From: Meridianimarinicoccus roseus
GTDB taxonomy: Bacteria > Pseudomonadota > Alphaproteobacteria > Rhodobacterales > Rhodobacteraceae
Direction of reading: 5' to 3'
DNA length: 64,000 nt
NCBI RefSeq assembly: GCF_003172915.1
Contig: NZ_QGKU01000026.1
Coordinates: 1 to 64,000 of the forward strand
Numbering within the stretch: position 1 is the first letter of the stretch; each line of letters opens with the position of its first letter. The notes beneath the pieces were generated by a model, which was not told the DNA's origin, ran no database searches, and was given only the letters and a program-made list of their open reading frames with translations. This document shows positions 1 through 64,000 of this stretch, one piece after another. The position numbers and the translations under genes were made by a program.

Positions 1-1347
1 AGCGCAGCGCGCGGCCGGCGGTGACGCTGGCGGCCATCGCCGGTCTTCGGAGAAGGTTCGGGTTGCGAAACCTGGAACCGAACCGGAGACGACGATGACC
101 GACGATAGAATGACCCTGATGGAGCTGGTGGAGAAGTCCGCCGACGAGGATCTCGTCCGCGACATGCTCGCCTATGCCGCCGAGCGGCTGATGGAGATGG
201 AGGTCGAGGCTGCGACGGGCGCGCCAAAAGGAACGCGCACACCGGCGCGCACCACGCAGCGCAATGGATACCGCGAGAGAGGCTGGGAGACCCGCGCCGG
301 CCGGATCGACCTGGCGATCCCGAAGCTGCGCAAGGGCAGCTACTTCCCGAGCTTTCTCGAACCGCGCAGGACGGCGGAGAAGGCCCTCGTGGCCGTCATC
401 CAGGAAGCCTATGTGCACGGCGTCTCGACGCGCGCCGTGGACGATCTGGTGCGTGCCATGGGCGGGAGTGGCGTGTCTAAGAGCCAGGTGAGTCGGCTCT
501 GCGCCGAGATCGACGAGCGCGTGCTGGCATTCCTCACCCGGCCTCTCGAGGGCGCCTGGCCCTATCTCTGGCTCGATGCAACCTACATCCGGGTGCGCGA
601 GAACGGCCGGATCATCAGCCGTGCCGTAATAATCGCGGTGGCGGTCAACGGGGACGGCCGACGCGAGGTGCTCGGCGTCGCCACCGGCCCCTCCGAGGCG
701 GAGACGTTCTGGACTGGCTTCCTGCGCTCTCTCGCCGATCGCGGCCTGCGCGGCGTGAAGCTCGTCGTGGCCGACGATCACAAGGGGCTCAGGGCCGCAG
801 CCCGCCGAGTGTTCGATGCGACCCACCAACGGTGTCGCGTGCACTGGCTCAGAAACGCGCTCGCCCATGCCCCGGCCAAGAGCCGCACCGCCGTGGCCGC
901 AATGCTCAAGACGATCTTCGCCCAGGAGACCAAGGCCGAGGCGGAGACCCAGTGGGACGCCATCGCCGACGCCCTCCGTGAGAAGAATGACCGGCTCGGC
1001 GCCATGATGGACGCCTCCCGCGACGACGTGCTCGCCTACATGGACTTCCCCAGGGAGCACTGGGCGCAGATCAGCTCGACCAACCCGCTTGAGCGCGTCA
1101 ACAAGGAGATCAAGCGCCGTTCCAATGTCGTCGGGATCTTTCCGAACGACGCGGCCATCATCCGTCTGGTCGGCGCGCTGATGATCGAAACCAACGACGA
1201 GTGGGCCGTCGCGCGCCGTTACATGGGGCTGGAGTCGCTGGCCCGCATCACCGATACTCACAACGTCAGACTGCCCGCCGTGGCGACCTGACCAACTCGA
1301 GCCTCTCCGAAGGCCGGCCCTCTTACACCACGCCGCGGGGCACTACC
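1..1347 (+). mobile_element. IS256-family insertion sequence, left end cut by the window
   Basis: The element is defined by the IS256-type transposase at 95-1291. About 55 bases after its stop, near 1316-1347, lies a terminal-looking sequence (CTCTTACACCACGC, then GGGGCACTACC) that resembles the right ends I know from this family. Its reverse complement is not present in bases 1-94, so the left inverted repeat must be outside the window. The right boundary is therefore an estimate to within about 10 bases, and no target duplication can be read. Confidence 0.6.
95..1291 (+). CDS. IS256-family (mutator type) transposase
   Basis: A 398-residue DDE transposase, the normal length for the family, so it appears intact. 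The acidic triad is visible: Asp in [10 protein letters not shown], Asp in LVVADDHKG, and Glu in [15 protein letters not shown], which is the characteristic C-terminal IS256 signature. The CRVHWLRN stretch between the last two is also typical. The start is preceded by GGAG at suitable spacing. It moves the surrounding element by cut-and-paste or copy-out. There is no partner gene. It probably arrived recently, since no frame damage is seen. Confidence 0.95.
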
Positions 1348-1662
1348 GGTGCGGGGAAAAGTTACCGGAACGGCGGGACGGGCGGTTGTGACGCTTGCGG
1401 TGCGGCTTCACTGCGGCATGTCAGACCAACGCCGTGCGACAGCGATTGACAGCAGGTTGTCACGGATGGCGCGTGGAGACACCGGTGAAACGGCGGCTCC
1501 GAATGAATGTGATCAGAAAACCTTGGCTCAGCGTAGTTAGCGAACGCCGGGCAACCTGAGGGGACGGTTCACGATGCGTCGTGTTTCAGACAGAAATGAT
1601 ACGAGTCCGGCAGGCCGATTTTTGCCCGGATGCCGGTCAGCGCGTTCCTTGCACGCCTCTCA
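1348..1662. other. gene-poor spacer after the IS element
   Basis: About 315 bases lie between the presumed IS right end and the stop of the small membrane protein gene on the minus strand. Short open frames exist on both strands but none has a convincing start, composition or family resemblance. I see no tRNA and no clear terminator for the leftward gatB operon. It may be decayed sequence displaced by IS insertion. Confidence 0.5.
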
Positions 1663-1788
1663 TCACTCCGCCGGGTGGCTGGATCGCTTGCGCGCATCGA
1701 TACGGGCGGCTTCGCGTCTGAGAAGCCAGACGCCGGTTGCAGCCACGGCAAGAGCGATCAGGGGAATGGCGACTTCAAAAGCGGTCAT
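1663..1788 (-). CDS. 41-residue single-pass membrane microprotein
   Basis: A small frame whose ATG (1788-1786) overlaps the TGA of the upstream 76-residue gene in an ATGA arrangement, which implies translational coupling. The product begins MTAFEVAIPLIALAVAATGV, a single hydrophobic segment, followed by a basic, charged tail (WLLRREAARIDARKRSS), so it should sit in the inner membrane with the tail in the cytoplasm. A GGAGGA-type ribosome site precedes the start. No family is recognised. It is the last gene of the gatB-led unit. Size makes it uncertain, but overlap, ribosome site and topology agree. Confidence 0.6.
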   Translation of the reverse strand: MTAFEVAIPLIALAVAATGVWLLRREAARIDARKRSSHPAE

Positions 1789-2015
1789 GTGTTGTCCTCC
1801 GTGCGGAGCATGACCAAGATATAGTGCGAAATGGCGTGCAGGAAAAGACCCGCGACGCCCCAGAGCACGGTCAGGCCGGACACCTCGTCGAGATTCACTG
1901 TCAACGGGCGCAGTACGGCGAAGCCGATCAGCCCCAGCCCGATCGCGTTCACGAAACCCGAGAACAGCTTGACCCGTTCGTTGTGGATCGCAACGTCGCG
2001 GCGCAGACTGGCCAC
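1785..2015 (-). CDS. 76-residue two-helix membrane protein, unknown function
   Basis: Starts four bases after the gatB stop and ends in an ATGA overlap with the next microprotein gene, so it is almost certainly part of the gatB transcript. After a short basic N-terminus (SLRRDVAIHNERVKLFSGF) there are two hydrophobic segments, about residues 20-42 and 47-70, ending in an acidic tail. This pattern suggests a small inner-membrane protein with both ends in the cytoplasm. I do not recognise the family. The function is unlikely to concern amidotransfer, since GatCAB needs no membrane subunit. Confidence 0.75.
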   Translation of the reverse strand: MASLRRDVAIHNERVKLFSGFVNAIGLGLIGFAVLRPLTVNLDEVSGLTVLWGVAGLFLHAISHYILVMLRTEDNT

Positions 2016-2019
2016 GGGC

Positions 2020-3534
2020 CTACAGGCCCAGCTTGGCCGCCACGAGGTCGTTCACAGCCTTGGGGTTCGCCTTGCCGCCGGTTGCCTTCATCACCTGGCC
2101 CACGAACCAGCCTGCGAGTTTTGGGTTTGCCTTGGCCTTTTCCACCTGCGCGGGGTTCTCGGCGATCACCTTGTCCACCGCGGCCTCGATCGCGCCGGTG
2201 TCGGTGACCTGTTTCATGCCGCGGTCTTCCACGATCTGCGCCGGATCGCCGCCTTCGGTATAGACCATCTCGAACAGATCCTTGGCGATCTTGCCGGAAA
2301 TGTCGCCCTTTTCGATCAGGCCGATGATGCCGCCCAGTTGCGCGGGGCTGACCGGGCTTTCGGTAATGGCGCGATCACCGTCCTTCTTCAGTCGACCGAA
2401 CAGTTCGTTGATGACCCAGTTCGCGGCCATCTTGCCGTCACGCCCTTCAGCCACGGCTTCGAAATAGGCGGCCGATTCTACCTCGGCCGTCAGCACGGAG
2501 GCGTCGTATTCGCTCAGCCCAAAGGCGGTGACGAAGCGCGCGCGTTTCTCGTCGGGCAGTTCGGGCAGGGATGCGGCAATGTCGTCCACCCAAGCCTGCT
2601 CGATCTCCAGCGGCAGCAGGTCGGGGCAGGGGAAGTAGCGGTAGTCATGCGCCTCTTCCTTGGACCGCATGGAGCGCGTCTCGCCCTTGTCGGGATCGTA
2701 GAGCCGGGTTTCCTGCACGACCGTCCCGCCGTCTTCCAGAATGGCGATCTGGCGGCGGGCCTCAAACTCGATCGCCTGCTGGATGAAACGCATGGAGTTC
2801 ATGTTCTTGATCTCGCAGCGGGTGCCGAGATGGCTGAAATCCTGTGTTTCCTGATAGCGCTCGTAGTCGCCGGGTCGGCAGACCGACACGTTGACGTCGG
2901 CACGCAGGTTGCCGTTCTGCATGTTGCCGTCGCAGGTGCCGAGGTAGCGCAGGATCTGGCGCAGCTTGCCGACATAGGCCGCGGCTTCTTCCGGGCCGCG
3001 GATGTCGGGGCGCGAGACGATCTCCATCAGTGCGACGCCCGTGCGGTTCAGGTCCACGAAGGACATGTGCGGGTCCATGTCGTGGATCGACTTGCCGGCG
3101 TCTTGTTCGAGGTGGATGCGTTCGATGCGCACCAGCCGCGCGATGCCGGGGGCCATGTCCACCAGCACCTCGCCCTCGCCGACGATGGGGTGATACAACT
3201 GGCTGATCTGGTAGCCCTGCGGCAGGTCGGGGTAGAAATAGTTCTTCCGGTCGAAGGCCGAGGTCAGGTTGATCTGCGCCTTCAGACCCAGCCCGGTCTT
3301 GACGGCGAGCGCGACGCAGCCTTCGTTGATCACCGGAAGCATCCCCGGCATTCCGGCGTCCACGAAGGCGACGTTACTGTTAGGTTCCGCGCCGAATTGC
3401 GTTGAGGCGCCCGAGAACAGCTTGGCGTTGGAGGCCACCTGCGCGTGCACTTCAAGCCCGATCACCAGTTCCCAATCGTGCTTCGCCCCGGCGATGACCT
3501 TGGGGGCGGGGGCTTCGTAGGTCAGATCGAGCAT
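2020..3534 (-). CDS. gatB: Asp-tRNA(Asn)/Glu-tRNA(Gln) amidotransferase subunit B
   Basis: A 504-residue protein, full length for GatB. The N-terminal catalytic domain begins after a short tail with [14 protein letters not shown], the family hallmark, and contains [14 protein letters not shown] and [12 protein letters not shown]. The C-terminal YqeY-like helical domain ends with [16 protein letters not shown]. GatB activates mischarged Glu-tRNA(Gln) or Asp-tRNA(Asn) with ATP so that ammonia from GatA can convert it. The gatA and gatC partners are not in the window. Two small membrane genes follow on the same strand. A promoter-like pair lies at 3567-3595. Confidence 0.97.
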
Positions 3535-3566
3535 GGCGCGGTGTCCTTTCGGCGGTGTCCCCGTGC

Positions 3567-3595
3567 CTTCTAGTGCCGCGTGCGCGCCGGCTCAA
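3567..3595 (-). promoter_or_regulatory. candidate sigma70 promoter for gatB
   Basis: On the minus strand TTGAGC (3595-3590) and TAGAAG (3572-3567) are separated by 17 bases, about 30 bases upstream of the gatB start. It matches the TTGNNN / TANANG pattern seen before several other housekeeping genes in this window. Confidence 0.45.
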
Positions 3596-3766
3596 GCCGC
3601 CATTGCGCGGGTGGATCGGGAGGGCTGCATGCGGCATGAGGTTTCGCGTGGCACGTCATGCGCTTGAGATGCAGGGCGAAACACGGGCCATCAACTTGTC
3701 GGGAAGCCGGGCTGCCGGCGCGTGCATGTCCGGCTAGGGTGACTACGCATCGCAAGGGAGCCTCGC

Positions 3767-4288
3767 ATGATCCGAAACACCTGCCTCGCCGCTGCCTTCG
3801 GGCTGATGACCGCCGTGTCTGCCCTCGCCGGGCCGCAATATGTCGACGGGACGGGATTCGCCGTCTCGGGATATGACGTGGTGTCGTACTTCGCGCTGGA
3901 GCAGGCGCCGGTGGGCAAGGCCCAGCCGGAACCCGCGCTGGGCCGCGCCGACCTGACGGCCAATTACAACGGCGCGACCTTCGCCTTCGCCACCGCGGCG
4001 AACCGTGATGCGTTCCTTGCAGATCCGGCACGGTACGCGCCCCACTACGATGGGCATTGTGCCTTTGGCGTGGCGGGCGGGTACAAGGTACCTGCGAACC
4101 CGAAGCTGTGGCGCATCGTCGAGGACCGCCTTTACCTGAATATCAACGCGGGCGTCGCGCGGAAATGGGAGCGCGATATTCCCGGTTACGAGCAGAGCGC
4201 GCAATCGGCATGGCCGGATCTCGAACCGCAGCCCGCCTCGACCGATCGCGTGCCGCGCTTTCGCGCTACCGGCCCGGTGACGAACTGA
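3767..4288 (+). CDS. secreted YHS domain-containing protein
   Basis: A 173-residue protein with a signal peptide (MIRNTCLAAAFGLMTAVSALA, cut before GPQYV). The mature part has the YHS-type repeat pattern: VSGYDVVSYFALEQAPVGK, then YNGATFAFATAANRDAFLADPARYAPHYDGHCAFGVAGGYK. This subgroup is common in proteobacterial periplasms; it is often labelled a YHS selenoprotein relative, and no in-frame TGA is present here. A metal or copper role is often suggested but not shown by the sequence. It lies 17 bases before an esterase gene on the same strand. Confidence 0.85.
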   Translation: MIRNTCLAAAFGLMTAVSALAGPQYVDGTGFAVSGYDVVSYFALEQAPVGKAQPEPALGRADLTANYNGATFAFATAANRDAFLADPARYAPHYDGHCAFGVAGGYKVPANPKLWRIVEDRLYLNINAGVARKWERDIPGYEQSAQSAWPDLEPQPASTDRVPRFRATGPVTN

Positions 4289-4305
4289 CCGCGCCGGGTT
4301 CGCAC

Positions 4306-5142
4306 ATGTGCCGTACACTACTGACCGGCCTGCTGCTGTCGCTTGTGGCCGGGACGGCCCCAGCGCAGCAGGACTGCGCGCGCGGCGAGGTGGCCTGCCG
4401 GGTGGCGGATGGCAGCTATCACGTCCGTCTGCCGGACAGTGCGGCGGCGCAGCCACCCGCGGTCATGTTTCTGCACGGCTACGGCGCCGACGCGCTGGCG
4501 ATGATCCGCAATCCGCGTGTGACCGACGCGCTTCTTGCGCGTGGGTTCGCGGTGATCGCGCCGAACGGGCGCGGCCGTGACGGGGCCGACGGCGGCGGCT
4601 GGTCGTTCATGCCCGGCCGCCCGCAGCGGCGCGACGAAGCCGCCTTCCTACAGTCCGTGCGCGATGACGCGGTGGCGCGGTTCGGGCTGGACTCTGCGCG
4701 TATTTTCCTCGGCGGCTATTCCATCGGCGGGTCGATGACGAGCTACATAGCCTGTGCCGCACCGGACAGTTTTGCCGCCTATGTGCCGGTGGCGGGCAGC
4801 TTCTGGCGCCCGCACCCGGACCGCTGCGCAGGGCCCGTGCGGCTGCTGCATACCCACGGCTGGACCGACGGCACCGTGCCGCTGGAGGGGCGACCGCTGC
4901 GCGGCGGGCAGATCATGCAGGGCGATGTCTTCGCGGCGTTTCAGGTCTGGCGCGCGGCGAACGGGTGCGACGGGCTGCGTGCCACGCGGTTCGACACCTC
5001 GGGGCCGTTCTGGCGGCGCGCCTGGACCGACTGTGCGCCAGGCAGCGCGCTGGAACTGGCACTGCATCCGGGCGGGCATCTCGTGCCGGACGGCTGGGCG
5101 GATATGGCCGCAGACTGGCTGGCGACCCTGCCGCCGCGCTGA
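4306..5142 (+). CDS. secreted alpha/beta hydrolase, LpqC / PHB depolymerase-like
   Basis: The frame is open further upstream, but the ATG at 4306 gives a signal peptide (CRTLLTGLLLSLVAGTAPAQQ) and fits the end of the YHS gene. The 278-residue product shows the esterase fold: FLHGYGADA near the oxyanion hole, nucleophile in GGYSIGGSM, an Asp region in THGWTDGTVP, and the final His in HPGGHLVPDGW. Four or more Cys suggest disulfides outside the cytoplasm. The relatives act on polyhydroxybutyrate or feruloyl-like esters; the substrate here is not defined. Probably cotranscribed with the YHS gene. Confidence 0.8.
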   Translation: MCRTLLTGLLLSLVAGTAPAQQDCARGEVACRVADGSYHVRLPDSAAAQPPAVMFLHGYGADALAMIRNPRVTDALLARGFAVIAPNGRGRDGADGGGWSFMPGRPQRRDEAAFLQSVRDDAVARFGLDSARIFLGGYSIGGSMTSYIACAAPDSFAAYVPVAGSFWRPHPDRCAGPVRLLHTHGWTDGTVPLEGRPLRGGQIMQGDVFAAFQVWRAANGCDGLRATRFDTSGPFWRRAWTDCAPGSALELALHPGGHLVPDGWADMAADWLATLPPR

Positions 5143-5207
5143 ACGCATTCGCCCGGACCCGCGGCCCTTCGCCTGCCGCGCTTCCGCAAGGCGAGGGGGC
5201 GGGCATG

Positions 5208-5237
5208 AAAAAAGGGCCGCAGCATGTGCTGCGGCCC
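5208..5237 (-). terminator. intrinsic terminator of rpsF-rpsR-rplI
   Basis: A perfect 11-bp stem (5214-5224 with 5227-5237; GGGCCGCAGCA paired with TGCTGCGGCCC) is followed on the minus strand by six T residues (5213-5208). It lies about 27 bases after the rplI stop. Confidence 0.9.
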
Positions 5238-5263
5238 CATAAGTCCGGTCGGGCGTGGCGCGC

Positions 5264-5878
5264 TCAGCGCTCTTCGACATCCGGCTGCGGGGTGCTGTCG
5301 CCGCTTTCGTCGTCGTCCATCGCGGCGCTGCCGATATCGTCGAACAGTTCCGCGATCTCGAAATCGGCTGCCGCTTCTTCTTCGGCCGCCAGTTCCTGGA
5401 TCGACTTGCCCGATGCCTGCAGTTCCGCCTCTTCGGGGGAGCGCGCAACATTGAGCGAGATCGTCACCTCGACCTCCGGGTGCAGCGTGACGATCACGTC
5501 GTGCAGACCCAGTTCCTTGATCGGGCGGCTCAGGTGCACCTGCTTGCGGTCCACCGTGAAGCCCGCCTCGGTTGCCGCGTCGGCGGCGTCCCGGGTGCTG
5601 ACCGATCCGTAGAGCGCGCCCGAATCGGATGCCGAGCGGATCACGACGAAGGACTTGCCGTCCAGCTGCGCGCCAAGTGCCTCGGCCTCCTTGCGGGTTT
5701 CGAGGTTCTGCGCCTCGAGTTGCGCCTTCTGCTCTTCGAAGCGGGCGAGGTTGGCGGGGTTCACGCGCAGCGCCTTGCCTTGGGGCAGCAGGAAATTGCG
5801 GGCGTAGCCTTCCTTGACGGAGACGACTTCGCCCATCTGGCCGAGTTTGGCCACGCGTTCGAGAAGAATGATATCCAT
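5264..5878 (-). CDS. rplI: 50S ribosomal protein L9
   Basis: 204 residues. The N-terminal domain is classical: [21 protein letters not shown], then [15 protein letters not shown], followed by the long connecting helix and the C-terminal domain with [16 protein letters not shown] and [18 protein letters not shown]. It is longer than the ~150-residue enterobacterial form because of an acidic tail (about residues 155-204, rich in Glu, Asp and Ala), a feature common in Rhodobacteraceae. L9 binds 23S rRNA domain V near the L1 stalk and limits frameshifting. Last gene of the rpsF operon. Confidence 0.97.
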
Positions 5879-5890
5879 CTGGTGCGTTCC

Positions 5891-6118
5891 TTACTTCACG
5901 GCGTAGGGCAGCAGGGCGAGGAAGCGCGCGCGTTTGATCGCACGGGCCAGTTCACGCTGCTTCTTGGACGACACGGCGGTGATCCGCGACGGCACGATCT
6001 TGCCGCGTTCGGAGATGTAACGCTGCAGCAGGCGCGTGTCCTTGTAGTCGATCTTGGGCGCGTTGTCGCCGGAGAAGGGGCAGACCTTGCGGCGGCGGAA
6101 AAACGGTTTGGTGGCCAT
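5891..6118 (-). CDS. rpsR: 30S ribosomal protein S18
   Basis: 75 residues, with the family core [20 protein letters not shown] and [30 protein letters not shown] (given in two parts). It pairs with S6 on the platform of the 30S subunit. The gene sits between rpsF (26 bases upstream) and rplI (12 bases downstream), the conserved bacterial order. One Cys is present in the N-terminal part (KVCPFSG); a full zinc site is not apparent. Confidence 0.98.
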
Positions 6119-6144
6119 GTGTTAGGTTCCTTTCCCTGTCTGGA

Positions 6145-6519
6145 TCAACGGCGACGGTCGCCGCGGTCACCGCGGTCGCCGCGGTCCCCACGTTCGTCGC
6201 GCTTCTGCATCTGGATCGACGGACCTTCGGCGTGCTCATCCACCTTGATGGTCAGAACGCGCATCACGTCGTCATGCAGGCGCATCAGGCGTTCCATTTC
6301 CTGGACGGCGGACGCGGGCGCGTCGGTCTTCAGGAAGGCATAGTGGCCCTTGCGGTTCTTGTTGATCTTGTAGGCCATCGTCTTGACGCCCCAGTACTCG
6401 TTTTCAACGACCTTTCCGCCGTTGTCCGCGAGGACGGTGGTGAAGTGTTCGACAAGGCCCTCGGCCTGTGCGTTCGACAGGTCCTGACGGGAAATGAAGA
6501 CATGCTCGTAAAGCGGCAT
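6145..6519 (-). CDS. rpsF: 30S ribosomal protein S6
   Basis: The family start MPLYEHVFISRQDLSNAQAE at 6519 is chosen over a longer open frame that runs into the yceI promoter region. The product has 124 residues. The core (about 1-95) holds WGVKTMAYKINKNRKGHYAF and contacts S18. The tail is low-complexity and charged, with four Arg-Gly-Asp units encoded by a 9-bp tandem repeat. First gene of rpsF-rpsR-rplI, with a strong promoter candidate at 6620-6647. Confidence 0.96.
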   Translation of the reverse strand: MPLYEHVFISRQDLSNAQAEGLVEHFTTVLADNGGKVVENEYWGVKTMAYKINKNRKGHYAFLKTDAPASAVQEMERLMRLHDDVMRVLTIKVDEHAEGPSIQMQKRDERGDRGDRGDRGDRRR

Positions 6520-6619
6520 ATCAAGTCCTTTTCTTGAGGCGCATTTCATAGGGCGGGCCAAGGCTTCCGCGCCCGTCCACGAGAGACTGCGCCGAGTTGC
6601 GGATTGCGGAAGATGCGGC

Positions 6620-6647
6620 CTTATACAGACCTGCACGGCCATTGCAA
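6620..6647 (-). promoter_or_regulatory. promoter candidate for rpsF-rpsR-rplI
   Basis: On the minus strand TTGCAA (6647-6642), 16-base spacer, TATAAG (6625-6620), about 100 bases before the rpsF start. It is one of the best matches to a housekeeping promoter in the window and shares the spacing of the rpmF and acpP candidates. Confidence 0.6.
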
Positions 6648-6806
6648 GCTGCGTGGTCCGGTGGCCGTCCGGCAGGGCGTCTCCGCCTGTTCGCTGGTGA
6701 ACGCAAGTTGTGGGTTTTCGCAGGATTGTCTTGTCGGCCGGCCACACGACATTTCCCACAAGCGCGGCATCCGCCGCGTTCCGCCACAATCGCAAGGAGC
6801 AACCCC

Positions 6807-7394
6807 ATGAAATCCACTCTCGTCGCCGCCGCGCTTGGTCTCGGCCTCGCCACCACCGCCGTCGCTGAGCCCGTCGAATACACGCTCGACAGCAGCCACA
6901 GCCAAGTCGTGTTCAACTATGACCACCTCGGCTTTTCGACCACGTATGGAATGTTCTCGGGCTTTTCGGGCACAATCCAGTTCGACGAAGCCGATCCCGC
7001 CGCATCATCGGTCAACGTGTCGATGCCGGTGACCAGCATGTTCACGGGCTGGGAAGCGCGCGACGAGCATTTCATGGGCGCCGACTTCTTCGATGCAGCG
7101 GGAACGGACGAGCAGGTGACCTTCGTATCCACCGGCATCGAGGTGACCGGCGAGAATACCGCCCTGATCACCGGCGATCTGACACTGAACGGCGTGACCA
7201 AGCAGGTCGTTCTCGACACGGTGCTGAACAAGGCCGACACGCACCCGATGGCCAACACGCCGTGGCTTGGCTTCAACGCCACGACGACGCTGCTGCGCAG
7301 CGATTATGGCGTGGACATGTTCGCGCCCTACGTGTCGGACGAGGTTGAAGTGTTCATCTCGATCGAGGCGCAGCAGGCTGCTGAGAAATCGTAA
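6807..7394 (+). CDS. periplasmic YceI-family lipid-binding protein
   Basis: 195 residues from the ATG at 6807, which follows AAGGAG and yields a signal peptide (KSTLVAAALGLGLATTAVA cut before EPVEYTLD). The mature part is a YceI lipocalin-like barrel: YTLDSSHSQVVFNYDHLGFS, then SGFSGTIQFDE, DFFDA near the middle, and LTLNGVTKQVVLD. The family binds isoprenoid or quinone-like lipids in the periplasm. A second YceI domain is fused to cytochrome b561 at 9988-11211, so this locus carries two members. Followed by a hairpin terminator. Confidence 0.93.
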   Translation: MKSTLVAAALGLGLATTAVAEPVEYTLDSSHSQVVFNYDHLGFSTTYGMFSGFSGTIQFDEADPAASSVNVSMPVTSMFTGWEARDEHFMGADFFDAAGTDEQVTFVSTGIEVTGENTALITGDLTLNGVTKQVVLDTVLNKADTHPMANTPWLGFNATTTLLRSDYGVDMFAPYVSDEVEVFISIEAQQAAEKS

Positions 7395-7426
7395 GGCGGC
7401 ATCGCGCCAACGCCGTGCAAGACGCC

Positions 7427-7450
7427 GGGCCGCCCTTCGAGGGGCGGCCC
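7427..7450. terminator. hairpin between convergent yceI and lysE
   Basis: A 9-bp perfect G+C stem (7427-7435 with 7442-7450) encloses TTCGAG. It lies 33 bases past the yceI stop and 8 bases from the lysE stop. No long T run follows on either strand, so it is a weaker terminator candidate. Confidence 0.55.
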
Positions 7451-7457
7451 TTCGCAT

Positions 7458-8045
7458 TCAGAGCATCGGCAGGACCGATCCAACCAACAGCACCGCCATG
7501 GCGATGTTGAACCCCCGAAGTCGTCCCGGAAGCGTGAGCCAGCCGCGCAGCCGCAGCCCCATAACCACCCAGACCAGCACCGAGGGCAGGTTCACCAGTC
7601 CGAACACCGCCGCGACCACAGCGACGGCCGCGAGCGTGTGGTCGGGCGCGTAGGCGGTGATCGCAGTCAGCGCCATCGCCCAGGCCTTGGGATTGACCCA
7701 CTGGAACGCGGCCGCCTGCAGGAAAGTCATCGGCGCGGGCGGGCGGCGGGCGTCGGCAATGCCACTCGCGCGCAGCAGCTTCCACGCCATCCAAAGGATG
7801 TAGCCAAGGCAGGCCACACGCAGCGCCGGTTCCAGCAGAGGCAGCGCGTCGAAGGCGCGTGCTACCCCGGCACCGACCAGCACCACCATCCCAGTGAACC
7901 CGAGCGCCACGCCCAGAAGGTGCGGCACCGTGCGGCGCAGGCCGAAATTCACGCCCGAGGCCATCAGCATAAGATTGTTAGGCCCCGGCGTGATGGAACT
8001 GACCAGTGCGAAGCCTGTAAGAGCAAGAAGAACATCATGGGTCAT
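7458..8045 (-). CDS. LysE/RhtB-family amino-acid exporter
   Basis: A 195-residue membrane protein with five or six hydrophobic segments. The family start is clear: LTGFALVSSITPGPNNLMLM contains the conserved TPGPNN, followed by FGLRRTVPHLLGVALGF and, later, FQWVNPKAWAMAL. Members export amino acids or homoserine lactone-like compounds across the inner membrane. The gene overlaps the end of a flavin-type gene by 11 bases. An Lrp-family regulator is divergent from the pair, as is usual for this type of exporter and probably reflecting control by an amino acid. Confidence 0.92.
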   Translation of the reverse strand: MTHDVLLALTGFALVSSITPGPNNLMLMASGVNFGLRRTVPHLLGVALGFTGMVVLVGAGVARAFDALPLLEPALRVACLGYILWMAWKLLRASGIADARRPPAPMTFLQAAAFQWVNPKAWAMALTAITAYAPDHTLAAVAVVAAVFGLVNLPSVLVWVVMGLRLRGWLTLPGRLRGFNIAMAVLLVGSVLPML

Positions 8046-8565
8046 CGGAGTGCCGTTCGTGCCGTGGTTTCGCGCGGATATTTCTTAAGGAGCGATCGTC
8101 CTCCCGCACGCCATAGGCCGCCAGCGTCGCATCGCGGCGTTCTGCGGGGGTTCTGTCCGGAAAGAGCCGCCAGGAAGGCGCGATGATCGGGCTGACGCGG
8201 AGCGGTTTCAGGACGAACACGTCGCGTATCGGAAAACCGGGCCCTGCCATCTCGGCGAGTGGTTTGACAAGGCACTCGAACTCGGGCGCACTCGCGGAGA
8301 CAACGTGCGCGTGCGCGGTGATCTTGAACCCGCGCTGCTCGAACACGTCCACGGCCGAGAGGCACACGTTCGGGTTGGCCGTGATGTTCGCGCGGCTTCG
8401 CGGCGACGCGATGTTGGCTATGCGTATCTCGCTTGGCGAAGCGGCGCAGAACACCTCCTTCGGCGACACGTTGGGGCGGCCTTCGGCATCGGCAGTGGCG
8501 AGCCAGCACAACACCGAACGGCCAAGGCAGTTCAGCGCGCCGGTGTCCAGTCCTACGGATGTCAT
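8035..8565 (-). CDS. pyridoxamine 5'-phosphate oxidase-like FMN-binding protein
   Basis: The ATG at 8565 is preceded by AGGAGG at 8-base spacing; a longer frame exists but crosses the divergent regulator. The 176-residue product has the split-barrel flavin fold: CWLATADAEGRPNVSPKEVF, then RIANIASPRSRANITANPNVCL, and a central strand with KITAHAHVVSA. The reaction is unknown; members bind FMN or F420, or act on heme or small quinones. It is translationally linked to lysE by an 11-base overlap and divergent from the Lrp regulator. Confidence 0.85.
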   Translation of the reverse strand: MTSVGLDTGALNCLGRSVLCWLATADAEGRPNVSPKEVFCAASPSEIRIANIASPRSRANITANPNVCLSAVDVFEQRGFKITAHAHVVSASAPEFECLVKPLAEMAGPGFPIRDVFVLKPLRVSPIIAPSWRLFPDRTPAERRDATLAAYGVREDDRSLRNIRAKPRHERHSDDP

Positions 8566-8674
8566 GGCCGATCCTCCTGAGTCGCGGCTTGTGTTTTGAC
8601 CCTTGGCATGATTGGCATGTATCCGGCGCAATGGGCTGCTAAATGTGGCGTAGGAAGCGATAAAGTTCGAAGCA

Positions 8675-9127
8675 ATGGCGAAGAGAGACCAGATAAACGA
8701 GAGGATATTGCAGGAGCTTTCGGCCGATGGCCGGATCAGCAATACCGAACTTGCCGCGCGGGTGGGGCTGTCGGCTTCGGCCTGTCTGCGGCGGGTTCAG
8801 GACCTTGAACGGGCGGGCGTGATTTCCGGTTACCGCGCCGTGCTCGATCCGGCGGCGATGGGCCGGGGTTTCGTTGCCTATATAGGGGTTGGCCTGTCGG
8901 ATCATTCCAAGGCGTCCCAGGCCGTGTTCGAGAAGGCGATGGCGACCGCGCCGGAAGTGGTGGAATGTCACAACATCACCGGCGTGATCGAATACCTTCT
9001 GCGCGTGGAAGTGGCCGATCTTGGGGCCTACAAGGCGTTTCACACCGATGTTCTGGGCACCGTGCCCAATGTCAGCGCGATTACCACCTGGGTGGTAATG
9101 GGATCTCCGAAAGATGGGCGCAAATAG
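8675..9127 (+). CDS. Lrp/AsnC-family transcriptional regulator
   Basis: 150 residues, standard length. The N-terminal helix-turn-helix (about 8-60) reads INERILQELSADGRISNTEL with LSASACLRRVQDLERAGVIS, and the C-terminal RAM domain (about 68-145) includes EVVECHNITGVIEYLLRVEV. Lrp-type proteins form octamers that sense amino acids. Divergent, with about 110 bases between starts, from the PNPOx-lysE pair, so it very likely controls that exporter and itself. The inducing amino acid cannot be read from sequence. Confidence 0.93.
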   Translation: MAKRDQINERILQELSADGRISNTELAARVGLSASACLRRVQDLERAGVISGYRAVLDPAAMGRGFVAYIGVGLSDHSKASQAVFEKAMATAPEVVECHNITGVIEYLLRVEVADLGAYKAFHTDVLGTVPNVSAITTWVVMGSPKDGRK

Positions 9128-9252
9128 CCGCCAGCGTATCCCGGGGTGTTAACCCTTTCGTAACTTACTGCATGAGTTTGGTCCGGTATCGACGTATGGA
9201 TAGGTAATCCCCGTACTGTTGCGGGATCTTGAGTGTGTCAGGAGTAGGCCAG

Positions 9253-9834
9253 ATGAAAACCAAAGCGTTGATCGCGGGAGCATTGCTTGCGAGCGCAACC
9301 ATCGTGTCGGGAGCGAGCGCCGCGACCCTCTACGCAACCAACATCAGTTGGACGAACAACGGCACCGTCGGCAGTTCGAACGACCGGGACAACCCGCTCA
9401 ATGCGCTTGGTGCGCCGGACGGGAAATTCATGTCGCTGGGCCTTGGCGGCTTCGCCGATTTCACCTTCGGCCAGCTGTTCACCGGACCGGGTGTGTCCTA
9501 TGAGATCACTTTCGGCAACCGGGCCGGATATCTCGAAACCGCCGACGTCTTCGCCGGGTTCAACGGATCGTTCACCAAGGTCGGGTCTGTGGACAACGCC
9601 TCGGCAAATGGGTTCATCTTCAATTTTAACGGTGTGTTCGACACGCTGCGCTTGAGCGACACCACGCCCGGCCTGCCAAGCACTGACGGATATGACGTGG
9701 ACGCCGTGGGCGTCACGGCAAGCGTAAATCCGGCCCCCGGCCCGTCGCCGGTTCCGCTGCCGGCCCCGGCGCTGCTGCTGGGCGCGGGTCTGGTCGGGCT
9801 TGGCGGTCTGCGCCGCCTGCGCCGCAAGGGCTGA
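9253..9834 (+). CDS. VPLPA-CTERM exported protein
   Basis: 193 residues from the ATG at 9253, preceded by AGGAG. There is a signal peptide (MKTKALIAGALLASATIVSG, cut near ASA). The mature part is rich in Gly, Asn, Phe and Thr, like extracellular matrix or adhesin proteins. The C-terminus is a sorting tripartite signal: VPLPAPALLLGAGLVGLGGL, followed by the basic cluster RRLRRKG. In Rhodobacteraceae such tails are recognised by an exosortase that is not in the window. The gene stands alone, with a long upstream leader (9128-9252). Confidence 0.88.
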   Translation: MKTKALIAGALLASATIVSGASAATLYATNISWTNNGTVGSSNDRDNPLNALGAPDGKFMSLGLGGFADFTFGQLFTGPGVSYEITFGNRAGYLETADVFAGFNGSFTKVGSVDNASANGFIFNFNGVFDTLRLSDTTPGLPSTDGYDVDAVGVTASVNPAPGPSPVPLPAPALLLGAGLVGLGGLRRLRRKG

Positions 9835-9987
9835 GCCCGCTTCGGGCCTGTCACGTTCAGGCTGAACATGTGAAACGGGGCGCGGGTGACCGCGCCCTTT
9901 TCTCGTTGCGGATGGGTCCCTTTTTTTCGTTCCGAGTGGATCCCTTGGCGGAGGCAGGGCATCGGTGCGAGCGGGGACCGGTACGCG

Positions 9988-11211
9988 CTATTGCGTGGTG
10001 CGGGTCGCGGTCAGGCTGACGTCCACGGTTACGTCATAGGCGACAGTGGATTCGTCGTTGTAGCTGGCTGTGCCAATCCCGAAATCGCGCCGGTCGATCA
10101 CCGTGCTGCCCTGCATCTGCGCTGTGTCGCCGTCGATTTGCAGCGTGAAGGGCAGCTGCAGCGGCATTTGCGTTCCTTTCAACGTCAATGTTCCGTCAGC
10201 CAGGTAGGCGGCGTCGCCCTCGGCCTCGGTAATCTCGGCGGTGAAGGTCGCCGTGGGATGCTCCTCGGCGGCGAAGAACTCGGGCTTCAATGCCTCGCTG
10301 GTCACGGAGCCCAGCGTCACGCTGGGAACGGAGATTTGCACCGTCACGTCGCCCTTGACCGGGCCGGGGGCGTCGGGGGCGAAATTGATGCTGGCGGTCC
10401 AGTCCGCGAAATGCCCCTGCACCTCTGACCCGAACTGAACGGCGGTGATGCCGAGGCGACCGTCCTGCACTGCCCAGCCCGACGGCGCGGCTTCAAGCTG
10501 CGGCACGGCGGCATCTGTATCGGCAGACCCGGCAAGGCCCAGCACCGACCCGCCCGCAAGCAACGCTGCCCACAGCCCGATCGCGGCGGTCATAGGTGCG
10601 CGCGGATGGGCCGCGCCCGGATCGCCTGCCAGCGTGACGCCCGGCAGCATCCGGGACAGCGTTGCATCGCGGTCGATGATGTGGTGCTTCAGCGCGCCTG
10701 CGATGTGCAGCAGCAGTGCGCCGATCAGCACCTTCGTGAACAGCCAGTGCCATGCACCGAAGAAATGCGCGACCGTGTCGTTCACCGGCACGAAGGGCAG
10801 ACTTTGCCCGAAAGGCCACCAGATCGGCGCGAAGCCCGATGTGGCGGCGTGGTGCAGCCAGCCCGACAGCGGCACGATGACGAGTGCGGCATAGAGCATC
10901 CAGTGCACGGTTTCCGCAGCGAAGCTTTCCAGCCTGCGATCCGGGTGCAGCAGCGCGGGCTTGGGCTGCACCGCGGCCCAGCAGATGCGCAACACCGCCA
11001 CGGTGAACGCCGCGAGCCCGACCGTCTTGTGCAGCGAGAACAGCCAGCCCTTGCGCGCCAGCTGCTCGGATGTGTCATAGGCCATGTCGTTGGCGATCAC
11101 GCCCAACGGAATGGCGGTCAGGATCAGCAAGGCTGTAAGCCAGTGGAAGGTCTTGGCGATGGAACCGTAGCTTTGGGGTGAATTGCCAAGCGTAGCGTCG
11201 GCGGTGGACAT
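9988..11211 (-). CDS. cytochrome b561 fused to a YceI domain
   Basis: 407 residues from the ATG at 11211 (GGAG upstream); the longer frame is a shadow of fabD. Residues ~15-195 are a four-helix cytochrome b561 with heme-ligand candidates in FHWLTALLIL, LHKTVGLAAF, VHWMLYAALV and HWLFTKVLIG/LLLHIAGALKHH. A linker with one more hydrophobic segment (MTAAIGLWAALLAGGSVLG) leads to a YceI domain (about 250-405): SEVQGHFADWTASINFAPD, LTLKGTQMPLQLPF, and FGIGTASYNDE. The membrane heme protein may hand electrons to a lipid or quinone bound by the periplasmic YceI domain. Confidence 0.9.
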   Translation of the reverse strand: MSTADATLGNSPQSYGSIAKTFHWLTALLILTAIPLGVIANDMAYDTSEQLARKGWLFSLHKTVGLAAFTVAVLRICWAAVQPKPALLHPDRRLESFAAETVHWMLYAALVIVPLSGWLHHAATSGFAPIWWPFGQSLPFVPVNDTVAHFFGAWHWLFTKVLIGALLLHIAGALKHHIIDRDATLSRMLPGVTLAGDPGAAHPRAPMTAAIGLWAALLAGGSVLGLAGSADTDAAVPQLEAAPSGWAVQDGRLGITAVQFGSEVQGHFADWTASINFAPDAPGPVKGDVTVQISVPSVTLGSVTSEALKPEFFAAEEHPTATFTAEITEAEGDAAYLADGTLTLKGTQMPLQLPFTLQIDGDTAQMQGSTVIDRRDFGIGTASYNDESTVAYDVTVDVSLTATRTTQ

Positions 11212-11319
11212 GATCTGCTCCGTTGAAAAGAGTTTCGGGAGAGGTAACGCGGATTGATCGCGCCGCAAACACATGCGCGTGCACAGGTGTCGTGCGGCGC
11301 CGCGCGGGGCTGGCCGTGA

Positions 11320-11348
11320 TTGCACGTGCCGCCATGCTGGGCTAGACC
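11320..11348 (+). promoter_or_regulatory. promoter candidate for fabD
   Basis: TTGCAC (11320-11325), 17-base spacer, TAGACC (11343-11348), 77 bases before the fabD start and in the divergent space shared with the cytochrome b561 gene. Confidence 0.5.
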
Positions 11349-11424
11349 CGCCCGGACATCGGGCTTGGGACAGACCGGTCACACACAGGCGGCGATGCCC
11401 GGCCGATCGGGTGAGGAGGACGAC

Positions 11425-12369
11425 ATGACCCGCGCATTTGTATTCCCCGGGCAGGGGGCGCAGACCATCGGGATGGGCAAGGCCCTCGCCGAAGCGTATC
11501 CGGCCGCCCGGGCCGTTTTCGACGAGGTGAACGAGGCGTTGGGCGAAGACCTGTCCGCGCTGATCTGGGACGGCGATATCGAGACGCTGACCCTGACGGC
11601 CAATGCGCAGCCAGCGCTGATGGCGTGTTCGCTTGCCGCCGTGCGCGCGCTTGAGTCCGAAGGTGTCGCAGTGTCGGACGGCGTCTTCGTCGCCGGTCAT
11701 TCGCTGGGCGAGTACTCCGCGCTGGCCGCAGCCGGAGCGCTGAGCGTGCCCGACACCGCCCGCCTGCTGCGCCTCCGCGGCGAGGCGATGCAGGGTGCGG
11801 TGCCGGTGGGCGTGGGCGCGATGGCGGCGATTCTCGGGCTCGACCTTGCGGCGGTCACCGCGATCGCGGCCGAGGCAGCCCAGGGCCAGGTCTGCCAGGC
11901 CGCGAACGACAACGATCCGGCGCAGGTGGTTGTTTCCGGTCATTTGGAGGCGGTGGAACGCGCCGCCGCGCTGGCGCGCGAACGCGGCGCTAAGCGTGCG
12001 CTAATGCTCCCGGTGTCTGCGCCGTTTCATTGCGCGCTGATGCAGCCCGCCGCCGATGCGATGGGGGACGCGCTGGCGGATGTTGCCATCGCCGCGCCTT
12101 CCGTGCCGCTGGTGGCCAACGTCACCGCCGAAGCGGTCAGCGACCCCGACACGATCCGGGCGCTGCTCGTGCGGCAGATCACCGGGGCGGTGCGCTGGCG
12201 CGAAAGCGTGCAGTACATGGCGGCGCAAGGCACGGCCGAGATCTGGGAACTCGGCGCGGGCAAGGCGCTGACCGGCATGGTGCGTCGCATCGACCGGGGT
12301 ATCGCCTGCACCAACATCGCAACCCCCGCGGACATTGCGGCGGCGCTGGCCGCGGCGGCACAGGAGTAG
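11425..12369 (+). CDS. fabD: malonyl-CoA:ACP acyltransferase
   Basis: 314 residues from the ATG at 11425 (GAGGAGGA upstream). FabD moves malonate from CoA to acyl carrier protein to start fatty acid elongation. The motif FVFPGQGAQTIGMG opens the protein, the nucleophile Ser93 sits in GHSLGEYSAL, and the second catalytic residue is His in LPVSAPFHCALM. The C-terminal NVTAEAV and ELGAGKALTGMVRRI are typical. It is 4 bases from fabG, and acpP follows, the standard cluster. Confidence 0.97.
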   Translation: MTRAFVFPGQGAQTIGMGKALAEAYPAARAVFDEVNEALGEDLSALIWDGDIETLTLTANAQPALMACSLAAVRALESEGVAVSDGVFVAGHSLGEYSALAAAGALSVPDTARLLRLRGEAMQGAVPVGVGAMAAILGLDLAAVTAIAAEAAQGQVCQAANDNDPAQVVVSGHLEAVERAAALARERGAKRALMLPVSAPFHCALMQPAADAMGDALADVAIAAPSVPLVANVTAEAVSDPDTIRALLVRQITGAVRWRESVQYMAAQGTAEIWELGAGKALTGMVRRIDRGIACTNIATPADIAAALAAAAQE

Positions 12370-12373
12370 GACC

Positions 12374-13111
12374 ATGTTCGATCTGACTGGAAAGACGGCG
12401 CTGATTACCGGCGCATCGGGCGGCATCGGCGCGCAGATCGCGCGCACGTTGCACGGCGCGGGGGCGACGGTGGGCCTGTCGGGCACGCGCGTTGAGCCGC
12501 TGGAGGCGCTGGCGGCCGAGCTTGGCGCGCGCGCCCATGTGCTGCCCTGCAACCTGTCCGACGCCGAGGCCGTGACCGCGTTGCCGAAGCAGGCGATCGA
12601 GGCGATGGGCGGCGTGGACATCCTGGTGAACAATGCCGGCATCACTCGCGACAACCTGTTCATGCGCATGTCGGACGACGAATGGTCCAACGTGATCGAG
12701 GTGAACCTGACCGCCGCGATGCGCCTGTCGCGCGGCGTTCTGCGCGGCATGATGAAGGCGCGCTGGGGGCGGATCGTCAACATCAGCTCGGTCGTAGGGG
12801 CCACCGGAAACCCGGGTCAGGGTAACTACGCCGCCGCCAAGGCGGGACTGGTCGGCATGTCGAAGTCTCTGGCCTATGAAGTGGCGAGCCGCGGGATCAC
12901 CGTGAACGCGGTGGCGCCGGGATTCATCACTACCGCGATGACCGACAAGCTGACCGAAGATCAGAAGGCCGGGATCCTCGGCAACGTTCCCGCAGGGCGC
13001 ATGGGCGAGCCGGAAGAGATCGCGGCGGCGGTGCTTTACCTCGCCAGCGCCGAGGCGGGATACACCACTGGGACCGTTCTGCACGTCAACGGCGGACTGG
13101 CGATGATCTGA
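12374..13111 (+). CDS. fabG: 3-oxoacyl-ACP reductase
   Basis: 245 residues from ATG 12374; a 13-codon longer frame overlaps fabD and lacks a ribosome site. The NADPH motif is TGASGGIG near residue 12, and the catalytic Ser-Tyr-Lys lies in NISSVVGATG and GNYAAAKAGL. The end VLHVNGGLAMI is the FabG type. It reduces 3-oxoacyl-ACP in fatty acid elongation. The position between fabD and acpP identifies it as the biosynthetic FabG, not a general SDR. Confidence 0.97.
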   Translation: MFDLTGKTALITGASGGIGAQIARTLHGAGATVGLSGTRVEPLEALAAELGARAHVLPCNLSDAEAVTALPKQAIEAMGGVDILVNNAGITRDNLFMRMSDDEWSNVIEVNLTAAMRLSRGVLRGMMKARWGRIVNISSVVGATGNPGQGNYAAAKAGLVGMSKSLAYEVASRGITVNAVAPGFITTAMTDKLTEDQKAGILGNVPAGRMGEPEEIAAAVLYLASAEAGYTTGTVLHVNGGLAMI

Positions 13112-13146
13112 CGCGCGGCACCGGGAAACCGGTTCTGCGAAAGCGT

Positions 13147-13174
13147 TTGCCTTCACTTGACCATATGCTATAGG
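13147..13174 (+). promoter_or_regulatory. promoter candidate for acpP
   Basis: TTGCCT (13147-13152), 16-base spacer, TATAGG (13169-13174). It would give a leader of about 120 bases before acpP, allowing acpP to be expressed more strongly than fabDG. A TTGACC inside the spacer could be an alternative -35, but no equally good -10 follows it. Confidence 0.5.
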
Positions 13175-13301
13175 CCACGCAGATTGCCGGGGGCAGGGTT
13201 CGGCCCCGCTTGAGAGGCAGGCATCAAGGCTTCTAGCCGCAACGGGCCGCAAGGCCACAACCAAAGCGGGCAAGACCCCGAAGACTGATAGAGGAATGAA
13301 A

Positions 13302-13535
13302 ATGAGCGACATCGCAGATCGCGTGAAGAAGATCGTTGTCGAACATCTCGGCGTCGAAGAATCCAAGATCACCGAAAGCGCGTCTTTCATTGACGATCTG
13401 GGCGCCGACAGCCTGGACACCGTGGAACTGGTGATGGCGTTCGAAGAAGAATTCGGCATCGAGATTCCCGATGACGCGGCCGAGACGATCCAGACTTTCG
13501 GCGACGCGGTCAAGTTCATCTCGGAAGCATCCTGA
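13302..13535 (+). CDS. acpP: acyl carrier protein
   Basis: The ATG at 13302 gives the usual N-terminus [18 protein letters not shown] and leaves GAGGAA at good spacing; an ATG six bases earlier would leave none. The 77-residue acidic protein carries the phosphopantetheine site Ser37 in [16 protein letters not shown]. It carries growing acyl chains for FabD, FabG, FabH and PlsX, all encoded in this window. Confidence 0.98.
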
Positions 13536-13567
13536 TCCGGCTTAAAGCCGATTTCGTACGGTTTTGG

Positions 13568-13594
13568 CGCGGCGTCCTTCGGGGCGCCGCGTTT
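13568..13594 (+). terminator. acpP terminator with TTCG tetraloop
   Basis: Stem CGCGGCG (13568-13574) with CGCCGCG (13585-13591), extended by TCC/GGG around a TTCG loop (13578-13581), then TTT. About 30 bases after the acpP stop. Confidence 0.65.
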
Positions 13595-13663
13595 GCGTTC
13601 GGGGCTGTGCTGCGCCGCTTGGGGGCGCTAGGCTGACCTGAAGACCGCAGCAGGAGACCTAAC

Positions 13664-14266
13664 ATGACGCCCATCGCCACGACCGAACGGCTGGACGAGC
13701 TTTATGGTGCCCCGGTGCCCGCATCGCTGGACAAGGTGGTGCGACGCATCACGCCGACCTACCGCGCGTGGATCGGCGCCGCGCGTTTCGTCGTGCTGGG
13801 TACGGTCGGCCCTGAAGGGACCGACACCAGCCCGCGCGGCGATGACGGCCCTGTCGTCCACATAGCAGACGACACGACGCTGCTGCTGCCTGACTGGATG
13901 GGCAACAACAGGCTGGACAGCCTGCGCAACATCGTGCGCGACGGCCGTGTGAGCCTGATGTTCATGGTGCCGGGCTGCACCAACGTTGTGCGGGTCAACG
14001 GCACCGCCATAGTGACCGAGGACGCCGCCGCGCGCGCTCGTTTCGACAAGTCCGGTCGCCAGCCGCGCAGCGTGATCGCCGTGACCGTGGCCGAGATGTA
14101 CTTCCAGTGCGCCAAGGCGTTGATGCGCGCGGGTCTTTGGACGGCAGGGGATGAAAGCGCCACGGTTCCTAGCGCCGGGCAGTTCCTGCAGGAAGCCCGC
14201 AGCGTCCCGGACGCGCAAGCCTATGATGCGGCCTACCCGGCCTATGCGGCCCCGCGCTTGTGGTAG
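13664..14266 (+). CDS. PNPOx-like FMN protein, MSMEG_1061-type
   Basis: 200 residues, with AGGAG 7 bases before the ATG. The split-barrel fold shows in ARFVVLGTVGPEGTDTSPRG, LLLPDWMGNNRLDSLRNIV, and VSLMFMVPGCTNVVRVNGTA. The C-terminus has AEMYFQCAKALMRAGLW, where the conserved C-K-A-L region matches this subgroup. Members are thought to bind FMN; the substrate is unknown. It is convergent with dcd and appears to be a single-gene unit. It is not a close relative of the flavin-like protein at 8035-8565. Confidence 0.85.
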   Translation: MTPIATTERLDELYGAPVPASLDKVVRRITPTYRAWIGAARFVVLGTVGPEGTDTSPRGDDGPVVHIADDTTLLLPDWMGNNRLDSLRNIVRDGRVSLMFMVPGCTNVVRVNGTAIVTEDAAARARFDKSGRQPRSVIAVTVAEMYFQCAKALMRAGLWTAGDESATVPSAGQFLQEARSVPDAQAYDAAYPAYAAPRLW

Positions 14267-14278
14267 TGCACCGAGCGG

Positions 14279-15382
14279 TCAGTTGGCACGGAAATGCTTG
14301 GACAGTTTCAGCCCCTGGCCTTGGTAGTTTGACGCGAAATCCGCGCCGTAGAGCCGTGTGGGCCGCTCTGTCATGCGTTCATAGACCAACCGGCCGACGC
14401 GCTGGCCATGTTCCAGCAGGAATGGCGCCTCGTGGCAGCGCACCTCCAGCACCCCACGGGAGCCTTGCCCGCCCGCCTGCGCATGGCCGAAGCCGGGATC
14501 GAAGAAGCCGGCATAATGAACGCGGAATTCGCCCACCAGCGCCATGTAGGGGGCCATCTCGGCCGCGTGGTCGGGCGGGATATGCACCGCCTCGCGGCTG
14601 ACAAGGATGTAGAACGCACCGGGGTCTAGGATGATGCCGCCGCCGTCGCTGCGCACCGTGTCCCAGAAATCGCCGATGGCATAGGCGCCGATCCGGTCGA
14701 GGTCGATCACGCCGGCATGGGGTTTGGCGCGATAGCCGACGATGCCATCGCGGCGCGGTTCCAGGTCGACGGAAAACCCCAGCCCGGCGTCGATATGCGC
14801 GGGTCCGTCCACCAAGGACTGCGCCCGGTGAAGAGCGTCCAGCGCGGCGTCGTCCAGCGTGGTGTCGGCGGTGCGGAACCGGATCTGGTTCAAGCGCATC
14901 CCCTGACGCACCAGCACTGAGAAGCTGCGCGGGCAGATCTCGGCCCAGAGCGGACCGTGATAACCCGGCGCGATGCGGTCAAATTCGGTGCCGCGATCGG
15001 TGATCGTGCGGGTCAGCAGATCAAGCCGCCCGGTGGAGCTTTTTGCGTTGGCCACGGCCCGCACCCCGTCCGGCAACGCCAGCCCTTCCATCAGCGGCAC
15101 GAGGTAGACGCAGCCCTTTTCAAGCACCGCTCCGCCGGTCAGGTCCATGCGGTGCATCGCGAAAGTATCAAGCCGGTCGGCGACCCGCGCTCCGTGCCCG
15201 GCAAGGAAGGACGCGCGCACCCGGTATGCGACGGGACCGAGCCGCAGGTCCAGCGAGGCGGGCTGGTACTGGGCTTCGGTCACCGGCGTTGTGGCGGTGA
15301 TCTGACCGTGTGCGACCATCGCCTGCAACGACTGGATCGGCAGCACGCCGAGGGCGTCGGAAAGAGGGGCGGGCCGGGTCAT
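14279..15382 (-). CDS. dcd: dCTP deaminase, double-domain alphaproteobacterial form
   Basis: 367 residues from ATG 15382. The protein converts dCTP to dUTP for thymidylate supply. It is about twice the ~190-residue enterobacterial enzyme. The first half has YQPASLDLRLGPVAYRVRAS and RTITDRGTEFDRIAPGYHGP; the second half has ITDRG-unlike but DCD/dUTPase-type strands (GIILDPGAFYILVSREAVHI and YAGFFDPGFGHAQAGGQGSR), ending QRVGRLVYERM. This fused arrangement is typical of the class. The gene is upstream of nothing on its strand and convergent with the FMN gene. Confidence 0.88.
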   Translation of the reverse strand: MTRPAPLSDALGVLPIQSLQAMVAHGQITATTPVTEAQYQPASLDLRLGPVAYRVRASFLAGHGARVADRLDTFAMHRMDLTGGAVLEKGCVYLVPLMEGLALPDGVRAVANAKSSTGRLDLLTRTITDRGTEFDRIAPGYHGPLWAEICPRSFSVLVRQGMRLNQIRFRTADTTLDDAALDALHRAQSLVDGPAHIDAGLGFSVDLEPRRDGIVGYRAKPHAGVIDLDRIGAYAIGDFWDTVRSDGGGIILDPGAFYILVSREAVHIPPDHAAEMAPYMALVGEFRVHYAGFFDPGFGHAQAGGQGSRGVLEVRCHEAPFLLEHGQRVGRLVYERMTERPTRLYGADFASNYQGQGLKLSKHFRAN

Positions 15383-15473
15383 CGCGTGTGTATCCTCGCA
15401 GGCTGAGTGGGGGCTGTTTTGACCCAGCGACAACGGGGGCGCAAGAGCGCGCGGCGGGATAGGCCGGAAACGC

Positions 15474-15499
15474 AAAACCCGCCGCGCGGGGCGGCGGGT
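15474..15499 (-). terminator. terminator downstream of tRNA-Pro
   Basis: Perfect 9-bp stem (15477-15485 with 15491-15499), loop GCGGG, then four T on the minus strand. It lies 8 bases after the tRNA 3' end. Confidence 0.75.
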
Positions 15500-15506
15500 G
15501 TTTTGA

Positions 15507-15583
15507 TGGTCGGGCTAGCGAGATTCGAACTCACGACCTTCCGTCCCCCAGACGGACGCGCTACCAAGCTGCGCTATAGCCCG
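15507..15583 (-). tRNA. tRNA-Pro (anticodon GGG)
   Basis: A 77-base cloverleaf read on the minus strand: acceptor CGGGCTA/TAGCCCG, D-stem GCGC/GCGC, anticodon stem TCCGT/ACGGA with loop CTGGGGG (anticodon GGG), T-stem GTGAG/CTCGC with TTCGAAT, and an encoded 3' ACCA. All stems pair. It reads CCC and CCT proline codons. A terminator follows directly. Confidence 0.97.
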
Positions 15584-15685
15584 ACACCGGCGGTGTTTAG
15601 CAGGTTTGCGGGGCAGGGCAAGGCGATTGCTGCAAAAAATAGCGACGGCCCCGATATGCAGGAAGGCGCCCCCGTGCCGCGCGGT

Positions 15686-16573
15686 TTACAGCTGCCCGCG
15701 GGCCATGCTTCCAAGACGACCTGCAAGGGTTGCGAGGCGCGCACGCTGCGCCGCCGAAAGGTCTTCGGGCAGGATAGCGCGCAGGCGGGCCGCTATCGGC
15801 AGGGGCGGCGCCAGGCCAGGCGTGTCATCGTCGGGGTCGGTTGGCGCTGCGGGCGCGCGCGAAGCCTGCGCGGCCTCGGAAGGCGCATGCTGCGGCCCGG
15901 ACGTTGCGATTGGAGCGATCGCTGGTTCCGGTTCGGACAGCGGGCTGAAGGTGCCGCTCTGGGCTTCGGCGGGTGCGGCATCGTCGCTGTCGTCGAAAAA
16001 GAAGCCGATGGGCGGCGCATCGTCATCGGGGCTTTCCGAAGATAGGGCTTCCGGCTGTGGCGCGGGGTCGGGCGATGTGGCGGGCTCGGGGTCGGCGGCA
16101 GCCGGGGAGGGCATGGGTGCGGCAGCGGTGCGGGCGCTAGCAAAGGACGGGGTCGCGCCGCCGCCATCCACCGAAGCGGCGGCCGGAACCTGCGCGGGCG
16201 GTTCACGACGGAGCGGCGCCGGACCGGCGGCCAGGGTTTCGACCTCCATCGGGGCGCGAGCCTCCTGCACCTGCGCCTCCGCACCGGCGGGCGGGGCGGT
16301 CAGTGGTGGGCTGAAAGCAGCGACAGCGCTTGGCCCGTCCGACTTGATGCGGTCCTGAACAGACTTGATGGTGTGCCCTTCGGTGTGCAGCAGGTGCTTG
16401 ATGCCGCCCAGAAGCTGCATATCCTCGGGCCTGTAATAGCGACGCCCGCCCGCGCGCTTGACCGGCTTGAGATCGTCGAACCTGCTTTCCCAAAAGCGCA
16501 ACACATGGGCGGGCGTGTCCAGCCAGGCAGCGACTTCGCTGATCGTGCGAAAGGCGTCGGGCGATTTAGTCAT
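15686..16573 (-). CDS. MerR-family regulator with long Ala/Pro/Asp-rich tail
   Basis: 295 residues. The N-terminal winged helix (about 8-75) reads [20 protein letters not shown], with [20 protein letters not shown] and YRPEDMQLL. The rest (about 85-270) is low-complexity, rich in Ala, Pro, Asp and Ser, with no helix-forming dimerisation segment or sensor Cys. A short conserved end, [19 protein letters not shown], closes the protein. It lies 20 bases after ihfA, the common Rhodobacterales order. The target and signal are unknown. Confidence 0.88.
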
Positions 16574-16593
16574 GCGTCATCCGCCGCGCCGCC

Positions 16594-16896
16594 TCAGCGC
16601 TTGTTGCCCTGTGCCACGCGTTCTTTCATCAGGTGGGAGGGGCGGAAGGTCAGCACCCGGCGCGGATGGATCGGCACTTCTTCGCCGGTCTTCGGATTAC
16701 GCCCGACACGCGCCGCCTTGTCGCGCACGTTGAACGTGCCGAAGGACGATATCTTCACCGACTCGCCGGACGCCAGAGCATCGCTGAGATGGGCAAGGAC
16801 GCTTTCAACAAGCTGCGCGGATTCGTTGCGCGACAGACCGACTTCCCGGAACACGGCCTCGCTAAGGTCCATGCGCGTCAGTGTCTTGCCACTCAT
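16594..16896 (-). CDS. ihfA: integration host factor alpha subunit
   Basis: 100 residues. Family features: [40 protein letters not shown] and [20 protein letters not shown], the beta-arm that kinks DNA around the conserved Pro. With IhfB it bends DNA at promoters and recombination sites. It is downstream of fabH (95 bases) and has its own likely promoter at 16923-16951, so it may be expressed both with and without the lipid genes. Confidence 0.97.
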
Positions 16897-16922
16897 TCAA
16901 TTAACTCCCCGTTTTGTGGCCA

Positions 16923-16951
16923 CGATAGAGACAGACAGAAAATGCTGTCAA
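16923..16951 (-). promoter_or_regulatory. promoter candidate for ihfA
   Basis: On the minus strand a perfect TTGACA (16951-16946), 17-base spacer, CTATCG (16928-16923), 26 bases before the ihfA start. Confidence 0.55.
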
Positions 16952-16991
16952 TGGCGGGGTTTGGACGATGGCAAGTTTCATGCCGACCGCG

Positions 16992-17963
16992 TCACCAGCG
17001 AAACACGACCGATCCCCACGCCAGTCCGCCGCCAATCGCTTCGACCACGACGATCTGCCCGGGCTGGATCTGGCCTCGCGCCTTGCCGACGGACAGCGCC
17101 AGAGGAATTGACGCTGCCGAAGTGTTGCCATGGTCCTGCACGGTCACGACGACGCGGTCCATGCCAAGGCCCATCTTTTGCGCGGTCGCCTTGATGATCC
17201 GCAGATTGGCCTGGTGCGGGACAATCCAGTCCACATCGTTGGGCCCGAGTCCCGCCTTTTCGAGCGCGCGGTGCGCCGTCTGGGCCAGCTTCTCGACCGC
17301 GTGACGGAACACTTCCTTGCCCTGCATCCGCAAATGGCCGGTGGTTTGGGTGGACACGCCCCCGTCGACATAAAGGATATCGCGGAAGCGGCCGTCGGAA
17401 TTGAGGTCGCTGGCCAGAATACCCCGGTCCTGCACCGTCCCTGTGCCATCGCCACGTTCGAGTATCAGCGCGCCGGCACCGTCCCCGAACAGCACGCAGG
17501 TGCCCCTGTCGGTCCAGTCGAGAATGCGGCTGAACGTCTCCGCTCCGATGACCAGCACGCGGTTGGCCTGCCCGGACAGGATCATGCCGTTGGCATTTGC
17601 CAGCGCGAACACGAAGCCCGCGCAGACCGCCTGCACGTCAAAGGCGAAACCGCCGGTCATGCCCAGTTCGGCCTGCACCATCGTGGCGGCGGACGGAAAG
17701 GTCAGATCCGCGGTAGAAGTGGCGACGATCACGGCATCGATGTCGTCGGGCGCAAGGCCCGCATCGGTCAGCGCAGCGCGCGCTGCGCGGGCGGCAAGGT
17801 CCGCCGTGCCCTGACCCTCGGCCGCGAAGTGGCGCCGTTCGATCCCCGAACGGGAGCGGATCCACTCGTCACTGGTGTCCAGCGTTTCGGCGAATTCCGC
17901 GTTCTCGAAGACCCGATCGGGAAGGTAGTGACCGACTCCTCGAATCACCGCGCGTGTTGTCAT
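16992..17963 (-). CDS. fabH: 3-oxoacyl-ACP synthase III
   Basis: 323 residues. The catalytic triad is visible: Cys114 in VQAVCAGFVFALA, His in IVPHQANLRI and Asn in DHGNTSAASIPLAL. FabH condenses acetyl-CoA with malonyl-ACP to begin fatty acid synthesis. It begins inside the plsX stop (ATGA overlap, 17960-17963), so the two are translationally coupled. Part of rpmF-plsX-fabH-ihfA-merR. Confidence 0.97.
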   Translation of the reverse strand: MTTRAVIRGVGHYLPDRVFENAEFAETLDTSDEWIRSRSGIERRHFAAEGQGTADLAARAARAALTDAGLAPDDIDAVIVATSTADLTFPSAATMVQAELGMTGGFAFDVQAVCAGFVFALANANGMILSGQANRVLVIGAETFSRILDWTDRGTCVLFGDGAGALILERGDGTGTVQDRGILASDLNSDGRFRDILYVDGGVSTQTTGHLRMQGKEVFRHAVEKLAQTAHRALEKAGLGPNDVDWIVPHQANLRIIKATAQKMGLGMDRVVVTVQDHGNTSAASIPLALSVGKARGQIQPGQIVVVEAIGGGLAWGSVVFRW

Positions 17964-19078
17964 TTGGGCGTACCGTAAACCTGTCCGCTGTCAGTCTCAG
18001 CACCTTGGACCGGTGCGGAAAGGGATGCAACCCGCGCCGCGACGCGGGCCGGGAAATCCACCTGCCCCAATTCGAAAGCCAGTTTGATCGCGGCGGACAC
18101 GCCGGTCGCGTCCGCCGATCCGTGAGACTTGATCACCAATCCGTTCAATCCCAGGAACACGCCGCCATTCACGCGGCGCGGGTCGATCCGCTTGCGCAGA
18201 CGCTGGAGCGAGGTCACTGCCAGAAGCGCGGCGATGCGTGACAGGGGGGAGTAGTTAAAGGCCTGCTTGAGCAGTTCCCGGATCAGCTTTGCGGTGCCTT
18301 CGCCGGTCTTGAGCGCGACATTTCCGGTGAACCCGTCGGTGACGATCACGTCCACCCGGTCCGACGGAAGGTCGCCGCCTTCGACGTATCCGATGAAGTC
18401 GAAAGGCGCGTGCTGAGAGGCCGCCTCGATCATGTCATGGGCAAGCTTGAGTTCGGCCCGGCCCTTGTGTTCTTCGGTTCCGACATTCAACAGCCCGATG
18501 CGCGGTCGCTCGAGGCCCAGCCCGACACGGGCATAGGACGACCCCATCAAGGCGTATTGCAGAAGGTCCTCGGCATCCGCGCGGATGTCCGCCCCTGCGT
18601 CCAGCATGACGTTGAAGCCGCCCGGGTTGCGCGACGGCCAGAGGCAAGCGATGGCCGGACGGTTGATGCCGGGGATCTTGCGCAGCCGGACCATCGACAT
18701 GGCCATCAGTGCGCCGGTATTGCCGCAGGACACGCAGACCTGCGCGTCGCCCGCGCGCACCGCATCGATCGCCTCCCACATGGAGGTTCCCTTGCCGTGC
18801 CGCATCGCGTGGCTGGGCTTGCTGTCCATGGTGACGACGCCGTCGGCGTGGCGAACCTCGCAGCGCCCGGCCAGCGCCTTGCGTTTGTCGACAAGCTTTT
18901 CGAGCTGCGCGCCGTTCCCGAAAACCAGAAACCGGATGTCAGGGTTCTTCTGTGCGGACCACGCCATGCCCGCCACAATCGGCGCGGGACCGGCATCGCC
19001 GCCCATCGCATCAACCGAAACCGTCACGGGCCTTGACGTGGCACGATCAGCGCCGTTCTGGGACCGCCGTGCCATCAT
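17960..19078 (-). CDS. plsX: phosphate acyltransferase PlsX
   Basis: 372 residues, slightly long at the N-terminus. SVDAMGGDAGPAPIVAGM marks the family start, then EVRHADGVVTMDSKPSHAMR, SCGNTGALMAMSM and DVIVTDGFTGNVALKTGEG. PlsX makes acyl-phosphate from acyl-ACP for PlsY in phospholipid synthesis. It lies 23 bases after rpmF and overlaps fabH by 4 bases. The first of two adjacent ATGs was taken as start. Confidence 0.97.
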   Translation of the reverse strand: MMARRSQNGADRATSRPVTVSVDAMGGDAGPAPIVAGMAWSAQKNPDIRFLVFGNGAQLEKLVDKRKALAGRCEVRHADGVVTMDSKPSHAMRHGKGTSMWEAIDAVRAGDAQVCVSCGNTGALMAMSMVRLRKIPGINRPAIACLWPSRNPGGFNVMLDAGADIRADAEDLLQYALMGSSYARVGLGLERPRIGLLNVGTEEHKGRAELKLAHDMIEAASQHAPFDFIGYVEGGDLPSDRVDVIVTDGFTGNVALKTGEGTAKLIRELLKQAFNYSPLSRIAALLAVTSLQRLRKRIDPRRVNGGVFLGLNGLVIKSHGSADATGVSAAIKLAFELGQVDFPARVAARVASLSAPVQGAETDSGQVYGTPK

Positions 19079-19101
19079 GGGTATAGTGCGTCTTGACCGT
19101 C

Positions 19102-19308
19102 TCAGGCCGCGTCTTCGTCGAGATCCACGTCGTCAACCGTGGCAACGACCTCGCGGTCGGCGTAGTGACCGCAGGACGGGCACACGTGATGCGGCCGCTT
19201 GAGTTCACCGCAATTGGTGCATTCGTTGGGGTTACCGGCCACCAGCGCGTCGTGCGAGCGGCGCTTGTTCCGGCGCGACCGGGTAACTTTGTTCTGCTGG
19301 ACAGCCAT
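19102..19308 (-). CDS. rpmF: 50S ribosomal protein L32
   Basis: 68 residues: [20 protein letters not shown], then a zinc-type Cys set in [20 protein letters not shown], and an acidic tail. Positioned, as usual in proteobacteria, between DUF177 (yceD) and plsX. Preceded by a good promoter candidate. Confidence 0.97.
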
Positions 19309-19394
19309 GTCTCAACCCTTGTTCGTCTGTATGTGCGTGGAGCGCGGGTCAGGGCACGCAACATCCGGGCCCTTCGCGGTCAGTCGAAGCCGGA

Positions 19395-19422
19395 CTTCTA
19401 ATCGTTTTGCGCTGTGGTGCAA
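19395..19422 (-). promoter_or_regulatory. promoter candidate for rpmF-plsX-fabH operon
   Basis: On the minus strand TTGCAC (19422-19417), 16-base spacer, TAGAAG (19400-19395), about 87 bases before rpmF. It has the same form as the rpsF promoter candidate. Confidence 0.55.
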
Positions 19423-19434
19423 GCGCTTTTTTGG

Positions 19435-20043
19435 TCAGTCGTCGTCCGTGTCGCCGGGTCCGCCACCCTGCAGCCTGTCCTTCAGCCCTGCCAGCCCGGC
19501 GAAGGGGCGCGCGTCCTCGTCGGTCATCGGTGCCTTGCCAGGTTCGGTGAACACGGTCTGATCCGGCGCGGCGTCGGCGGCGCGCGGATAGGGCGGCAGC
19601 GCGAGGGTCAGCGCCTCGGCCAGAACGGCCTCCAGATCGATCGCCTCTGGAAGCGGCTCAAGGGTGTCATCCTCTGGCATCTCGATCTCGCCCGTGGTGT
19701 CGTCGTCCGGCAGGCGGGTGCGGAACCGGCGCTGCACATCCTCGTCGATCCGTGTGGTGACCGGAGCCAGCGTGCTCACGCAGGGCTGCACGACCGTGGC
19801 CCCAAGGCTAGCGTCGAGGTCCCAGTCTTCGCGCCCCGTCGGGCTGAGTGTGCCTTCGAAGCGCAGCTTGCGAAGCCCCAGCAGCTCCAGTTCCTCGGCC
19901 AGCGCCGCGCAATGCGCCGCGTCTGGTTTCAGCGCGAAGGAGAGGGGCTTGCGGCGCGGCAGTTCGGCGGGCCGGAAGCGCGTCGGAAGGTCCGGGGTGG
20001 CGGGCGTGTCGCCGGGGCGTGAGGCGGCCATGGCGGTATCCAT
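19435..20043 (-). CDS. DUF177 (YceD) family protein
   Basis: About 202 residues if started at MDTAMAASRP (20043); an internal Met four codons on is equally possible and neither has a strong ribosome site. The central motif ELLGLRKLRFEGTLSPTGRE matches the family, with the conserved CVSTLAPVTTRIDEDVQRRF near the middle. The C-terminal half is acidic. The protein is linked in bacteria and plants to 23S rRNA accumulation. It lies upstream of rpmF on the same strand and divergent from bamE. Confidence 0.85.
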   Translation of the reverse strand: MDTAMAASRPGDTPATPDLPTRFRPAELPRRKPLSFALKPDAAHCAALAEELELLGLRKLRFEGTLSPTGREDWDLDASLGATVVQPCVSTLAPVTTRIDEDVQRRFRTRLPDDDTTGEIEMPEDDTLEPLPEAIDLEAVLAEALTLALPPYPRAADAAPDQTVFTEPGKAPMTDEDARPFAGLAGLKDRLQGGGPGDTDDD

Positions 20044-20110
20044 TCTTGAACAGGTCGGCAGGGTCAGGGTATCGGGGTGCCAGAAGCAGGCACAACAGGC
20101 AAGGCGGAAC

Positions 20111-20593
20111 ATGGCGACATCAAATAGGGCAACATCGCGCGGCGCTCGTGGCGCGTGGCTGCCGATGGCGCTTTTGTGCGCCGTGCTGACCGCCTGTTCC
20201 CCGATCGTGCGCAGCCACGGCTACGTGCCGGCCGACGATCAGCTTGCAGAGATCACGGTCGGCGAGGACACGCGCGATACCGTTGCCGAAAAGATCGGCG
20301 CGCCGATGACGCTCGGCTTCGAAAGCGATCGGTCATGGTATTACGTCGCCTCGGAAAGGCGCACCCTTGGGCTGCGCGCGCCGCAAACCACCCGGCGCGA
20401 CATCGTCGCCGTCCGCTTCGGCGACGCCGGCACTGTGCAGAACGTCGAACGCTTCGACGAACAGGACGGCCGCGTCGTGGTGCTGACAGCGCGCGTCACG
20501 GACCCGTCGGTGTCCGAACTGGGCATCCTTCGGCGCATTTTTGGCAATGTCGGCACGCCGACAGCGGGCGATTTCCTGGGCGAAGGCAACTGA
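20111..20593 (+). CDS. bamE: outer membrane assembly lipoprotein BamE
   Basis: 160 residues starting at 20111. After a basic N-terminus the signal MALLCAVLTACSP ends in a lipobox whose Cys is in LTAC. The SmpA/OmlA domain follows: HGYVPADDQLAEITVGEDTR, VAEKIGAPMTLGFESDRSWY, and a terminal REMODELLED-like region rich in strand (RRDIVAVRFGDAGTVQNVER). BamE belongs to the BAM complex that inserts outer-membrane barrels. Divergent from DUF177, the common Rhodobacteraceae arrangement. A frame open much further upstream was rejected because it overlaps DUF177. Confidence 0.9.
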   Translation: MATSNRATSRGARGAWLPMALLCAVLTACSPIVRSHGYVPADDQLAEITVGEDTRDTVAEKIGAPMTLGFESDRSWYYVASERRTLGLRAPQTTRRDIVAVRFGDAGTVQNVERFDEQDGRVVVLTARVTDPSVSELGILRRIFGNVGTPTAGDFLGEGN

Positions 20594-20603
20594 CCGGAAA
20601 ATG

Positions 20604-20996
20604 TCAGCTGTCCGGCTCGAAGGTCAGCGCGACGCCGTTGATGCAGTAGCGTAGCCCGGTCGGTGCCGGTCCGTCTGGGAAGACGTGCCCCAGATGGGCG
20701 TCGCAGCGGTTGCAGTGCACTTCGGTACGGCGCATGAACAGCGAGTTGTCGGCCTTTTCGCCCACCATCTCGGGGTCGAGAGGCTGGTAAAAGCTGGGCC
20801 AGCCGGTGCCGCTTTCGAACTTGGCATCCTGTTCGAACAGCGGTGCGCCGCAGCACACGCAGGCATAGACGCCGGGATCCTTCGGGAAATCCTCGTGCGT
20901 GCCCGCGCGCTCGGTCCCGTGCTTGCGCGTCACCTTGTAGGCAAGCGGCGACAGTTGTTCGCGCCATTCGGCGTCTGATTTCACGATCTTGTCCAT
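20604..20996 (-). CDS. msrB: peptide-methionine (R)-S-oxide reductase
   Basis: 130 residues. Two Cys pairs bind zinc (VCCG and CNRC), FESGTGWPSFYQPL is the family hallmark and the catalytic Cys118 is in RYCINGVALTF. It repairs the R form of oxidised Met. The gene is alone, convergent with bamE (10-base gap). AGGAG lies 10 bases before the ATG. The second reducing Cys used by some forms is likely in the upstream VYACVCCG segment, but this cannot be assigned with certainty. Confidence 0.96.
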   Translation of the reverse strand: MDKIVKSDAEWREQLSPLAYKVTRKHGTERAGTHEDFPKDPGVYACVCCGAPLFEQDAKFESGTGWPSFYQPLDPEMVGEKADNSLFMRRTEVHCNRCDAHLGHVFPDGPAPTGLRYCINGVALTFEPDS

Positions 20997-21113
20997 CGGG
21001 TGGGTCTCCTGACTCGGGCTTGTGTCGCCTTGCCGTCACGATCCGCGTGATACGGCTTGTGGAAGATGTAGGGTTGCGGCGCCGCGGCGCCAAGTCGGTG
21101 GAAGGTTCGGGGC

Positions 21114-21896
21114 ATGGCACGGCAGGCAGGGTCACGATACGGGGTGCGGTTCGCGCGCACGGCGGCAGATCTGAAGGCGGCGCAGCGGTTGCGCGGGCTC
21201 ACGTTCCGCGGCGATGCCGATGCCCCTGATGGCGACGCGCTGGATGCGCGCTGCGGTCATGTTCTGGTGGAACGGCTTGAAGACGGCGCGCTGGTCGCCT
21301 GCTTCCGGCTGCTGCCGCTGGCCAGCGGGGCCGAGATCGCGGGCAGCTACGCGGCGCGCCACTACGACCTGCGGGGCCTTGCCGGTCACGCGGGCCCGCT
21401 GCTGGAAATGGGGCGCTTCTGTATCCATCCGGATTGCCGCGACCCCGACGTGCTGCGTCTGGCGTGGGCCGGGCTTGGCGCGGTGGTCAGTGCGCAGGGC
21501 ACGCAGCTTATGTTCGGCTGCACCTCGTTCAAGGGCACCGACAGCGCCCCCTACACAGATGCCTTCGCGATGCTGGCCGCCGGGCATCTTGCGCCGCGCC
21601 GCTGGCTGCCGCGAGTCAAGGCGTCGTCGGTCTTCCGTTTCGCACGCGTCCTGCGCGGCACCCGTCCCGACCGGGCCGCGGCGCTGCGAGCGATGCCGCC
21701 GCTTCTGCGCAGCTATCTGTCGTTGGGCGGCTGGGTGTCGGACCATGCGGTGCTGGACCGCGATCTCGACACGCTGCACGTCTTTACCGGGCTGGACATC
21801 GCGAGCATCCCTCCCGTGCGCGCCCGCGCGCTCCGCACGATGGGGGCGGAGCTGTTGGACGGTCTGTCGGCGCCGACCCTGTCCGCGCCCGCTTGA
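21114..21896 (+). CDS. olsB: ornithine N-acyltransferase-like protein
   Basis: 260 residues. The GNAT-related acyl-ACP fold of OlsB is seen in RYGVRFARTAADLKAAQRLR, LVACFRLLPLASGAEIAGSY, LLEMGRFCIHPDCRDPDVLR and MFGCTSFKGTD. OlsB joins a 3-hydroxy fatty acid from ACP to ornithine, the first step to ornithine lipid. The second enzyme OlsA, often adjacent in this family, is missing here; an ABC-F gene follows 31 bases on. Phosphorus-free lipids fit the nearby Pst/PhoB locus, though no Pho box is seen before it. Confidence 0.85.
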   Translation: MARQAGSRYGVRFARTAADLKAAQRLRGLTFRGDADAPDGDALDARCGHVLVERLEDGALVACFRLLPLASGAEIAGSYAARHYDLRGLAGHAGPLLEMGRFCIHPDCRDPDVLRLAWAGLGAVVSAQGTQLMFGCTSFKGTDSAPYTDAFAMLAAGHLAPRRWLPRVKASSVFRFARVLRGTRPDRAAALRAMPPLLRSYLSLGGWVSDHAVLDRDLDTLHVFTGLDIASIPPVRARALRTMGAELLDGLSAPTLSAPA

Positions 21897-21927
21897 CCGC
21901 CCGGTGCTGCGCGGCTATCCGCGCGGC

Positions 21928-23805
21928 ATGGCGCAACCTCCCCTTCTCCAGGTCTCCGACATCTCTCTTACCTTTGGGGGGGAGCCGGTCTTTTCCGATC
22001 TCGGCCTCGTCGTGCAGCCGCGCGACCGTGTCGCGCTGGTCGGGCGCAACGGGTCCGGCAAGTCCACACTGATGAAAGTGATGGCGGGGTTGGTGGAACC
22101 CGACCGGGGGGCGGTCACGCTCGCGCCAGGCCAGTCGGTTGGCTACATGCACCAGGAACCCACACTCGACGGGTTCGCCACGCTGGGCGACTTTGCGGCC
22201 AGCGAACTGCCGCCGGGAGAAGCCTACCGGGTGGAGATGGTGTCCGAGGGGCTGAAGCTGAACCCGGACACGGCCGTCAGCGCGGCGTCGGGCGGCGAAA
22301 GGCGGCGCGCTGCGCTGGCCAAGCTGCTGGCCGAAGACCCGGACCTGATGCTGCTGGACGAGCCGACCAACCATCTCGACGTGCAGGCGATCGCCTGGCT
22401 GGAGGAGCGGCTGAAAAGCACGCGTGCGGCCTTCGTGCTGATCAGCCACGACCGCGCCTTCCTGACCGCGCTGACCCGCGCGACGCTGTGGATCGACCGC
22501 GGCGCGGTGCGGCGGCAGGAGCAGGGCTTTGCCGAGTTCGAGGCCTGGCGCGACAAGACCTGGGCCGAAGAGGACGAGGCGCGCCACAAGCTGGACCGCA
22601 AGATCAAGGCCGAAGCCCGCTGGGCGGTCGAGGGCATCAGCGCACGGCGCAAGCGCAACCAGGGTCGGGTGCGGGCGCTTCAGGCACTCCGCGCGGAACG
22701 CGCATCGCAGATCAGCCGGGCCGGGGCCGCCGATCTGGCGCTGGCTTCCGGCCAGAAGTCCGGCAAGCGGGTGATCGAGGCAAAGGGCATTGCCAAGCGG
22801 TTCGGCGACCGGACAATCCTCGCGCCGTTCGACCTGCGGGTGCTGCGCGGTGACCGGATCGCCTTCGTCGGGCCGAACGGGGCTGGCAAGTCCACGCTAT
22901 TGAAGATGCTGACTGGCGAGATCGCGCCGGACGAGGGCAGCGTGCAGCTTGGCTCCAACCTGTCGCTGGCGGTGTTCGATCAGAACCGCGCGCAACTCGA
23001 CCCAGAGGCGACGCTGTGGGACAGTCTGACCGGCGATCCGTCGATGCGGGTGTCGGGCCGCGCCGACCAGGTGATGGTGCGCGGCACGCCGAAGCATGTC
23101 GTCGCCTACCTGAAGGATTTCCTGTTCGACGAACGCCAGGCCCGGGCGCCGGTCAAGTCGCTTTCCGGCGGCGAGAAGGCGCGTCTGCTGCTGGCGCGGA
23201 TCATGGCGCGTGACAGCAACCTGCTGGTGCTGGACGAACCGACCAACGATCTGGATATCGAGACGCTGGACCTGCTTCAGGACGTGCTGGGAGAGTATGA
23301 CGGCACCGTGCTGCTTGTCAGCCATGACCGCGACTTCCTTGACCGTGTGGCCAGCGCCACCGTGGCCATGGAAGGCGACGGGCGCGCGACGGTCTATCCC
23401 GGCGGCTGGTCCGACTACCGCGCACAGCGTGGCGGGCCGCTGTTCGGCGCCGATCCCGGTGCGTCGGTCGCCACGGCGGGGCAGGGCAGCGGCAAGGGCG
23501 CGGCGAAGGGCCAAGGCGCGAAAGCGCAGGGCGCAAGCTCAGCCGAGGCGTCCGGCGCGGCTGCGCTGAGCTTCACGGAAAAGCACAGACTCGAGGAACT
23601 GCCCGACGTGATCGCGCGGCTCGAGGCAGAGATCGCCAAGCTGGAAGACTTCCTTGCGGCGGACCCCGACATGTTCACCAGTGCGCCGATCAAGTTCCAG
23701 AAGGCCACGGATGCGCTTGTGGAGCGGCACGGCGCATTGTCGGATGCCGAAGAGGAATGGATGGCGCTGGCCGAGCGGGCCGAGGCGGACGCCCGGCGCG
23801 CCTGA
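21928..23805 (+). CDS. ABC-F family ATPase, Uup-like
   Basis: 625 residues from ATG 21928 (the longer frame covers olsB and was rejected). Two ATPase domains: Walker A GRNGSGKSTL and GPNGAGKSTL, signatures SGGERRRAAL and SGGEKARLLL, Walker B MLLDEPTNHLDV and LVLDEPTNDLDI. The C-terminal extension (about 530-625) is Ala/Lys/Gly-rich then coiled-coil-like, as in Uup. There are no membrane segments, so it acts on ribosomes or DNA, not transport. Probably cotranscribed with olsB. Confidence 0.9.
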   Translation: MAQPPLLQVSDISLTFGGEPVFSDLGLVVQPRDRVALVGRNGSGKSTLMKVMAGLVEPDRGAVTLAPGQSVGYMHQEPTLDGFATLGDFAASELPPGEAYRVEMVSEGLKLNPDTAVSAASGGERRRAALAKLLAEDPDLMLLDEPTNHLDVQAIAWLEERLKSTRAAFVLISHDRAFLTALTRATLWIDRGAVRRQEQGFAEFEAWRDKTWAEEDEARHKLDRKIKAEARWAVEGISARRKRNQGRVRALQALRAERASQISRAGAADLALASGQKSGKRVIEAKGIAKRFGDRTILAPFDLRVLRGDRIAFVGPNGAGKSTLLKMLTGEIAPDEGSVQLGSNLSLAVFDQNRAQLDPEATLWDSLTGDPSMRVSGRADQVMVRGTPKHVVAYLKDFLFDERQARAPVKSLSGGEKARLLLARIMARDSNLLVLDEPTNDLDIETLDLLQDVLGEYDGTVLLVSHDRDFLDRVASATVAMEGDGRATVYPGGWSDYRAQRGGPLFGADPGASVATAGQGSGKGAAKGQGAKAQGASSAEASGAAALSFTEKHRLEELPDVIARLEAEIAKLEDFLAADPDMFTSAPIKFQKATDALVERHGALSDAEEEWMALAERAEADARRA

Positions 23806-24049
23806 CATCGCAGGACCGAGCCCGCCGGTCTGACCACGCGCTCCTGACGTCGCGGACACTCGCGGGGCGCGTGTGCAGTGGCTTGCCTATCTAGACAACT
23901 TTGCAGATTCGCGTCTGCCCCCAGCCTACGGCTTCGGCGCGGATCCGGGCTGCGCCGGGCGTTTTCCGGCCGATGGGGGCCTCGGCGCGGCCTTGCTTAC
24001 TTAACGTCGTCTAGCGCTGTCGAAGAAACCGGAATCGCGTGGTGTTGTC

Positions 24050-24070
24050 TGATTTAATTAATTAAAATCA
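24050..24070. promoter_or_regulatory. A+T-rich inverted repeat
   Basis: TGATTT (24050-24055) and AAATCA (24065-24070) flank a 9-base A+T centre, and the inner 14 bases TTTAATTAATTAAA (24053-24066) are a perfect palindrome. In G+C-rich surroundings it stands out as a possible operator, UP element or DNA-bending site. Confidence 0.4.
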
Positions 24071-24150
24071 TATGGTTGTGCTAGTCGGTCCGATTGTTGC
24101 AGGTGGGGGCGCCACGGCTGTGCGCCATGCAGCCAGGTTTCTTCACTGGC

Positions 24151-24183
24151 CAGTCATAAAAGTATTACAATTCTGTTACATCT
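24151..24183 (+). promoter_or_regulatory. triple Pho box before pstS
   Basis: Three 11-base units in a row: CAGTCATAAAA, GTATTACAATT, CTGTTACATCT. Each fits the PhoB repeat (CTGTNAT-like seven bases then an A+T-rich four). A TAGGGC at 24190-24195 could be the -10 element, so the box would cover the -35 region as in known PhoB-activated promoters. Confidence 0.8.
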
Positions 24184-24245
24184 AGTCTCTAGGGCACCGA
24201 GGCAGCCACACTCGCGTGGCGCATACAATCCGCACGGAGATCCGA

Positions 24246-25289
24246 ATGAAACTCATCAAACTGTCCGCCTCCGCGCTGGCGATCGCTGCCATCTCGGCCA
24301 CAGCCGCCGCCGCGCGTGACCAGGTACAGGTTGCCGGTTCGTCCACCGTTCTGCCTTATGCCAACATCGTTGCCGAGCTTTTCGGCGAAAACTTCGATTT
24401 CCCGACCCCGGTGATCGAATCCGGCGGCTCCTCGGCAGGCCTGAAGCGGTTCTGCGAAGGCGTCGGCGAAAACACCGTCGACATTGCCAACGCATCGCGC
24501 TCCATCCGTGAAAGCGAAATCCAGACCTGCGCCGACAACGGCGTGACCGATATCATCGAGGTTCGCATCGGCTATGACGGCATCGTCTTCGCCAGCGACA
24601 TCAACGGTCCTGCCTACACCGCCTTCACCGAAGCGCAGTGGTACAACGCCCTCGCGCAGGAAATCGTGGTGGACGGCGCGCTTGTCGCCAACCCGAACGC
24701 CACCTGGGCCGATGTCGACGCATCGCTGCCCGCAGAAGAAATCCAGGCGTTCATCCCGGGCACCAAGCACGGCACCCGCGAAGTGTTCGAGGAGAAGGTC
24801 CTGCTGAGCGGCTGCGAAACGAGCGGCGCGTTCGAAGTCATGACCGGCGAGTTGGGCATGTCTGAGGACGATGCAGAAACCGCCTGCATGTCGGTCCGCA
24901 CCGATGGCCGTTCTGTGGACATCGACGGCGACTACACCGAAACCCTGGCGCGCATCGAAAGCAATCCGTCGGGCGTCGGCGTGTTCGGTCTGTCGTTCTA
25001 CGAGAACAACACCGCCAAGCTGAAGGTCGCCACCATGGGCGGCGTCGCTCCGTCGACCGAAACCATCGCGACCGGTGAATACCCGGTGTCGCGCCCGCTG
25101 TTCTTCTACGTCAAGAAGGCGCATATCGGCGTGATCCCCGGCCTTAAGGAATACGCGTCGTTCTTCGTGTCCGACGCGGTTGCAGGCCCGGGCGGCCCGC
25201 TTTCCGAATACGGCCTGACGCCCGATCCGGAACTGGGCCAGACCCAGTCGATGATCGAAAACGAAGAAACCATGGCATCCGGCTCCTGA
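24246..25289 (+). CDS. pstS: phosphate ABC transporter substrate-binding protein
   Basis: 347 residues from ATG 24246 (GGAG upstream). A signal peptide (MKLIKLSASALAIAAISATA) without lipobox makes it a soluble periplasmic protein. The phosphate site includes VAGSSTVLPYANIVAELFGE and IESGGSSAGLKRFCEGVGEN, and later IPGTKHGTREVFEEKVLLSG. First gene of pstSCAB-phoU-phoB, under the Pho box. A hairpin after the stop probably keeps the downstream genes at lower levels. Confidence 0.95.
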   Translation: MKLIKLSASALAIAAISATAAAARDQVQVAGSSTVLPYANIVAELFGENFDFPTPVIESGGSSAGLKRFCEGVGENTVDIANASRSIRESEIQTCADNGVTDIIEVRIGYDGIVFASDINGPAYTAFTEAQWYNALAQEIVVDGALVANPNATWADVDASLPAEEIQAFIPGTKHGTREVFEEKVLLSGCETSGAFEVMTGELGMSEDDAETACMSVRTDGRSVDIDGDYTETLARIESNPSGVGVFGLSFYENNTAKLKVATMGGVAPSTETIATGEYPVSRPLFFYVKKAHIGVIPGLKEYASFFVSDAVAGPGGPLSEYGLTPDPELGQTQSMIENEETMASGS

Positions 25290-25303
25290 GCCGAATGACT
25301 TCA

Positions 25304-25328
25304 GAAGCGGCCCCGTGTGGGCCGCTTC
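25304..25328 (+). terminator. pstS-pstC intergenic hairpin
   Basis: A perfect 10-bp stem (25304-25313 with 25319-25328), loop CGTGT, 14 bases after the pstS stop. Only CACCCCTTT follows, so it likely acts as a partial terminator or mRNA-stabilising hairpin. Confidence 0.6.
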
Positions 25329-25370
25329 CACCCCTTTCCGAAAAAACGAAAAGACACAGCAGGTGGGACC

Positions 25371-26576
25371 ATGCCTGGCATATTGCTGATTCTGATCCTG
25401 TGCGCGATCGCCGCGGCGGGATACGTCATGGGCCGCCGCAAAGCCGCGACGATCTCGGGTGACGACAATCGCGTACTTCATTCAAACAAACCGTTTCACG
25501 GCGCCAACGTGGCGCTGGCCGCGTTTCTTTCGGGGGTCGTGGCACTGGTGGCCAGCGGGGTGATCCGCGGTGTGACCGGCATCGCCGACAGCGCCAACAT
25601 CATGACGACCGTGCTGACGCTCGGGGCCGCTGCCGCGGCCTTCTATGTCACCCTCGGACGCATTACGCTCGACTACCGCGCGCGAAACGTGACCGAACAG
25701 TTGGTCAAGGGCATCCTGATCGCCGCAGCGTCAGTCGCCATCCTGACGACGATCGGGATCGTGCTGTCGATGGTGTTCGAGACGATAAACTTCTTCAACC
25801 AGTACCCCATGCTGGACTTCTTCTTCGGCACCAACTGGACGCCGCGCTTCCAGGGCGACAGCGATCTGGGGATGCTGCCGCTTCTGTGGGGCACACTCTA
25901 TGTCAGCTTCATCGCGCTGATGGTGGCCGTGCCGATCGGGCTCTTCGCCGCGATCTACCTGGCGGAGTACGCCGGACCGCGCGTGCGCGGCATCGCCAAG
26001 CCCCTGCTGGAGGTGTTGGCGGGCATTCCAACCATCGTCTACGGCCTGTTCGCGCTGATCACCGTCGGCCCGATCCTGCGCGACTACTTCGCCCAGCCGA
26101 TGGGGCTGGGGGACAGCGGGTCTTCGGTGATGACCGCCGGTCTTGTCATGGGTGTTATGCTCATTCCCTTCGTGTCCTCGCTGTCGGACGACATCATCAA
26201 CGCGGTGCCGCAGGCGATGCGCGACGGCTCTTACGGGATCGGCGCGACCAAATCTGAAACCGTCAAGCAGGTGGTGCTGCCGGCCGCGCTGCCGGGCATC
26301 GTCGGCGCGATCCTGCTGGCCGCGTCGCGCGCCATCGGCGAGACGATGATCGTGGTGCTGGGGGCCGGGGCTGCGGCGCGGCTGTCGCTCAACCCGTTCG
26401 AGGCGATGACCACCGTGACCGTGAAGATCGTCAGCCAGCTGACCGGCGACACGGACTTCGCCTCTCCCGAGACGCTCGTCGCCTTCGCGCTGGGGATCAC
26501 CCTCTTCGTCATCACGCTGGGGCTGAATGTCCTCGCGCTCTACATCGTCCGCAAGTACCGGGAGCAGTACGAATGA
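25371..26576 (+). CDS. pstC: phosphate ABC transporter permease PstC
   Basis: 401 residues from ATG 25371. Longer than the ~320-residue E. coli protein, having extra N-terminal membrane segments (MPGILLILILCAIAAAGYVM and two more before residue 130). The permease core begins near YLAEYAGPRVRGIAKPLLEV, and includes the loop LAGIPTIVYGLFALITVGP and DGSYGIGATKSETVKQVVLP, the PstB contact (EAA-like) region. Ends with an ATGA overlap into pstA. Confidence 0.95.
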   Translation: MPGILLILILCAIAAAGYVMGRRKAATISGDDNRVLHSNKPFHGANVALAAFLSGVVALVASGVIRGVTGIADSANIMTTVLTLGAAAAAFYVTLGRITLDYRARNVTEQLVKGILIAAASVAILTTIGIVLSMVFETINFFNQYPMLDFFFGTNWTPRFQGDSDLGMLPLLWGTLYVSFIALMVAVPIGLFAAIYLAEYAGPRVRGIAKPLLEVLAGIPTIVYGLFALITVGPILRDYFAQPMGLGDSGSSVMTAGLVMGVMLIPFVSSLSDDIINAVPQAMRDGSYGIGATKSETVKQVVLPAALPGIVGAILLAASRAIGETMIVVLGAGAAARLSLNPFEAMTTVTVKIVSQLTGDTDFASPETLVAFALGITLFVITLGLNVLALYIVRKYREQYE

Positions 26577-27931
26577 CCGACGCAACCGCACCTTCCGCGC
26601 CGGTTTCCGGCGACGCGGAGCCAAGCTCGCTGTTCACGCAGACCAACCGCACCAAGCGCCGCAACGCCGCCGAAAAGCGGTTCAAGGCCTACGGCCTTGG
26701 CGCGATTGGCATCGGCATCCTGTCGCTGGTCGTGCTGCTTGTGTCGATCCTGGGCAACGGTCTGCCGGCGTTCAAGCAGACCTATGTCGTCATGGACGTC
26801 ACGCTGGACGAAAGCGTTCTGGACCCGAACGGCAACCGCAACCCCGAGGACATCGCCAAGGTCCTGACCTTCGGCTACACACCGATCATCCGCGGCGCGG
26901 CGCAGAATCTGGTGCGCGAGATGGGTGGTGAGGTCGAGGGCCTGACAGACGGCATGATCGGCGACATGATCTCGAAAGAGGCAGCCGGCCAGTTGCGCCG
27001 TTTCGTGCTGGCAAACCCTGACCTGATCGGCACCACACAAGAGTTCAAGTTCCTCGCCAACGGCCGGATCGACGGGTTCTTCAAGGGTCGTGTGACGATG
27101 GAAAGCGCGCAGATCGACAGCAACGTGTCGCCCGAGCAGCTTGTCGCCGCCGAACGGCTGGCCGAGGCAGGGCACCTGACGACGTCCTTCAACCTTGGCT
27201 TCCTGACCGCGCCCGACGCGTCGGACCAGCGGCCCGAAGCCGCCGGGCTTGGCGTTGCGATCATCGGTTCGGTCTACATGATGCTGGTGGTGCTGGCTCT
27301 GGCGCTGCCCATCGGCGTGGCGGCCTCGATCTATCTGGAGGAGTTCGCGCCGAAGAACTGGATCACCGACATCATCGAGGTGAACATCTCCAACCTCGCG
27401 GCGGTTCCGTCCATTGTGTTCGGTATCCTGGGGCTTGCGATCTTCATCAACTACGCGCACCTGCCGCAATCGGCGCCCATCGTCGGCGGCCTCGTGCTGA
27501 CCCTGATGACGCTGCCCACCATCATCATCTCGACCCGCGCTTCGCTGAAATCGGTACCGCCCTCCATCAAGGATGCGGCGCTGGGGGTTGGCGCGTCGAA
27601 GATGCAGACGGTGTTCCACCACGTGCTGCCGCTGGCGATGCCCGGCATCCTCACGGGCGCGATCATCGGCCTGGCGCAGGCGCTTGGCGAAACCGCGCCA
27701 CTGCTGCTGATCGGCATGGTCGCCTTCGTGCGCGATTATCCCGGCGCGCCGCCCGAAGGCCTGTTCGACCCGTCCACGGCGCTCCCGGTGCAGGTCTACA
27801 ACTGGACCCAGCGGTCCGACCCCGCCTTTTTCGAACGTGCCTCGGGTGCGATCATCGTGCTGCTGGTTTTACTCGTCCTGATGAACCTCGTGGCCATCAT
27901 CCTTCGCCGCCGGTTTGAGCGTCGCTGGTAA
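26573..27931 (+). CDS. pstA: phosphate ABC transporter permease PstA
   Basis: 452 residues, about 150 more than E. coli PstA. One membrane segment (residues ~43-63) is followed by a large soluble, presumably periplasmic stretch (about 70-220) before the permease core starts at [20 protein letters not shown]. The EAA-like loop is [20 protein letters not shown]. The alphaproteobacterial PstA usually has this extension. The start overlaps pstC by 4 bases. Confidence 0.94.
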
Positions 27932-27945
27932 ACGGAGTAGGTCAT

Positions 27946-28743
27946 ATGAATGACATGAGAATTTTGGAGCGTGACGTGGACACCAACACGATCAAGTTTG
28001 CCGGGCGGGACGTGCACGTCTATTACGGTGAAACCGAGGCGATCAAGGGCATCGATGTCGACATCGAGGACAAGACCGTCACCGCCTTCATCGGTCCGTC
28101 GGGCTGCGGCAAGTCCACCTTCCTGCGCTGCCTGAACCGCATGAACGACACCATCGACGTGTGCCGCGTGACCGGGAAGATCACGCTCGACGGTGAAGAC
28201 ATTTACGACAGGAAGGTCGATCCGGTGCAGCTTCGCGCCAAGGTCGGCATGGTGTTCCAGAAGCCCAACCCGTTCCCCAAGTCGATCTACGACAACATCG
28301 CATATGGCCCGCGGATCCACGGGCTGGCAAAGACAAAGGCCGATCTCGACGACATCGTGGAACAGTCCCTGCGCCGCGGCGCCATCTGGGACGAGGTGAA
28401 AGACCGGCTCGATGCGCCAGGCACCGGTCTGTCGGGTGGCCAGCAACAACGGCTGTGCATCGCGCGTGCCATCGCCACGGCACCCGAAGTGCTGCTGATG
28501 GACGAACCCTGTTCGGCGCTGGACCCGATCGCGACGGCGCAGGTCGAGGAATTGATCGACGAGTTGCGGACCAACTACTCGGTCGTGATCGTCACCCATT
28601 CCATGCAGCAGGCTGCTCGTGTCAGCCAGAAAACGGCATTCTTCCACCTCGGCGATCTTGTGGAGTTCGGGCCAACCAACGAGATATTCACCAACCCCAA
28701 AGATCCGCGCACCGAAAGCTACATCACAGGCCGCATCGGCTGA
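27946..28743 (+). CDS. pstB: phosphate ABC transporter ATPase PstB
   Basis: 265 residues. Walker [10 protein letters not shown] at 50-58, signature [16 protein letters not shown], Walker [14 protein letters not shown], and the [18 protein letters not shown] segment with the switch His. The family form [20 protein letters not shown] is exact PstB. It powers PstCA. It lies 14 bases after pstA and 17 before phoU. Confidence 0.97.
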
Positions 28744-28760
28744 ACCGAAGGAATTTCACC

Positions 28761-29480
28761 TTGCCGAACGACAAGCATATCGCATCCGTTTTCGATCGTG
28801 ACCTGGAAGCGGTCCAGGCGCATATCATGAAAATGGGCGGTCTCGTGGAAAGCGCGATCCTTGACGCTGCGCGGTCGCTGGAACAGCGCGACGAGGAACT
28901 GGCGACTACGGTACGCAACCGTGACCTTGCCGTGGACGAACTGGAGCTTCTGATCAACGAGGAGGCGGCAAAGCTGATCGCACTGCGCTCCCCCGCGGCC
29001 GGCGACCTGCGCACCGTGCTGACCGTTCTGAAGATCAGCGGCAACCTTGAACGTATCGGGGACTACGCCAAGAACATGGCGAAGCGGAACTCGGTTCTGG
29101 TCCAGATGAACCCGATCGAAGGCGCCCCGTCCGATATCCGCCGCATGGCCCAGGCGGTCGAGTTGATGCTGAAGGACGCACTGGACGCCTATATCAAGCG
29201 CGACGTCGACCTGGCGCAGGATGTGCGCGTGCGCGACGGCGACGTGGACCAGATGTACAACGCAATGTTCCGGCAGTTCCTGACCTACATGATGGAAGAC
29301 CCGCGCAACATCACCGGCTGCATGCACCTGCATTTCATTGCCAAGAACGTGGAACGGATGGGGGACCACGTCACCTCGATCGCCGATCAGGTGATCTACC
29401 TCGTGACCGGCGAGATCCCGACCGACGCCCGCCCCAAGCACGACCGCACGTCGCTGATGGCCGGTCCGAAGGAAGCGTGA
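28761..29480 (+). CDS. phoU: phosphate signalling protein PhoU
   Basis: 239 residues with a TTG start at 28761, chosen because AAGGAA lies about 8 bases before it and the translated N-terminus NDKHIASVFDRDLEAVQA is the family form; the longer frame overlaps pstB. Two three-helix repeats each contain the E/DxxxD-like metal-binding pattern (LKISGNLERIGDYAKNMAKR and FIAKNVERMGDHVTSIADQV). PhoU links PstB to PhoR and holds the Pho response off when phosphate is high. Confidence 0.95.
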   Translation: MPNDKHIASVFDRDLEAVQAHIMKMGGLVESAILDAARSLEQRDEELATTVRNRDLAVDELELLINEEAAKLIALRSPAAGDLRTVLTVLKISGNLERIGDYAKNMAKRNSVLVQMNPIEGAPSDIRRMAQAVELMLKDALDAYIKRDVDLAQDVRVRDGDVDQMYNAMFRQFLTYMMEDPRNITGCMHLHFIAKNVERMGDHVTSIADQVIYLVTGEIPTDARPKHDRTSLMAGPKEA

Positions 29481-29481
29481 C

Positions 29482-30177
29482 ATGGCGCCCCCCGCATCTC
29501 AGCCCGTCGTGCTGATCGTCGAGGACGAGGCCTCGCAGCGCGAGGTGCTGGCCTACAACCTCGAAGCCGAGGGGTTTGGCGTGGCCAAGGCCGTGAACGG
29601 CGAAGAGGCGCTGATGCTGGTGCAGGAGTCGGCGCCGGATCTCATCGTTCTCGACTGGATGCTGCCGAACGTGTCCGGCATCGAGGTCTGCCGCCAGCTC
29701 AAGACCCGGTCGGAAACGCGCAACGTGCCGATCATCATGCTCTCCGCCCGGTCGGAAGAGGTGGACCGCGTGCGCGGCCTTGAAACCGGCGCGGACGACT
29801 ATGTCATCAAGCCCTACTCAGTGGTGGAACTGATGGCGCGCGTCCGCTCGCAACTGCGCCGCACCCGGCCAGCGACGGTCGGCGAGGTGTTGGAATTCGA
29901 CGGCATCACGCTGGATGCGGAGAGCCACAAGGTGTTCCGCGATGGCAACCCGTTGAAGCTGGGCCCGACGGAGTTCCGGCTTCTGTCCACCTTCATGGAA
30001 AAGCCCGGCCGTGTCTGGAGCCGCGAGCAGCTTCTGGACCGGGTCTGGGGGCGTGACATCTATGTCGATACCCGCACGGTCGACGTGCATATCGGGCGGC
30101 TGCGCAAGGCGTTGTGTCAACATGGCGGCGATGACCCCGTGCGTACGGTGCGCGGCGCGGGCTACGCGCTTGGCTGA
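29482..30177 (+). CDS. phoB: phosphate response regulator PhoB
   Basis: 231 residues. The receiver domain has EDEASQREVL, phospho-acceptor Asp in LIVLDWMLPNVSG, and Lys in DDYVIKPYS. The winged helix (about 135-231) includes LGPTEFRLLSTFMEKPGRVW and DVHIGRLRKAL. It binds Pho boxes such as the one at 24151-24183. It begins one base after phoU. PhoR, the sensor kinase usually encoded beside it, is not in the window. Confidence 0.96.
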   Translation: MAPPASQPVVLIVEDEASQREVLAYNLEAEGFGVAKAVNGEEALMLVQESAPDLIVLDWMLPNVSGIEVCRQLKTRSETRNVPIIMLSARSEEVDRVRGLETGADDYVIKPYSVVELMARVRSQLRRTRPATVGEVLEFDGITLDAESHKVFRDGNPLKLGPTEFRLLSTFMEKPGRVWSREQLLDRVWGRDIYVDTRTVDVHIGRLRKALCQHGGDDPVRTVRGAGYALG

Positions 30178-30190
30178 CATGTGACAGGCA

Positions 30191-30212
30191 GCGGGGGCCG
30201 GGCGGCCCCCGC
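30191..30212. terminator. hairpin between convergent phoB and quinone oxidoreductase
   Basis: A 9-bp perfect stem (30191-30199 with 30204-30212), loop GGGC. No T run follows, so it is a candidate bidirectional terminator only. Confidence 0.5.
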
Positions 30213-30220
30213 CGCGCTTC

Positions 30221-31207
30221 TCAGACCGTAAGGACGGTTGCGCCGGTGGTCTTGCGGGCTTCCAGTGCCCGGTGCGCTTCGGCGACATCGGCAAGTGCGA
30301 AGCGCTGGTCGATGCGGATCCTGACTGCGCCGCTCAGGACCTTTGCGAACAGCTCCTGCGCCATAGTCTGGCAGGTCTGGTGTTCCGCGATATGGGTGAA
30401 CAGGGTCGGGCGCGTCAGCTTGAGCGACCCCTTTGCCGCCAGTGTGCCCAGATCAACCGGGGGCACCTTGCCCGATGCGTTCCCGAACGAGATCATCATC
30501 CCAAGCGGTTTCAGGCAATCGAGCGAGCCGTCGAACGTATCGGCGCCGACGCTGTCCATGACGACGTCCACGCCCTTGCCGCCGGTCAGTTCCTTTACTC
30601 GGACCGGAAAATCCTCTGTCCGGTAGTTGATCATGTGGCTTGCGCCGTGTTCCAGCGCCAGCGCGCATTTCTCGTCGCTGCCGGCCGTTCCGATCAGGGT
30701 GATACCCTCGTCCCGCGCCCACTGGCAGGCGATCAGCCCTACGCCGCCCGCCGCTGCGTGAAACAGCACCGTGTCGCCACGTGTGATCGGGACCGTGCGC
30801 CGGAACAGGTAGTGCACCGTCAGCCCCTTCAGCATCATTGCCGCGCCCTCGTCGAAGGACACGCCTTCAGGCAGAGGGCAGACCTGCGCCGCGTCCATCA
30901 CGCGCGCCGCGCAATAGGCACCGGACTGGCCGCTGGCATAGGCGGCACGGTCGCCTGCGCGCAGGTGGGTGACGCCTTCGCCCACAGCCTCCACCACGCC
31001 TGCCGCCTCGCGGCCCAGCGCGGCGGGCAGTTGCATCGGGTAAAGGCCGGTGCGCTGGTACACGTCGATGAAGTTCAGCCCGCAGGCTTCGTGCCGGATG
31101 CGGATCTCGCCCGGTCCGGGCTCGCCCACCGGGCGGTCCTCCAGCCTCAGGACCTCGGGGCCGCCGAAGGCGTCGATCACGACGGTCGGTGCGGTGGTGG
31201 TGTGCAT
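30221..31207 (-). CDS. NADPH:quinone oxidoreductase (MDR family)
   Basis: 328 residues, full length for the qor group. HEACGLNFIDVYQRTGLYPM and LGREAAGVVEAVGEGVTHLR lead; the NADPH motif is FHAAAGGVGLIACQWARDEG, then EHGASHMINYRTEDF. No zinc-binding Cys set is present, which separates it from alcohol dehydrogenases. It makes one-electron or hydride transfers to quinones. Upstream lies a small RAM-domain gene on the same strand, 79 bases away. AGGGAG precedes the ATG. Confidence 0.9.
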   Translation of the reverse strand: MHTTTAPTVVIDAFGGPEVLRLEDRPVGEPGPGEIRIRHEACGLNFIDVYQRTGLYPMQLPAALGREAAGVVEAVGEGVTHLRAGDRAAYASGQSGAYCAARVMDAAQVCPLPEGVSFDEGAAMMLKGLTVHYLFRRTVPITRGDTVLFHAAAGGVGLIACQWARDEGITLIGTAGSDEKCALALEHGASHMINYRTEDFPVRVKELTGGKGVDVVMDSVGADTFDGSLDCLKPLGMMISFGNASGKVPPVDLGTLAAKGSLKLTRPTLFTHIAEHQTCQTMAQELFAKVLSGAVRIRIDQRFALADVAEAHRALEARKTTGATVLTV

Positions 31208-31286
31208 GTCTGTAAATCTCCCTGGCGGTCTCGCGCCGCGTGTCCTGCGGTTTAAGCGCGCTTGGGAAGACTTGTCGAGACCCCGG

Positions 31287-31523
31287 TCAGAACGCCTTGA
31301 AGGTCAGCGTCGTCAAGGTTCGTTCGATCCCTGCGATGTCCAGCAGGTTGTCGTTGATGAATTTGCCGACATCATCGCCCTGCGGGATATAGAGTTTCAG
31401 CAACAGATCGTAGTCACCGCTGGTGGAATACAGTTCGGAATGAATCTCGCGCAGGGTGATCTCGTCGGCGACGCGATAGGCGGTGCCGGGCTTGCAGCGG
31501 ATTTGCACGAAGACGCAATTCAT
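31287..31523 (-). CDS. stand-alone Lrp/AsnC ligand-binding (RAM) domain protein
   Basis: 78 residues from ATG 31523; the longer frame is a shadow of the divergent aminotransferase. It is only the effector domain of Lrp proteins: MNCVFVQIRCKPGTAYRVAD, LYSTSGDYDLLLKLYIPQGD, and ERTLTTLTFKAF. The DNA-binding half is absent. Such proteins form ring oligomers and may sense amino acids or join full-length Lrp proteins. Divergent from a class III aminotransferase, with about 125 bases between starts. No known target can be named. Confidence 0.85.
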   Translation of the reverse strand: MNCVFVQIRCKPGTAYRVADEITLREIHSELYSTSGDYDLLLKLYIPQGDDVGKFINDNLLDIAGIERTLTTLTFKAF

Positions 31524-31646
31524 TCGGGGCCTCACGGGGTGGAACCTCCCAGCCATAGCGCAGGGCGCGCGCGCGGTCCATCGGTCCTTGTCGCGCCCCT
31601 CGGGCGGCGGTAGATCACCGGCAAGGCATCGCTGAAAGGCTTTCCC

Positions 31647-33044
31647 ATGACGCGTATCACGAACCATCTGCCGACGGCGGAACTGCAGGCGCTGGACGCC
31701 GCGCATCACATGCACCCCTTCACCCATGCCGCAGGGCTGGCGCAGAAGGGCGCGCGCGTGATCCTGCGCGGCGAGGGGTGCTGGCTGACCGATAGCGAGG
31801 GACACCGCATCCTCGACGGCATGGCGGGGCTGTGGTGCGTGAACGCGGGTTACGGGCGCGAGGAACTGGCGCAGGCCGCCGCCGCGCAGATGCGTGAGCT
31901 TCCGTTCTACAACACCTTCTTCCAGACGACCCACGTGCCCGCCATCGCGCTGGCCGCGAAGCTGGCCGAACTCGCACCGGGCAATCTGAACCATGTCTTC
32001 TTCGCGGGCTCCGGCTCCGAGGCGAACGATACCAACATCCGCCTCGTGCGTCAGTTCTGGGCCGCTCAGGGCAAGCCGGACAAGCAGGTAATCATCTCGC
32101 GGCGCAACGCCTATCATGGCTCGACCATGGGCGGTGCCAGCCTTGGCGGCATGGCAGCGATGCACGCGCAGGGCGGGCTTCCAATCCCGGGCATCGTGCA
32201 TGTCGGCCAGCCGCACTGGTGGGCCGAGGGCGGCGAAATGACGCCAGAGGCGTTCGGCATCGCCCGCGCGCGTGAACTGGAAGCCGCAATCGCCGATCTG
32301 GGTGAGGACCGGGTGGCCGCCTTCATCGCCGAACCCGTGCAGGGCGCGGGCGGGGTGATCGTTCCTCCCGCCAGCTACTGGCCCGAGGTCCAGCGGATCT
32401 GCGACGCGCACGATATCCTGCTGATCGCCGACGAGGTGATCACCGGGTTCGGACGGACCGGCAACTGGTTCGGCAGCCAGACCATGGGCCTGCGTCCCGA
32501 CATCATGACCATCGCAAAGGGCCTGTCGTCAGGGTATCAGCCGATCGGCGGGTCGATCCTGTCGGACCGCGTAGCCGAGGTGATCGGCGGGATCGAGTTC
32601 AACCACGGCTACACCTATTCCGGTCATCCGGTCGCCGCCGCCGTGGCGCTGGCCAACTTGCGCATCCTCGAGGACGAGGACCTTCCGGGCCGCGTCGGTC
32701 GCATCACCGGGCCCTATCTTGCGCGTGCGTGGGCGGGGCTGGCGGACCATCCTCTCGTCGGGGCGGCGGAAACCTGTGGCCTGATGGGCGCGCTGCAACT
32801 GACGCCGGACAAGGCCGCGCGGGCCCGCTTCGCCGCACCCGAGGGCACAGCCGGGCTGCGTGCGCGCGAGCGGTGCTTCGCCAACGACCTGGTCATGCGG
32901 CATGTGGGCGACAGGATGATCATCGCGCCGCCGCTGGTGATCTCGGAAGACGAGGTCGACATGCTGGTCGCCCGCGCGCGAACGGCGCTGGACGAAACGC
33001 TTGCGGGCCTGCGCGCCGACGGGCTTATGGTGGCGGCGGTTTGA
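31647..33044 (+). CDS. class III aminotransferase (aspartate aminotransferase family)
   Basis: 465 residues. PLP site Lys in DIMTIAKGLSSGYQPIGG, preceding IADEVITGFGRTGNWFG, with the substrate-pocket region MAGLWCVNAGYGREELAQAA and the end-domain motif NHGYTYSGHPVAAAVAL. Close to omega-amino acid:pyruvate or putrescine/taurine-type transaminases; the amino donor cannot be decided. Divergent from the RAM protein. Convergent with the MFS gene 33 bases away. Resembles the transaminase at 53388-54758. Confidence 0.9.
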   Translation: MTRITNHLPTAELQALDAAHHMHPFTHAAGLAQKGARVILRGEGCWLTDSEGHRILDGMAGLWCVNAGYGREELAQAAAAQMRELPFYNTFFQTTHVPAIALAAKLAELAPGNLNHVFFAGSGSEANDTNIRLVRQFWAAQGKPDKQVIISRRNAYHGSTMGGASLGGMAAMHAQGGLPIPGIVHVGQPHWWAEGGEMTPEAFGIARARELEAAIADLGEDRVAAFIAEPVQGAGGVIVPPASYWPEVQRICDAHDILLIADEVITGFGRTGNWFGSQTMGLRPDIMTIAKGLSSGYQPIGGSILSDRVAEVIGGIEFNHGYTYSGHPVAAAVALANLRILEDEDLPGRVGRITGPYLARAWAGLADHPLVGAAETCGLMGALQLTPDKAARARFAAPEGTAGLRARERCFANDLVMRHVGDRMIIAPPLVISEDEVDMLVARARTALDETLAGLRADGLMVAAV

Positions 33045-33077
33045 ACCGCTGCGCCACGGTACGGCCCCAGCGCGCGG

Positions 33078-34301
33078 TCAGATCGGGCGCGGATGCTCGT
33101 GCGGCAGGCGCTTCATCAGCACAAGCGCCAGCGCGCCGTAAAGCAGCACCCCCGCGGCCACCGGCATCGGGGTGCCGTCGAAGGCCAGCCCGACCGGTGC
33201 CGCCAGCACCGCCGCGCCGATCGACCCCAGCGCGCTGACAACCGACGCCGCCGTGCCCGCGATATGGCCCATCGGTTCCAGCGCCAGCGCGTTGATGTTG
33301 CCCAGCGTCAGGCCGGCGGTTGCGAAGACGCTGCCTGTCCACGCAAGGAACGCCCAGAACAGCACGTCGCCCGACAACAGTCCCAGCGCCGCGCCGCCGA
33401 CGAACAGCGCCGAAATCAGTACCTGCCCGGCCAGCGCTCCTTCGATCACCCAGCGCATCCCGCGCCGCATCACCAGTCGCGCGTTCAGGAACCCGCCGCC
33501 CGCGCCGATCACGGCGATCAGCCCGAACCACAGGTGGAAGCTGTCGGCCAGCCCGAAGGTCTGGTCGAACACCATCTGCACCGAAGACAGGTTGGCGAAC
33601 AGCATCGCGAAGGCGAGGATCTGCACCATGATCGTGCCGCGCACGACGGGGTGGCGCAACACCTCCACGGTGGCGTGCCAGACCGGTGCCAGCCGCGCCG
33701 GTCGGCGCTTGGCGGGCGGCAGGGTTTCGGGCTGGCGGAACGCCAGCCACGCCAGCCCGGTGACCGCGAAGACGATGAAGGACGGGAAGATGCCCCGCCA
33801 GCTTCCGGTCAGCGCCATGACGGCGGCGCCGAAGGTCGGCGCGATGGCCGGAACCAGCGTGAACACGATAATCACGAAGGACACCATCTGCGCCATCGCC
33901 CGCCCGGAATAAAGATCGCGGATGATCGCCAGCGCTACGACGCGCGGCCCGGCGGCGCCGAAGCCTTGCAGCAGCCGGGCGACCAGCAGCCATTCCAGCG
34001 TCTGGGCCTGCCAGGCCATCGCGGCGCCGGCGCAATAGGTCACTGCGCCCGCCGCGATCACCGGCTTGCGTCCGAAACTGTCCGACATAGGCCCAGCGAA
34101 AATCGTGCCCACACCCATGCCCAAAACGAAGAAGGACACGATCAGCTGCGCGCGGTTGGCTGCCTCCGGCGTGAGTTCCGCCGCGATGCGCGGCAGCGCG
34201 GGCAGCATCGCATCGAGCGAGAAGGCAATGGTGGCCATCAGCATGGCCATCAATGCGACGAATTCAGGACGCGACAACGGAGTCTTGGGATTGAAGTTCA
34301 T
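33078..34301 (-). CDS. MFS drug exporter, Bcr/CflA type
   Basis: 407 residues with about 12 hydrophobic segments. The loop-2 motif AGPMSDSFGRKPVIAAG and the first-helix LMATIAFSLDAMLPALPRIA are typical of Bcr/CflA drug:H+ antiporters. Substrate undefined. It ends a minus-strand series (binding protein, acyl-CoA ligase, DsbA-like protein, exporter), 98 bases after the DsbA gene, so it may have its own promoter. Confidence 0.9.
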   Translation of the reverse strand: MNFNPKTPLSRPEFVALMAMLMATIAFSLDAMLPALPRIAAELTPEAANRAQLIVSFFVLGMGVGTIFAGPMSDSFGRKPVIAAGAVTYCAGAAMAWQAQTLEWLLVARLLQGFGAAGPRVVALAIIRDLYSGRAMAQMVSFVIIVFTLVPAIAPTFGAAVMALTGSWRGIFPSFIVFAVTGLAWLAFRQPETLPPAKRRPARLAPVWHATVEVLRHPVVRGTIMVQILAFAMLFANLSSVQMVFDQTFGLADSFHLWFGLIAVIGAGGGFLNARLVMRRGMRWVIEGALAGQVLISALFVGGAALGLLSGDVLFWAFLAWTGSVFATAGLTLGNINALALEPMGHIAGTAASVVSALGSIGAAVLAAPVGLAFDGTPMPVAAGVLLYGALALVLMKRLPHEHPRPI

Positions 34302-34399
34302 GGCTATCGGCTAGTGCATTCCCAACCGCGCGGAAACGCCGAATCGCGGCCGTGGCCGCACAGATATCCCTGCGCCAACGCGCGGAACCCGGGCTCCGT

Positions 34400-35041
34400 T
34401 CAGGCGTTCTGATCCGCGCTGGTCAATTCGTCGATCACCTTCAGCCACAACTCGGTGGGTTGCGCGCCGGGCACGGCGTGCTGCCCGGCCACGATGAAGG
34501 TCGGCACGCTGGTCAGCCCCATGGCGCGGGCGGTGGCGTCGCGATCCACGATTTCCTGCAGGTCGCTGTCGCCCGACAGCAGCCGACGCACCACCGCCGC
34601 GTCCAGCCCGCTCATGTCGGCCACATCGGCCAGAACATCCAGATCGCCGATGTCACGCCCATCCATGAAATAGGCGGTGAACAACGCGTCCACCACGGCG
34701 CCTTGCATGCCCTCCATTTCGGCCCACAGGATCAGCCGGTGTGCATTGCGGGTGTTCGGCGTGCGCTTGATCCCTTCAAGGTTCAGGTCAAGCCCCACCG
34801 CACGGGCGGCTGCATCGATCTGGGAATAGACCTGAACCGCCTTGTCGCGTCCGCCGAACTTGGTTTCAAGATAGTCTCGCCGGTCCATGCCTTCTGCAGG
34901 CATGTCGGGGTTCAGCTGGAACGGGTGCCAGACGATTGTGAACGGGTGATCGGGACGCTGGGCCAGCGCGCGGTCCAACTGTGTCTTGCCGATCAGGCAC
35001 CATGGGCAGATCGGATCTGAAAAGATGTCAAGTTTGACCAT
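34400..35041 (-). CDS. DsbA/FrnE-like thioredoxin-fold oxidoreductase
   Basis: 213 residues from ATG 35041, overlapping the end of the ligase by 14 bases. KLDIFSDPICPWCLIGKTQL gives the redox motif CPWC, and TSVPTFIVAGQHAVPGAQP is the cis-Pro region. No signal peptide is visible, so it is cytoplasmic, as with FrnE or isomerase-related members. The substrate is unknown. Part of a leftward set with the acyl-CoA ligase. An isomerase function of the kappa-GST class is possible. Confidence 0.88.
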   Translation of the reverse strand: MVKLDIFSDPICPWCLIGKTQLDRALAQRPDHPFTIVWHPFQLNPDMPAEGMDRRDYLETKFGGRDKAVQVYSQIDAAARAVGLDLNLEGIKRTPNTRNAHRLILWAEMEGMQGAVVDALFTAYFMDGRDIGDLDVLADVADMSGLDAAVVRRLLSGDSDLQEIVDRDATARAMGLTSVPTFIVAGQHAVPGAQPTELWLKVIDELTSADQNA

Positions 35042-36563
35042 CGGTTTCCTCGAACTCTTGGCGCAACTGACGACGCAGGATCTTTCCATTGCCGCCGCGC
35101 GGAAGGGCGGCGCGGTGCAGGAACAGTCTGGGGCACTTGTAGCGGGCCAGCCGGTCGGCTGCAAACGCCTGCAGGGCGGCATCGGGCAGCGGGGCCGGGC
35201 CGGTATAGGCCAGTGCGATGACGCTCCGGCCGCCGCCCAGCGGAGCCTCGAAGGCGGCGGCTTCGGCGATGTCGGGATGCGCGCCGACAGCGGCCTCCAC
35301 CTCCAGCGGCGAGACCCGGAAGCCGCCTGCATTCATCATGTCGTCTTCGCGCCCGAGATAGCGGATCGCGCCGTCCGCGCCCATCTCGGCCCGGTCGCCG
35401 GTCAGAAACCAGGCGCCATCGGGGGTAAAACGGGCGGCGGTCTCGTCCGGGGCGCCGGGATAGCCCACCATCAGGCCCGGATCTTCCCTGCCGACGGCGA
35501 TGGTGCCGGGCATTCCGAGCGGGACCGGGGCGCCATCGTCGCCCAGCAGCGCCACGCGGCGGCCCGGCTGCACGAAGCCCAGCGTGTCGGTTGGCGCGGG
35601 CCGGTCCGGGCTGCCGGAGATGAAGGTCGAACATTCGGACATGCCGAACGCCTCGTGCACCTGGCGGCCCGTCGCGGCGGCGACCGCGTCGTGCAGGGCG
35701 GGTGACATCTTTTCGCCCGCAGAAAGGCCGTGCCGCAAGGCGGGCAGCGGCGGGACATGGCCGCGCAGCATCTGCCGGTAGACCCCGGGCGCAGCGGCGA
35801 AGATCGTGGCACGGTGGCGCGCCATGAGGGCGGGCAGATTGGCAGGCGGGGTGCCCGGCGCGGGGATCAGCGCCGTTGCACCCATCGCCCAGGGGTCAAG
35901 AAGGCCGCAGCCCAGCGTGTAGGTCCAGTTGAACGCGCCAGCATGCAGCACACGGTCCTCGGCGGTCAGCCCGTACCAGCCCCGTGTCATCATCTTGCGC
36001 GCCCAGACCGCGCGATGTGCGTGCAGCACCGGGCGCGGCAGCCCCGACGTGCCCGAGGTGAAGACCATGTAGGCCGGCCGGTCCGCCCCCGCAGGATGCG
36101 GGGCGACGGGTGGATGCCCGGCAAGGTCCGACGGGGCGCAGACCGGGCAGGGGGCCGGATCCGGCAGCGCGACGTCGGGCGCGGCCACCGTCAGAACCGG
36201 GGCCACCTGTGCCGCCATCGCGGTGATCTCAGGTACGGTGAGCTGCGCCGAGGTCACGGCAGGCACCAGCCCCGCAGAGATGCAGCCGAGGAAAACCAGC
36301 GGGAAGTCCGGACTGTTGCCCAGCCGCAGCAGCACCGTGGCGCCTTCCGGAAGATGCCGGGCGCGCAGCGCGCCCGCGATGGTGCCTACTCGCGCCGCCA
36401 GCGCGCCAAAACTCAGGTCCTCGGGTGCGTCCGCGTGAAGGATGGACAGCGCGGTCTTGCCCGGCTGCCGGTCCGCGTGGCGCAGCACATGGGCGGCAAG
36501 GTTGAACGCGGCCGGGCATTGCGGTGCCGGGCCGCTGTCCACGCAGGACAGCGCGTTCCTCAT
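35028..36563 (-). CDS. AMP-dependent acyl/aryl-CoA ligase
   Basis: 511 residues from ATG 36563 (GGAGG 7 bases upstream). AMP-binding core YMVFTSGTSGLPRPVLHAHR, GMSECSTFISGSPD, and the hinge and catalytic region GDRAEMGADGAIRYLGREDD plus the final Lys in GGNGKILRRQLR. The P-loop's usual Lys (TSGTTGxPKG) is an Arg here, an allowed but noticeable variation. It resembles benzoate- or medium-chain fatty-acid-CoA ligases; the acid is unknown. It lies 37 bases after the peptide-binding protein. Confidence 0.85.
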   Translation of the reverse strand: MRNALSCVDSGPAPQCPAAFNLAAHVLRHADRQPGKTALSILHADAPEDLSFGALAARVGTIAGALRARHLPEGATVLLRLGNSPDFPLVFLGCISAGLVPAVTSAQLTVPEITAMAAQVAPVLTVAAPDVALPDPAPCPVCAPSDLAGHPPVAPHPAGADRPAYMVFTSGTSGLPRPVLHAHRAVWARKMMTRGWYGLTAEDRVLHAGAFNWTYTLGCGLLDPWAMGATALIPAPGTPPANLPALMARHRATIFAAAPGVYRQMLRGHVPPLPALRHGLSAGEKMSPALHDAVAAATGRQVHEAFGMSECSTFISGSPDRPAPTDTLGFVQPGRRVALLGDDGAPVPLGMPGTIAVGREDPGLMVGYPGAPDETAARFTPDGAWFLTGDRAEMGADGAIRYLGREDDMMNAGGFRVSPLEVEAAVGAHPDIAEAAAFEAPLGGGRSVIALAYTGPAPLPDAALQAFAADRLARYKCPRLFLHRAALPRGGNGKILRRQLRQEFEETDGQT

Positions 36564-36600
36564 GCGGGTCCTCCGGCGCGTTCGGGCGCGCGGCGCGCGG

Positions 36601-38418
36601 TCAGTCCTCCCACCACCACACGTCGGGCTGGAAGCCGCTCCAGTCGCCGTAGAGCGGCAGTCGATCGGGGAAATGCAACTCTGCCCGGTAGGCAAGCCGG
36701 GACGCCGCCGAGTACCACAACGGGATCACGTAGCGCCCCGTGGTCAGCACCCGGTCGAGCGCGCGCACGGCGGCGGTGAACTCTTCGGCCGTGCGGGCGT
36801 TCAGCATCGTATCGATCATCGCTTCCGCTGCGGGGCTGTCCATGCCCATCCAGTTGCGGCTGCCGGGTTCGGTGACGCCCTGAGCGCCCCAGTAGAGGAT
36901 CTGTTCATTGCCGGGGCTGAGTGACAGCGCGCGCCGATAGAACGCCATGTCGAAATCGTAGAGATTTGTCCGCTCGACATATTGTGCGCTGTCGATCGTG
37001 GTGATCTCGGGGCGGATGCCCAGCCGTTCCAGCGCCTCGGCGAAGATGTTCACGATGGCCTGTTCCTGGGCCGATCCTTGCCGTAGCAGGATCTCGAAGG
37101 TCAGGGGGGTGCCGTTCGCGTCGCTCATAACGCCGTCCTTCGGGGTCCACCCCGCCGCCTCGAGTTGCTGCATTGCGGTGCGGATGCCCTTGCGATTGCG
37201 CGCTGTCCCGTCCCCCTCCGGCAGGGCATAGCCGTCCAGCGCGCCGGGAAGCAGGTCGTCCGCGAAAGGTTCCAGAAGGGCGCGCACCCGGCCCTCGGCG
37301 GGCCCTTCGCGCATCGCCAGAACGGAGTTGCCGAAGAAGCTGGGGATGCGGGGGTCGGCCCCGCCGGTCTGGGTCTGGGCAATGAAGGTGTAGTTGAAGG
37401 CGTGCAGCAGCGCATCGCGCACGCGCCAGTCGGTGAAAACCGGGCTGCGGGTGTTGAATACGAGGCCAGAAATGCCGGTGGGCCGCTCGTGCGGGATCTC
37501 GGCCCGGACGATCCGGCCCGAGGTCACCGCATCGAAGTCGTACCCTTCCTCCCAGCGTGCCGCGTCGGTTTCGCGGAAACTGGTGATCTCGCCCGCCTTG
37601 AAAGCCTCGAACATCACGCCGCTGTCAGCAAAGTATTCATAGCGGATCTCGTCAAGGTTGTACTGGCCCCGCGCGAAGGGCAGATCGCGGCCCCAATATT
37701 CCGGGTTCCGGCGCAGCACGAGGCTGCGGCCCGGTTCGGCCGCGTCGATCACGTAGGGGCCGGTTGCGACCGGTGCGGTCATGGACGAGGCGGCGAAATC
37801 GCGTCCGTCCCATTGCGCCTTCTGGAAGATCGGGCGCAGGCCCATGATCAGTGGCAATTCACGGTCCGGCGTGTTGAACGTGATGCGCACGCTGCGCGGG
37901 CCGGTCTGTTCGAGGCGGTCGACTTTCTGCCATGCAGCGTGGAATCGCGGATGGCCTTCGGTGCCAAGGATCGTGTGGGACCAGATCACATCCTCGACGG
38001 TGACAGGGCTGCCGTCGGAGAATCGGGCTTCGGGGCGCAGGGTGAATTCGACCCATTCGCGATTCGGTCCGGTCTCCACCGTTTCGGCCAGCAACCCGTA
38101 CAGGGTGAACGGTTCGTCCCAGCTGCGGCCCATCAGCCCTTCGAAGACATGGCTTTGCACGCCCCACGGCGCGTTGCCCTTCAGGATGTGGGGATTGAGC
38201 GAATCGAACCCGCCGACCTCGCCGAAAACGATCCGGCCGCCTTTGGGCGCTTGGGGGTTCACGTAGGGCAGGGACACAAAATCAGGTGGAAGGGCCGGTT
38301 CGCCATACATAGCTATGCCATGCTGCGGGCCGGTCTGTGCCGTCGCGGCAACGCAGCACAGCGCCAGCGCGGCCACGGGAGCGGCCAACCTGTGAAGGAG
38401 AGGGAAGCGGTCTGTCAT
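36601..38418 (-). CDS. periplasmic oligopeptide-binding protein (YejA-like, family 5)
   Basis: 605 residues from ATG 38418 (a GTG 11 codons earlier lacks a ribosome site). Signal region: MTDRFPLLHRLAAPVAALAL, then cut before QTGPQHG. ALPPDFVSLPYVNPQAPKGG and VFGEVGGFDSLNPHILKGNA are the YejA-type start; the family-5 signature lies near YVERTNLYDFDMAFYRRALS. It should bind peptides or a microcin-like compound for an ABC importer, but no permease or ATPase is adjacent; an acyl-CoA ligase follows instead. Confidence 0.88.
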   Translation of the reverse strand: MTDRFPLLHRLAAPVAALALCCVAATAQTGPQHGIAMYGEPALPPDFVSLPYVNPQAPKGGRIVFGEVGGFDSLNPHILKGNAPWGVQSHVFEGLMGRSWDEPFTLYGLLAETVETGPNREWVEFTLRPEARFSDGSPVTVEDVIWSHTILGTEGHPRFHAAWQKVDRLEQTGPRSVRITFNTPDRELPLIMGLRPIFQKAQWDGRDFAASSMTAPVATGPYVIDAAEPGRSLVLRRNPEYWGRDLPFARGQYNLDEIRYEYFADSGVMFEAFKAGEITSFRETDAARWEEGYDFDAVTSGRIVRAEIPHERPTGISGLVFNTRSPVFTDWRVRDALLHAFNYTFIAQTQTGGADPRIPSFFGNSVLAMREGPAEGRVRALLEPFADDLLPGALDGYALPEGDGTARNRKGIRTAMQQLEAAGWTPKDGVMSDANGTPLTFEILLRQGSAQEQAIVNIFAEALERLGIRPEITTIDSAQYVERTNLYDFDMAFYRRALSLSPGNEQILYWGAQGVTEPGSRNWMGMDSPAAEAMIDTMLNARTAEEFTAAVRALDRVLTTGRYVIPLWYSAASRLAYRAELHFPDRLPLYGDWSGFQPDVWWWED

Positions 38419-38486
38419 GTATCCTGCCCGGTTTACCGTGTTTTGGGTCACGCTATCAAAGTTTTGTGCCGGCTCAAACTTTTGGG

Positions 38487-38515
38487 TTGGAGTGGGTCGG
38501 TGAATTCCCTATATT
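38487..38515 (+). promoter_or_regulatory. promoter candidate for the orphan small RNA
   Basis: TTGGAG (38487-38492), exactly 17-base spacer, TATATT (38510-38515) in a G+C-rich region. Predicted start near 38522. No coding gene begins between it and the terminator at 38569-38596. Confidence 0.6.
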
Positions 38516-38521
38516 GAAATC

Positions 38522-38596
38522 ACTGCTCGATAGGTTTCTTGCCTGTATGAAACCTGCCTCAATGACTGGCGCCCGCCTTGTGCGGGCGCTTTTTTT
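38522..38596 (+). ncRNA. candidate orphan small RNA (~75 nt)
   Basis: A compact unit: promoter (38487-38515), a 7-bp stem AGGTTTC/GAAACCT (38532-38538 with 38549-38555; loop TTGCCTGTAT), a single-stranded part GCCTCAATGACTG, and a canonical terminator (stem GCGCCCGC/GCGGGCGC, 38569-38576 with 38582-38589, then seven T, 38590-38596). It lies between divergent genes, so no neighbour needs this terminator. The exposed loop and linker carry TGCCT and GCCTC, possible pairing seeds. A short reading frame crosses it but the structure argues against coding. Homology unknown. Confidence 0.7.
38569..38596 (+). terminator. intrinsic terminator of the candidate sRNA
   Basis: An 8-bp perfect stem, loop CTTGT, then seven consecutive T. 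It is the strongest rightward terminator I can see in the window, yet no coding gene upstream reads toward it. Confidence 0.9.
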
Positions 38597-38734
38597 GTGC
38601 GCGGTTGCAGAATCTCGATGCCAAGCCCGGTGCGCCGGGCGGCGCCCTGACGCGCCGCCGGATCGGGGCTTTCGCCTTCTCGCTGCATGTGCACTATGTG
38701 CGCCATGATGCAACCGCAGCAGGAAGGGCAGTCC

Positions 38735-39508
38735 ATGTCGCTCAAAGGGAAAACCGCAGTCGTCACAGGGTCGAACTCCGGGATCGGCCTGGGCGTGGCC
38801 GAGGAACTGGCCCGCGCCGGCGCCGATGTCGTGCTGAACTCCTACACAGATTCCGAGGACGATCACGCCCTGGCGGAGCGGATCGGCAAGGAGCATGGCG
38901 TCACCGCGCGCTACATCCAGGCGGACCTGTCCAAGGGTGCCGAGGCCCGCGCTCTGATCAAGCAGGCCGGGCGCTGCGATATCCTCGTGAACAACGCAGG
39001 CATCCAGCATGTCGCCTCGATCGAGGATTTCCCGGTTGAGAAGTGGGACGCGATCATCGCGATCATGCTGTCCTCGGCCTTCCATACCACGGCGGAGGCG
39101 CTTCCGATCATGCGCGAAGCGGGCTGGGGCCGGATCGTAAATATCGCCAGCGCACACGGCTTGCGCGCTTCGCCCTACAAGGGCGCATACGTGGCGGCCA
39201 AGCATGGTGTCGTGGGCTTCACCAAGGTGACCGCGCTGGAAACCGCGAAAGAACCGATCACCGCGAACGCGGTCTGCCCCGGCTACGTGCTGACCCCGCT
39301 CGTGGAAAGCCAGATCCCCGACACGATGGAGAAGTACGGCATGGACCGGGAGACCGCGCTGAACGATGTGATCCTGACCCGCCAGCCCAGTCGCGAATTC
39401 GCCACCACCGAGCAACTGGGCGGTACGGTCGCCTTCCTGTGCTCGGACGCGGCGGCACAGATCACCGGCACGACGATCAGCGTGGACGGCGGCTGGACGG
39501 CGATGTGA
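38735..39508 (+). CDS. 3-hydroxybutyrate dehydrogenase (SDR)
   Basis: 257 residues from ATG 38735 (AGGAAGGG upstream). NAD site TGSNSGIGLGVAEELARAGA, active site ASAHGLRASPYKGAYVAAKH (Ser-Tyr-Lys) and the family end TISVDGGWTAM. The region QIPDTMEKYGMDRE matches the 3-hydroxybutyrate dehydrogenases. It oxidises 3-hydroxybutyrate to acetoacetate, often linked to polyhydroxybutyrate turnover. Its stop overlaps a pentapeptide-repeat gene by 4 bases (GTGA), and that gene overlaps the patatin. Confidence 0.92.
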   Translation: MSLKGKTAVVTGSNSGIGLGVAEELARAGADVVLNSYTDSEDDHALAERIGKEHGVTARYIQADLSKGAEARALIKQAGRCDILVNNAGIQHVASIEDFPVEKWDAIIAIMLSSAFHTTAEALPIMREAGWGRIVNIASAHGLRASPYKGAYVAAKHGVVGFTKVTALETAKEPITANAVCPGYVLTPLVESQIPDTMEKYGMDRETALNDVILTRQPSREFATTEQLGGTVAFLCSDAAAQITGTTISVDGGWTAM

Positions 39509-39828
39509 CCGGGGCTCAGTGGCAGGGCGCGCTCGATCTCGATGGGGCGTCTGTGTCGGACTCGCGCTTCGCGCGGGTCCGCTTTGACGGGTCCACCTTC
39601 TCCGATTGCTCGCTGGCCGGGGTGCAGATCGAGAATACGAACCTATCCGGCATGCGTGCCGAGAACGCAAACATGGCAAATGCCCACCTGCGCGACGTCC
39701 GACTGTCCGGCACAGTCATAGAAAACGCCGACCTGACCAACGTGACGATCCGCGATGCGAATGTTGCGGGAATGACGATCAACGGCATCCTTGTCACGGA
39801 TCTGCTTGATAGATGGGAAGCACGATGA
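39505..39828 (+). CDS. small pentapeptide-repeat protein
   Basis: 107 residues with a GTG start at 39505, inside the preceding stop (GTGA). The repeat A(D/N)LxX-like pattern is visible in ARVRFDGSTFSDCSLAGVQI, ENTNLSGMRAENANMANAHL, RDVRLSGTVIENADLTNVTI and RDANVAGMTINGILV, which should form a right-handed beta helix. Repeat proteins of this type may mimic DNA or serve as scaffold; no function is certain. It ends in an ATGA overlap with the patatin gene, so the three are translationally coupled. Confidence 0.8.
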   Translation: MTGAQWQGALDLDGASVSDSRFARVRFDGSTFSDCSLAGVQIENTNLSGMRAENANMANAHLRDVRLSGTVIENADLTNVTIRDANVAGMTINGILVTDLLDRWEAR

Positions 39829-40874
39829 CTGCCAAGCGGATCAATCTTGCCTTGCAGGGCGGGGGCGCGCATGGGGCTTTCACCTGGGGCGCGCTTCGGG
39901 TGCTTCTAGGGGATCCCGGCATCGAGATCGCGGCGATCTCGGGGACATCTGCCGGAGCGCTGAACGGCGCGGCGGTGAAGGCGGGGCTTGCCGCTGGCGG
40001 TGACGATGGCGGCCGCCAGGCTGCGATCGACAATCTGGATTGGCTGTGGCGGCAGATCGGCGCGGTCAACGACATGCGGTTTACCGCGTGGATGAACGCC
40101 GTGTTTCCCGATCCGGCCATCGTATCCAAGGGGCTGGAATACTCGCTCCCCTTCGCGGTGGCGGATGCGGCCAGCCGGATGGTCAGCCCCTATGCCTATG
40201 GCCCGTTCTACCGCCACCCGCTGCGCCGTATCGTGGACCGGCTGAACTATGACCGGGTCTGCGGCGAGGCTGGGCCCGCCTTCTTCGTCAACACGACGCG
40301 CGTGCGCAACGGCAAGATCCGCGTCTTCCGGCAGGAGGAGGTCAGCACCGACGTCATCCTCGCTTCGGCCTGCCTGCCAACTGTGTTCCAGGCGGTCACG
40401 ATCCACGACACTGAAACCGGCCGTGACGAGGAGTTCTGGGATGGTGGATATACCGGCAACCCGGCGCTCTTCCCGCTGTTCGACCACCGCTTTCCCGAGG
40501 ACATCGTGGTGATCAACATCAACCCGCTTGAACGCGAGGAGATGCCGCGCACCCCGACCGAGATCCAGAACCGCATCAACGAGATCAGCTTCAACTCGTC
40601 GCTTCTGCGCGAGTTGAGGGCGATCTCCTTCGTAAAGCGGATGATCGCCGACGGGCGGCTGGACGCCGGCACTTTCCGCGACCCGCGCATCCACATGATC
40701 GCGGACGACGCGCTGATGAACGATCTTTCGGTCGCCACCAAGCTGGTTCCGGCCCCCTACATCATCGGCAAACTGCGCGACGCGGGCGCCCGGTCTGCCG
40801 AGGCGTTTCTTGCCGCGCACCGGGACGATCTGAACCACCGCAGCACGGTCGATCTGGCGGCGATGTTCAACTAG
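39825..40874 (+). CDS. patatin-like phospholipase
   Basis: 349 residues from ATG 39825. Catalytic motifs are complete: oxyanion GGGAHGAFTWGA, nucleophile Ser in ISGTSAGALNGAAVK, and catalytic Asp in FWDGGYTGNPALFPL. The protein lacks a signal peptide and is probably cytoplasmic, acting on acyl esters, membrane lipid or possibly polyhydroxybutyrate granule surfaces. It is coupled to 3-hydroxybutyrate dehydrogenase through the pentapeptide gene. Confidence 0.93.
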   Translation: MTAKRINLALQGGGAHGAFTWGALRVLLGDPGIEIAAISGTSAGALNGAAVKAGLAAGGDDGGRQAAIDNLDWLWRQIGAVNDMRFTAWMNAVFPDPAIVSKGLEYSLPFAVADAASRMVSPYAYGPFYRHPLRRIVDRLNYDRVCGEAGPAFFVNTTRVRNGKIRVFRQEEVSTDVILASACLPTVFQAVTIHDTETGRDEEFWDGGYTGNPALFPLFDHRFPEDIVVININPLEREEMPRTPTEIQNRINEISFNSSLLRELRAISFVKRMIADGRLDAGTFRDPRIHMIADDALMNDLSVATKLVPAPYIIGKLRDAGARSAEAFLAAHRDDLNHRSTVDLAAMFN

Positions 40875-40932
40875 ACGCCGCTGCCGGCGCATGGCACCTT
40901 GCGCGCATAACGACAAACCATGAGGTCATGGC

Positions 40933-41052
40933 ATGCGGGTGATGATGGGGCTGTGTCTGGCGGCGCTTGTGCTGGCGGGGTGCAACACGGTGCGCGGCGC
41001 CGGGCAGGATATCGAACGCGCGGGTCAGGCGGTGCAGAACGCGGCCAACTGA
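40933..41052 (+). CDS. entericidin-type small lipoprotein 1
   Basis: 39 residues: MRVMMGLCLAALVLAGCNTV, with lipobox LAGC, then GAGQDIERAGQAVQNAAN, the EcnA/B family tail. It should be an outer-membrane or periplasm-facing lipoprotein. It was too short for a default search but has a clean frame. A second copy with the same plan lies 143 bases downstream. The E. coli pair (EcnA antidote, EcnB toxin) promotes cell lysis under osmotic or stationary stress, though here neither copy can be assigned a role. Confidence 0.85.
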   Translation: MRVMMGLCLAALVLAGCNTVRGAGQDIERAGQAVQNAAN

Positions 41053-41195
41053 CAGGCCCGGTCCAGCCGGGGCCGTCGCGCCGCGCGGGATTTTTCCGGC
41101 GCGATGTGGAACCCGCACGTCCCCCAGCCGTTTTCGTGCCACTAGAACGTGGCGGCGTATCGCTGCCGCGAACAGGCAGGAAAGGAATGGGCAAG

Positions 41196-41327
41196 ATGCG
41201 TTTCATCGTTGGGCTTTGTGTGGCGGGCTTCGTGCTGGCCGGGTGCAACACGGTCAGTGGGGCCGGTCAGGACATCGAGAACGCGGGAGAGGCCGTGCAG
41301 GCCGAGGCTGCGGCAGCGGCCAACTGA
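41196..41327 (+). CDS. entericidin-type small lipoprotein 2
   Basis: 43 residues from ATG 41196: MRFIVGLCVAGFVLAGCNTV, lipobox LAGC, then SGAGQDIENAGEAVQAEAAA. The nearest upstream ATG (41187) would leave almost no spacing to the AGGAAAGG ribosome site. The two copies share signal, lipobox and QDIE-AG core but differ in the middle and end. A duplicated ancestor is likely. It is convergent with the exporter gene 13 bases on. Confidence 0.85.
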   Translation: MRFIVGLCVAGFVLAGCNTVSGAGQDIENAGEAVQAEAAAAAN

Positions 41328-41340
41328 TGATGGCGGGCGT

Positions 41341-41949
41341 TCAGCCCAACCCGGCGATCAGCTTGGCGGCGAGCGCCCACATCACCGCGCCGATACCGGC
41401 ATCCAGCGCGCGCCACGCCGCCGCTGTGCGCAGCAGCGGCGCCAGCCAGCGCGCGCCGTAGCCCAGCCCGAAGAAGAACACGAAGGACGCCGCCACGGCG
41501 CCACCGCCAAAGGCCGCCCGCGCGTCCGGCGAAAACTGCGTGGACACCGCGCCTATCAACCCGACCGTGTCGAGATAGACGTGCGGGTTCAGCCAGGTGA
41601 AGGCTGCCGCCGTGGCAAGCGTTCGGCGCAGGCTCGGGGCCTGGCCCTCGGCCCGAAGTGTTTCGCCGCCGCGCCAAGCCGCGCGGAACCGCAGCGCCCC
41701 GTAGACCAGAAGGAACGCCGCCCCGGCCAGTGCCATGATCTGCGGAAACAGCGGCCATGCGCCGGTAATCGCGCCGAAACCCGCCACTCCCAGCGCGATC
41801 AGCGCCGCATCCGACGCCGCGCAGAACAGACACAGCGCGAAGACGTGCTGGCGCAGCAGTCCCTGCCGCAGCACGAACGCATTCTGCGCCCCGATGGCGA
41901 GGATCAGCGAGAAGCCGGTGGCGAAGCCGACCGTCAGGGCGGAAAGCAT
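41341..41949 (-). CDS. LysE/ArgO-type amino-acid exporter
   Basis: About 202 residues from ATG 41949; a GTG 11 codons upstream is an alternative and neither has a clear ribosome site. It has 5-6 hydrophobic segments with VGFATGFSLILAIGAQNAFV and LRQGLLRQHVFALCLFCAAS, the ArgO mark, and FTWLNPHVYLDTVGLIGAVS. Such proteins export arginine or lysine. No LysG regulator is adjacent. A second LysE-type exporter of the RhtB branch is at 7458-8045. Confidence 0.85.
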   Translation of the reverse strand: MLSALTVGFATGFSLILAIGAQNAFVLRQGLLRQHVFALCLFCAASDAALIALGVAGFGAITGAWPLFPQIMALAGAAFLLVYGALRFRAAWRGGETLRAEGQAPSLRRTLATAAAFTWLNPHVYLDTVGLIGAVSTQFSPDARAAFGGGAVAASFVFFFGLGYGARWLAPLLRTAAAWRALDAGIGAVMWALAAKLIAGLG

Positions 41950-42013
41950 GTGGGCTGTGCGGTCCGGTGCGGGCCGCGTCACGCGGCGGTTGGGCTGTCA
42001 GCGCGGCCCGCGC

Positions 42014-42748
42014 TCAGCGCCAGCTTTCGCGCACCGCCTTCTCTGGGATGCGGACAAGCGGCGTTTCCGGGGCCGTCGCCTCGTCCGGATAGACCAGCCC
42101 GGCCGAGATGACCAGCTTCGCCGCGTCCTCCACCGTCATGTCCAGAACCGTGACCTCGCTTTCCTTGAAGAACAGCAGGAACCCGGACGTCGGGTTCGGA
42201 GTGGTCGGCACGAACACACTCAGCAGCGGGTCCATACCCCCGGCGACACGGTTGATCTCGCCCTTGGCATTGGTCGAGATGAAGCCGATGGCGAAGATGC
42301 CCTTGCGCGGATACTCGACAAGGCAGGCCTTCTCGAAACTTGCGTCCTGTTGGGCAAAGACGGTTTCCGCGATCTGTTTCAGTCCGTTGTAGATCGACCG
42401 CACAACCGGCATCTGATCGACAAGCCCTTCGGCCCACTTGATCAGCGACCGCCCGATCAGGCCCTTGGCAACCCAGCCGATCACGATGGTGAACAGGATG
42501 AAGAAGATCACCCCGACGCCGCGCAGGTTGATGCCGATATACTGTTCGGGCCGCCAGGGCCCCGGCACCAGCGGCAGCACCACGCTGTCGATCCAGCCCA
42601 TGATCGTCCACAGCAGGTAGACGGTCAGCCCGATGGGCGCGATCACCACGATGCCGGTTAGAAAGCTGGCGCGCAGTCCGCCCAGCAGGCCGGATTTGCG
42701 GCGTTCGGTGTCGTGGTCGGAGGCATTGGGATCAAGCGGATCGAGCAT
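42014..42748 (-). CDS. DUF502 membrane protein
   Basis: 244 residues. Two membrane segments (about 25-50, 75-100): ASFLTGIVVIAPIGLTVYLL and GVIFFILFTIVIGWVAKGLI. The soluble part has PVVRSIYNGLKQIAETVFAQ, the DUF502 core, then LVEYPRKGIFAIGFISTNAK and VFVPTTPNPTSGFLLFFKES. The function is unknown; plant members (LCV) are associated with membranes. It lies 127 bases after psuG on the same strand, so may be read through. Confidence 0.88.
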   Translation of the reverse strand: MLDPLDPNASDHDTERRKSGLLGGLRASFLTGIVVIAPIGLTVYLLWTIMGWIDSVVLPLVPGPWRPEQYIGINLRGVGVIFFILFTIVIGWVAKGLIGRSLIKWAEGLVDQMPVVRSIYNGLKQIAETVFAQQDASFEKACLVEYPRKGIFAIGFISTNAKGEINRVAGGMDPLLSVFVPTTPNPTSGFLLFFKESEVTVLDMTVEDAAKLVISAGLVYPDEATAPETPLVRIPEKAVRESWR

Positions 42749-42875
42749 CGGGTCTCAGTTCTGGTTAGGCGCGCCGGAGTAGTATCGCGGCACATGAAGG
42801 CACTGCGGCAGAATGTAGAGATTGCCTTGGCGGGCTACAACGGCAGGCGGGCCCGTGTCGGTGCCCATACGCCGA

Positions 42876-43793
42876 TTATTGCGGCGCGCTGCTGAATTCG
42901 CGGGCAATGGCTGCCGCAAATCGGGCGTTGTTGAGCACGAGCGCGATGTTGGCCCTCAGCGAGCGTCCCTCGGTCAATTCGAACAGACGGTTGAGCAGAA
43001 ACGGCGTGACAGCCTTCGCCGTGATGCCCTGCGCGTCGGCCTCGGCCTGCGCCTGTGCGATGGCCGGGCCCAGCGTCTCGGCGGGGATCTCGTCCGCGGT
43101 CGGGATCGGCAGCGCGACCAATTGCCCGCCCGGCAGGCCGAGCGCTGCGCGCAGCGCACCGGCGCGCGCGATGGTGGCCGGTTCGTCCATGCGCAGCGGT
43201 GCCGGGATCGGGCCGCTGCGCGACCAGAAGGCCGGCAGCACATCCTGCCCGACCGCGATCACCGGCACACCCAACGTTTCCAGCACTTCGAAGGTCTTGG
43301 GCAGATCGAGGATCGCCTTGGCCCCGGCGCAGACCACGGTCACTGGCGTCTGTGCCAGTTCCTGCAGGTCGGCGGAGATGTCGAAACTTGTTTCTGCGCC
43401 TTTGTGCACACCGCCGATCCCGCCTGTCGCGAAGACCCGGATGTCGGCCAGATGTGCGGAAATCATCGTGGCGGAGACCGTGGTCGCGCCTGTCCCACCG
43501 GTCGCAAGGCAGGCGGCCATGTCGGCGCGCGATAGCTTGGCGACATCGCGGGCCTGCGCCAGCGCGGTCAGCGCCGCATCGTCCAGCCCGATCTGAAGAT
43601 GCCCGTCCTGCACCGCGATGGTCGCGGGGGTGGCGCCTGCATCGCGCACCGCCTGTTCGACGGTCCGGGCCATCTCCAGGTTGTCGGGCCAGGGCATACC
43701 GTGGGTGATGATGGTGCTTTCCAGCGCAACGATGGGCGCACCGGCATCGCGCGCTGCGGTGACCTCGGGGCTGAAGGCGAGGGGGGCTTTCAT
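42876..43793 (-). CDS. psuG: pseudouridine-5'-phosphate glycosidase
   Basis: 305 residues from ATG 43793. Family hallmark VALESTIITHGMPWPDNLEM, catalytic-metal motifs in VQDGHLQIGLDDAALTALA and ATGGIGGVHKGAETSFDIS, and VCAGAKAILDLPKTFE. It splits pseudouridine 5'-phosphate into uracil and ribose 5-phosphate. It starts inside the stop of the PfkB kinase gene (ATGA, 43790-43793), so kinase and glycosidase are made together, which strongly supports pseudouridine catabolism. Confidence 0.95.
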   Translation of the reverse strand: MKAPLAFSPEVTAARDAGAPIVALESTIITHGMPWPDNLEMARTVEQAVRDAGATPATIAVQDGHLQIGLDDAALTALAQARDVAKLSRADMAACLATGGTGATTVSATMISAHLADIRVFATGGIGGVHKGAETSFDISADLQELAQTPVTVVCAGAKAILDLPKTFEVLETLGVPVIAVGQDVLPAFWSRSGPIPAPLRMDEPATIARAGALRAALGLPGGQLVALPIPTADEIPAETLGPAIAQAQAEADAQGITAKAVTPFLLNRLFELTEGRSLRANIALVLNNARFAAAIAREFSSAPQ

Positions 43794-44701
43794 GTGTCGT
43801 CTCCCGCAACATAGGTGGCGGCGGCCTGCAAGGCGGCCTCCAGCGCGAAGGGTCGGCTGTGGCCCTGCGCCTCGGCCGCGATATGGGCTGCCATGAAGGT
43901 GTCGCCCGCCCCGGTGATGCGGCGCGGCTCCACCATTGGGGGTTGCCCGGTGATGAGCCCATCCGCGGCAGCGTCGGCGGCGGGCTGCGCACCATCGGTG
44001 ACCAGCACCCGCGCACTGCCGCGCTCGATCAGGAAGCGCGCGGCGTCGGGCGCGGCCAGGAATTCCACACCCGCGAGAAGTGCCGCTTCTTCGAGGTTCA
44101 GATAAAGTGTCGCATTCGCGAGGCGGAGGAGCGGCTCCAGCCGCAGCGCCTTGCCGGGCGAGGCGGGCACGATCCGAAGGTCCGCGGCGGCAAGAAAGGG
44201 CGAGGTCGCGATTTCCTTCAGCAGTGCCTCGGACAGGTTGCCGTCCAGCACGACCGGCCCATCGAAGGGAGCGTCCGCATCGCCAAGCCGCCCGTCGGTC
44301 AGCGGTGCAAGGATGTCCGCCCCGGCCTCTTCGAGGGAGCGGGCGTCGGCGATGGCGGCGATCAGGCCATTCGCACCTTCGATGGCCATGTATCGGTCGG
44401 TCGGCAGGTCGCCGCGGCGCAGCGCGAGAGAGGTGTCCACGCCAAGTCCCGTGCAGGCGGCGATCAGCTCCTCGCCTTCCGGATCGGTTCCGATGCAGGT
44501 CAGTACCGTCGGTCGCCGCCCGAACCGGACCAGCGTCTGCGCCACGTTCATCGCGACACCGCCGGGCAGGCGGGTGACGGTGCCGGGCCGGTCGTCGCCC
44601 CGGCGCATGGTGTGGGGGTGACGCCCGATCAGGTCCCACAGGACGGACCCGATGCAGGGGATAAGGCCTTCGGGGTGGCTCATGCCGCGATCTTCCCACA
44701 T
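43790..44701 (-). CDS. psuK: PfkB-family kinase, likely pseudouridine kinase
   Basis: 303 residues. PfkB features: GSVLWDLIGRH near residue 20, GGVAMNVAQTLVRFGRRPTV, and the ATP/catalytic ITGAGDTFMAAHIAAEAQG with Asp as base. Coupling to psuG through a 4-base overlap argues that the substrate is pseudouridine, phosphorylated at O5'. PfkB members act on many sugars and nucleosides, so the name rests on context. The start may be MWED or MSHPE seven codons on. Confidence 0.85.
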   Translation of the reverse strand: MWEDRGMSHPEGLIPCIGSVLWDLIGRHPHTMRRGDDRPGTVTRLPGGVAMNVAQTLVRFGRRPTVLTCIGTDPEGEELIAACTGLGVDTSLALRRGDLPTDRYMAIEGANGLIAAIADARSLEEAGADILAPLTDGRLGDADAPFDGPVVLDGNLSEALLKEIATSPFLAAADLRIVPASPGKALRLEPLLRLANATLYLNLEEAALLAGVEFLAAPDAARFLIERGSARVLVTDGAQPAADAAADGLITGQPPMVEPRRITGAGDTFMAAHIAAEAQGHSRPFALEAALQAAATYVAGDDT

Positions 44702-44792
44702 GCGGAGGCGCGGCTGGAACGGGAGGGGAAAATCGCGATCATCTTCCCTTGGTGGCGCGGACGGCGTGGTTTGACAAGCCGGTTTTGCTGTC

Positions 44793-45143
44793 TCAGTCGT
44801 CGTTGCCGCTCTCGTCGCGCAGGGGGTATCTGTCGGGTTCCGCGAAAACGTCGATCACCACGCTGCCCGCGGTGATGTGCACGCTGTGCGGCACGCCGTC
44901 TGGTATATCCCAGGTCTCGCCCGGGCGCTTGACCTGCGTGACCCCGCCAATGGTGAGTGTCACCTGACCCTGCACGAGCGTGCCCCATTGCGGCCCATGG
45001 CTGTGCGTGGGCAGTTCCACATCGCTGTGGAAGGTGAAAAACACCACCAGCGCATGGCCCGAGCGGACGGCCCGCGCGCTGACGACATGTTCGGGAAACG
45101 GAATGTCGAGTGCGGGAAGACCTTCGATGAATGGCGGCAGCAT
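44793..45143 (-). CDS. cupin-domain protein
   Basis: 116 residues from ATG 45143 (AGGAG 8 bases upstream). A single conserved barrel with cupin motif 1 in FTFHSDVELPTHSHGPQWGT (two His, then a later Glu/His) and motif 2 in GVPHSVHITAGSVVIDVF. It probably binds a metal. The enzyme or binding role is unknown. It is on the minus strand between the psu genes and rpsB, with no obvious operon partner. Confidence 0.82.
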   Translation of the reverse strand: MLPPFIEGLPALDIPFPEHVVSARAVRSGHALVVFFTFHSDVELPTHSHGPQWGTLVQGQVTLTIGGVTQVKRPGETWDIPDGVPHSVHITAGSVVIDVFAEPDRYPLRDESGNDD

Positions 45144-45229
45144 GGCGCATCTCCTGACGGAATGGCCGAACGGTATGCGGCGGCTCCCCCGCCGGTCAAG
45201 CAGTGCTGCACCGGTGGTGGGCAAGGGGC

Positions 45230-45258
45230 TTGCCTTCCGGGAAGGAACCGTCTAATGG
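45230..45258 (+). promoter_or_regulatory. promoter candidate for rpsB-tsf
   Basis: TTGCCT (45230-45235), 17-base spacer, TAATGG (45253-45258). It would give a leader of about 110 bases before rpsB, a length at which S2 autoregulation is common; the leader has a short GGGCA/TGCCC hairpin but I cannot assign it to a known motif. Confidence 0.5.
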
Positions 45259-45372
45259 CAGCCACACTTCGCAGGCGGGGTCGGGCCGATGGGGGAGACA
45301 TCCCCAAAGGTCCACCGGTTGGGCACATGCCCTGCACCCCGCCGAGGCGCAAACCGGAAAAGGAGAACGGAC

Positions 45373-46143
45373 ATGACGCCCGATTTCACCATGCGTCAGC
45401 TTCTGGAAGCTGGCGTGCACTTTGGTCACCAGACCCAACGCTGGAACCCGCGCATGGCGCCGTACATCTACGGCGACCGCAACGGGATCCACATCGTCGA
45501 CCTGACGCAGACAGCCCCGATGCTGGACGCCGCGCTTCAAGCCGTGCGCGAGACCGTCGCCAAGGGCGGACGCGTCCTGTTCGTCGGCACCAAGCGTCAG
45601 GCGCAGAAGCCGATCGCCGAGGCGGCCGAAAAATGCGCGCAGTACTACATGAACCACCGCTGGCTGGGCGGCACGCTGACCAACTGGAAGACCGTTTCCA
45701 ACTCGATCAACCGCCTCAAGGCGATCGACGAGCAGATGGAAGGCGGCGCGGCGGGCCTGACCAAGCGCGAGCGGCTGAGCATGGAACGCGAGCAGACCAA
45801 ACTGCAGGCGTCTCTTGGCGGCATCCGCGAAATGGGCGGCGTGCCGGATCTGCTGTTTGTGATCGACGTCAAGAAAGAGGATCTGGCGATCCTCGAGGCC
45901 AAGAAGCTGGGCATCCCGGTAGTGGCCGTGGTCGATACCAACTGCTCGCCCGACGGGGTGGACTACATCATTCCCGGCAACGATGACGCCGCGCGCGCCA
46001 TCAGCCTCTATTGCGACCTCGTGGCGCGCGCCGCGTTGGCCGGCATGACCGCACAGATGGGCGCGGCCGGCATCGACCTCGGCGAGTTCGAGGAAGGTCT
46101 GGAAGAAGAATCGCTGGCCGCCGACGCGCCCGCCGAAAGCTGA
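45373..46143 (+). CDS. rpsB: 30S ribosomal protein S2
   Basis: 256 residues from ATG 45373 (AAAGGAG region upstream). [20 protein letters not shown] is the family start; [20 protein letters not shown] and [20 protein letters not shown] follow. The acidic tail [20 protein letters not shown] is usual in this group. S2 completes the 30S platform and recruits S1. tsf follows by 123 bases, the standard operon. Confidence 0.98.
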
Positions 46144-46266
46144 TCCGGGCGCGGCCCCGGCGCGAACAGCCGGGGCCTGCCGCGTTTTTTGCCTCCGAGC
46201 ATTACAAATCTGTCACCGGCCGCGGCTACGCCCGGCAGGTCTATGCGAGAACCAAAGGAGCCAGCC

Positions 46267-47142
46267 ATGGCAATTACAGCAGCATTGGTCAAAGAACTGC
46301 GCGACATGACCGGCGCGGGCATGATGGACGCCAAGAAAGCCCTGACCGAGACGGGCGGCGACATGGAAGCAGCCGTGGACTGGCTGCGGACCAAGGGTCT
46401 GGCCAAAGCCGCCAAGAAATCCGGCCGCACCGCAGCGGAAGGTCTTGTCGCGGTCGCCGTGGACGGCGGCAAGGGGATCGCGGTCGAGGTCAATTCGGAA
46501 ACCGACTTCGTCGCCAAGAACGCCGAGTTCCAGACCATGGTCAAGGGCATCGCCACTGCGGCGCTCGGCGTGTCGGACATCGACGCGCTGAAGGCCGCCG
46601 ATCTTGGCGGCAAGTCGGTCGAGGCGACCATCACCGACAAGATCGCCACCATCGGCGAGAACATGTCGGTGCGCCGCATGTCGACCATCGAGGGTGAGAC
46701 CGTCGTGTCCTACGTGCACAATGCCGCCGCTGACGGCATGGGCAAGATCGGCGTTCTGGTCGCCATGACCGGCGACAACGCCGAGTTCGGTCGCCAGGTC
46801 GCGATGCATGTCGCCGCGATCAACCCCGCCTCGCTTGACGAAGGCGACATCGACCCCGAGTTGGTCGAGCGCGAGAAGTCGATCCTGACCGAGCAGGCGC
46901 GCGAAAGCGGCAAGCCGGAAGGCGTGATCGAGAAGATGATCGAAGGCCGCATGAAGAAGTTCTTCTCGGAAGTCACGCTTCTGAATCAGTCCTTCGTCGT
47001 GAACCCCGATCTGACGGTCGGCGCTGCGGCCAAGGAAGCGGGCGTTACTGTGACCGGCTTCGTGCGTCTTGCCGTCGGCGAAGGCATCGAGAAGGTCGAA
47101 GAAGACTTCGCCGCCGAAGTGGCCAAGGCCGCGCAGGGCTGA
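46267..47142 (+). CDS. tsf: translation elongation factor Ts
   Basis: 291 residues from ATG 46267 (AAAGGAG upstream; the longer open frame adds an unrelated tail). Standard start [20 protein letters not shown], then [20 protein letters not shown], with [14 protein letters not shown], the TDFV exchange motif. It releases GDP from EF-Tu. A long hairpin follows at 47229-47260. Confidence 0.98.
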
Positions 47143-47499
47143 TTGCGGGTCCGCCCGCGCTCAGGTGCCCTGCGCGCCGGAGCGCGGCGGCCTTTCGGCC
47201 CGGACCCGGTGTGAACGACAAGAAAATAGGGGCGGTGCGGAGGGATGTCCGCACCGCCCCTTGCGTTCGCGGGTCGCGCGCTTGTGGGGAAGATGCGACC
47301 GCGAAGGCTGTCATGGCGGATCGGGTCAAATATCCCGTGCCATGCGGTCCGGTTTCCCGGTACGCCGGAGCCCGGCCGAAATTGCGGCGCGGGTTGGTCC
47401 GGCGGTCCCCCGGCCTTGCGGCCGCCAGCATGGGAACACCCCTTTCATGTCCTGTTAACGATATGGACGATAGTCGGGAAAACCTGACCAAAGTCAGCG
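47143..47499. other. region between convergent tsf and luxR
   Basis: 357 bases. It holds the bidirectional hairpin at 47229-47260 and otherwise no open frame or RNA gene that I can support. The right half is ordinary G+C-rich sequence. Confidence 0.5.
47229..47260. terminator. long hairpin terminator between tsf and luxR
   Basis: A perfect 13-bp stem (47229-47241 with 47248-47260), loop GGGATG. On the minus strand it is followed by TATTTT, on the plus strand by TTGCG. It may serve both converging transcripts. Confidence 0.7.
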
Positions 47500-48249
47500 T
47501 CACGGCTCCAGTGTGAAGATCTGGTTCTGGAGCGATGCCTTCATTACCGCCTGCGCCGTCGTTTCGACGTCGAGCGCGTCGCGCGCCAAACGCAGGTGCT
47601 TTTCCACCGTCGCAGCGGTCAGGCCCATGATATCGGCGATATCCTGCGTGGTTTTCCCGTCGCCGACCCATTCCAGCACCTCGCGCTGGCGCTTGGTGAG
47701 CGCACGTCGCGACCCGGTATGCGGCAGCGACATCAGCTTCAGATGTGCGACGTTGCTCAGGGCCTGGATCTCGCGGCCATGCGCCTGCCAGATCGCATCG
47801 ACGTCCGCCTGGCTCAGCCCGGCGCGCGCCGTGAGGGCCATCGCACCGCGCGACCTGTGCGAGGAATGCGGGAAACTGATCGTGTAGCCCGCCACGACCC
47901 CCATCGACTTGTTGAATTCCAGCACGCGCTTTTCGGCTGCGGTGAAGCTGTCGAAGTTCTCCTGAACCCAGCGCCAGCCGCAGGCGCCGACGTTCTCGGC
48001 CGACCATCCGACCATCGGGGCGTGGAAATACATCGCCTCGCCGATGAAGCGGTCGGTATAGGCCGGTGGGTGGTTGGTCAGTACCAGCATGTCCTGTGGG
48101 TCGCCGAAGGAGTTGGCGGTCTTGTAGCGGGTCAGCCCATACATCAGCCGGTCGAAGCCGTGCTCGCCCAGTCGGTCCACAAGCACGTCCCACACGGCCT
48201 CGACATTGGGCGCGTCGCTGATCGTCTCGATATCGTCAAGAAAGCTCAT
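47500..48249 (-). CDS. LuxR-family regulator with autoinducer-binding domain
   Basis: 249 residues. The N-terminal (about 15-165) is an acyl-homoserine-lactone-type sensor: [40 protein letters not shown] and the W-rich [16 protein letters not shown]. The C-terminal HTH (about 180-240) reads [20 protein letters not shown] then [15 protein letters not shown]. No luxI lies in the window. Its ATG is inside the aroQ stop (ATGA), unusual for a regulator and implying joint translation. In the sensor, the DP pair that contacts the lactone in classical members is replaced by HAP. Confidence 0.9.
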
Positions 48250-48689
48250 GTCAGGGTCTCCAGGTGTCCGGCCAGTGCGCGCAGCGCGAGGGCATAGCCA
48301 GCCGGGCCGAAACCGCAGATCTGCCCGACGGCGACCGGTGCGATCCAGCTCTTGTGGCGAAAGGGTTCGCGGGCGTGAATGTTCGACAGGTGCAGTTCCA
48401 CCACCGGCACTTCGGCCGAGGCGATAGCATCCATAAGCGCCACCGAGGTATGGGTATAGGCGCCTGCATTCAGCACGATCCCGTCACGGCTGCCGCGCGC
48501 GGCATGGATCGCGTCGATCAGCGCGCCTTCGTGGTTCGACTGCAGGCAGGTGACCGTCATTCCGAGATCGGCGGCTGCCGCGTGGCACAGCGCCTCGATC
48601 TCGGCCAGCGTGGTGCGGCCGTAGACTTCGGGTTGGCGCAGCCCGAGCATGTTCAGGTTTGGCCCGTTGAGAACCAGGATGTCGGTCAT
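48246..48689 (-). CDS. aroQ: 3-dehydroquinate dehydratase, type II
   Basis: 147 residues from ATG 48689. [20 protein letters not shown] contains the N-P-N-L-N-x-L-G-x-R-x-P-x-x-Y-G signature with catalytic Tyr, and [18 protein letters not shown] gives the active-site His and Arg. It dehydrates 3-dehydroquinate in the shikimate route. The gene is followed by luxR with a 4-base overlap. The M20 deacylase gene is 68 bases upstream. Confidence 0.97.
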
Positions 48690-48757
48690 GTCGCTTCGTT
48701 CCCCTGCGGAAAGACTATGCCGACGCAATGGACCCTGTCGAGGGCCGAGACAAGGGG

Positions 48758-49918
48758 TCAGCCCGCCGCGTGCGCGCCAAGCCGGTCCAGCCACGCAAGG
48801 CAGCGGTCCAGTTGGGCGATTTCAATGAATTCGTCCGGTTTATGGGCTTGCGCAATGGCGCCGGGCCCACAGACTACCGCGGAGAGGCCCAGTGCCTGGA
48901 ACAATCCGGCTTCCGTGCCGAAGGGGACGGTGCCCACATCGGCGCGCCCGGTCAGCGCCACCATCAGGTCGCGCGCCGCGTTGGCCGCGGCAGGTTGTAG
49001 CCCGGCCACTTCGCCGATCACTTCGGTCGTGATCTCCGCGCCGCCATGCACAGCCTGCATCGCGGGCAGCAGCACCTCGCGGCAGAAGCTGTCGAGATCG
49101 TCATGCACGAAGGCGGCGTCGCCGGGCTGCACCGGGCGCATTTCCCAGTCCACCCGCGCCTTGCCGGCGATCACGTTGTGCCCGACCCCGCCGACCAACG
49201 CGCCGATATTGATCGTCGTGTGCGGCGGGTCGAAGGCGGGCGGATGCGGCGCGCGGGCCTTCAGCCTCTCACGCAGGTCCAGCAGGCGCGTTGCATAACG
49301 CGCGGCGTATTCCACCGCGTTCACGCCCCCGTCCGGGTTCGAGCCGTGCCCTTCCAGCCCCTCGAAGCGGGTGGTGTATTCGCAGCACCCCTTGTGCCCG
49401 TCGATCACCTGCATCTGGGTCGGCTCGCCGATGATCGCCATCGCGGGCCGTGCCGCGCGTTCGGCCAGCACGGCGCAAAGCGCCTGTGCACCAAGGCAGC
49501 CGACTTCCTCGTCATGGGTGAAGGCGAAATGGATCGGGCGGCGCAGTGGGCGGGCCGCGAAGTCCGGGGCCATCGTCACCGCGCAGGCGATGAACCCCTT
49601 CATGTCGCAGGTGCCGCGACCATAAAGATGCTGCCCGTCGCTGCGCATGATGAAGGGATCGCCCGTCCAGTCCTGATCCGCCACCGGCACCACGTCGCTG
49701 TGGCCCGACAGCACGATCCCGCCCGGTGCCTCGGGACCGATCGTGGCGAACAGATTGGCCTTCGCACCGGCCGCGTCGAGCAACACCTCGCAACGCGCAC
49801 CTGCGTCCTCGAGCAGATGCGCCAACGTTGCGATCATCTCCAGGTTGCTGTCGCTCGATACGGTGGGAAACGCCACCAGCCGGTCCAGCAGGTCGATGGT
49901 GTCCCGCAGGCGCGTCAT
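48758..49918 (-). CDS. M20 metallo-deacylase, ArgE-like; candidate N-acetyl-DABA deacetylase
   Basis: 386 residues from ATG 49918, which overlaps the doeA stop (ATGA). The metal ligands are clear: [32 protein letters not shown], and catalytic [14 protein letters not shown], plus a bridging [17 protein letters not shown] and the final His in [13 protein letters not shown]. By sequence it is an ArgE-type acetylornithine deacetylase. Position after doeA suggests it removes acetyl from the ectoine-derived acetyl-diaminobutyrate, where EutE/DoeB usually stands. Confidence 0.8.
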
Positions 49919-51096
49919 GACTTCACGAACAGTTTCCGGGGCAGGGTACAGAACGCCTCGGCCGGACCGGCCTCGCGGATCAGGATCGATTCCGTGATCT
50001 CCAGTCCCCAGTCGTGCATCCAGATGCCGGGCATGAAATGGAAGGTCATGCCGGGTTTCAGCACGCTTTCGTCCTCGCTGCGCAGCGAGATCGTGCGCTC
50101 GCCCCAGTCGGGCGGATACGACAGCCCGATCGGGTAGCCGCAGCGCGCGCCCCGGTCGATGCCCGCGCGTTCCATCGCCGCGCCCAGCGCGTTTGCGATG
50201 TCGCAGGCGCGGTTGCCGGGGCGGGCCGCTTCGATCCCGGCCTCGAGGCCCTCCAGAAGCGCCTCCTCTGCGCGGCGCAGATGATCGGGTGGTTCGCCAA
50301 GGTAAATCGTGCGCGACAGCGGCACGTGGTAACGCCGATAGCAGCCCGCCAGCTCGAAGAACGTCGCCTCGCCGGTCTGCATCACGTCGCCGTTCCATGT
50401 CAGATGCGGCGCGGCGGCATCGGTCCCCGACGGCATCAGCGGCACGATCGCCGGGTAGTCGCCCCAGTCCTCGCCGTCGCCGCGCAGGCAGACCGACTGG
50501 ATCTCGGCCGCGAGGTCGTTCTTGCGAAGCCCCGGCGCGGCGAGATCCAGCGCAGTGGTCTGGACCTTCTCGGCGATGCGGGCGGCCTTGCGCATGAAGG
50601 CCAGTTCCTCCGGCGACTTGCAGCCCCGTTCGCGGTTCACAAGCGCCGTGGCATCGACCGGAGTTGCGCCGTGCAGCGTGTCGAACAGAACAGCATGGGC
50701 CTTGGCGGAGTAGTAGTAGTTCTCCATCTCGACACCGACGCGGGCATCGCCCAGCCCCATTTCCGACAGAACGCCGGCCAGGTGCTGCATCGGATGCCGT
50801 TCGGTCGACTGGACGTAATTGTCGGGGTACGAGGTGACCTCCACCGCCGCAAGGTCCACCGTGCGCACCGCGCCGTTGGCGTCCTGTCCGCGGCCCCACC
50901 AGACCGGCTTGCCCTCCATCGGCAGGATCACCGCCTGATGGACGTAGAATGACCAGCCGTCGTAGCCGGTCAGCCAGTTCTGGTTCGACGGATCGGTCGC
51001 AATAAGCACGTCGATGCCTGCGGCGGCCATCGCGGCGCGGGTCTGTTTCAGGCGGCGGGCGTATTCGCCGGGGGTGAAGGCGGGACCGAAAGGCAT
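49915..51096 (-). CDS. doeA: ectoine hydrolase
   Basis: 393 residues of the creatinase/M24 fold: residues ~1-150 N-terminal domain (FTPGEYARRLKQTRAAMAAA, LTGYDGWSFYVHQAVILPME), then a pita-bread domain with GDYPAIVPLMPSGTDAAAPH, FFELAGCYRRYHVPLSRTIY and the end FHFMPGIWMHDWGLEITESI. The pattern NYYYSAKAHAVLF is that of DoeA/EutD. It opens the ectoine ring to N-acetyl-diaminobutyrate. Divergent from eutB; coupled to the M20 gene. Confidence 0.88.
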   Translation of the reverse strand: MPFGPAFTPGEYARRLKQTRAAMAAAGIDVLIATDPSNQNWLTGYDGWSFYVHQAVILPMEGKPVWWGRGQDANGAVRTVDLAAVEVTSYPDNYVQSTERHPMQHLAGVLSEMGLGDARVGVEMENYYYSAKAHAVLFDTLHGATPVDATALVNRERGCKSPEELAFMRKAARIAEKVQTTALDLAAPGLRKNDLAAEIQSVCLRGDGEDWGDYPAIVPLMPSGTDAAAPHLTWNGDVMQTGEATFFELAGCYRRYHVPLSRTIYLGEPPDHLRRAEEALLEGLEAGIEAARPGNRACDIANALGAAMERAGIDRGARCGYPIGLSYPPDWGERTISLRSEDESVLKPGMTFHFMPGIWMHDWGLEITESILIREAGPAEAFCTLPRKLFVKS

Positions 51097-51303
51097 GGGG
51101 CGGGAAACCTCGACAACACTGCGTTCCGCGAGCCATGCCTGACGATCCGCTGGCCGTGCGGGGATTGAGCGACCGAAGACGGCCCGAAACCGACCTTTTT
51201 GCGCGCCGTTGCGAACTTCGGTGGCGCCTTGCCCGGAAATTGGGCGCCGGTGCGATGCGAAAACGGGCTATCGCCGCAGTGTGGGCTTTCCTATGACTGG
51301 GGC

Positions 51304-52317
51304 ATGAGCGACCCGCGTCCGACCCTTGCCGACATCCTGGCCGCCCGCCGCGTGATCGCGGGCCGCGCGGACGGCACGCCGATGATCCCTTCGACGCTTG
51401 GGCCGCGGCTGGGGATCGAGCTGTGGCTGAAGCTGGAACAGATGCAGCCCATCGGCGCGTTCAAGCTGCGCGGCGCTCTGAATGCCGTGGCCGCGCTGCC
51501 CAAAGACGTGGCGGGCGTGACCTGCTGTTCCACCGGCAACCACGGCCGCGGCGTGGCGCAGGCGGCGCGCGCCCGCGGTCTGCGCGCGGTGATCTGCATG
51601 AGCGCGCTGGTTCCGCAGACGAAGATCGACGGCATCCGCGCGCTGGGGGCCGAGGTGCGCATCACCGGCCGGTCGCAGGACGACGCGCTGGCCGAGGCGC
51701 GCCGCCTTGTTGCCGAGGAAGGGCTGGCCGAAATCTCGCCCTTCGACGATCCGCGCGTGATCGCCGGGCAGGGCACCATCGGGCTCGAGATGCTCGAAGC
51801 CTGCCCGTCGCTGGCCACACTTCTGGTGCCGCTCTCGGGCGGCGGGTTGGCGGCCGGGGTCGCTCTGGCGGCGAAGGCGATCAATCCCGCCATCCGCGTG
51901 ATCGGGCTGAGCATGGACCGCGGTGCGGCGATGGCGGAAAGCCTCAAGGTTGGCCGCCCGGTGCAGGTGATCGAGTATCCCAGCCTTGCCGACAGCCTTG
52001 GCGGCGGGATCGGGATGGACAACCGGCTGACCTTTCCCATGTGCCGCGACCTTCTGGACGACGTGGTGCTGGTGACCGAGCCCGAGATCTATTCCGCCAT
52101 GCAGGCGCTGTTCCACGCCGACCGTCTGGTCGCCGAAGGGGCCTGCGTTGTCGGGCTTGCGGCGCTGCTGGCCCGGCGGCTGCCGGACCTGCGCGGGCCG
52201 GTGGGCACGATCATCACGGGGCGCAACGTGGACATGGACCAGTTCACTCGCGTCGTGACGGGGCAGGACATACGGCTTGGCGACCTTTTGGTGAAGGGGA
52301 CGGCACATGGCGCATGA
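51304..52317 (+). CDS. eutB: EutB-type PLP dehydratase of hydroxyectoine utilisation
   Basis: 337 residues from ATG 51304; the longer frame covers the divergent promoter. Threonine-dehydratase fold with PLP Lys in QPIGAFKLRGALNAVAAL, phosphate loop in PLSGGGLAAGVALA, and CCSTGNHGRGVAQAARARG. Context with doeA and eutC supports EutB, thought to convert hydroxylated diaminobutyrate. Ends in an 11-base overlap with eutC. EutA is absent from the cluster. Confidence 0.82.
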   Translation: MSDPRPTLADILAARRVIAGRADGTPMIPSTLGPRLGIELWLKLEQMQPIGAFKLRGALNAVAALPKDVAGVTCCSTGNHGRGVAQAARARGLRAVICMSALVPQTKIDGIRALGAEVRITGRSQDDALAEARRLVAEEGLAEISPFDDPRVIAGQGTIGLEMLEACPSLATLLVPLSGGGLAAGVALAAKAINPAIRVIGLSMDRGAAMAESLKVGRPVQVIEYPSLADSLGGGIGMDNRLTFPMCRDLLDDVVLVTEPEIYSAMQALFHADRLVAEGACVVGLAALLARRLPDLRGPVGTIITGRNVDMDQFTRVVTGQDIRLGDLLVKGTAHGA

Positions 52318-53293
52318 AGTGCGGATCGTGACCGAGGCTGAGTTGCGCGCGGCCCTGCCGCTGGATCTTGCGGCCGTGGACGCTGTCGAAGCGGCGTTCT
52401 CCGCGCTGGCCGCACCGGGCGCGGTGATGCCGCCGGTCCTGTCGATGCACCTGCCGCAGGTCAATGGCGAGGTGGACGTCAAGACCGCCTGGCTCCCGGG
52501 TTTCGACGGGTTCGCAGTCAAGATCAGCCCCGGCTTCTTCGACAACCCGGCGCGGGGCCTGCCCAGCCTGAACGGGCTGATGGTGCTGCTGTCGGCGCGC
52601 ACCGGCCTGCTGGAGGCGGTGTTTCTCGACAACGGCTACCTGACCGACCTGCGCACGGCGGCGGCGGGCGCGGTCGCGGCGCGGCACCTCGCGCCTTCCA
52701 GGGTCGATGTCGCGGGCGTTGTCGGGACCGGCGTGCAGGCCCGGATGCAGATCGCCGCGGCGCATCTCGTGCGGCCTTTTTCCGAAGTGAGGGTATGGGG
52801 GCGCGACGGCGCGAAGGCGGCGGCCTGCGCTGCGGACATCGCGGCCAGCCTCGGGGTCGCCGCGCGGGCGGAGCCGGACCTGCCCCGCCTGACGGAGGCG
52901 TGCCAGCTGGTCGTCACGACCACGCCCGCTCGCAGCCCGATGATCACCCGTGCCATGCTGCATCCGGGCCTGCATGTGACCGCGATGGGGTCGGACCAGC
53001 CCGGCAAGAACGAGATCGCCGTCGACGCGTTGGTGGCAGCCGATCTCTATGTCTGTGATCGGCTGGCGCAGGTCCGCGCCATGGGCGAATTGCGCGCGGC
53101 TCTCGAGGCCGGTCTGTGGTCGATGCCCGAGCCGCCCGAACTGGGCCAACTGGTCGCCGGGCAGCGCGCAGGCCGCGCTTCGACCCGCTGCGTGACAATC
53201 TGCGACCTGACGGGCACCGGCGCGCAGGATACCGCCATCGCCGCCCACGCGCTGCGCGCGCTGGGGTCCGCGGGCACGCGCATCGAGGTCTGA
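52307..53293 (+). CDS. eutC: EutC-type ornithine cyclodeaminase-family protein
   Basis: 328 residues. NAD-dependent OCD/mu-crystallin fold: VKISPGFFDNPARGLPSLNG, GYLTDLRTAAAGAVAARHLA, NAD motif VVGTGVQARMQIAAAHLV, and TAMGSDQPGKNEIAVDALVA. Beside eutB and doeA it is best named EutC, which converts an imine or a hydroxy-intermediate in hydroxyectoine degradation. Strongly overlapped with eutB. A transaminase starts 95 bases later. Confidence 0.83.
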   Translation: MAHEVRIVTEAELRAALPLDLAAVDAVEAAFSALAAPGAVMPPVLSMHLPQVNGEVDVKTAWLPGFDGFAVKISPGFFDNPARGLPSLNGLMVLLSARTGLLEAVFLDNGYLTDLRTAAAGAVAARHLAPSRVDVAGVVGTGVQARMQIAAAHLVRPFSEVRVWGRDGAKAAACAADIAASLGVAARAEPDLPRLTEACQLVVTTTPARSPMITRAMLHPGLHVTAMGSDQPGKNEIAVDALVAADLYVCDRLAQVRAMGELRAALEAGLWSMPEPPELGQLVAGQRAGRASTRCVTICDLTGTGAQDTAIAAHALRALGSAGTRIEV

Positions 53294-53387
53294 GCGTCGA
53301 TGCGGCGCAGCCGGGCCGAAGGGGGGGTGCACGGCGCCGCGTTTGGGCGTAGGTGTAGCGCAAACAGTCACATCAGGGGGACAGGCC

Positions 53388-56409
<3,022 letters not shown>

Positions 56410-56657
56410 GCCTCCGCAAAGCGACCCAGCGGCCGCGCCTGCGGCGCGACATCACCATCGGCACCGCGTACTGTGCGGTGCCGGCCGCATGAGGCCAGCC
56501 ATGGGCTGTTTGCCGAGAGGGCAAGTGAGCGTCGGGCTGGCCCTGTGAAGCCGCCCGACCGCGCTGACGGCCGGACCGGACCCAACGGGATGAAGCTGGG
56601 GCGCAGCCGGAACGAAAACGGACGGCAGTCCCGACCCCTTTCGCGGCCGGGCACGGG

Positions 56658-57905
56658 TCAGGCGGCGCGCAGGCCCTTCAGTGCCGCAAGAAAACCTGGG
56701 ATCTTTTCCTTGAACCGGAAGAACCCGTGTGTCGCGTGCGGCCAGCATGCGGCGTCATGGGGCCGCAAGACGCGCACAAACGGCACGCCCGCGGCATCAA
56801 GCGCCGGGGCCAGTTCCTTCATCGCGTCCGCTGCCGGGCCCACGGGCGCATAGGGCGTCACCAATTGCCCTACGCCGCCATCGCGCGCCCAGTCGACCAC
56901 CTGTTCGACCCACCCGGTCCGCGCCGCGACGTGCTGCGCCGGGCCTAAGCGCGCCGCGTGCCGATCAAGTGTGTCCTCCAACGCCCCAGCCGCGAAGGCT
57001 GTGACGGGTGGTGACGTCTCCAGAGGGCTGCGCCGACCAGTGCAGTTCAGAACGCATACCGGCGCGGGCGGCTCTGCGCCCGGCAGAAACGGGAAGCCCG
57101 CAAGCTGATCTTCCTCGGTCAGCAGCCAGCCCGTCCGCCGCTCGGGATCCGGCGTGTCGCCCGTCGGTGCAGGCCCGCGCGCGGGCACGGGCGGGCTGTC
57201 CACTGGATCTGCCCGGCCTGCCAGTTGCCCGCGCGGGTCGAACCGCCCCTCGGTGTAACGGGCGATGTTGTCGGCCCGCGCAACGTAGGTCTTGCCTGGC
57301 GTCTGGATCCCAGCCACCCATCGCCAGCCCAGCGTGTTGGATGCCGGATCGCCGTCCAGCAACTGGCGCAGGAACAGGTCCGCGCCAAGCTCCCACGGCA
57401 GGCGCAGCGTGAAGATCCAGATCGAAGCGAACCACATCCGCGCGTGATTGTGCAGGTAGCCCGTCGCCGTCAGTTCCCGCGCCCAGGCATCGAAGCAGTC
57501 GATCCCGGTCTCGCCGCGACAAGCCGCTTCCCAGTCCGCGCGTAGTCCGGCCTCGGTCGCCAGCCGGTCCTGTCCCGAGCGCACACCCTGCCGGTACTGG
57601 TCCCACACACCGGGGCGCAGTTCCAGCCAACCCTTCCAGTAGCTGCGCCAGTACACCTCCTGCACGAACTTCTCGGCCGTCGCGGGCGAGAACCGTCCCA
57701 GCACTGCCTGAAGCACCTCGGTCTCGCTTAACATCCGGTGGCGTATGTAGGGCGACAGGCGAGACACTCCGGCATGTCCCTGTTGCGGCAGGTCGTAGTT
57801 GCGCCGCGCGGCATAATCGCGCCCCGCACGCGGCACGAACTCGGCCAGCCGGTCTAGCGCGGCACGCCGGTCGGGCGGGAAGGTGAGGGGTAGGGCATCG
57901 GTCAT
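56658..57905 (-). CDS. cryptochrome/photolyase-like protein with domains in reverse order
   Basis: 415 residues from ATG 57905. Residues ~40-225 form the FAD-binding helical domain: SRLSPYIRHRMLSETEV, EVYWRSYWKGWLEL, NHARMWFASIWIFTLRLP, then WELGADLFLRQLLDGDPASN and TLGWRWVAGIQTPGKTYVAR. Asn190, Trp194, Trp196 and Trp171 match residues N378, W382, W384 and W359 of E. coli photolyase. The N-terminal antenna domain is missing, but residues ~258-410 look like that alpha/beta domain placed at the C-terminus. A photolyase or light-sensor role is possible. The gene stands alone. Confidence 0.78.
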   Translation of the reverse strand: MTDALPLTFPPDRRAALDRLAEFVPRAGRDYAARRNYDLPQQGHAGVSRLSPYIRHRMLSETEVLQAVLGRFSPATAEKFVQEVYWRSYWKGWLELRPGVWDQYRQGVRSGQDRLATEAGLRADWEAACRGETGIDCFDAWARELTATGYLHNHARMWFASIWIFTLRLPWELGADLFLRQLLDGDPASNTLGWRWVAGIQTPGKTYVARADNIARYTEGRFDPRGQLAGRADPVDSPPVPARGPAPTGDTPDPERRTGWLLTEEDQLAGFPFLPGAEPPAPVCVLNCTGRRSPLETSPPVTAFAAGALEDTLDRHAARLGPAQHVAARTGWVEQVVDWARDGGVGQLVTPYAPVGPAADAMKELAPALDAAGVPFVRVLRPHDAACWPHATHGFFRFKEKIPGFLAALKGLRAA

Positions 57906-58100
57906 TGCTGGCGACTTTCCATCTAGGGTTGGCAGCGAGCTAATCCGCCGCCGGGCCGCATCAAGTCCGGCGTCACGCGGCGGCACCCCGGCCGGTTATC
58001 CTTCCTTCACAAAGCCGCCCTTGCAGCCCCCCAAGGCCGCGACTAAGACTCTGGGGTCAGACAGCGGTGCAGGGCACCCGAGAGCAAAAGGCAGCAGGAC

Positions 58101-58733
58101 ATGACCGACCCGATCGAGACCTACATGAACACGCTGGTCCCCATGGTGGTGGAGCAGACCTCGCGCGGGGAACGTGCCTACGACATCTTCTCGCGGCTGC
58201 TGAAGGAGCGGATCATCTTCGTGTCCGGCCCGGTGCATGATGGGATGTCCTCGCTCATCGTGGCGCAGCTTCTGCACCTCGAGGCGGAGAATCCTTCCAA
58301 GGAAATCTCCATGTACATTAACAGCCCCGGCGGCGTGGTGACGAGCGGGCTGTCGATCTACGACACCATGCAGTATATCCGCCCCAAAGTGTCGACACTG
58401 GTGATCGGCCAGGCGGCGTCGATGGGCTCGCTGCTGCTGGCCGCCGGCGCGCCGGGGATGCGGTACTCCCTGCCCAACAGCCGCGTCATGGTGCACCAGC
58501 CCTCGGGCGGCTTCCAAGGGCAGGCGACGGATATCATGATCCACGCCGAGGAGACGCTGAAACTGAAGCGTCGCCTGAACGAGATCTACGTCCACCACAC
58601 CGGCCAGACGCTGGACGCGGTGGAAGCGGCTCTGGAGCGGGACCGCTTCATGTCGCCCGAGGATGCGAAGGACTGGGGCCTGATCGACGAGATCGTCGCG
58701 AACCGCGCCCCGGAGGAGCAGAAAGGCGCCTGA
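58101..58733 (+). CDS. clpP: ATP-dependent Clp protease proteolytic subunit
   Basis: 210 residues. Catalytic Ser107 in [16 protein letters not shown], His132 in [14 protein letters not shown], and Asp in the following [12 protein letters not shown] region. [20 protein letters not shown] is typical. It assembles as a 14-mer and degrades proteins fed by ClpX, whose gene follows 133 bases on. Confidence 0.97.
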
Positions 58734-58785
58734 CCGCGGTCGGGCCGCGCCCCCTGACCACTGGTCGCGGGGCGGATATTTGACA

Positions 58786-58814
58786 TTGTGGCCGTTCCCG
58801 TGCTGACCTAGGTT
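58786..58814 (+). promoter_or_regulatory. weak promoter candidate before clpX
   Basis: TTGTGG (58786-58791), 17-base spacer, TAGGTT (58809-58814), about 50 bases before clpX. A TTGACA overlaps at 58780-58785 but no good -10 stands at proper distance. clpX could also be read through from clpP. Confidence 0.3.
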
Positions 58815-58866
58815 CATGTGATACATGAAAGACGGTCAGGACGGTCGGTCGGCCCCGGAGGTACGG

Positions 58867-60129
58867 ATGGCAAACAACACGAGCGGTGACGGCAAGAATA
58901 CGCTTTACTGCAGCTTCTGCGGCAAGAGCCAGCACGAAGTGCGCAAACTCATCGCCGGGCCGACGGTGTTCATCTGCGACGAATGCGTCGAGCTATGCAT
59001 GGACATCATCCGCGAGGAGACGAAGTCGACCGGGCTGAAATCGTCCGAAGGCGTGCCGACGCCCAAGGAAATCTGCAACGTGCTGGACGACTATGTGATC
59101 GGGCAGGCGCACGCCAAGCGGGTACTTTCGGTTGCGGTGCACAATCACTACAAGCGGCTGAACCACGCCGGCAAGACCGAGGTGGAACTGGCGAAGTCGA
59201 ACATCCTGCTGATCGGCCCGACAGGCTGCGGCAAGACGCTGCTGGCGCAAACGCTGGCGCGTATTCTCGACGTTCCGTTCACGATGGCGGACGCGACCAC
59301 GCTGACCGAAGCGGGTTATGTTGGCGAGGATGTGGAGAATATCATCCTCAAACTGCTGCAGGCGAGCGAGTACAACGTGGAGCGCGCGCAACGCGGCATC
59401 GTATATATCGACGAGGTCGACAAGATCACGCGCAAGTCGGACAACCCGTCCATCACGCGCGACGTGTCCGGCGAAGGGGTCCAGCAGGCGCTGTTGAAGA
59501 TCATGGAAGGCACCGTCGCATCGGTGCCGCCGCAGGGTGGCCGCAAGCATCCGCAGCAGGAATTCCTTCAGGTCGACACGACGAACATCCTGTTCATCTG
59601 CGGCGGCGCCTTCGCGGGGCTGGACAAGATCATCGCGCGGCGCGGCAAGGGGTCGGCCATCGGCTTCGGTGCCGAGGTCAAGGACGACAGCACGCGCGGC
59701 ATTGGTGAATTGCTGACCGAACTCGAACCCGAGGATCTGCTGAAATTCGGCCTGATCCCGGAATTCGTCGGCCGTTTGCCCGTGATCGCCACGCTTGAGG
59801 ATCTGGACGAAGACGCGCTCGTCACGATTCTTACGCAGCCGAAGAACGCGCTAGTGAAGCAGTACCAGCGCCTGTTCGACCTTGAGGACACGCAACTGTC
59901 CTTCACGGATGACGCACTGCTGGCCATCGCCAAGCGGGCCATTGCGCGCAAGACCGGCGCACGCGGCCTGCGGTCGATCATGGAGGACATCCTGCTCGAT
60001 ACGATGTTCGACCTGCCGACTTCGGAAGGCGTCGAGGAGGTTGTCGTCAACGAAGAGGCCGTGACTTCGGACGCGCAACCGCTTCTGATCTACGCCGATC
60101 GCAAGGGGGAGCCTGTCAGCGCAAGCTGA
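58867..60129 (+). CDS. clpX: Clp protease ATPase subunit ClpX
   Basis: 420 residues from ATG 58867 (GGAGG 6 bases before). Zinc finger Cys15, 18, 37, 40 ([11 protein letters not shown] and FICDEC), Walker [13 protein letters not shown], Walker [12 protein letters not shown], sensor and substrate loop [12 protein letters not shown] with pore GYVG. It unfolds proteins for ClpP. The [15 protein letters not shown] box is conserved. Confidence 0.98.
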
Positions 60130-60202
60130 CCGGTCCCGCGCGGGCAGGGGCGGCGTGAATACCGCGCGCTGATCCAGGCTTGCTCAGTTCACAGGTGTCC
60201 CG

Positions 60203-60799
60203 ATGCTTGCCCCCGGTTTTCACGACGTTCCGGCCGGTATGGTTGCGGCCGTAGTGACCCATCTGGAAATGACGGCACGGCCCGCCCCGCGCCCGGCGCC
60301 CCCGTTGGTCGGGGCAGAAGTCGTTCCTGTAGCCAACCCTGAAACGGGCTGGTATCGCGCACTTTTTGACCGGGTGGGCGGGCAGGACTGGCTGTGGTTC
60401 TCCCGCCTTGCGATGGACGAAGCCAAGCTGTCCGCGATCCTGACCGATCCCGGCGTCGCGGTTCATGTGCTGCGCCGCAAGGGCCGTGAGGACGGTTTCT
60501 TCGAACTGGATTTTCGCCAGCCCGGCCTGTGCGAACTTGCCTTCCTCGGTGTTGCCCCAGGCGCGCTTGGCACTGGCGCGGGACGTCTGATGATGAACAC
60601 GGCGCTTGCGGCAGCATGGGCGCGCCCCATCACGGCGCTGCGCGTGCACACTTGCACGTTCGACCATCCTGCAGCGCTGGATTTTTACCGCCGCAGCGGG
60701 TTTTCCGTCACCCGCCGTGAGGTCGAGATCGCGCCGGACCCTCGCCTGACGGGCGTTCTGCCTCGCACCGCAGCGCCGCACGTGCCCGTGATCGTCTGA
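60203..60799 (+). CDS. GNAT-family acetyltransferase
   Basis: 198 residues. The N-terminal half is not distinctive ([20 protein letters not shown]). The C-terminal GNAT core reads [20 protein letters not shown] (acetyl-CoA loop) and [20 protein letters not shown]. Substrate unknown. It starts 73 bases after clpX on the same strand, and may share its transcript. Confidence 0.83.
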
Positions 60800-60890
60800 C
60801 GCGCCGCCTGCGGCATTTGGCGAAGCCGGACCGCTGGACCTTTGGGCGCGAATGCGGGATACGGGAGGCAGCAATGATCGGGAGCCTGCG

Positions 60891-61265
60891 ATGAATATGC
60901 TTGTCCGCGCCGTGACCTGGTGGAATGGTCAAACCCTCGGGACCCAGTGGTTCACCCGCAAGAACGGTGTGAAGGTGGGCGAAGACGATCAGGGCAACGT
61001 GTTTTACGAAACCCGTGACGCCAAGCGCCGCTGGGTGATCTTCAACGGCGAATCCGAAGCGAGCCGGGTCAGCCCAGACTGGCATGGCTGGCTGCACCAC
61101 ACCTGGGACGAGCCGCCGAGCAAGCAACCGATCAAGCACAAGTCCTGGGAAAAGCCGCACCAGGAAAACCTGACCGGCACACCGCTCGCCTATGCACCGC
61201 CGGGATCGATCCGGCGCCCGGTGCCGGACACACGGACGGACTACGAGGCGTGGACGCCCGAATAA
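60891..61265 (+). CDS. NADH:ubiquinone oxidoreductase accessory subunit, NDUFA12 family
   Basis: 124 residues from ATG 60891. [19 protein letters not shown], then [20 protein letters not shown] and [19 protein letters not shown] are the B17.2/NDUFA12 hallmarks. It is an accessory subunit of complex I in alphaproteobacteria and mitochondria, at the peripheral arm. The gene is separate from the main nuo operon, just before mlaD, as in many relatives. Confidence 0.93.
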
Positions 61266-61311
61266 CCGCGCGTCGGGACCGCCTGCCGTCGTCAACACGC
61301 AAGGAGCCGTC

Positions 61312-61758
61312 ATGGCCGAAAACCGTGCAGAGCTTGTCGTGGGGGCCGCCGTGCTGGCGGTCGCCGTAGGATTTCTGATCTATGCCACGTCGAGCGTCGG
61401 GGCGATGCAGTCAAACGCGGGGTACACCCTGACCGCCAGCTTCCGCTCGGCGCAGGGGATCGGCGTGGGCACCGACGTGCAACTGGCCGGCGTGAAGGTC
61501 GGCACGGTCACGGCGATGAACCTGAATTCGGAAACCTTCCGCGCCGATGCCGTTCTGACGATTCGCGACGGTGTCGATCTTCCGGATGACAGCTCCATCG
61601 TCATCGCGTCCGAGGGGCTGCTGGGTGGCAACTTCGTTGAGGTGCAGCCCGGTGGCTCGCCCTTCAACTTCGAACCCGGTGACACCGTCAGCAACACCCA
61701 GGGATCGGTCAGCCTGATCGAGCTACTGTCGAAATTCGTCGGGAGCGGAAGCGATTGA
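61312..61758 (+). CDS. mlaD: lipid asymmetry transport protein MlaD
   Basis: 148 residues. One N-terminal membrane anchor (ELVVGAAVLAVAVGFLIYAT), then an MCE domain: TASFRSAQGIGVGTDVQLAG, VKVGTVTAMNLNSETFRADA and LPDDSSIVIASEGLLGGNFV. It is the periplasmic hexamer of the Mla system, moving phospholipid between membranes. The stop overlaps the TTG of DUF2155 (TTGA). Confidence 0.93.
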   Translation: MAENRAELVVGAAVLAVAVGFLIYATSSVGAMQSNAGYTLTASFRSAQGIGVGTDVQLAGVKVGTVTAMNLNSETFRADAVLTIRDGVDLPDDSSIVIASEGLLGGNFVEVQPGGSPFNFEPGDTVSNTQGSVSLIELLSKFVGSGSD

Positions 61759-62138
61759 CCAAACGGGCAACGGTGCTGGCCGCTGCGGCGTGGTTCGGTG
61801 CCGTGCTCTGCGCAGCTGCGCCCGGTGCGCAGGAAGCGGTCGCACAGGGCAATGGCGCCAAGCTGCGCGCGCTTGACCGGCTGTCGGGCTACCTGACCGA
61901 TCTGGACGTTCCCGTAGGCGGGACGGCGGACTATGCCAGCCGCCTTTCGATCAGAGTCGTGGAATGCCGCTACCCAGTGGACAACCCCACGGGGGACGCG
62001 TTCGCCTATCTAATAATCCGCGACATCGTCGCCGGAACAGACGTGTTCGAGGGTTGGATGGTCGCGTCCTCACCCGCGCTGAATGCGCTGGACCACACCC
62101 GCTACGATGTGTGGGTATTGCGCTGCAACAGGGCCTGA
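61755..62138 (+). CDS. DUF2155 exported protein
   Basis: 127 residues with TTG start at 61755, forming a TTGA overlap with mlaD. Signal peptide (KRATVLAAAAWFGAVLCAAA). The body holds KLRALDRLSGYLTDLDVPVG, then SIRVVECRYPVDNPTGDAFA and FEGWMVASSPALNALDHTRY DVWVLRC (spaced here), the DUF2155 form. Function unknown; likely periplasmic and joined to the Mla step. Its 3' end overlaps the convergent aat gene by 37 bases. Confidence 0.85.
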   Translation: MTKRATVLAAAAWFGAVLCAAAPGAQEAVAQGNGAKLRALDRLSGYLTDLDVPVGGTADYASRLSIRVVECRYPVDNPTGDAFAYLIIRDIVAGTDVFEGWMVASSPALNALDHTRYDVWVLRCNRA

Positions 62139-62743
62139 ACGTCGGGCGTGTCCGGCGCGGTGAAATCCGCCGTGCGGGGCAGGGCGTCGGCAAGCAGACG
62201 GTGATAGGCGGCGCGCTGAACCTCCTGCCCGCCGAGGCTGCGAAGGTGCGGCGTGATGAACTGCGTGTCGAACAGAGTGAACCCGCCCTGACGTAGCCGG
62301 TCAACCAGGAAGGCCAGCGCGATCTTCGAGGCGTCCGTCTCGCGTGAGAACATGCTTTCGCCGAAGAAGGCCGCGCCCAGCGTCACGCCGTAGACCCCTC
62401 CCACCAACCGCCCGTCGCGCCACAGTTCTACCGAATGGGCAATGCCCCGCGTGTGCAGATCGAGATACAGGCCGAAAATCGTGTCGTTGATCCAGGTTTC
62501 TGGTCGGTCGGCGCAGCCTTCAACCGTGGCGGCAAAGTCGCGGTCGATGCCGACCTCGAGCCCGCCCTTGCGAATGCGCCGCGCAAGCGAACGGGAAATC
62601 CGGAATCCGTCCAGCGGCAGGATGCCCCGGCGGCGCGGGTCCACCCAGAATACGTTCGGATCACCGCGGGATTCGGCCATGGGAAAAACCCCCATGGCAT
62701 AGGCCTGCAGCAGCAGATCAGGGGTCAGATCGCCACGCTCCAT
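62102..62743 (-). CDS. aat: leucyl/phenylalanyl-tRNA-protein transferase
   Basis: 213 residues from ATG 62743, chosen because LTPDLLLQAYAMGVFPMAES is the family start; the longer 226-residue frame overlaps accC by 25 bases. VFWVDPRRRGILPLDGFRIS, ETDASKIALAFLVDRLRQGG, and FFGESMFSRETDASKIAL are conserved. It adds Leu or Phe to N-degron substrates for ClpAPS. Downstream of accC on the minus strand. Confidence 0.93.
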   Translation of the reverse strand: MERGDLTPDLLLQAYAMGVFPMAESRGDPNVFWVDPRRRGILPLDGFRISRSLARRIRKGGLEVGIDRDFAATVEGCADRPETWINDTIFGLYLDLHTRGIAHSVELWRDGRLVGGVYGVTLGAAFFGESMFSRETDASKIALAFLVDRLRQGGFTLFDTQFITPHLRSLGGQEVQRAAYHRLLADALPRTADFTAPDTPDVQALLQRNTHTS

Positions 62744-62757
62744 CCCGCGGGCCGCTG

Positions 62758-64000
62758 TCAGCCGAGCGCCTTTTCCAGCCACTGCTCCAGCCAGTGGATC
62801 GTGTAATCGCCGCGCTGGATGTCCGGTTCGGACAGCAGTTCGCGGAACAGCGGCACCGTTGTGTCGATGCCGTCCACGATCAGTTCGCCGAGTGCGCGGT
62901 TCAGGCGCGCCAGCGCCTCCGGCCGGTCGCGGCCATGCACGATCAGCTTGCCGATCAGGCTGTCGTAGTAGGGCGGGATCCGGTAACCGTTGTACAGCGC
63001 GCTGTCCATCCGCACACCCAGCCCGCCGGGGGCGTGGTAGGCCGTGATCGTGCCGGGGCAGGGGTTGAAGTTCGGCAGCCGTTCGGCATTGATGCGCACC
63101 TCGATCGCGTGCCCGTTGATCCGCAGATCGTCTTGCCCGAAGGACAGCGGCTGGCCTGCCGCGACGCGGATCTGTTCGCGCACCAGGTCCACGCCATAGA
63201 TGGCTTCAGTCACCGGGTGTTCAACCTGCAGTCGGGTGTTCATCTCGATGAAGAAGAATTCGCCGTTCTCGTAGAGAAACTCGATCGTGCCCGCGCCGGC
63301 GTAGTTGATGTTTGCGACCGCCTCGGCACAAGTCTTGCCGATCTGCGCCCGCATCTCGGGCGTGATGGCGGGTCCGGGGGCTTCCTCGAACACCTTCTGG
63401 TGGCGTCGCTGGAGCGAACAGTCCCGCTCCCCAAGGTGTACGGCATTTCCCTTGCCGTCACCGAAAACCTGAACCTCGATGTGGCGCGGCGTGTCGAGAT
63501 ACTTCTCGATATAGACTTCGTCGTTCCCGAAGGCGGCCTTGGCTTCGGACCGCGCGGTCTGGAACGCCTCGTCCAACTGCTCGGCCGTGCGGGCCAGCTT
63601 CATGCCGCGCCCGCCCCCGCCCGCCGTGGCCTTCACGATGACCGGGTAACCGATCTCGCCCGCAATGCGGCGCGCGTCGGCCAGATCCGGAACGCCGCCG
63701 TCGGACCCCGGCACGCATGGAACGCCGAGCGCCTTCATCGTGTCCTTGGCGGTAATTTTGTCGCCCATGATGCGGATATGTTCGGCCGTGGGGCCGATGA
63801 AGGTGATGCCGTGATCGGCGACCACCTGCACAAAATTCGCGTTCTCGGACAAAAAGCCATAGCCCGGATGTACCGCCTCGGCTCCAGTGATCTCACAGGC
63901 CGAAATGATGGCGGGCACCAGCAGGTAGCTTTGCGAGGCGGGCGGCGGCCCGATGCACACGGCCTCGTCTGCCATGCGCACATGCATTGCGTCGGCATCG
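62758..64000 (-). CDS. accC: acetyl-CoA carboxylase biotin carboxylase subunit, 5' end outside window
   Basis: The visible 413 or so residues run from [16 protein letters not shown] to the stop; the first ~35 residues lie beyond the window. ATP-grasp features: [54 protein letters not shown], and [20 protein letters not shown]. It carboxylates the biotin on AccB, the first step to malonyl-CoA used by fabD. The accB gene is expected just upstream. No frame damage is seen. Confidence 0.95.

Follow-up and report, generated by a model that had tools for sequence, protein, structure and literature searches.

Photolyases with inverted domain topology are already in print. NewPHLs and SPLs (short photolyase-like proteins), which PMC13274461 treats as one group with inverted topology and among which it lists A8LJA9 of Dinoroseobacter shibae, include members from D. 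shibae and Methylobacterium mesophilicum, with CPD repair in single-stranded DNA (PMC9426592, PMC13274461). The D. shibae NewPHL is credited to Emmerich et al. 2020 in PMC9426592 and PMC13274461, the SPL to Xu et al. 2021 in PMC9649867, PMC9178010 and PMC9498864, and the D. shibae enzyme is said in PMC8948257 to have "a mere Trp dyad". In PMC9649867 SPLs are described as having no alpha/beta domain and as possible ancestors of the family, an ancestor proposal that is also reported in PMC9498864. Inverted photolyases of cyanobacteria comprise Phr4/5, Phr6 and Phr7 (PMC9426592); in that account Phr7 is placed nearest Phr4 and Phr6, Phr6 is given a C-terminal DNA photolyase domain, and the Z-domain is regarded as an atypical, short photolyase domain.

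A Rhodobacterales gene beside clpP and clpX

The window, i.e. the whole stretch of 64,000 nucleotides analyzed here, carries on its minus strand an ORF (56658..57905) that starts with an ATG at 57905, ends with a stop codon at 56658 and encodes 415 amino acids; an upstream GTG would extend the product to 442. We assign it, with a probability of about 0.92, as the NewPHL (SPL) photolyase of its Rhodobacterales genome. The order of FAD domain and then C-terminal domain, the orthology with D. shibae, a Trp dyad and the lack of Fe-S cysteines all correspond to the NewPHLs. The protein has neither the set of four Fe-S cysteines that marks the FAD domain of Phr4/5 and Phr6 nor the antenna domain ahead of the FAD domain that marks canonical class I.

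The orthology was examined in genome G358 (6 contigs, 4.4 Mb), which is taken to be D. shibae because the first 3000 bases of plasmid pDSHI01 match it exactly, at a contig start. At E ≤1e-5 the search with the family profile gave two matches there: L231, which is full-length (617 bits, profile positions 4-403 of 407), and a partial one (11-198). Since no other match in this genome is full-length, L231 is equated by us with A8LJA9. It shares 57% identity with the window protein over 414 aligned columns. The window gene has clpP as its divergent neighbor (58101..58733, plus strand), adjoined by clpX (58825..60129, plus strand). Among the 80 best loci, with flanks of up to 4 kb, ClpP is encoded in 71 and ClpX in 70, and both are present in the D. 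shibae locus. Sequence and gene order together make the window gene and the D. shibae gene syntenic orthologues, the latter in a genome named by its plasmid match. A common operon with clpPX is ruled out: of the 71 loci with clpP, 70 have it on the other strand. The two proteins share the FAD domain followed by a C-terminal Z-domain, the clpP-clpX synteny, the lack of a Trp equivalent to E. coli W306 and the lack of a common Fe-S cysteine set, and nothing was found between them beyond ordinary sequence divergence. The window gene is an ordinary orthologue of an already known, described enzyme.

Relatives are numerous, far beyond chance: at least 591 of the 593 stretches of genome_contigs matched by pattern code for one. 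The best 80 of these at least 591 relatives are 47-69% identical to the window protein (best segment) with near-complete query coverage; the majority are presumably Rhodobacterales, going by their names, and the titles of three name Alphaproteobacteria (n=2) or Gammaproteobacteria (n=1). A frameshift or truncation artifact is ruled out by the 80 full-length relatives. The family alignment (A1) and the C-domain alignment (A2) comprise 65 of the 80 loci and the window protein (66 rows), and residue conservation was counted over 96 family rows, from which L119 and L136, with no ORF through the filter, were excluded. A phage link is not indicated, since in viral contigs none of seven pattern matches was confirmed with A1 and none of two with the Deinococcus protein, and query coverage stayed below 80% in each of the 10 phage records that matched. 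Plasmid relatives were also observed, one (L129:1749-3855) adjoining an NAD(P)-binding protein gene and two (L130:6001-8603 and L137:1692-4233) adjoining an AarF/ABC1/UbiB kinase gene.

Domain layout and the nature of the C-terminal domain

The FAD/DNA-repair domain comes first, at residues ~8-228 (57222..57884, minus strand). The sole domain listed by Pfam is FAD_binding_7 (E 1.8e-25), at residues 80-227, with positions 1-144 of its 203-position profile matched, and phmmer aligned residues 8-227 to residues 199-413 of E. coli photolyase 1dnp (E 3.3e-19). Because residue 8 of the window protein already corresponds to residue 199 of 1dnp at the start of this alignment, the usual N-terminal alpha/beta domain is absent. 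No DNA_photolyase domain was found in the window protein by Pfam, with most matches above about E 0.1 filtered out, and the family profile had no full-length match among PDB chains. A linker (residues ~229-257; 57135..57221, minus strand), modeled without helix or strand between the helix at 211-217 and the strand at 258-263, leads to the C-terminal alpha/beta domain (Z, antenna-like; residues ~258-410; 56676..57134, minus strand). An initial annotation had placed the FAD domain first, the antenna-like domain last, and had noted the absence of the usual N-terminal domain; the first and third points are upheld by these alignments, and the second by fold (AF2, Foldseek) and, through Deinococcus intermediates, by sequence.

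The AF2 model of the whole protein (66 sequences) has a pLDDT of 95.3 and a pTM of 0.93, all of its pLDDT blocks being above 90 but two (78 and 89), and residues 252-415 modeled alone reach a pLDDT of 91.1. In both models the last domain is a five-stranded beta/alpha repeat, with strands at residues 258-263, 281-286, 320-326, 347-351 and 376-379 and helices at 299-315, 332-342 and 357-371. Near the C-terminus lies a strongly conserved G-F-F-x-F-K motif (residues 394-399; 56709..56726, minus strand), in which G394, F395 and F396 are invariant and F398 is at least 90% conserved over 66 rows.

Is this domain a relocated antenna domain, or a different HUP/USP-type alpha/beta domain that has been fused on? 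The second possibility we regard as unlikely, though it draws on several of the comparisons. When the C domain alone was submitted to Foldseek, the match ranked first by E-value (5.2e-3) was 1q77, a universal stress protein, and there were no matches at E 0.001 or better, which favors a fused HUP/USP domain. Against it, photolyases and cryptochromes account for 16 of the 50 listed rows (1340 at E 10), with TMq of 0.42-0.59, and for all 14 of the 50 listed rows with TMq above 0.45, and the top non-photolyase fold among those 50, the universal stress proteins, reaches 0.45. From the fold, Foldseek having supplied no aligned ranges, we infer that the photolyase matches fall on their N-terminal domains.

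Profile comparisons with hhalign used 31 canonical N domains (L086 excluded by choice), with 26 of 30 Usp, 25 of 30 nucleotidyltransferase and 24 of 27 response-regulator domains kept as controls; a first run had used 25 of the 31 canonical proteins, the six without the start motif being dropped. The window-family C domain matched the canonical N domain at 28.5% (E 6e-4, 97 collinear columns), compared with 14.9% for Usp, 0.5% for nucleotidyltransferases and 0.4% for response regulators, and none of 300 column-shuffled canonical profiles reached the observed score (maximum 23.1 vs 29.1); both results speak against the fused domain. However, the canonical N domain itself matches Usp at 60.5%, so that 28.5% alone indicates superfamily kinship at most, and this, too, the HUP/USP explanation can claim. 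It can also claim that a sequence search of the PDB with the A2 profile gave two weak, unrelated matches and no photolyase.

The bridge between the two domains comes from Deinococcus. Three plasmid proteins (L128, L134, L135) have the same FAD-first order, and in two of the three a C-terminal DNA_photolyase domain (PF00875) is detected at E 7e-4 and 1e-3, below the Pfam cut-off; none of four other proteins scanned has PF00875 at its C-terminus. Against the canonical N domain the Deinococcus C domain scores 97.2% (E 3.8e-11, 132 columns), and against the window-family C domain 57% (E 1e-4, 100 columns). The latter value rises to 67.7% when the row from Deinococcus sp. QL22 is added, and to 84.7% (E 6.7e-6, 126 columns) with the Persicobacter rows as well. 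These values argue for the antenna domain and against a HUP/USP fusion. On the side of the fusion stand other values: with query and template swapped, the window family matches the Deinococcus C domain at only 5.6% (40 columns), the second ORF of QL22 scores 93.6% with the canonical N domains but 18.1% with the window family, the pair of Persicobacter C domains by itself gives no match (≤3.3%), and the Deinococcus and combined profiles match Usp at 27.2% and 43.1%, respectively. The QL22 photolyase is split, its plasmid (L233:1390-2681) encoding a 257-amino acid FAD ORF that overlaps a 173-amino acid ORF labeled "hypothetical".

This domain is probably an antenna-domain relative in reduced form, closing the FAD site instead of bearing an antenna chromophore. 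The C-terminal domain of NewPHLs seals the FAD site, and in the window protein it would, by carry-over from its class, pack on that site in the same way.

Flavin, lesion pocket and predicted activity

Residues of the FAD domain with roles in FAD binding, lesion binding and electron transfer are retained almost without exception. E83, W86, N153, M157, N190, W194 and W196, which correspond in that order to E. coli E274, W277, N341, M345, N378, W382 and W384, do not vary in any of the 96 rows; this includes N190 (57336..57338, minus strand) and W194 of the Trp dyad (57324..57326, minus strand). The other Trp of the dyad, W171 (57393..57395, minus strand; E. coli W359), is Trp in 95 of the 96 rows. 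The retention of N190, W171, W194 and W196, noted when the sequence was first annotated, is therefore confirmed by the mapping to E. coli. The third Trp of the triad, E. coli W306, is replaced by T117, and no row of the 96 has Trp at that column. In 20 of the 96 rows a Trp does occur in the columns that correspond to window residues 108-118, near the lost triad position, where it may serve as an alternative third Trp, but the window protein itself has none there. As to an Fe-S cluster, the cysteines of the window protein (129, 137, 284, 288 and 387) and of the D. shibae protein (128 and 312) do not yield a common set of four.

Compared with E. coli class I CPD photolyase (1dnp), the window protein has the same kind of FAD domain and the same lesion-pocket residues, but it differs in domain order, lacks the third triad Trp and leaves the end of the FAD domain unmatched. 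Like Phr4/Phr5 and Phr6 of Synechococcus/Cyanobium it has the reverse domain order; unlike them, as they are described in PMC9426592, it has neither the four Fe-S cysteines nor a C-terminal DNA photolyase domain recognized by InterPro. It resembles Phr7, as characterized in the literature, in having no Fe-S cluster cysteines. With SPLs it shares the absence of the N-terminal alpha/beta domain and an FAD domain near class I, but the described SPL has an Fe-S cluster, for which the window protein has no such cysteine set.

The likeliest assignment of the window protein is to the ordinary NewPHL photolyases; its predicted substrate, carried over from the proteins of D. shibae and M. mesophilicum, would be CPDs in single-stranded DNA. 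In the proposed mechanism, the N-terminal domain would bind FAD, and the cyclobutane dimer would be held by the pocket of E83, W86, N153, M157 and W196; blue light would excite reduced FAD, which would pass an electron to the dimer and split it, and FAD would be re-reduced via W194 and W171.

A quite different role, that of a cryptochrome-like sensor flavoprotein which no longer repairs DNA and uses the C-terminal domain for signaling, is improbable. CryB of Rhodobacter sphaeroides does affect gene expression (PMC3320616), and two further FAD_binding_7 proteins are encoded in the window genome, so that repair by this one may be redundant. However, CryB is placed in another subfamily, the prokaryotic 6-4/FeS-BCP proteins (PMC9178010), every one of the 96 rows keeps the lesion-pocket residues, and the characterized members repair CPDs (PMC9426592, PMC13274461). 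Two canonical-order photolyases are present in the window genome (G000:C41:5521-6906 and C24:105134-106510). There is also a weak DNA_photolyase match at C32:55233-55496 (E 0.004), the product of which we take to resemble a PhrB/CryB-type protein.

Origin of the inverted order

That the gene represents a wholly new photolyase class made by circular permutation is scarcely credible: the reverse order and an FAD domain unmatched past profile position 144 of 203 could be read in that way, but inverted photolyases are in print and a Rhodobacterales protein has been characterized (PMC9426592, PMC13274461, PMC8948257). The initial annotation had supposed the class to be undescribed, and this has to be given up in view of NewPHL/SPL, Phr4/5, Phr6 and Phr7 (PMC13274461, PMC9426592) and of the D. 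shibae orthologue. Its suggestion of a circular permutation survives as one possible route to the present order, but gene fission and fusion fits equally, because the same order is also seen in split form, in Deinococcus sp. QL22, where the FAD and alpha/beta domains are separate, overlapping ORFs, and in Synechococcus as phr4/phr5 (PMC9426592). The QL22 split form resembles phr4/phr5 in a different phylum.

An unrooted FAD-domain tree was built from 73 of 76 rows, the three L232 ORFs without an FAD domain being dropped. It contains the window protein, 12 loci drawn at random from the 80, 15 further alphaproteobacterial relatives, two Persicobacter, four Deinococcus and 39 canonical proteins, with order labels that we assigned ourselves (30 Z-type, four Deinococcus-type and 39 canonical, DASH and other kinds included). 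The 34 inverted rows are split from the 39 canonical rows by a branch with 100/99 support, and for the canonical rows a single change was counted in 100% of 200 bootstrap trees. The Persicobacter rows, labeled Z, join the Deinococcus rows (96/90) and are among six flagged for unusual letter composition. Being unrooted and sampling only 12 of the 80 loci, this tree gives no indication of which order arose first.

We lean, with some reserve, toward the view that the C-terminal domain of the NewPHL/SPL group is the canonical antenna alpha/beta domain, relocated in one lineage to a place after the FAD domain and then reduced, from Deinococcus-like forms, to the Z-domain. The FAD-domain tree together with the Deinococcus bridge tips the balance toward SPLs having, at their C-terminus and in reduced form, the alpha/beta domain that they are described as lacking. 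In the description given in PMC9649867 SPLs have no alpha/beta domain, unlike the window and Deinococcus proteins, which carry one after the FAD domain; the antenna-domain reading of the SPL C-terminus was partly anticipated in PMC9426592. If it is true, SPLs do not simply lack an alpha/beta domain, and the picture of a short, one-domain ancestor of photolyases and cryptochromes needs revision, unless the inverted order is ancestral. This side result would bear modestly on photolyase evolution, SPLs having been proposed as ancestors (PMC9649867). On two Persicobacter plasmids (L234:1657-4198 and L235:1531-4153), an inverted short photolyase ORF overlaps a canonical-order photolyase ORF on the same strand.
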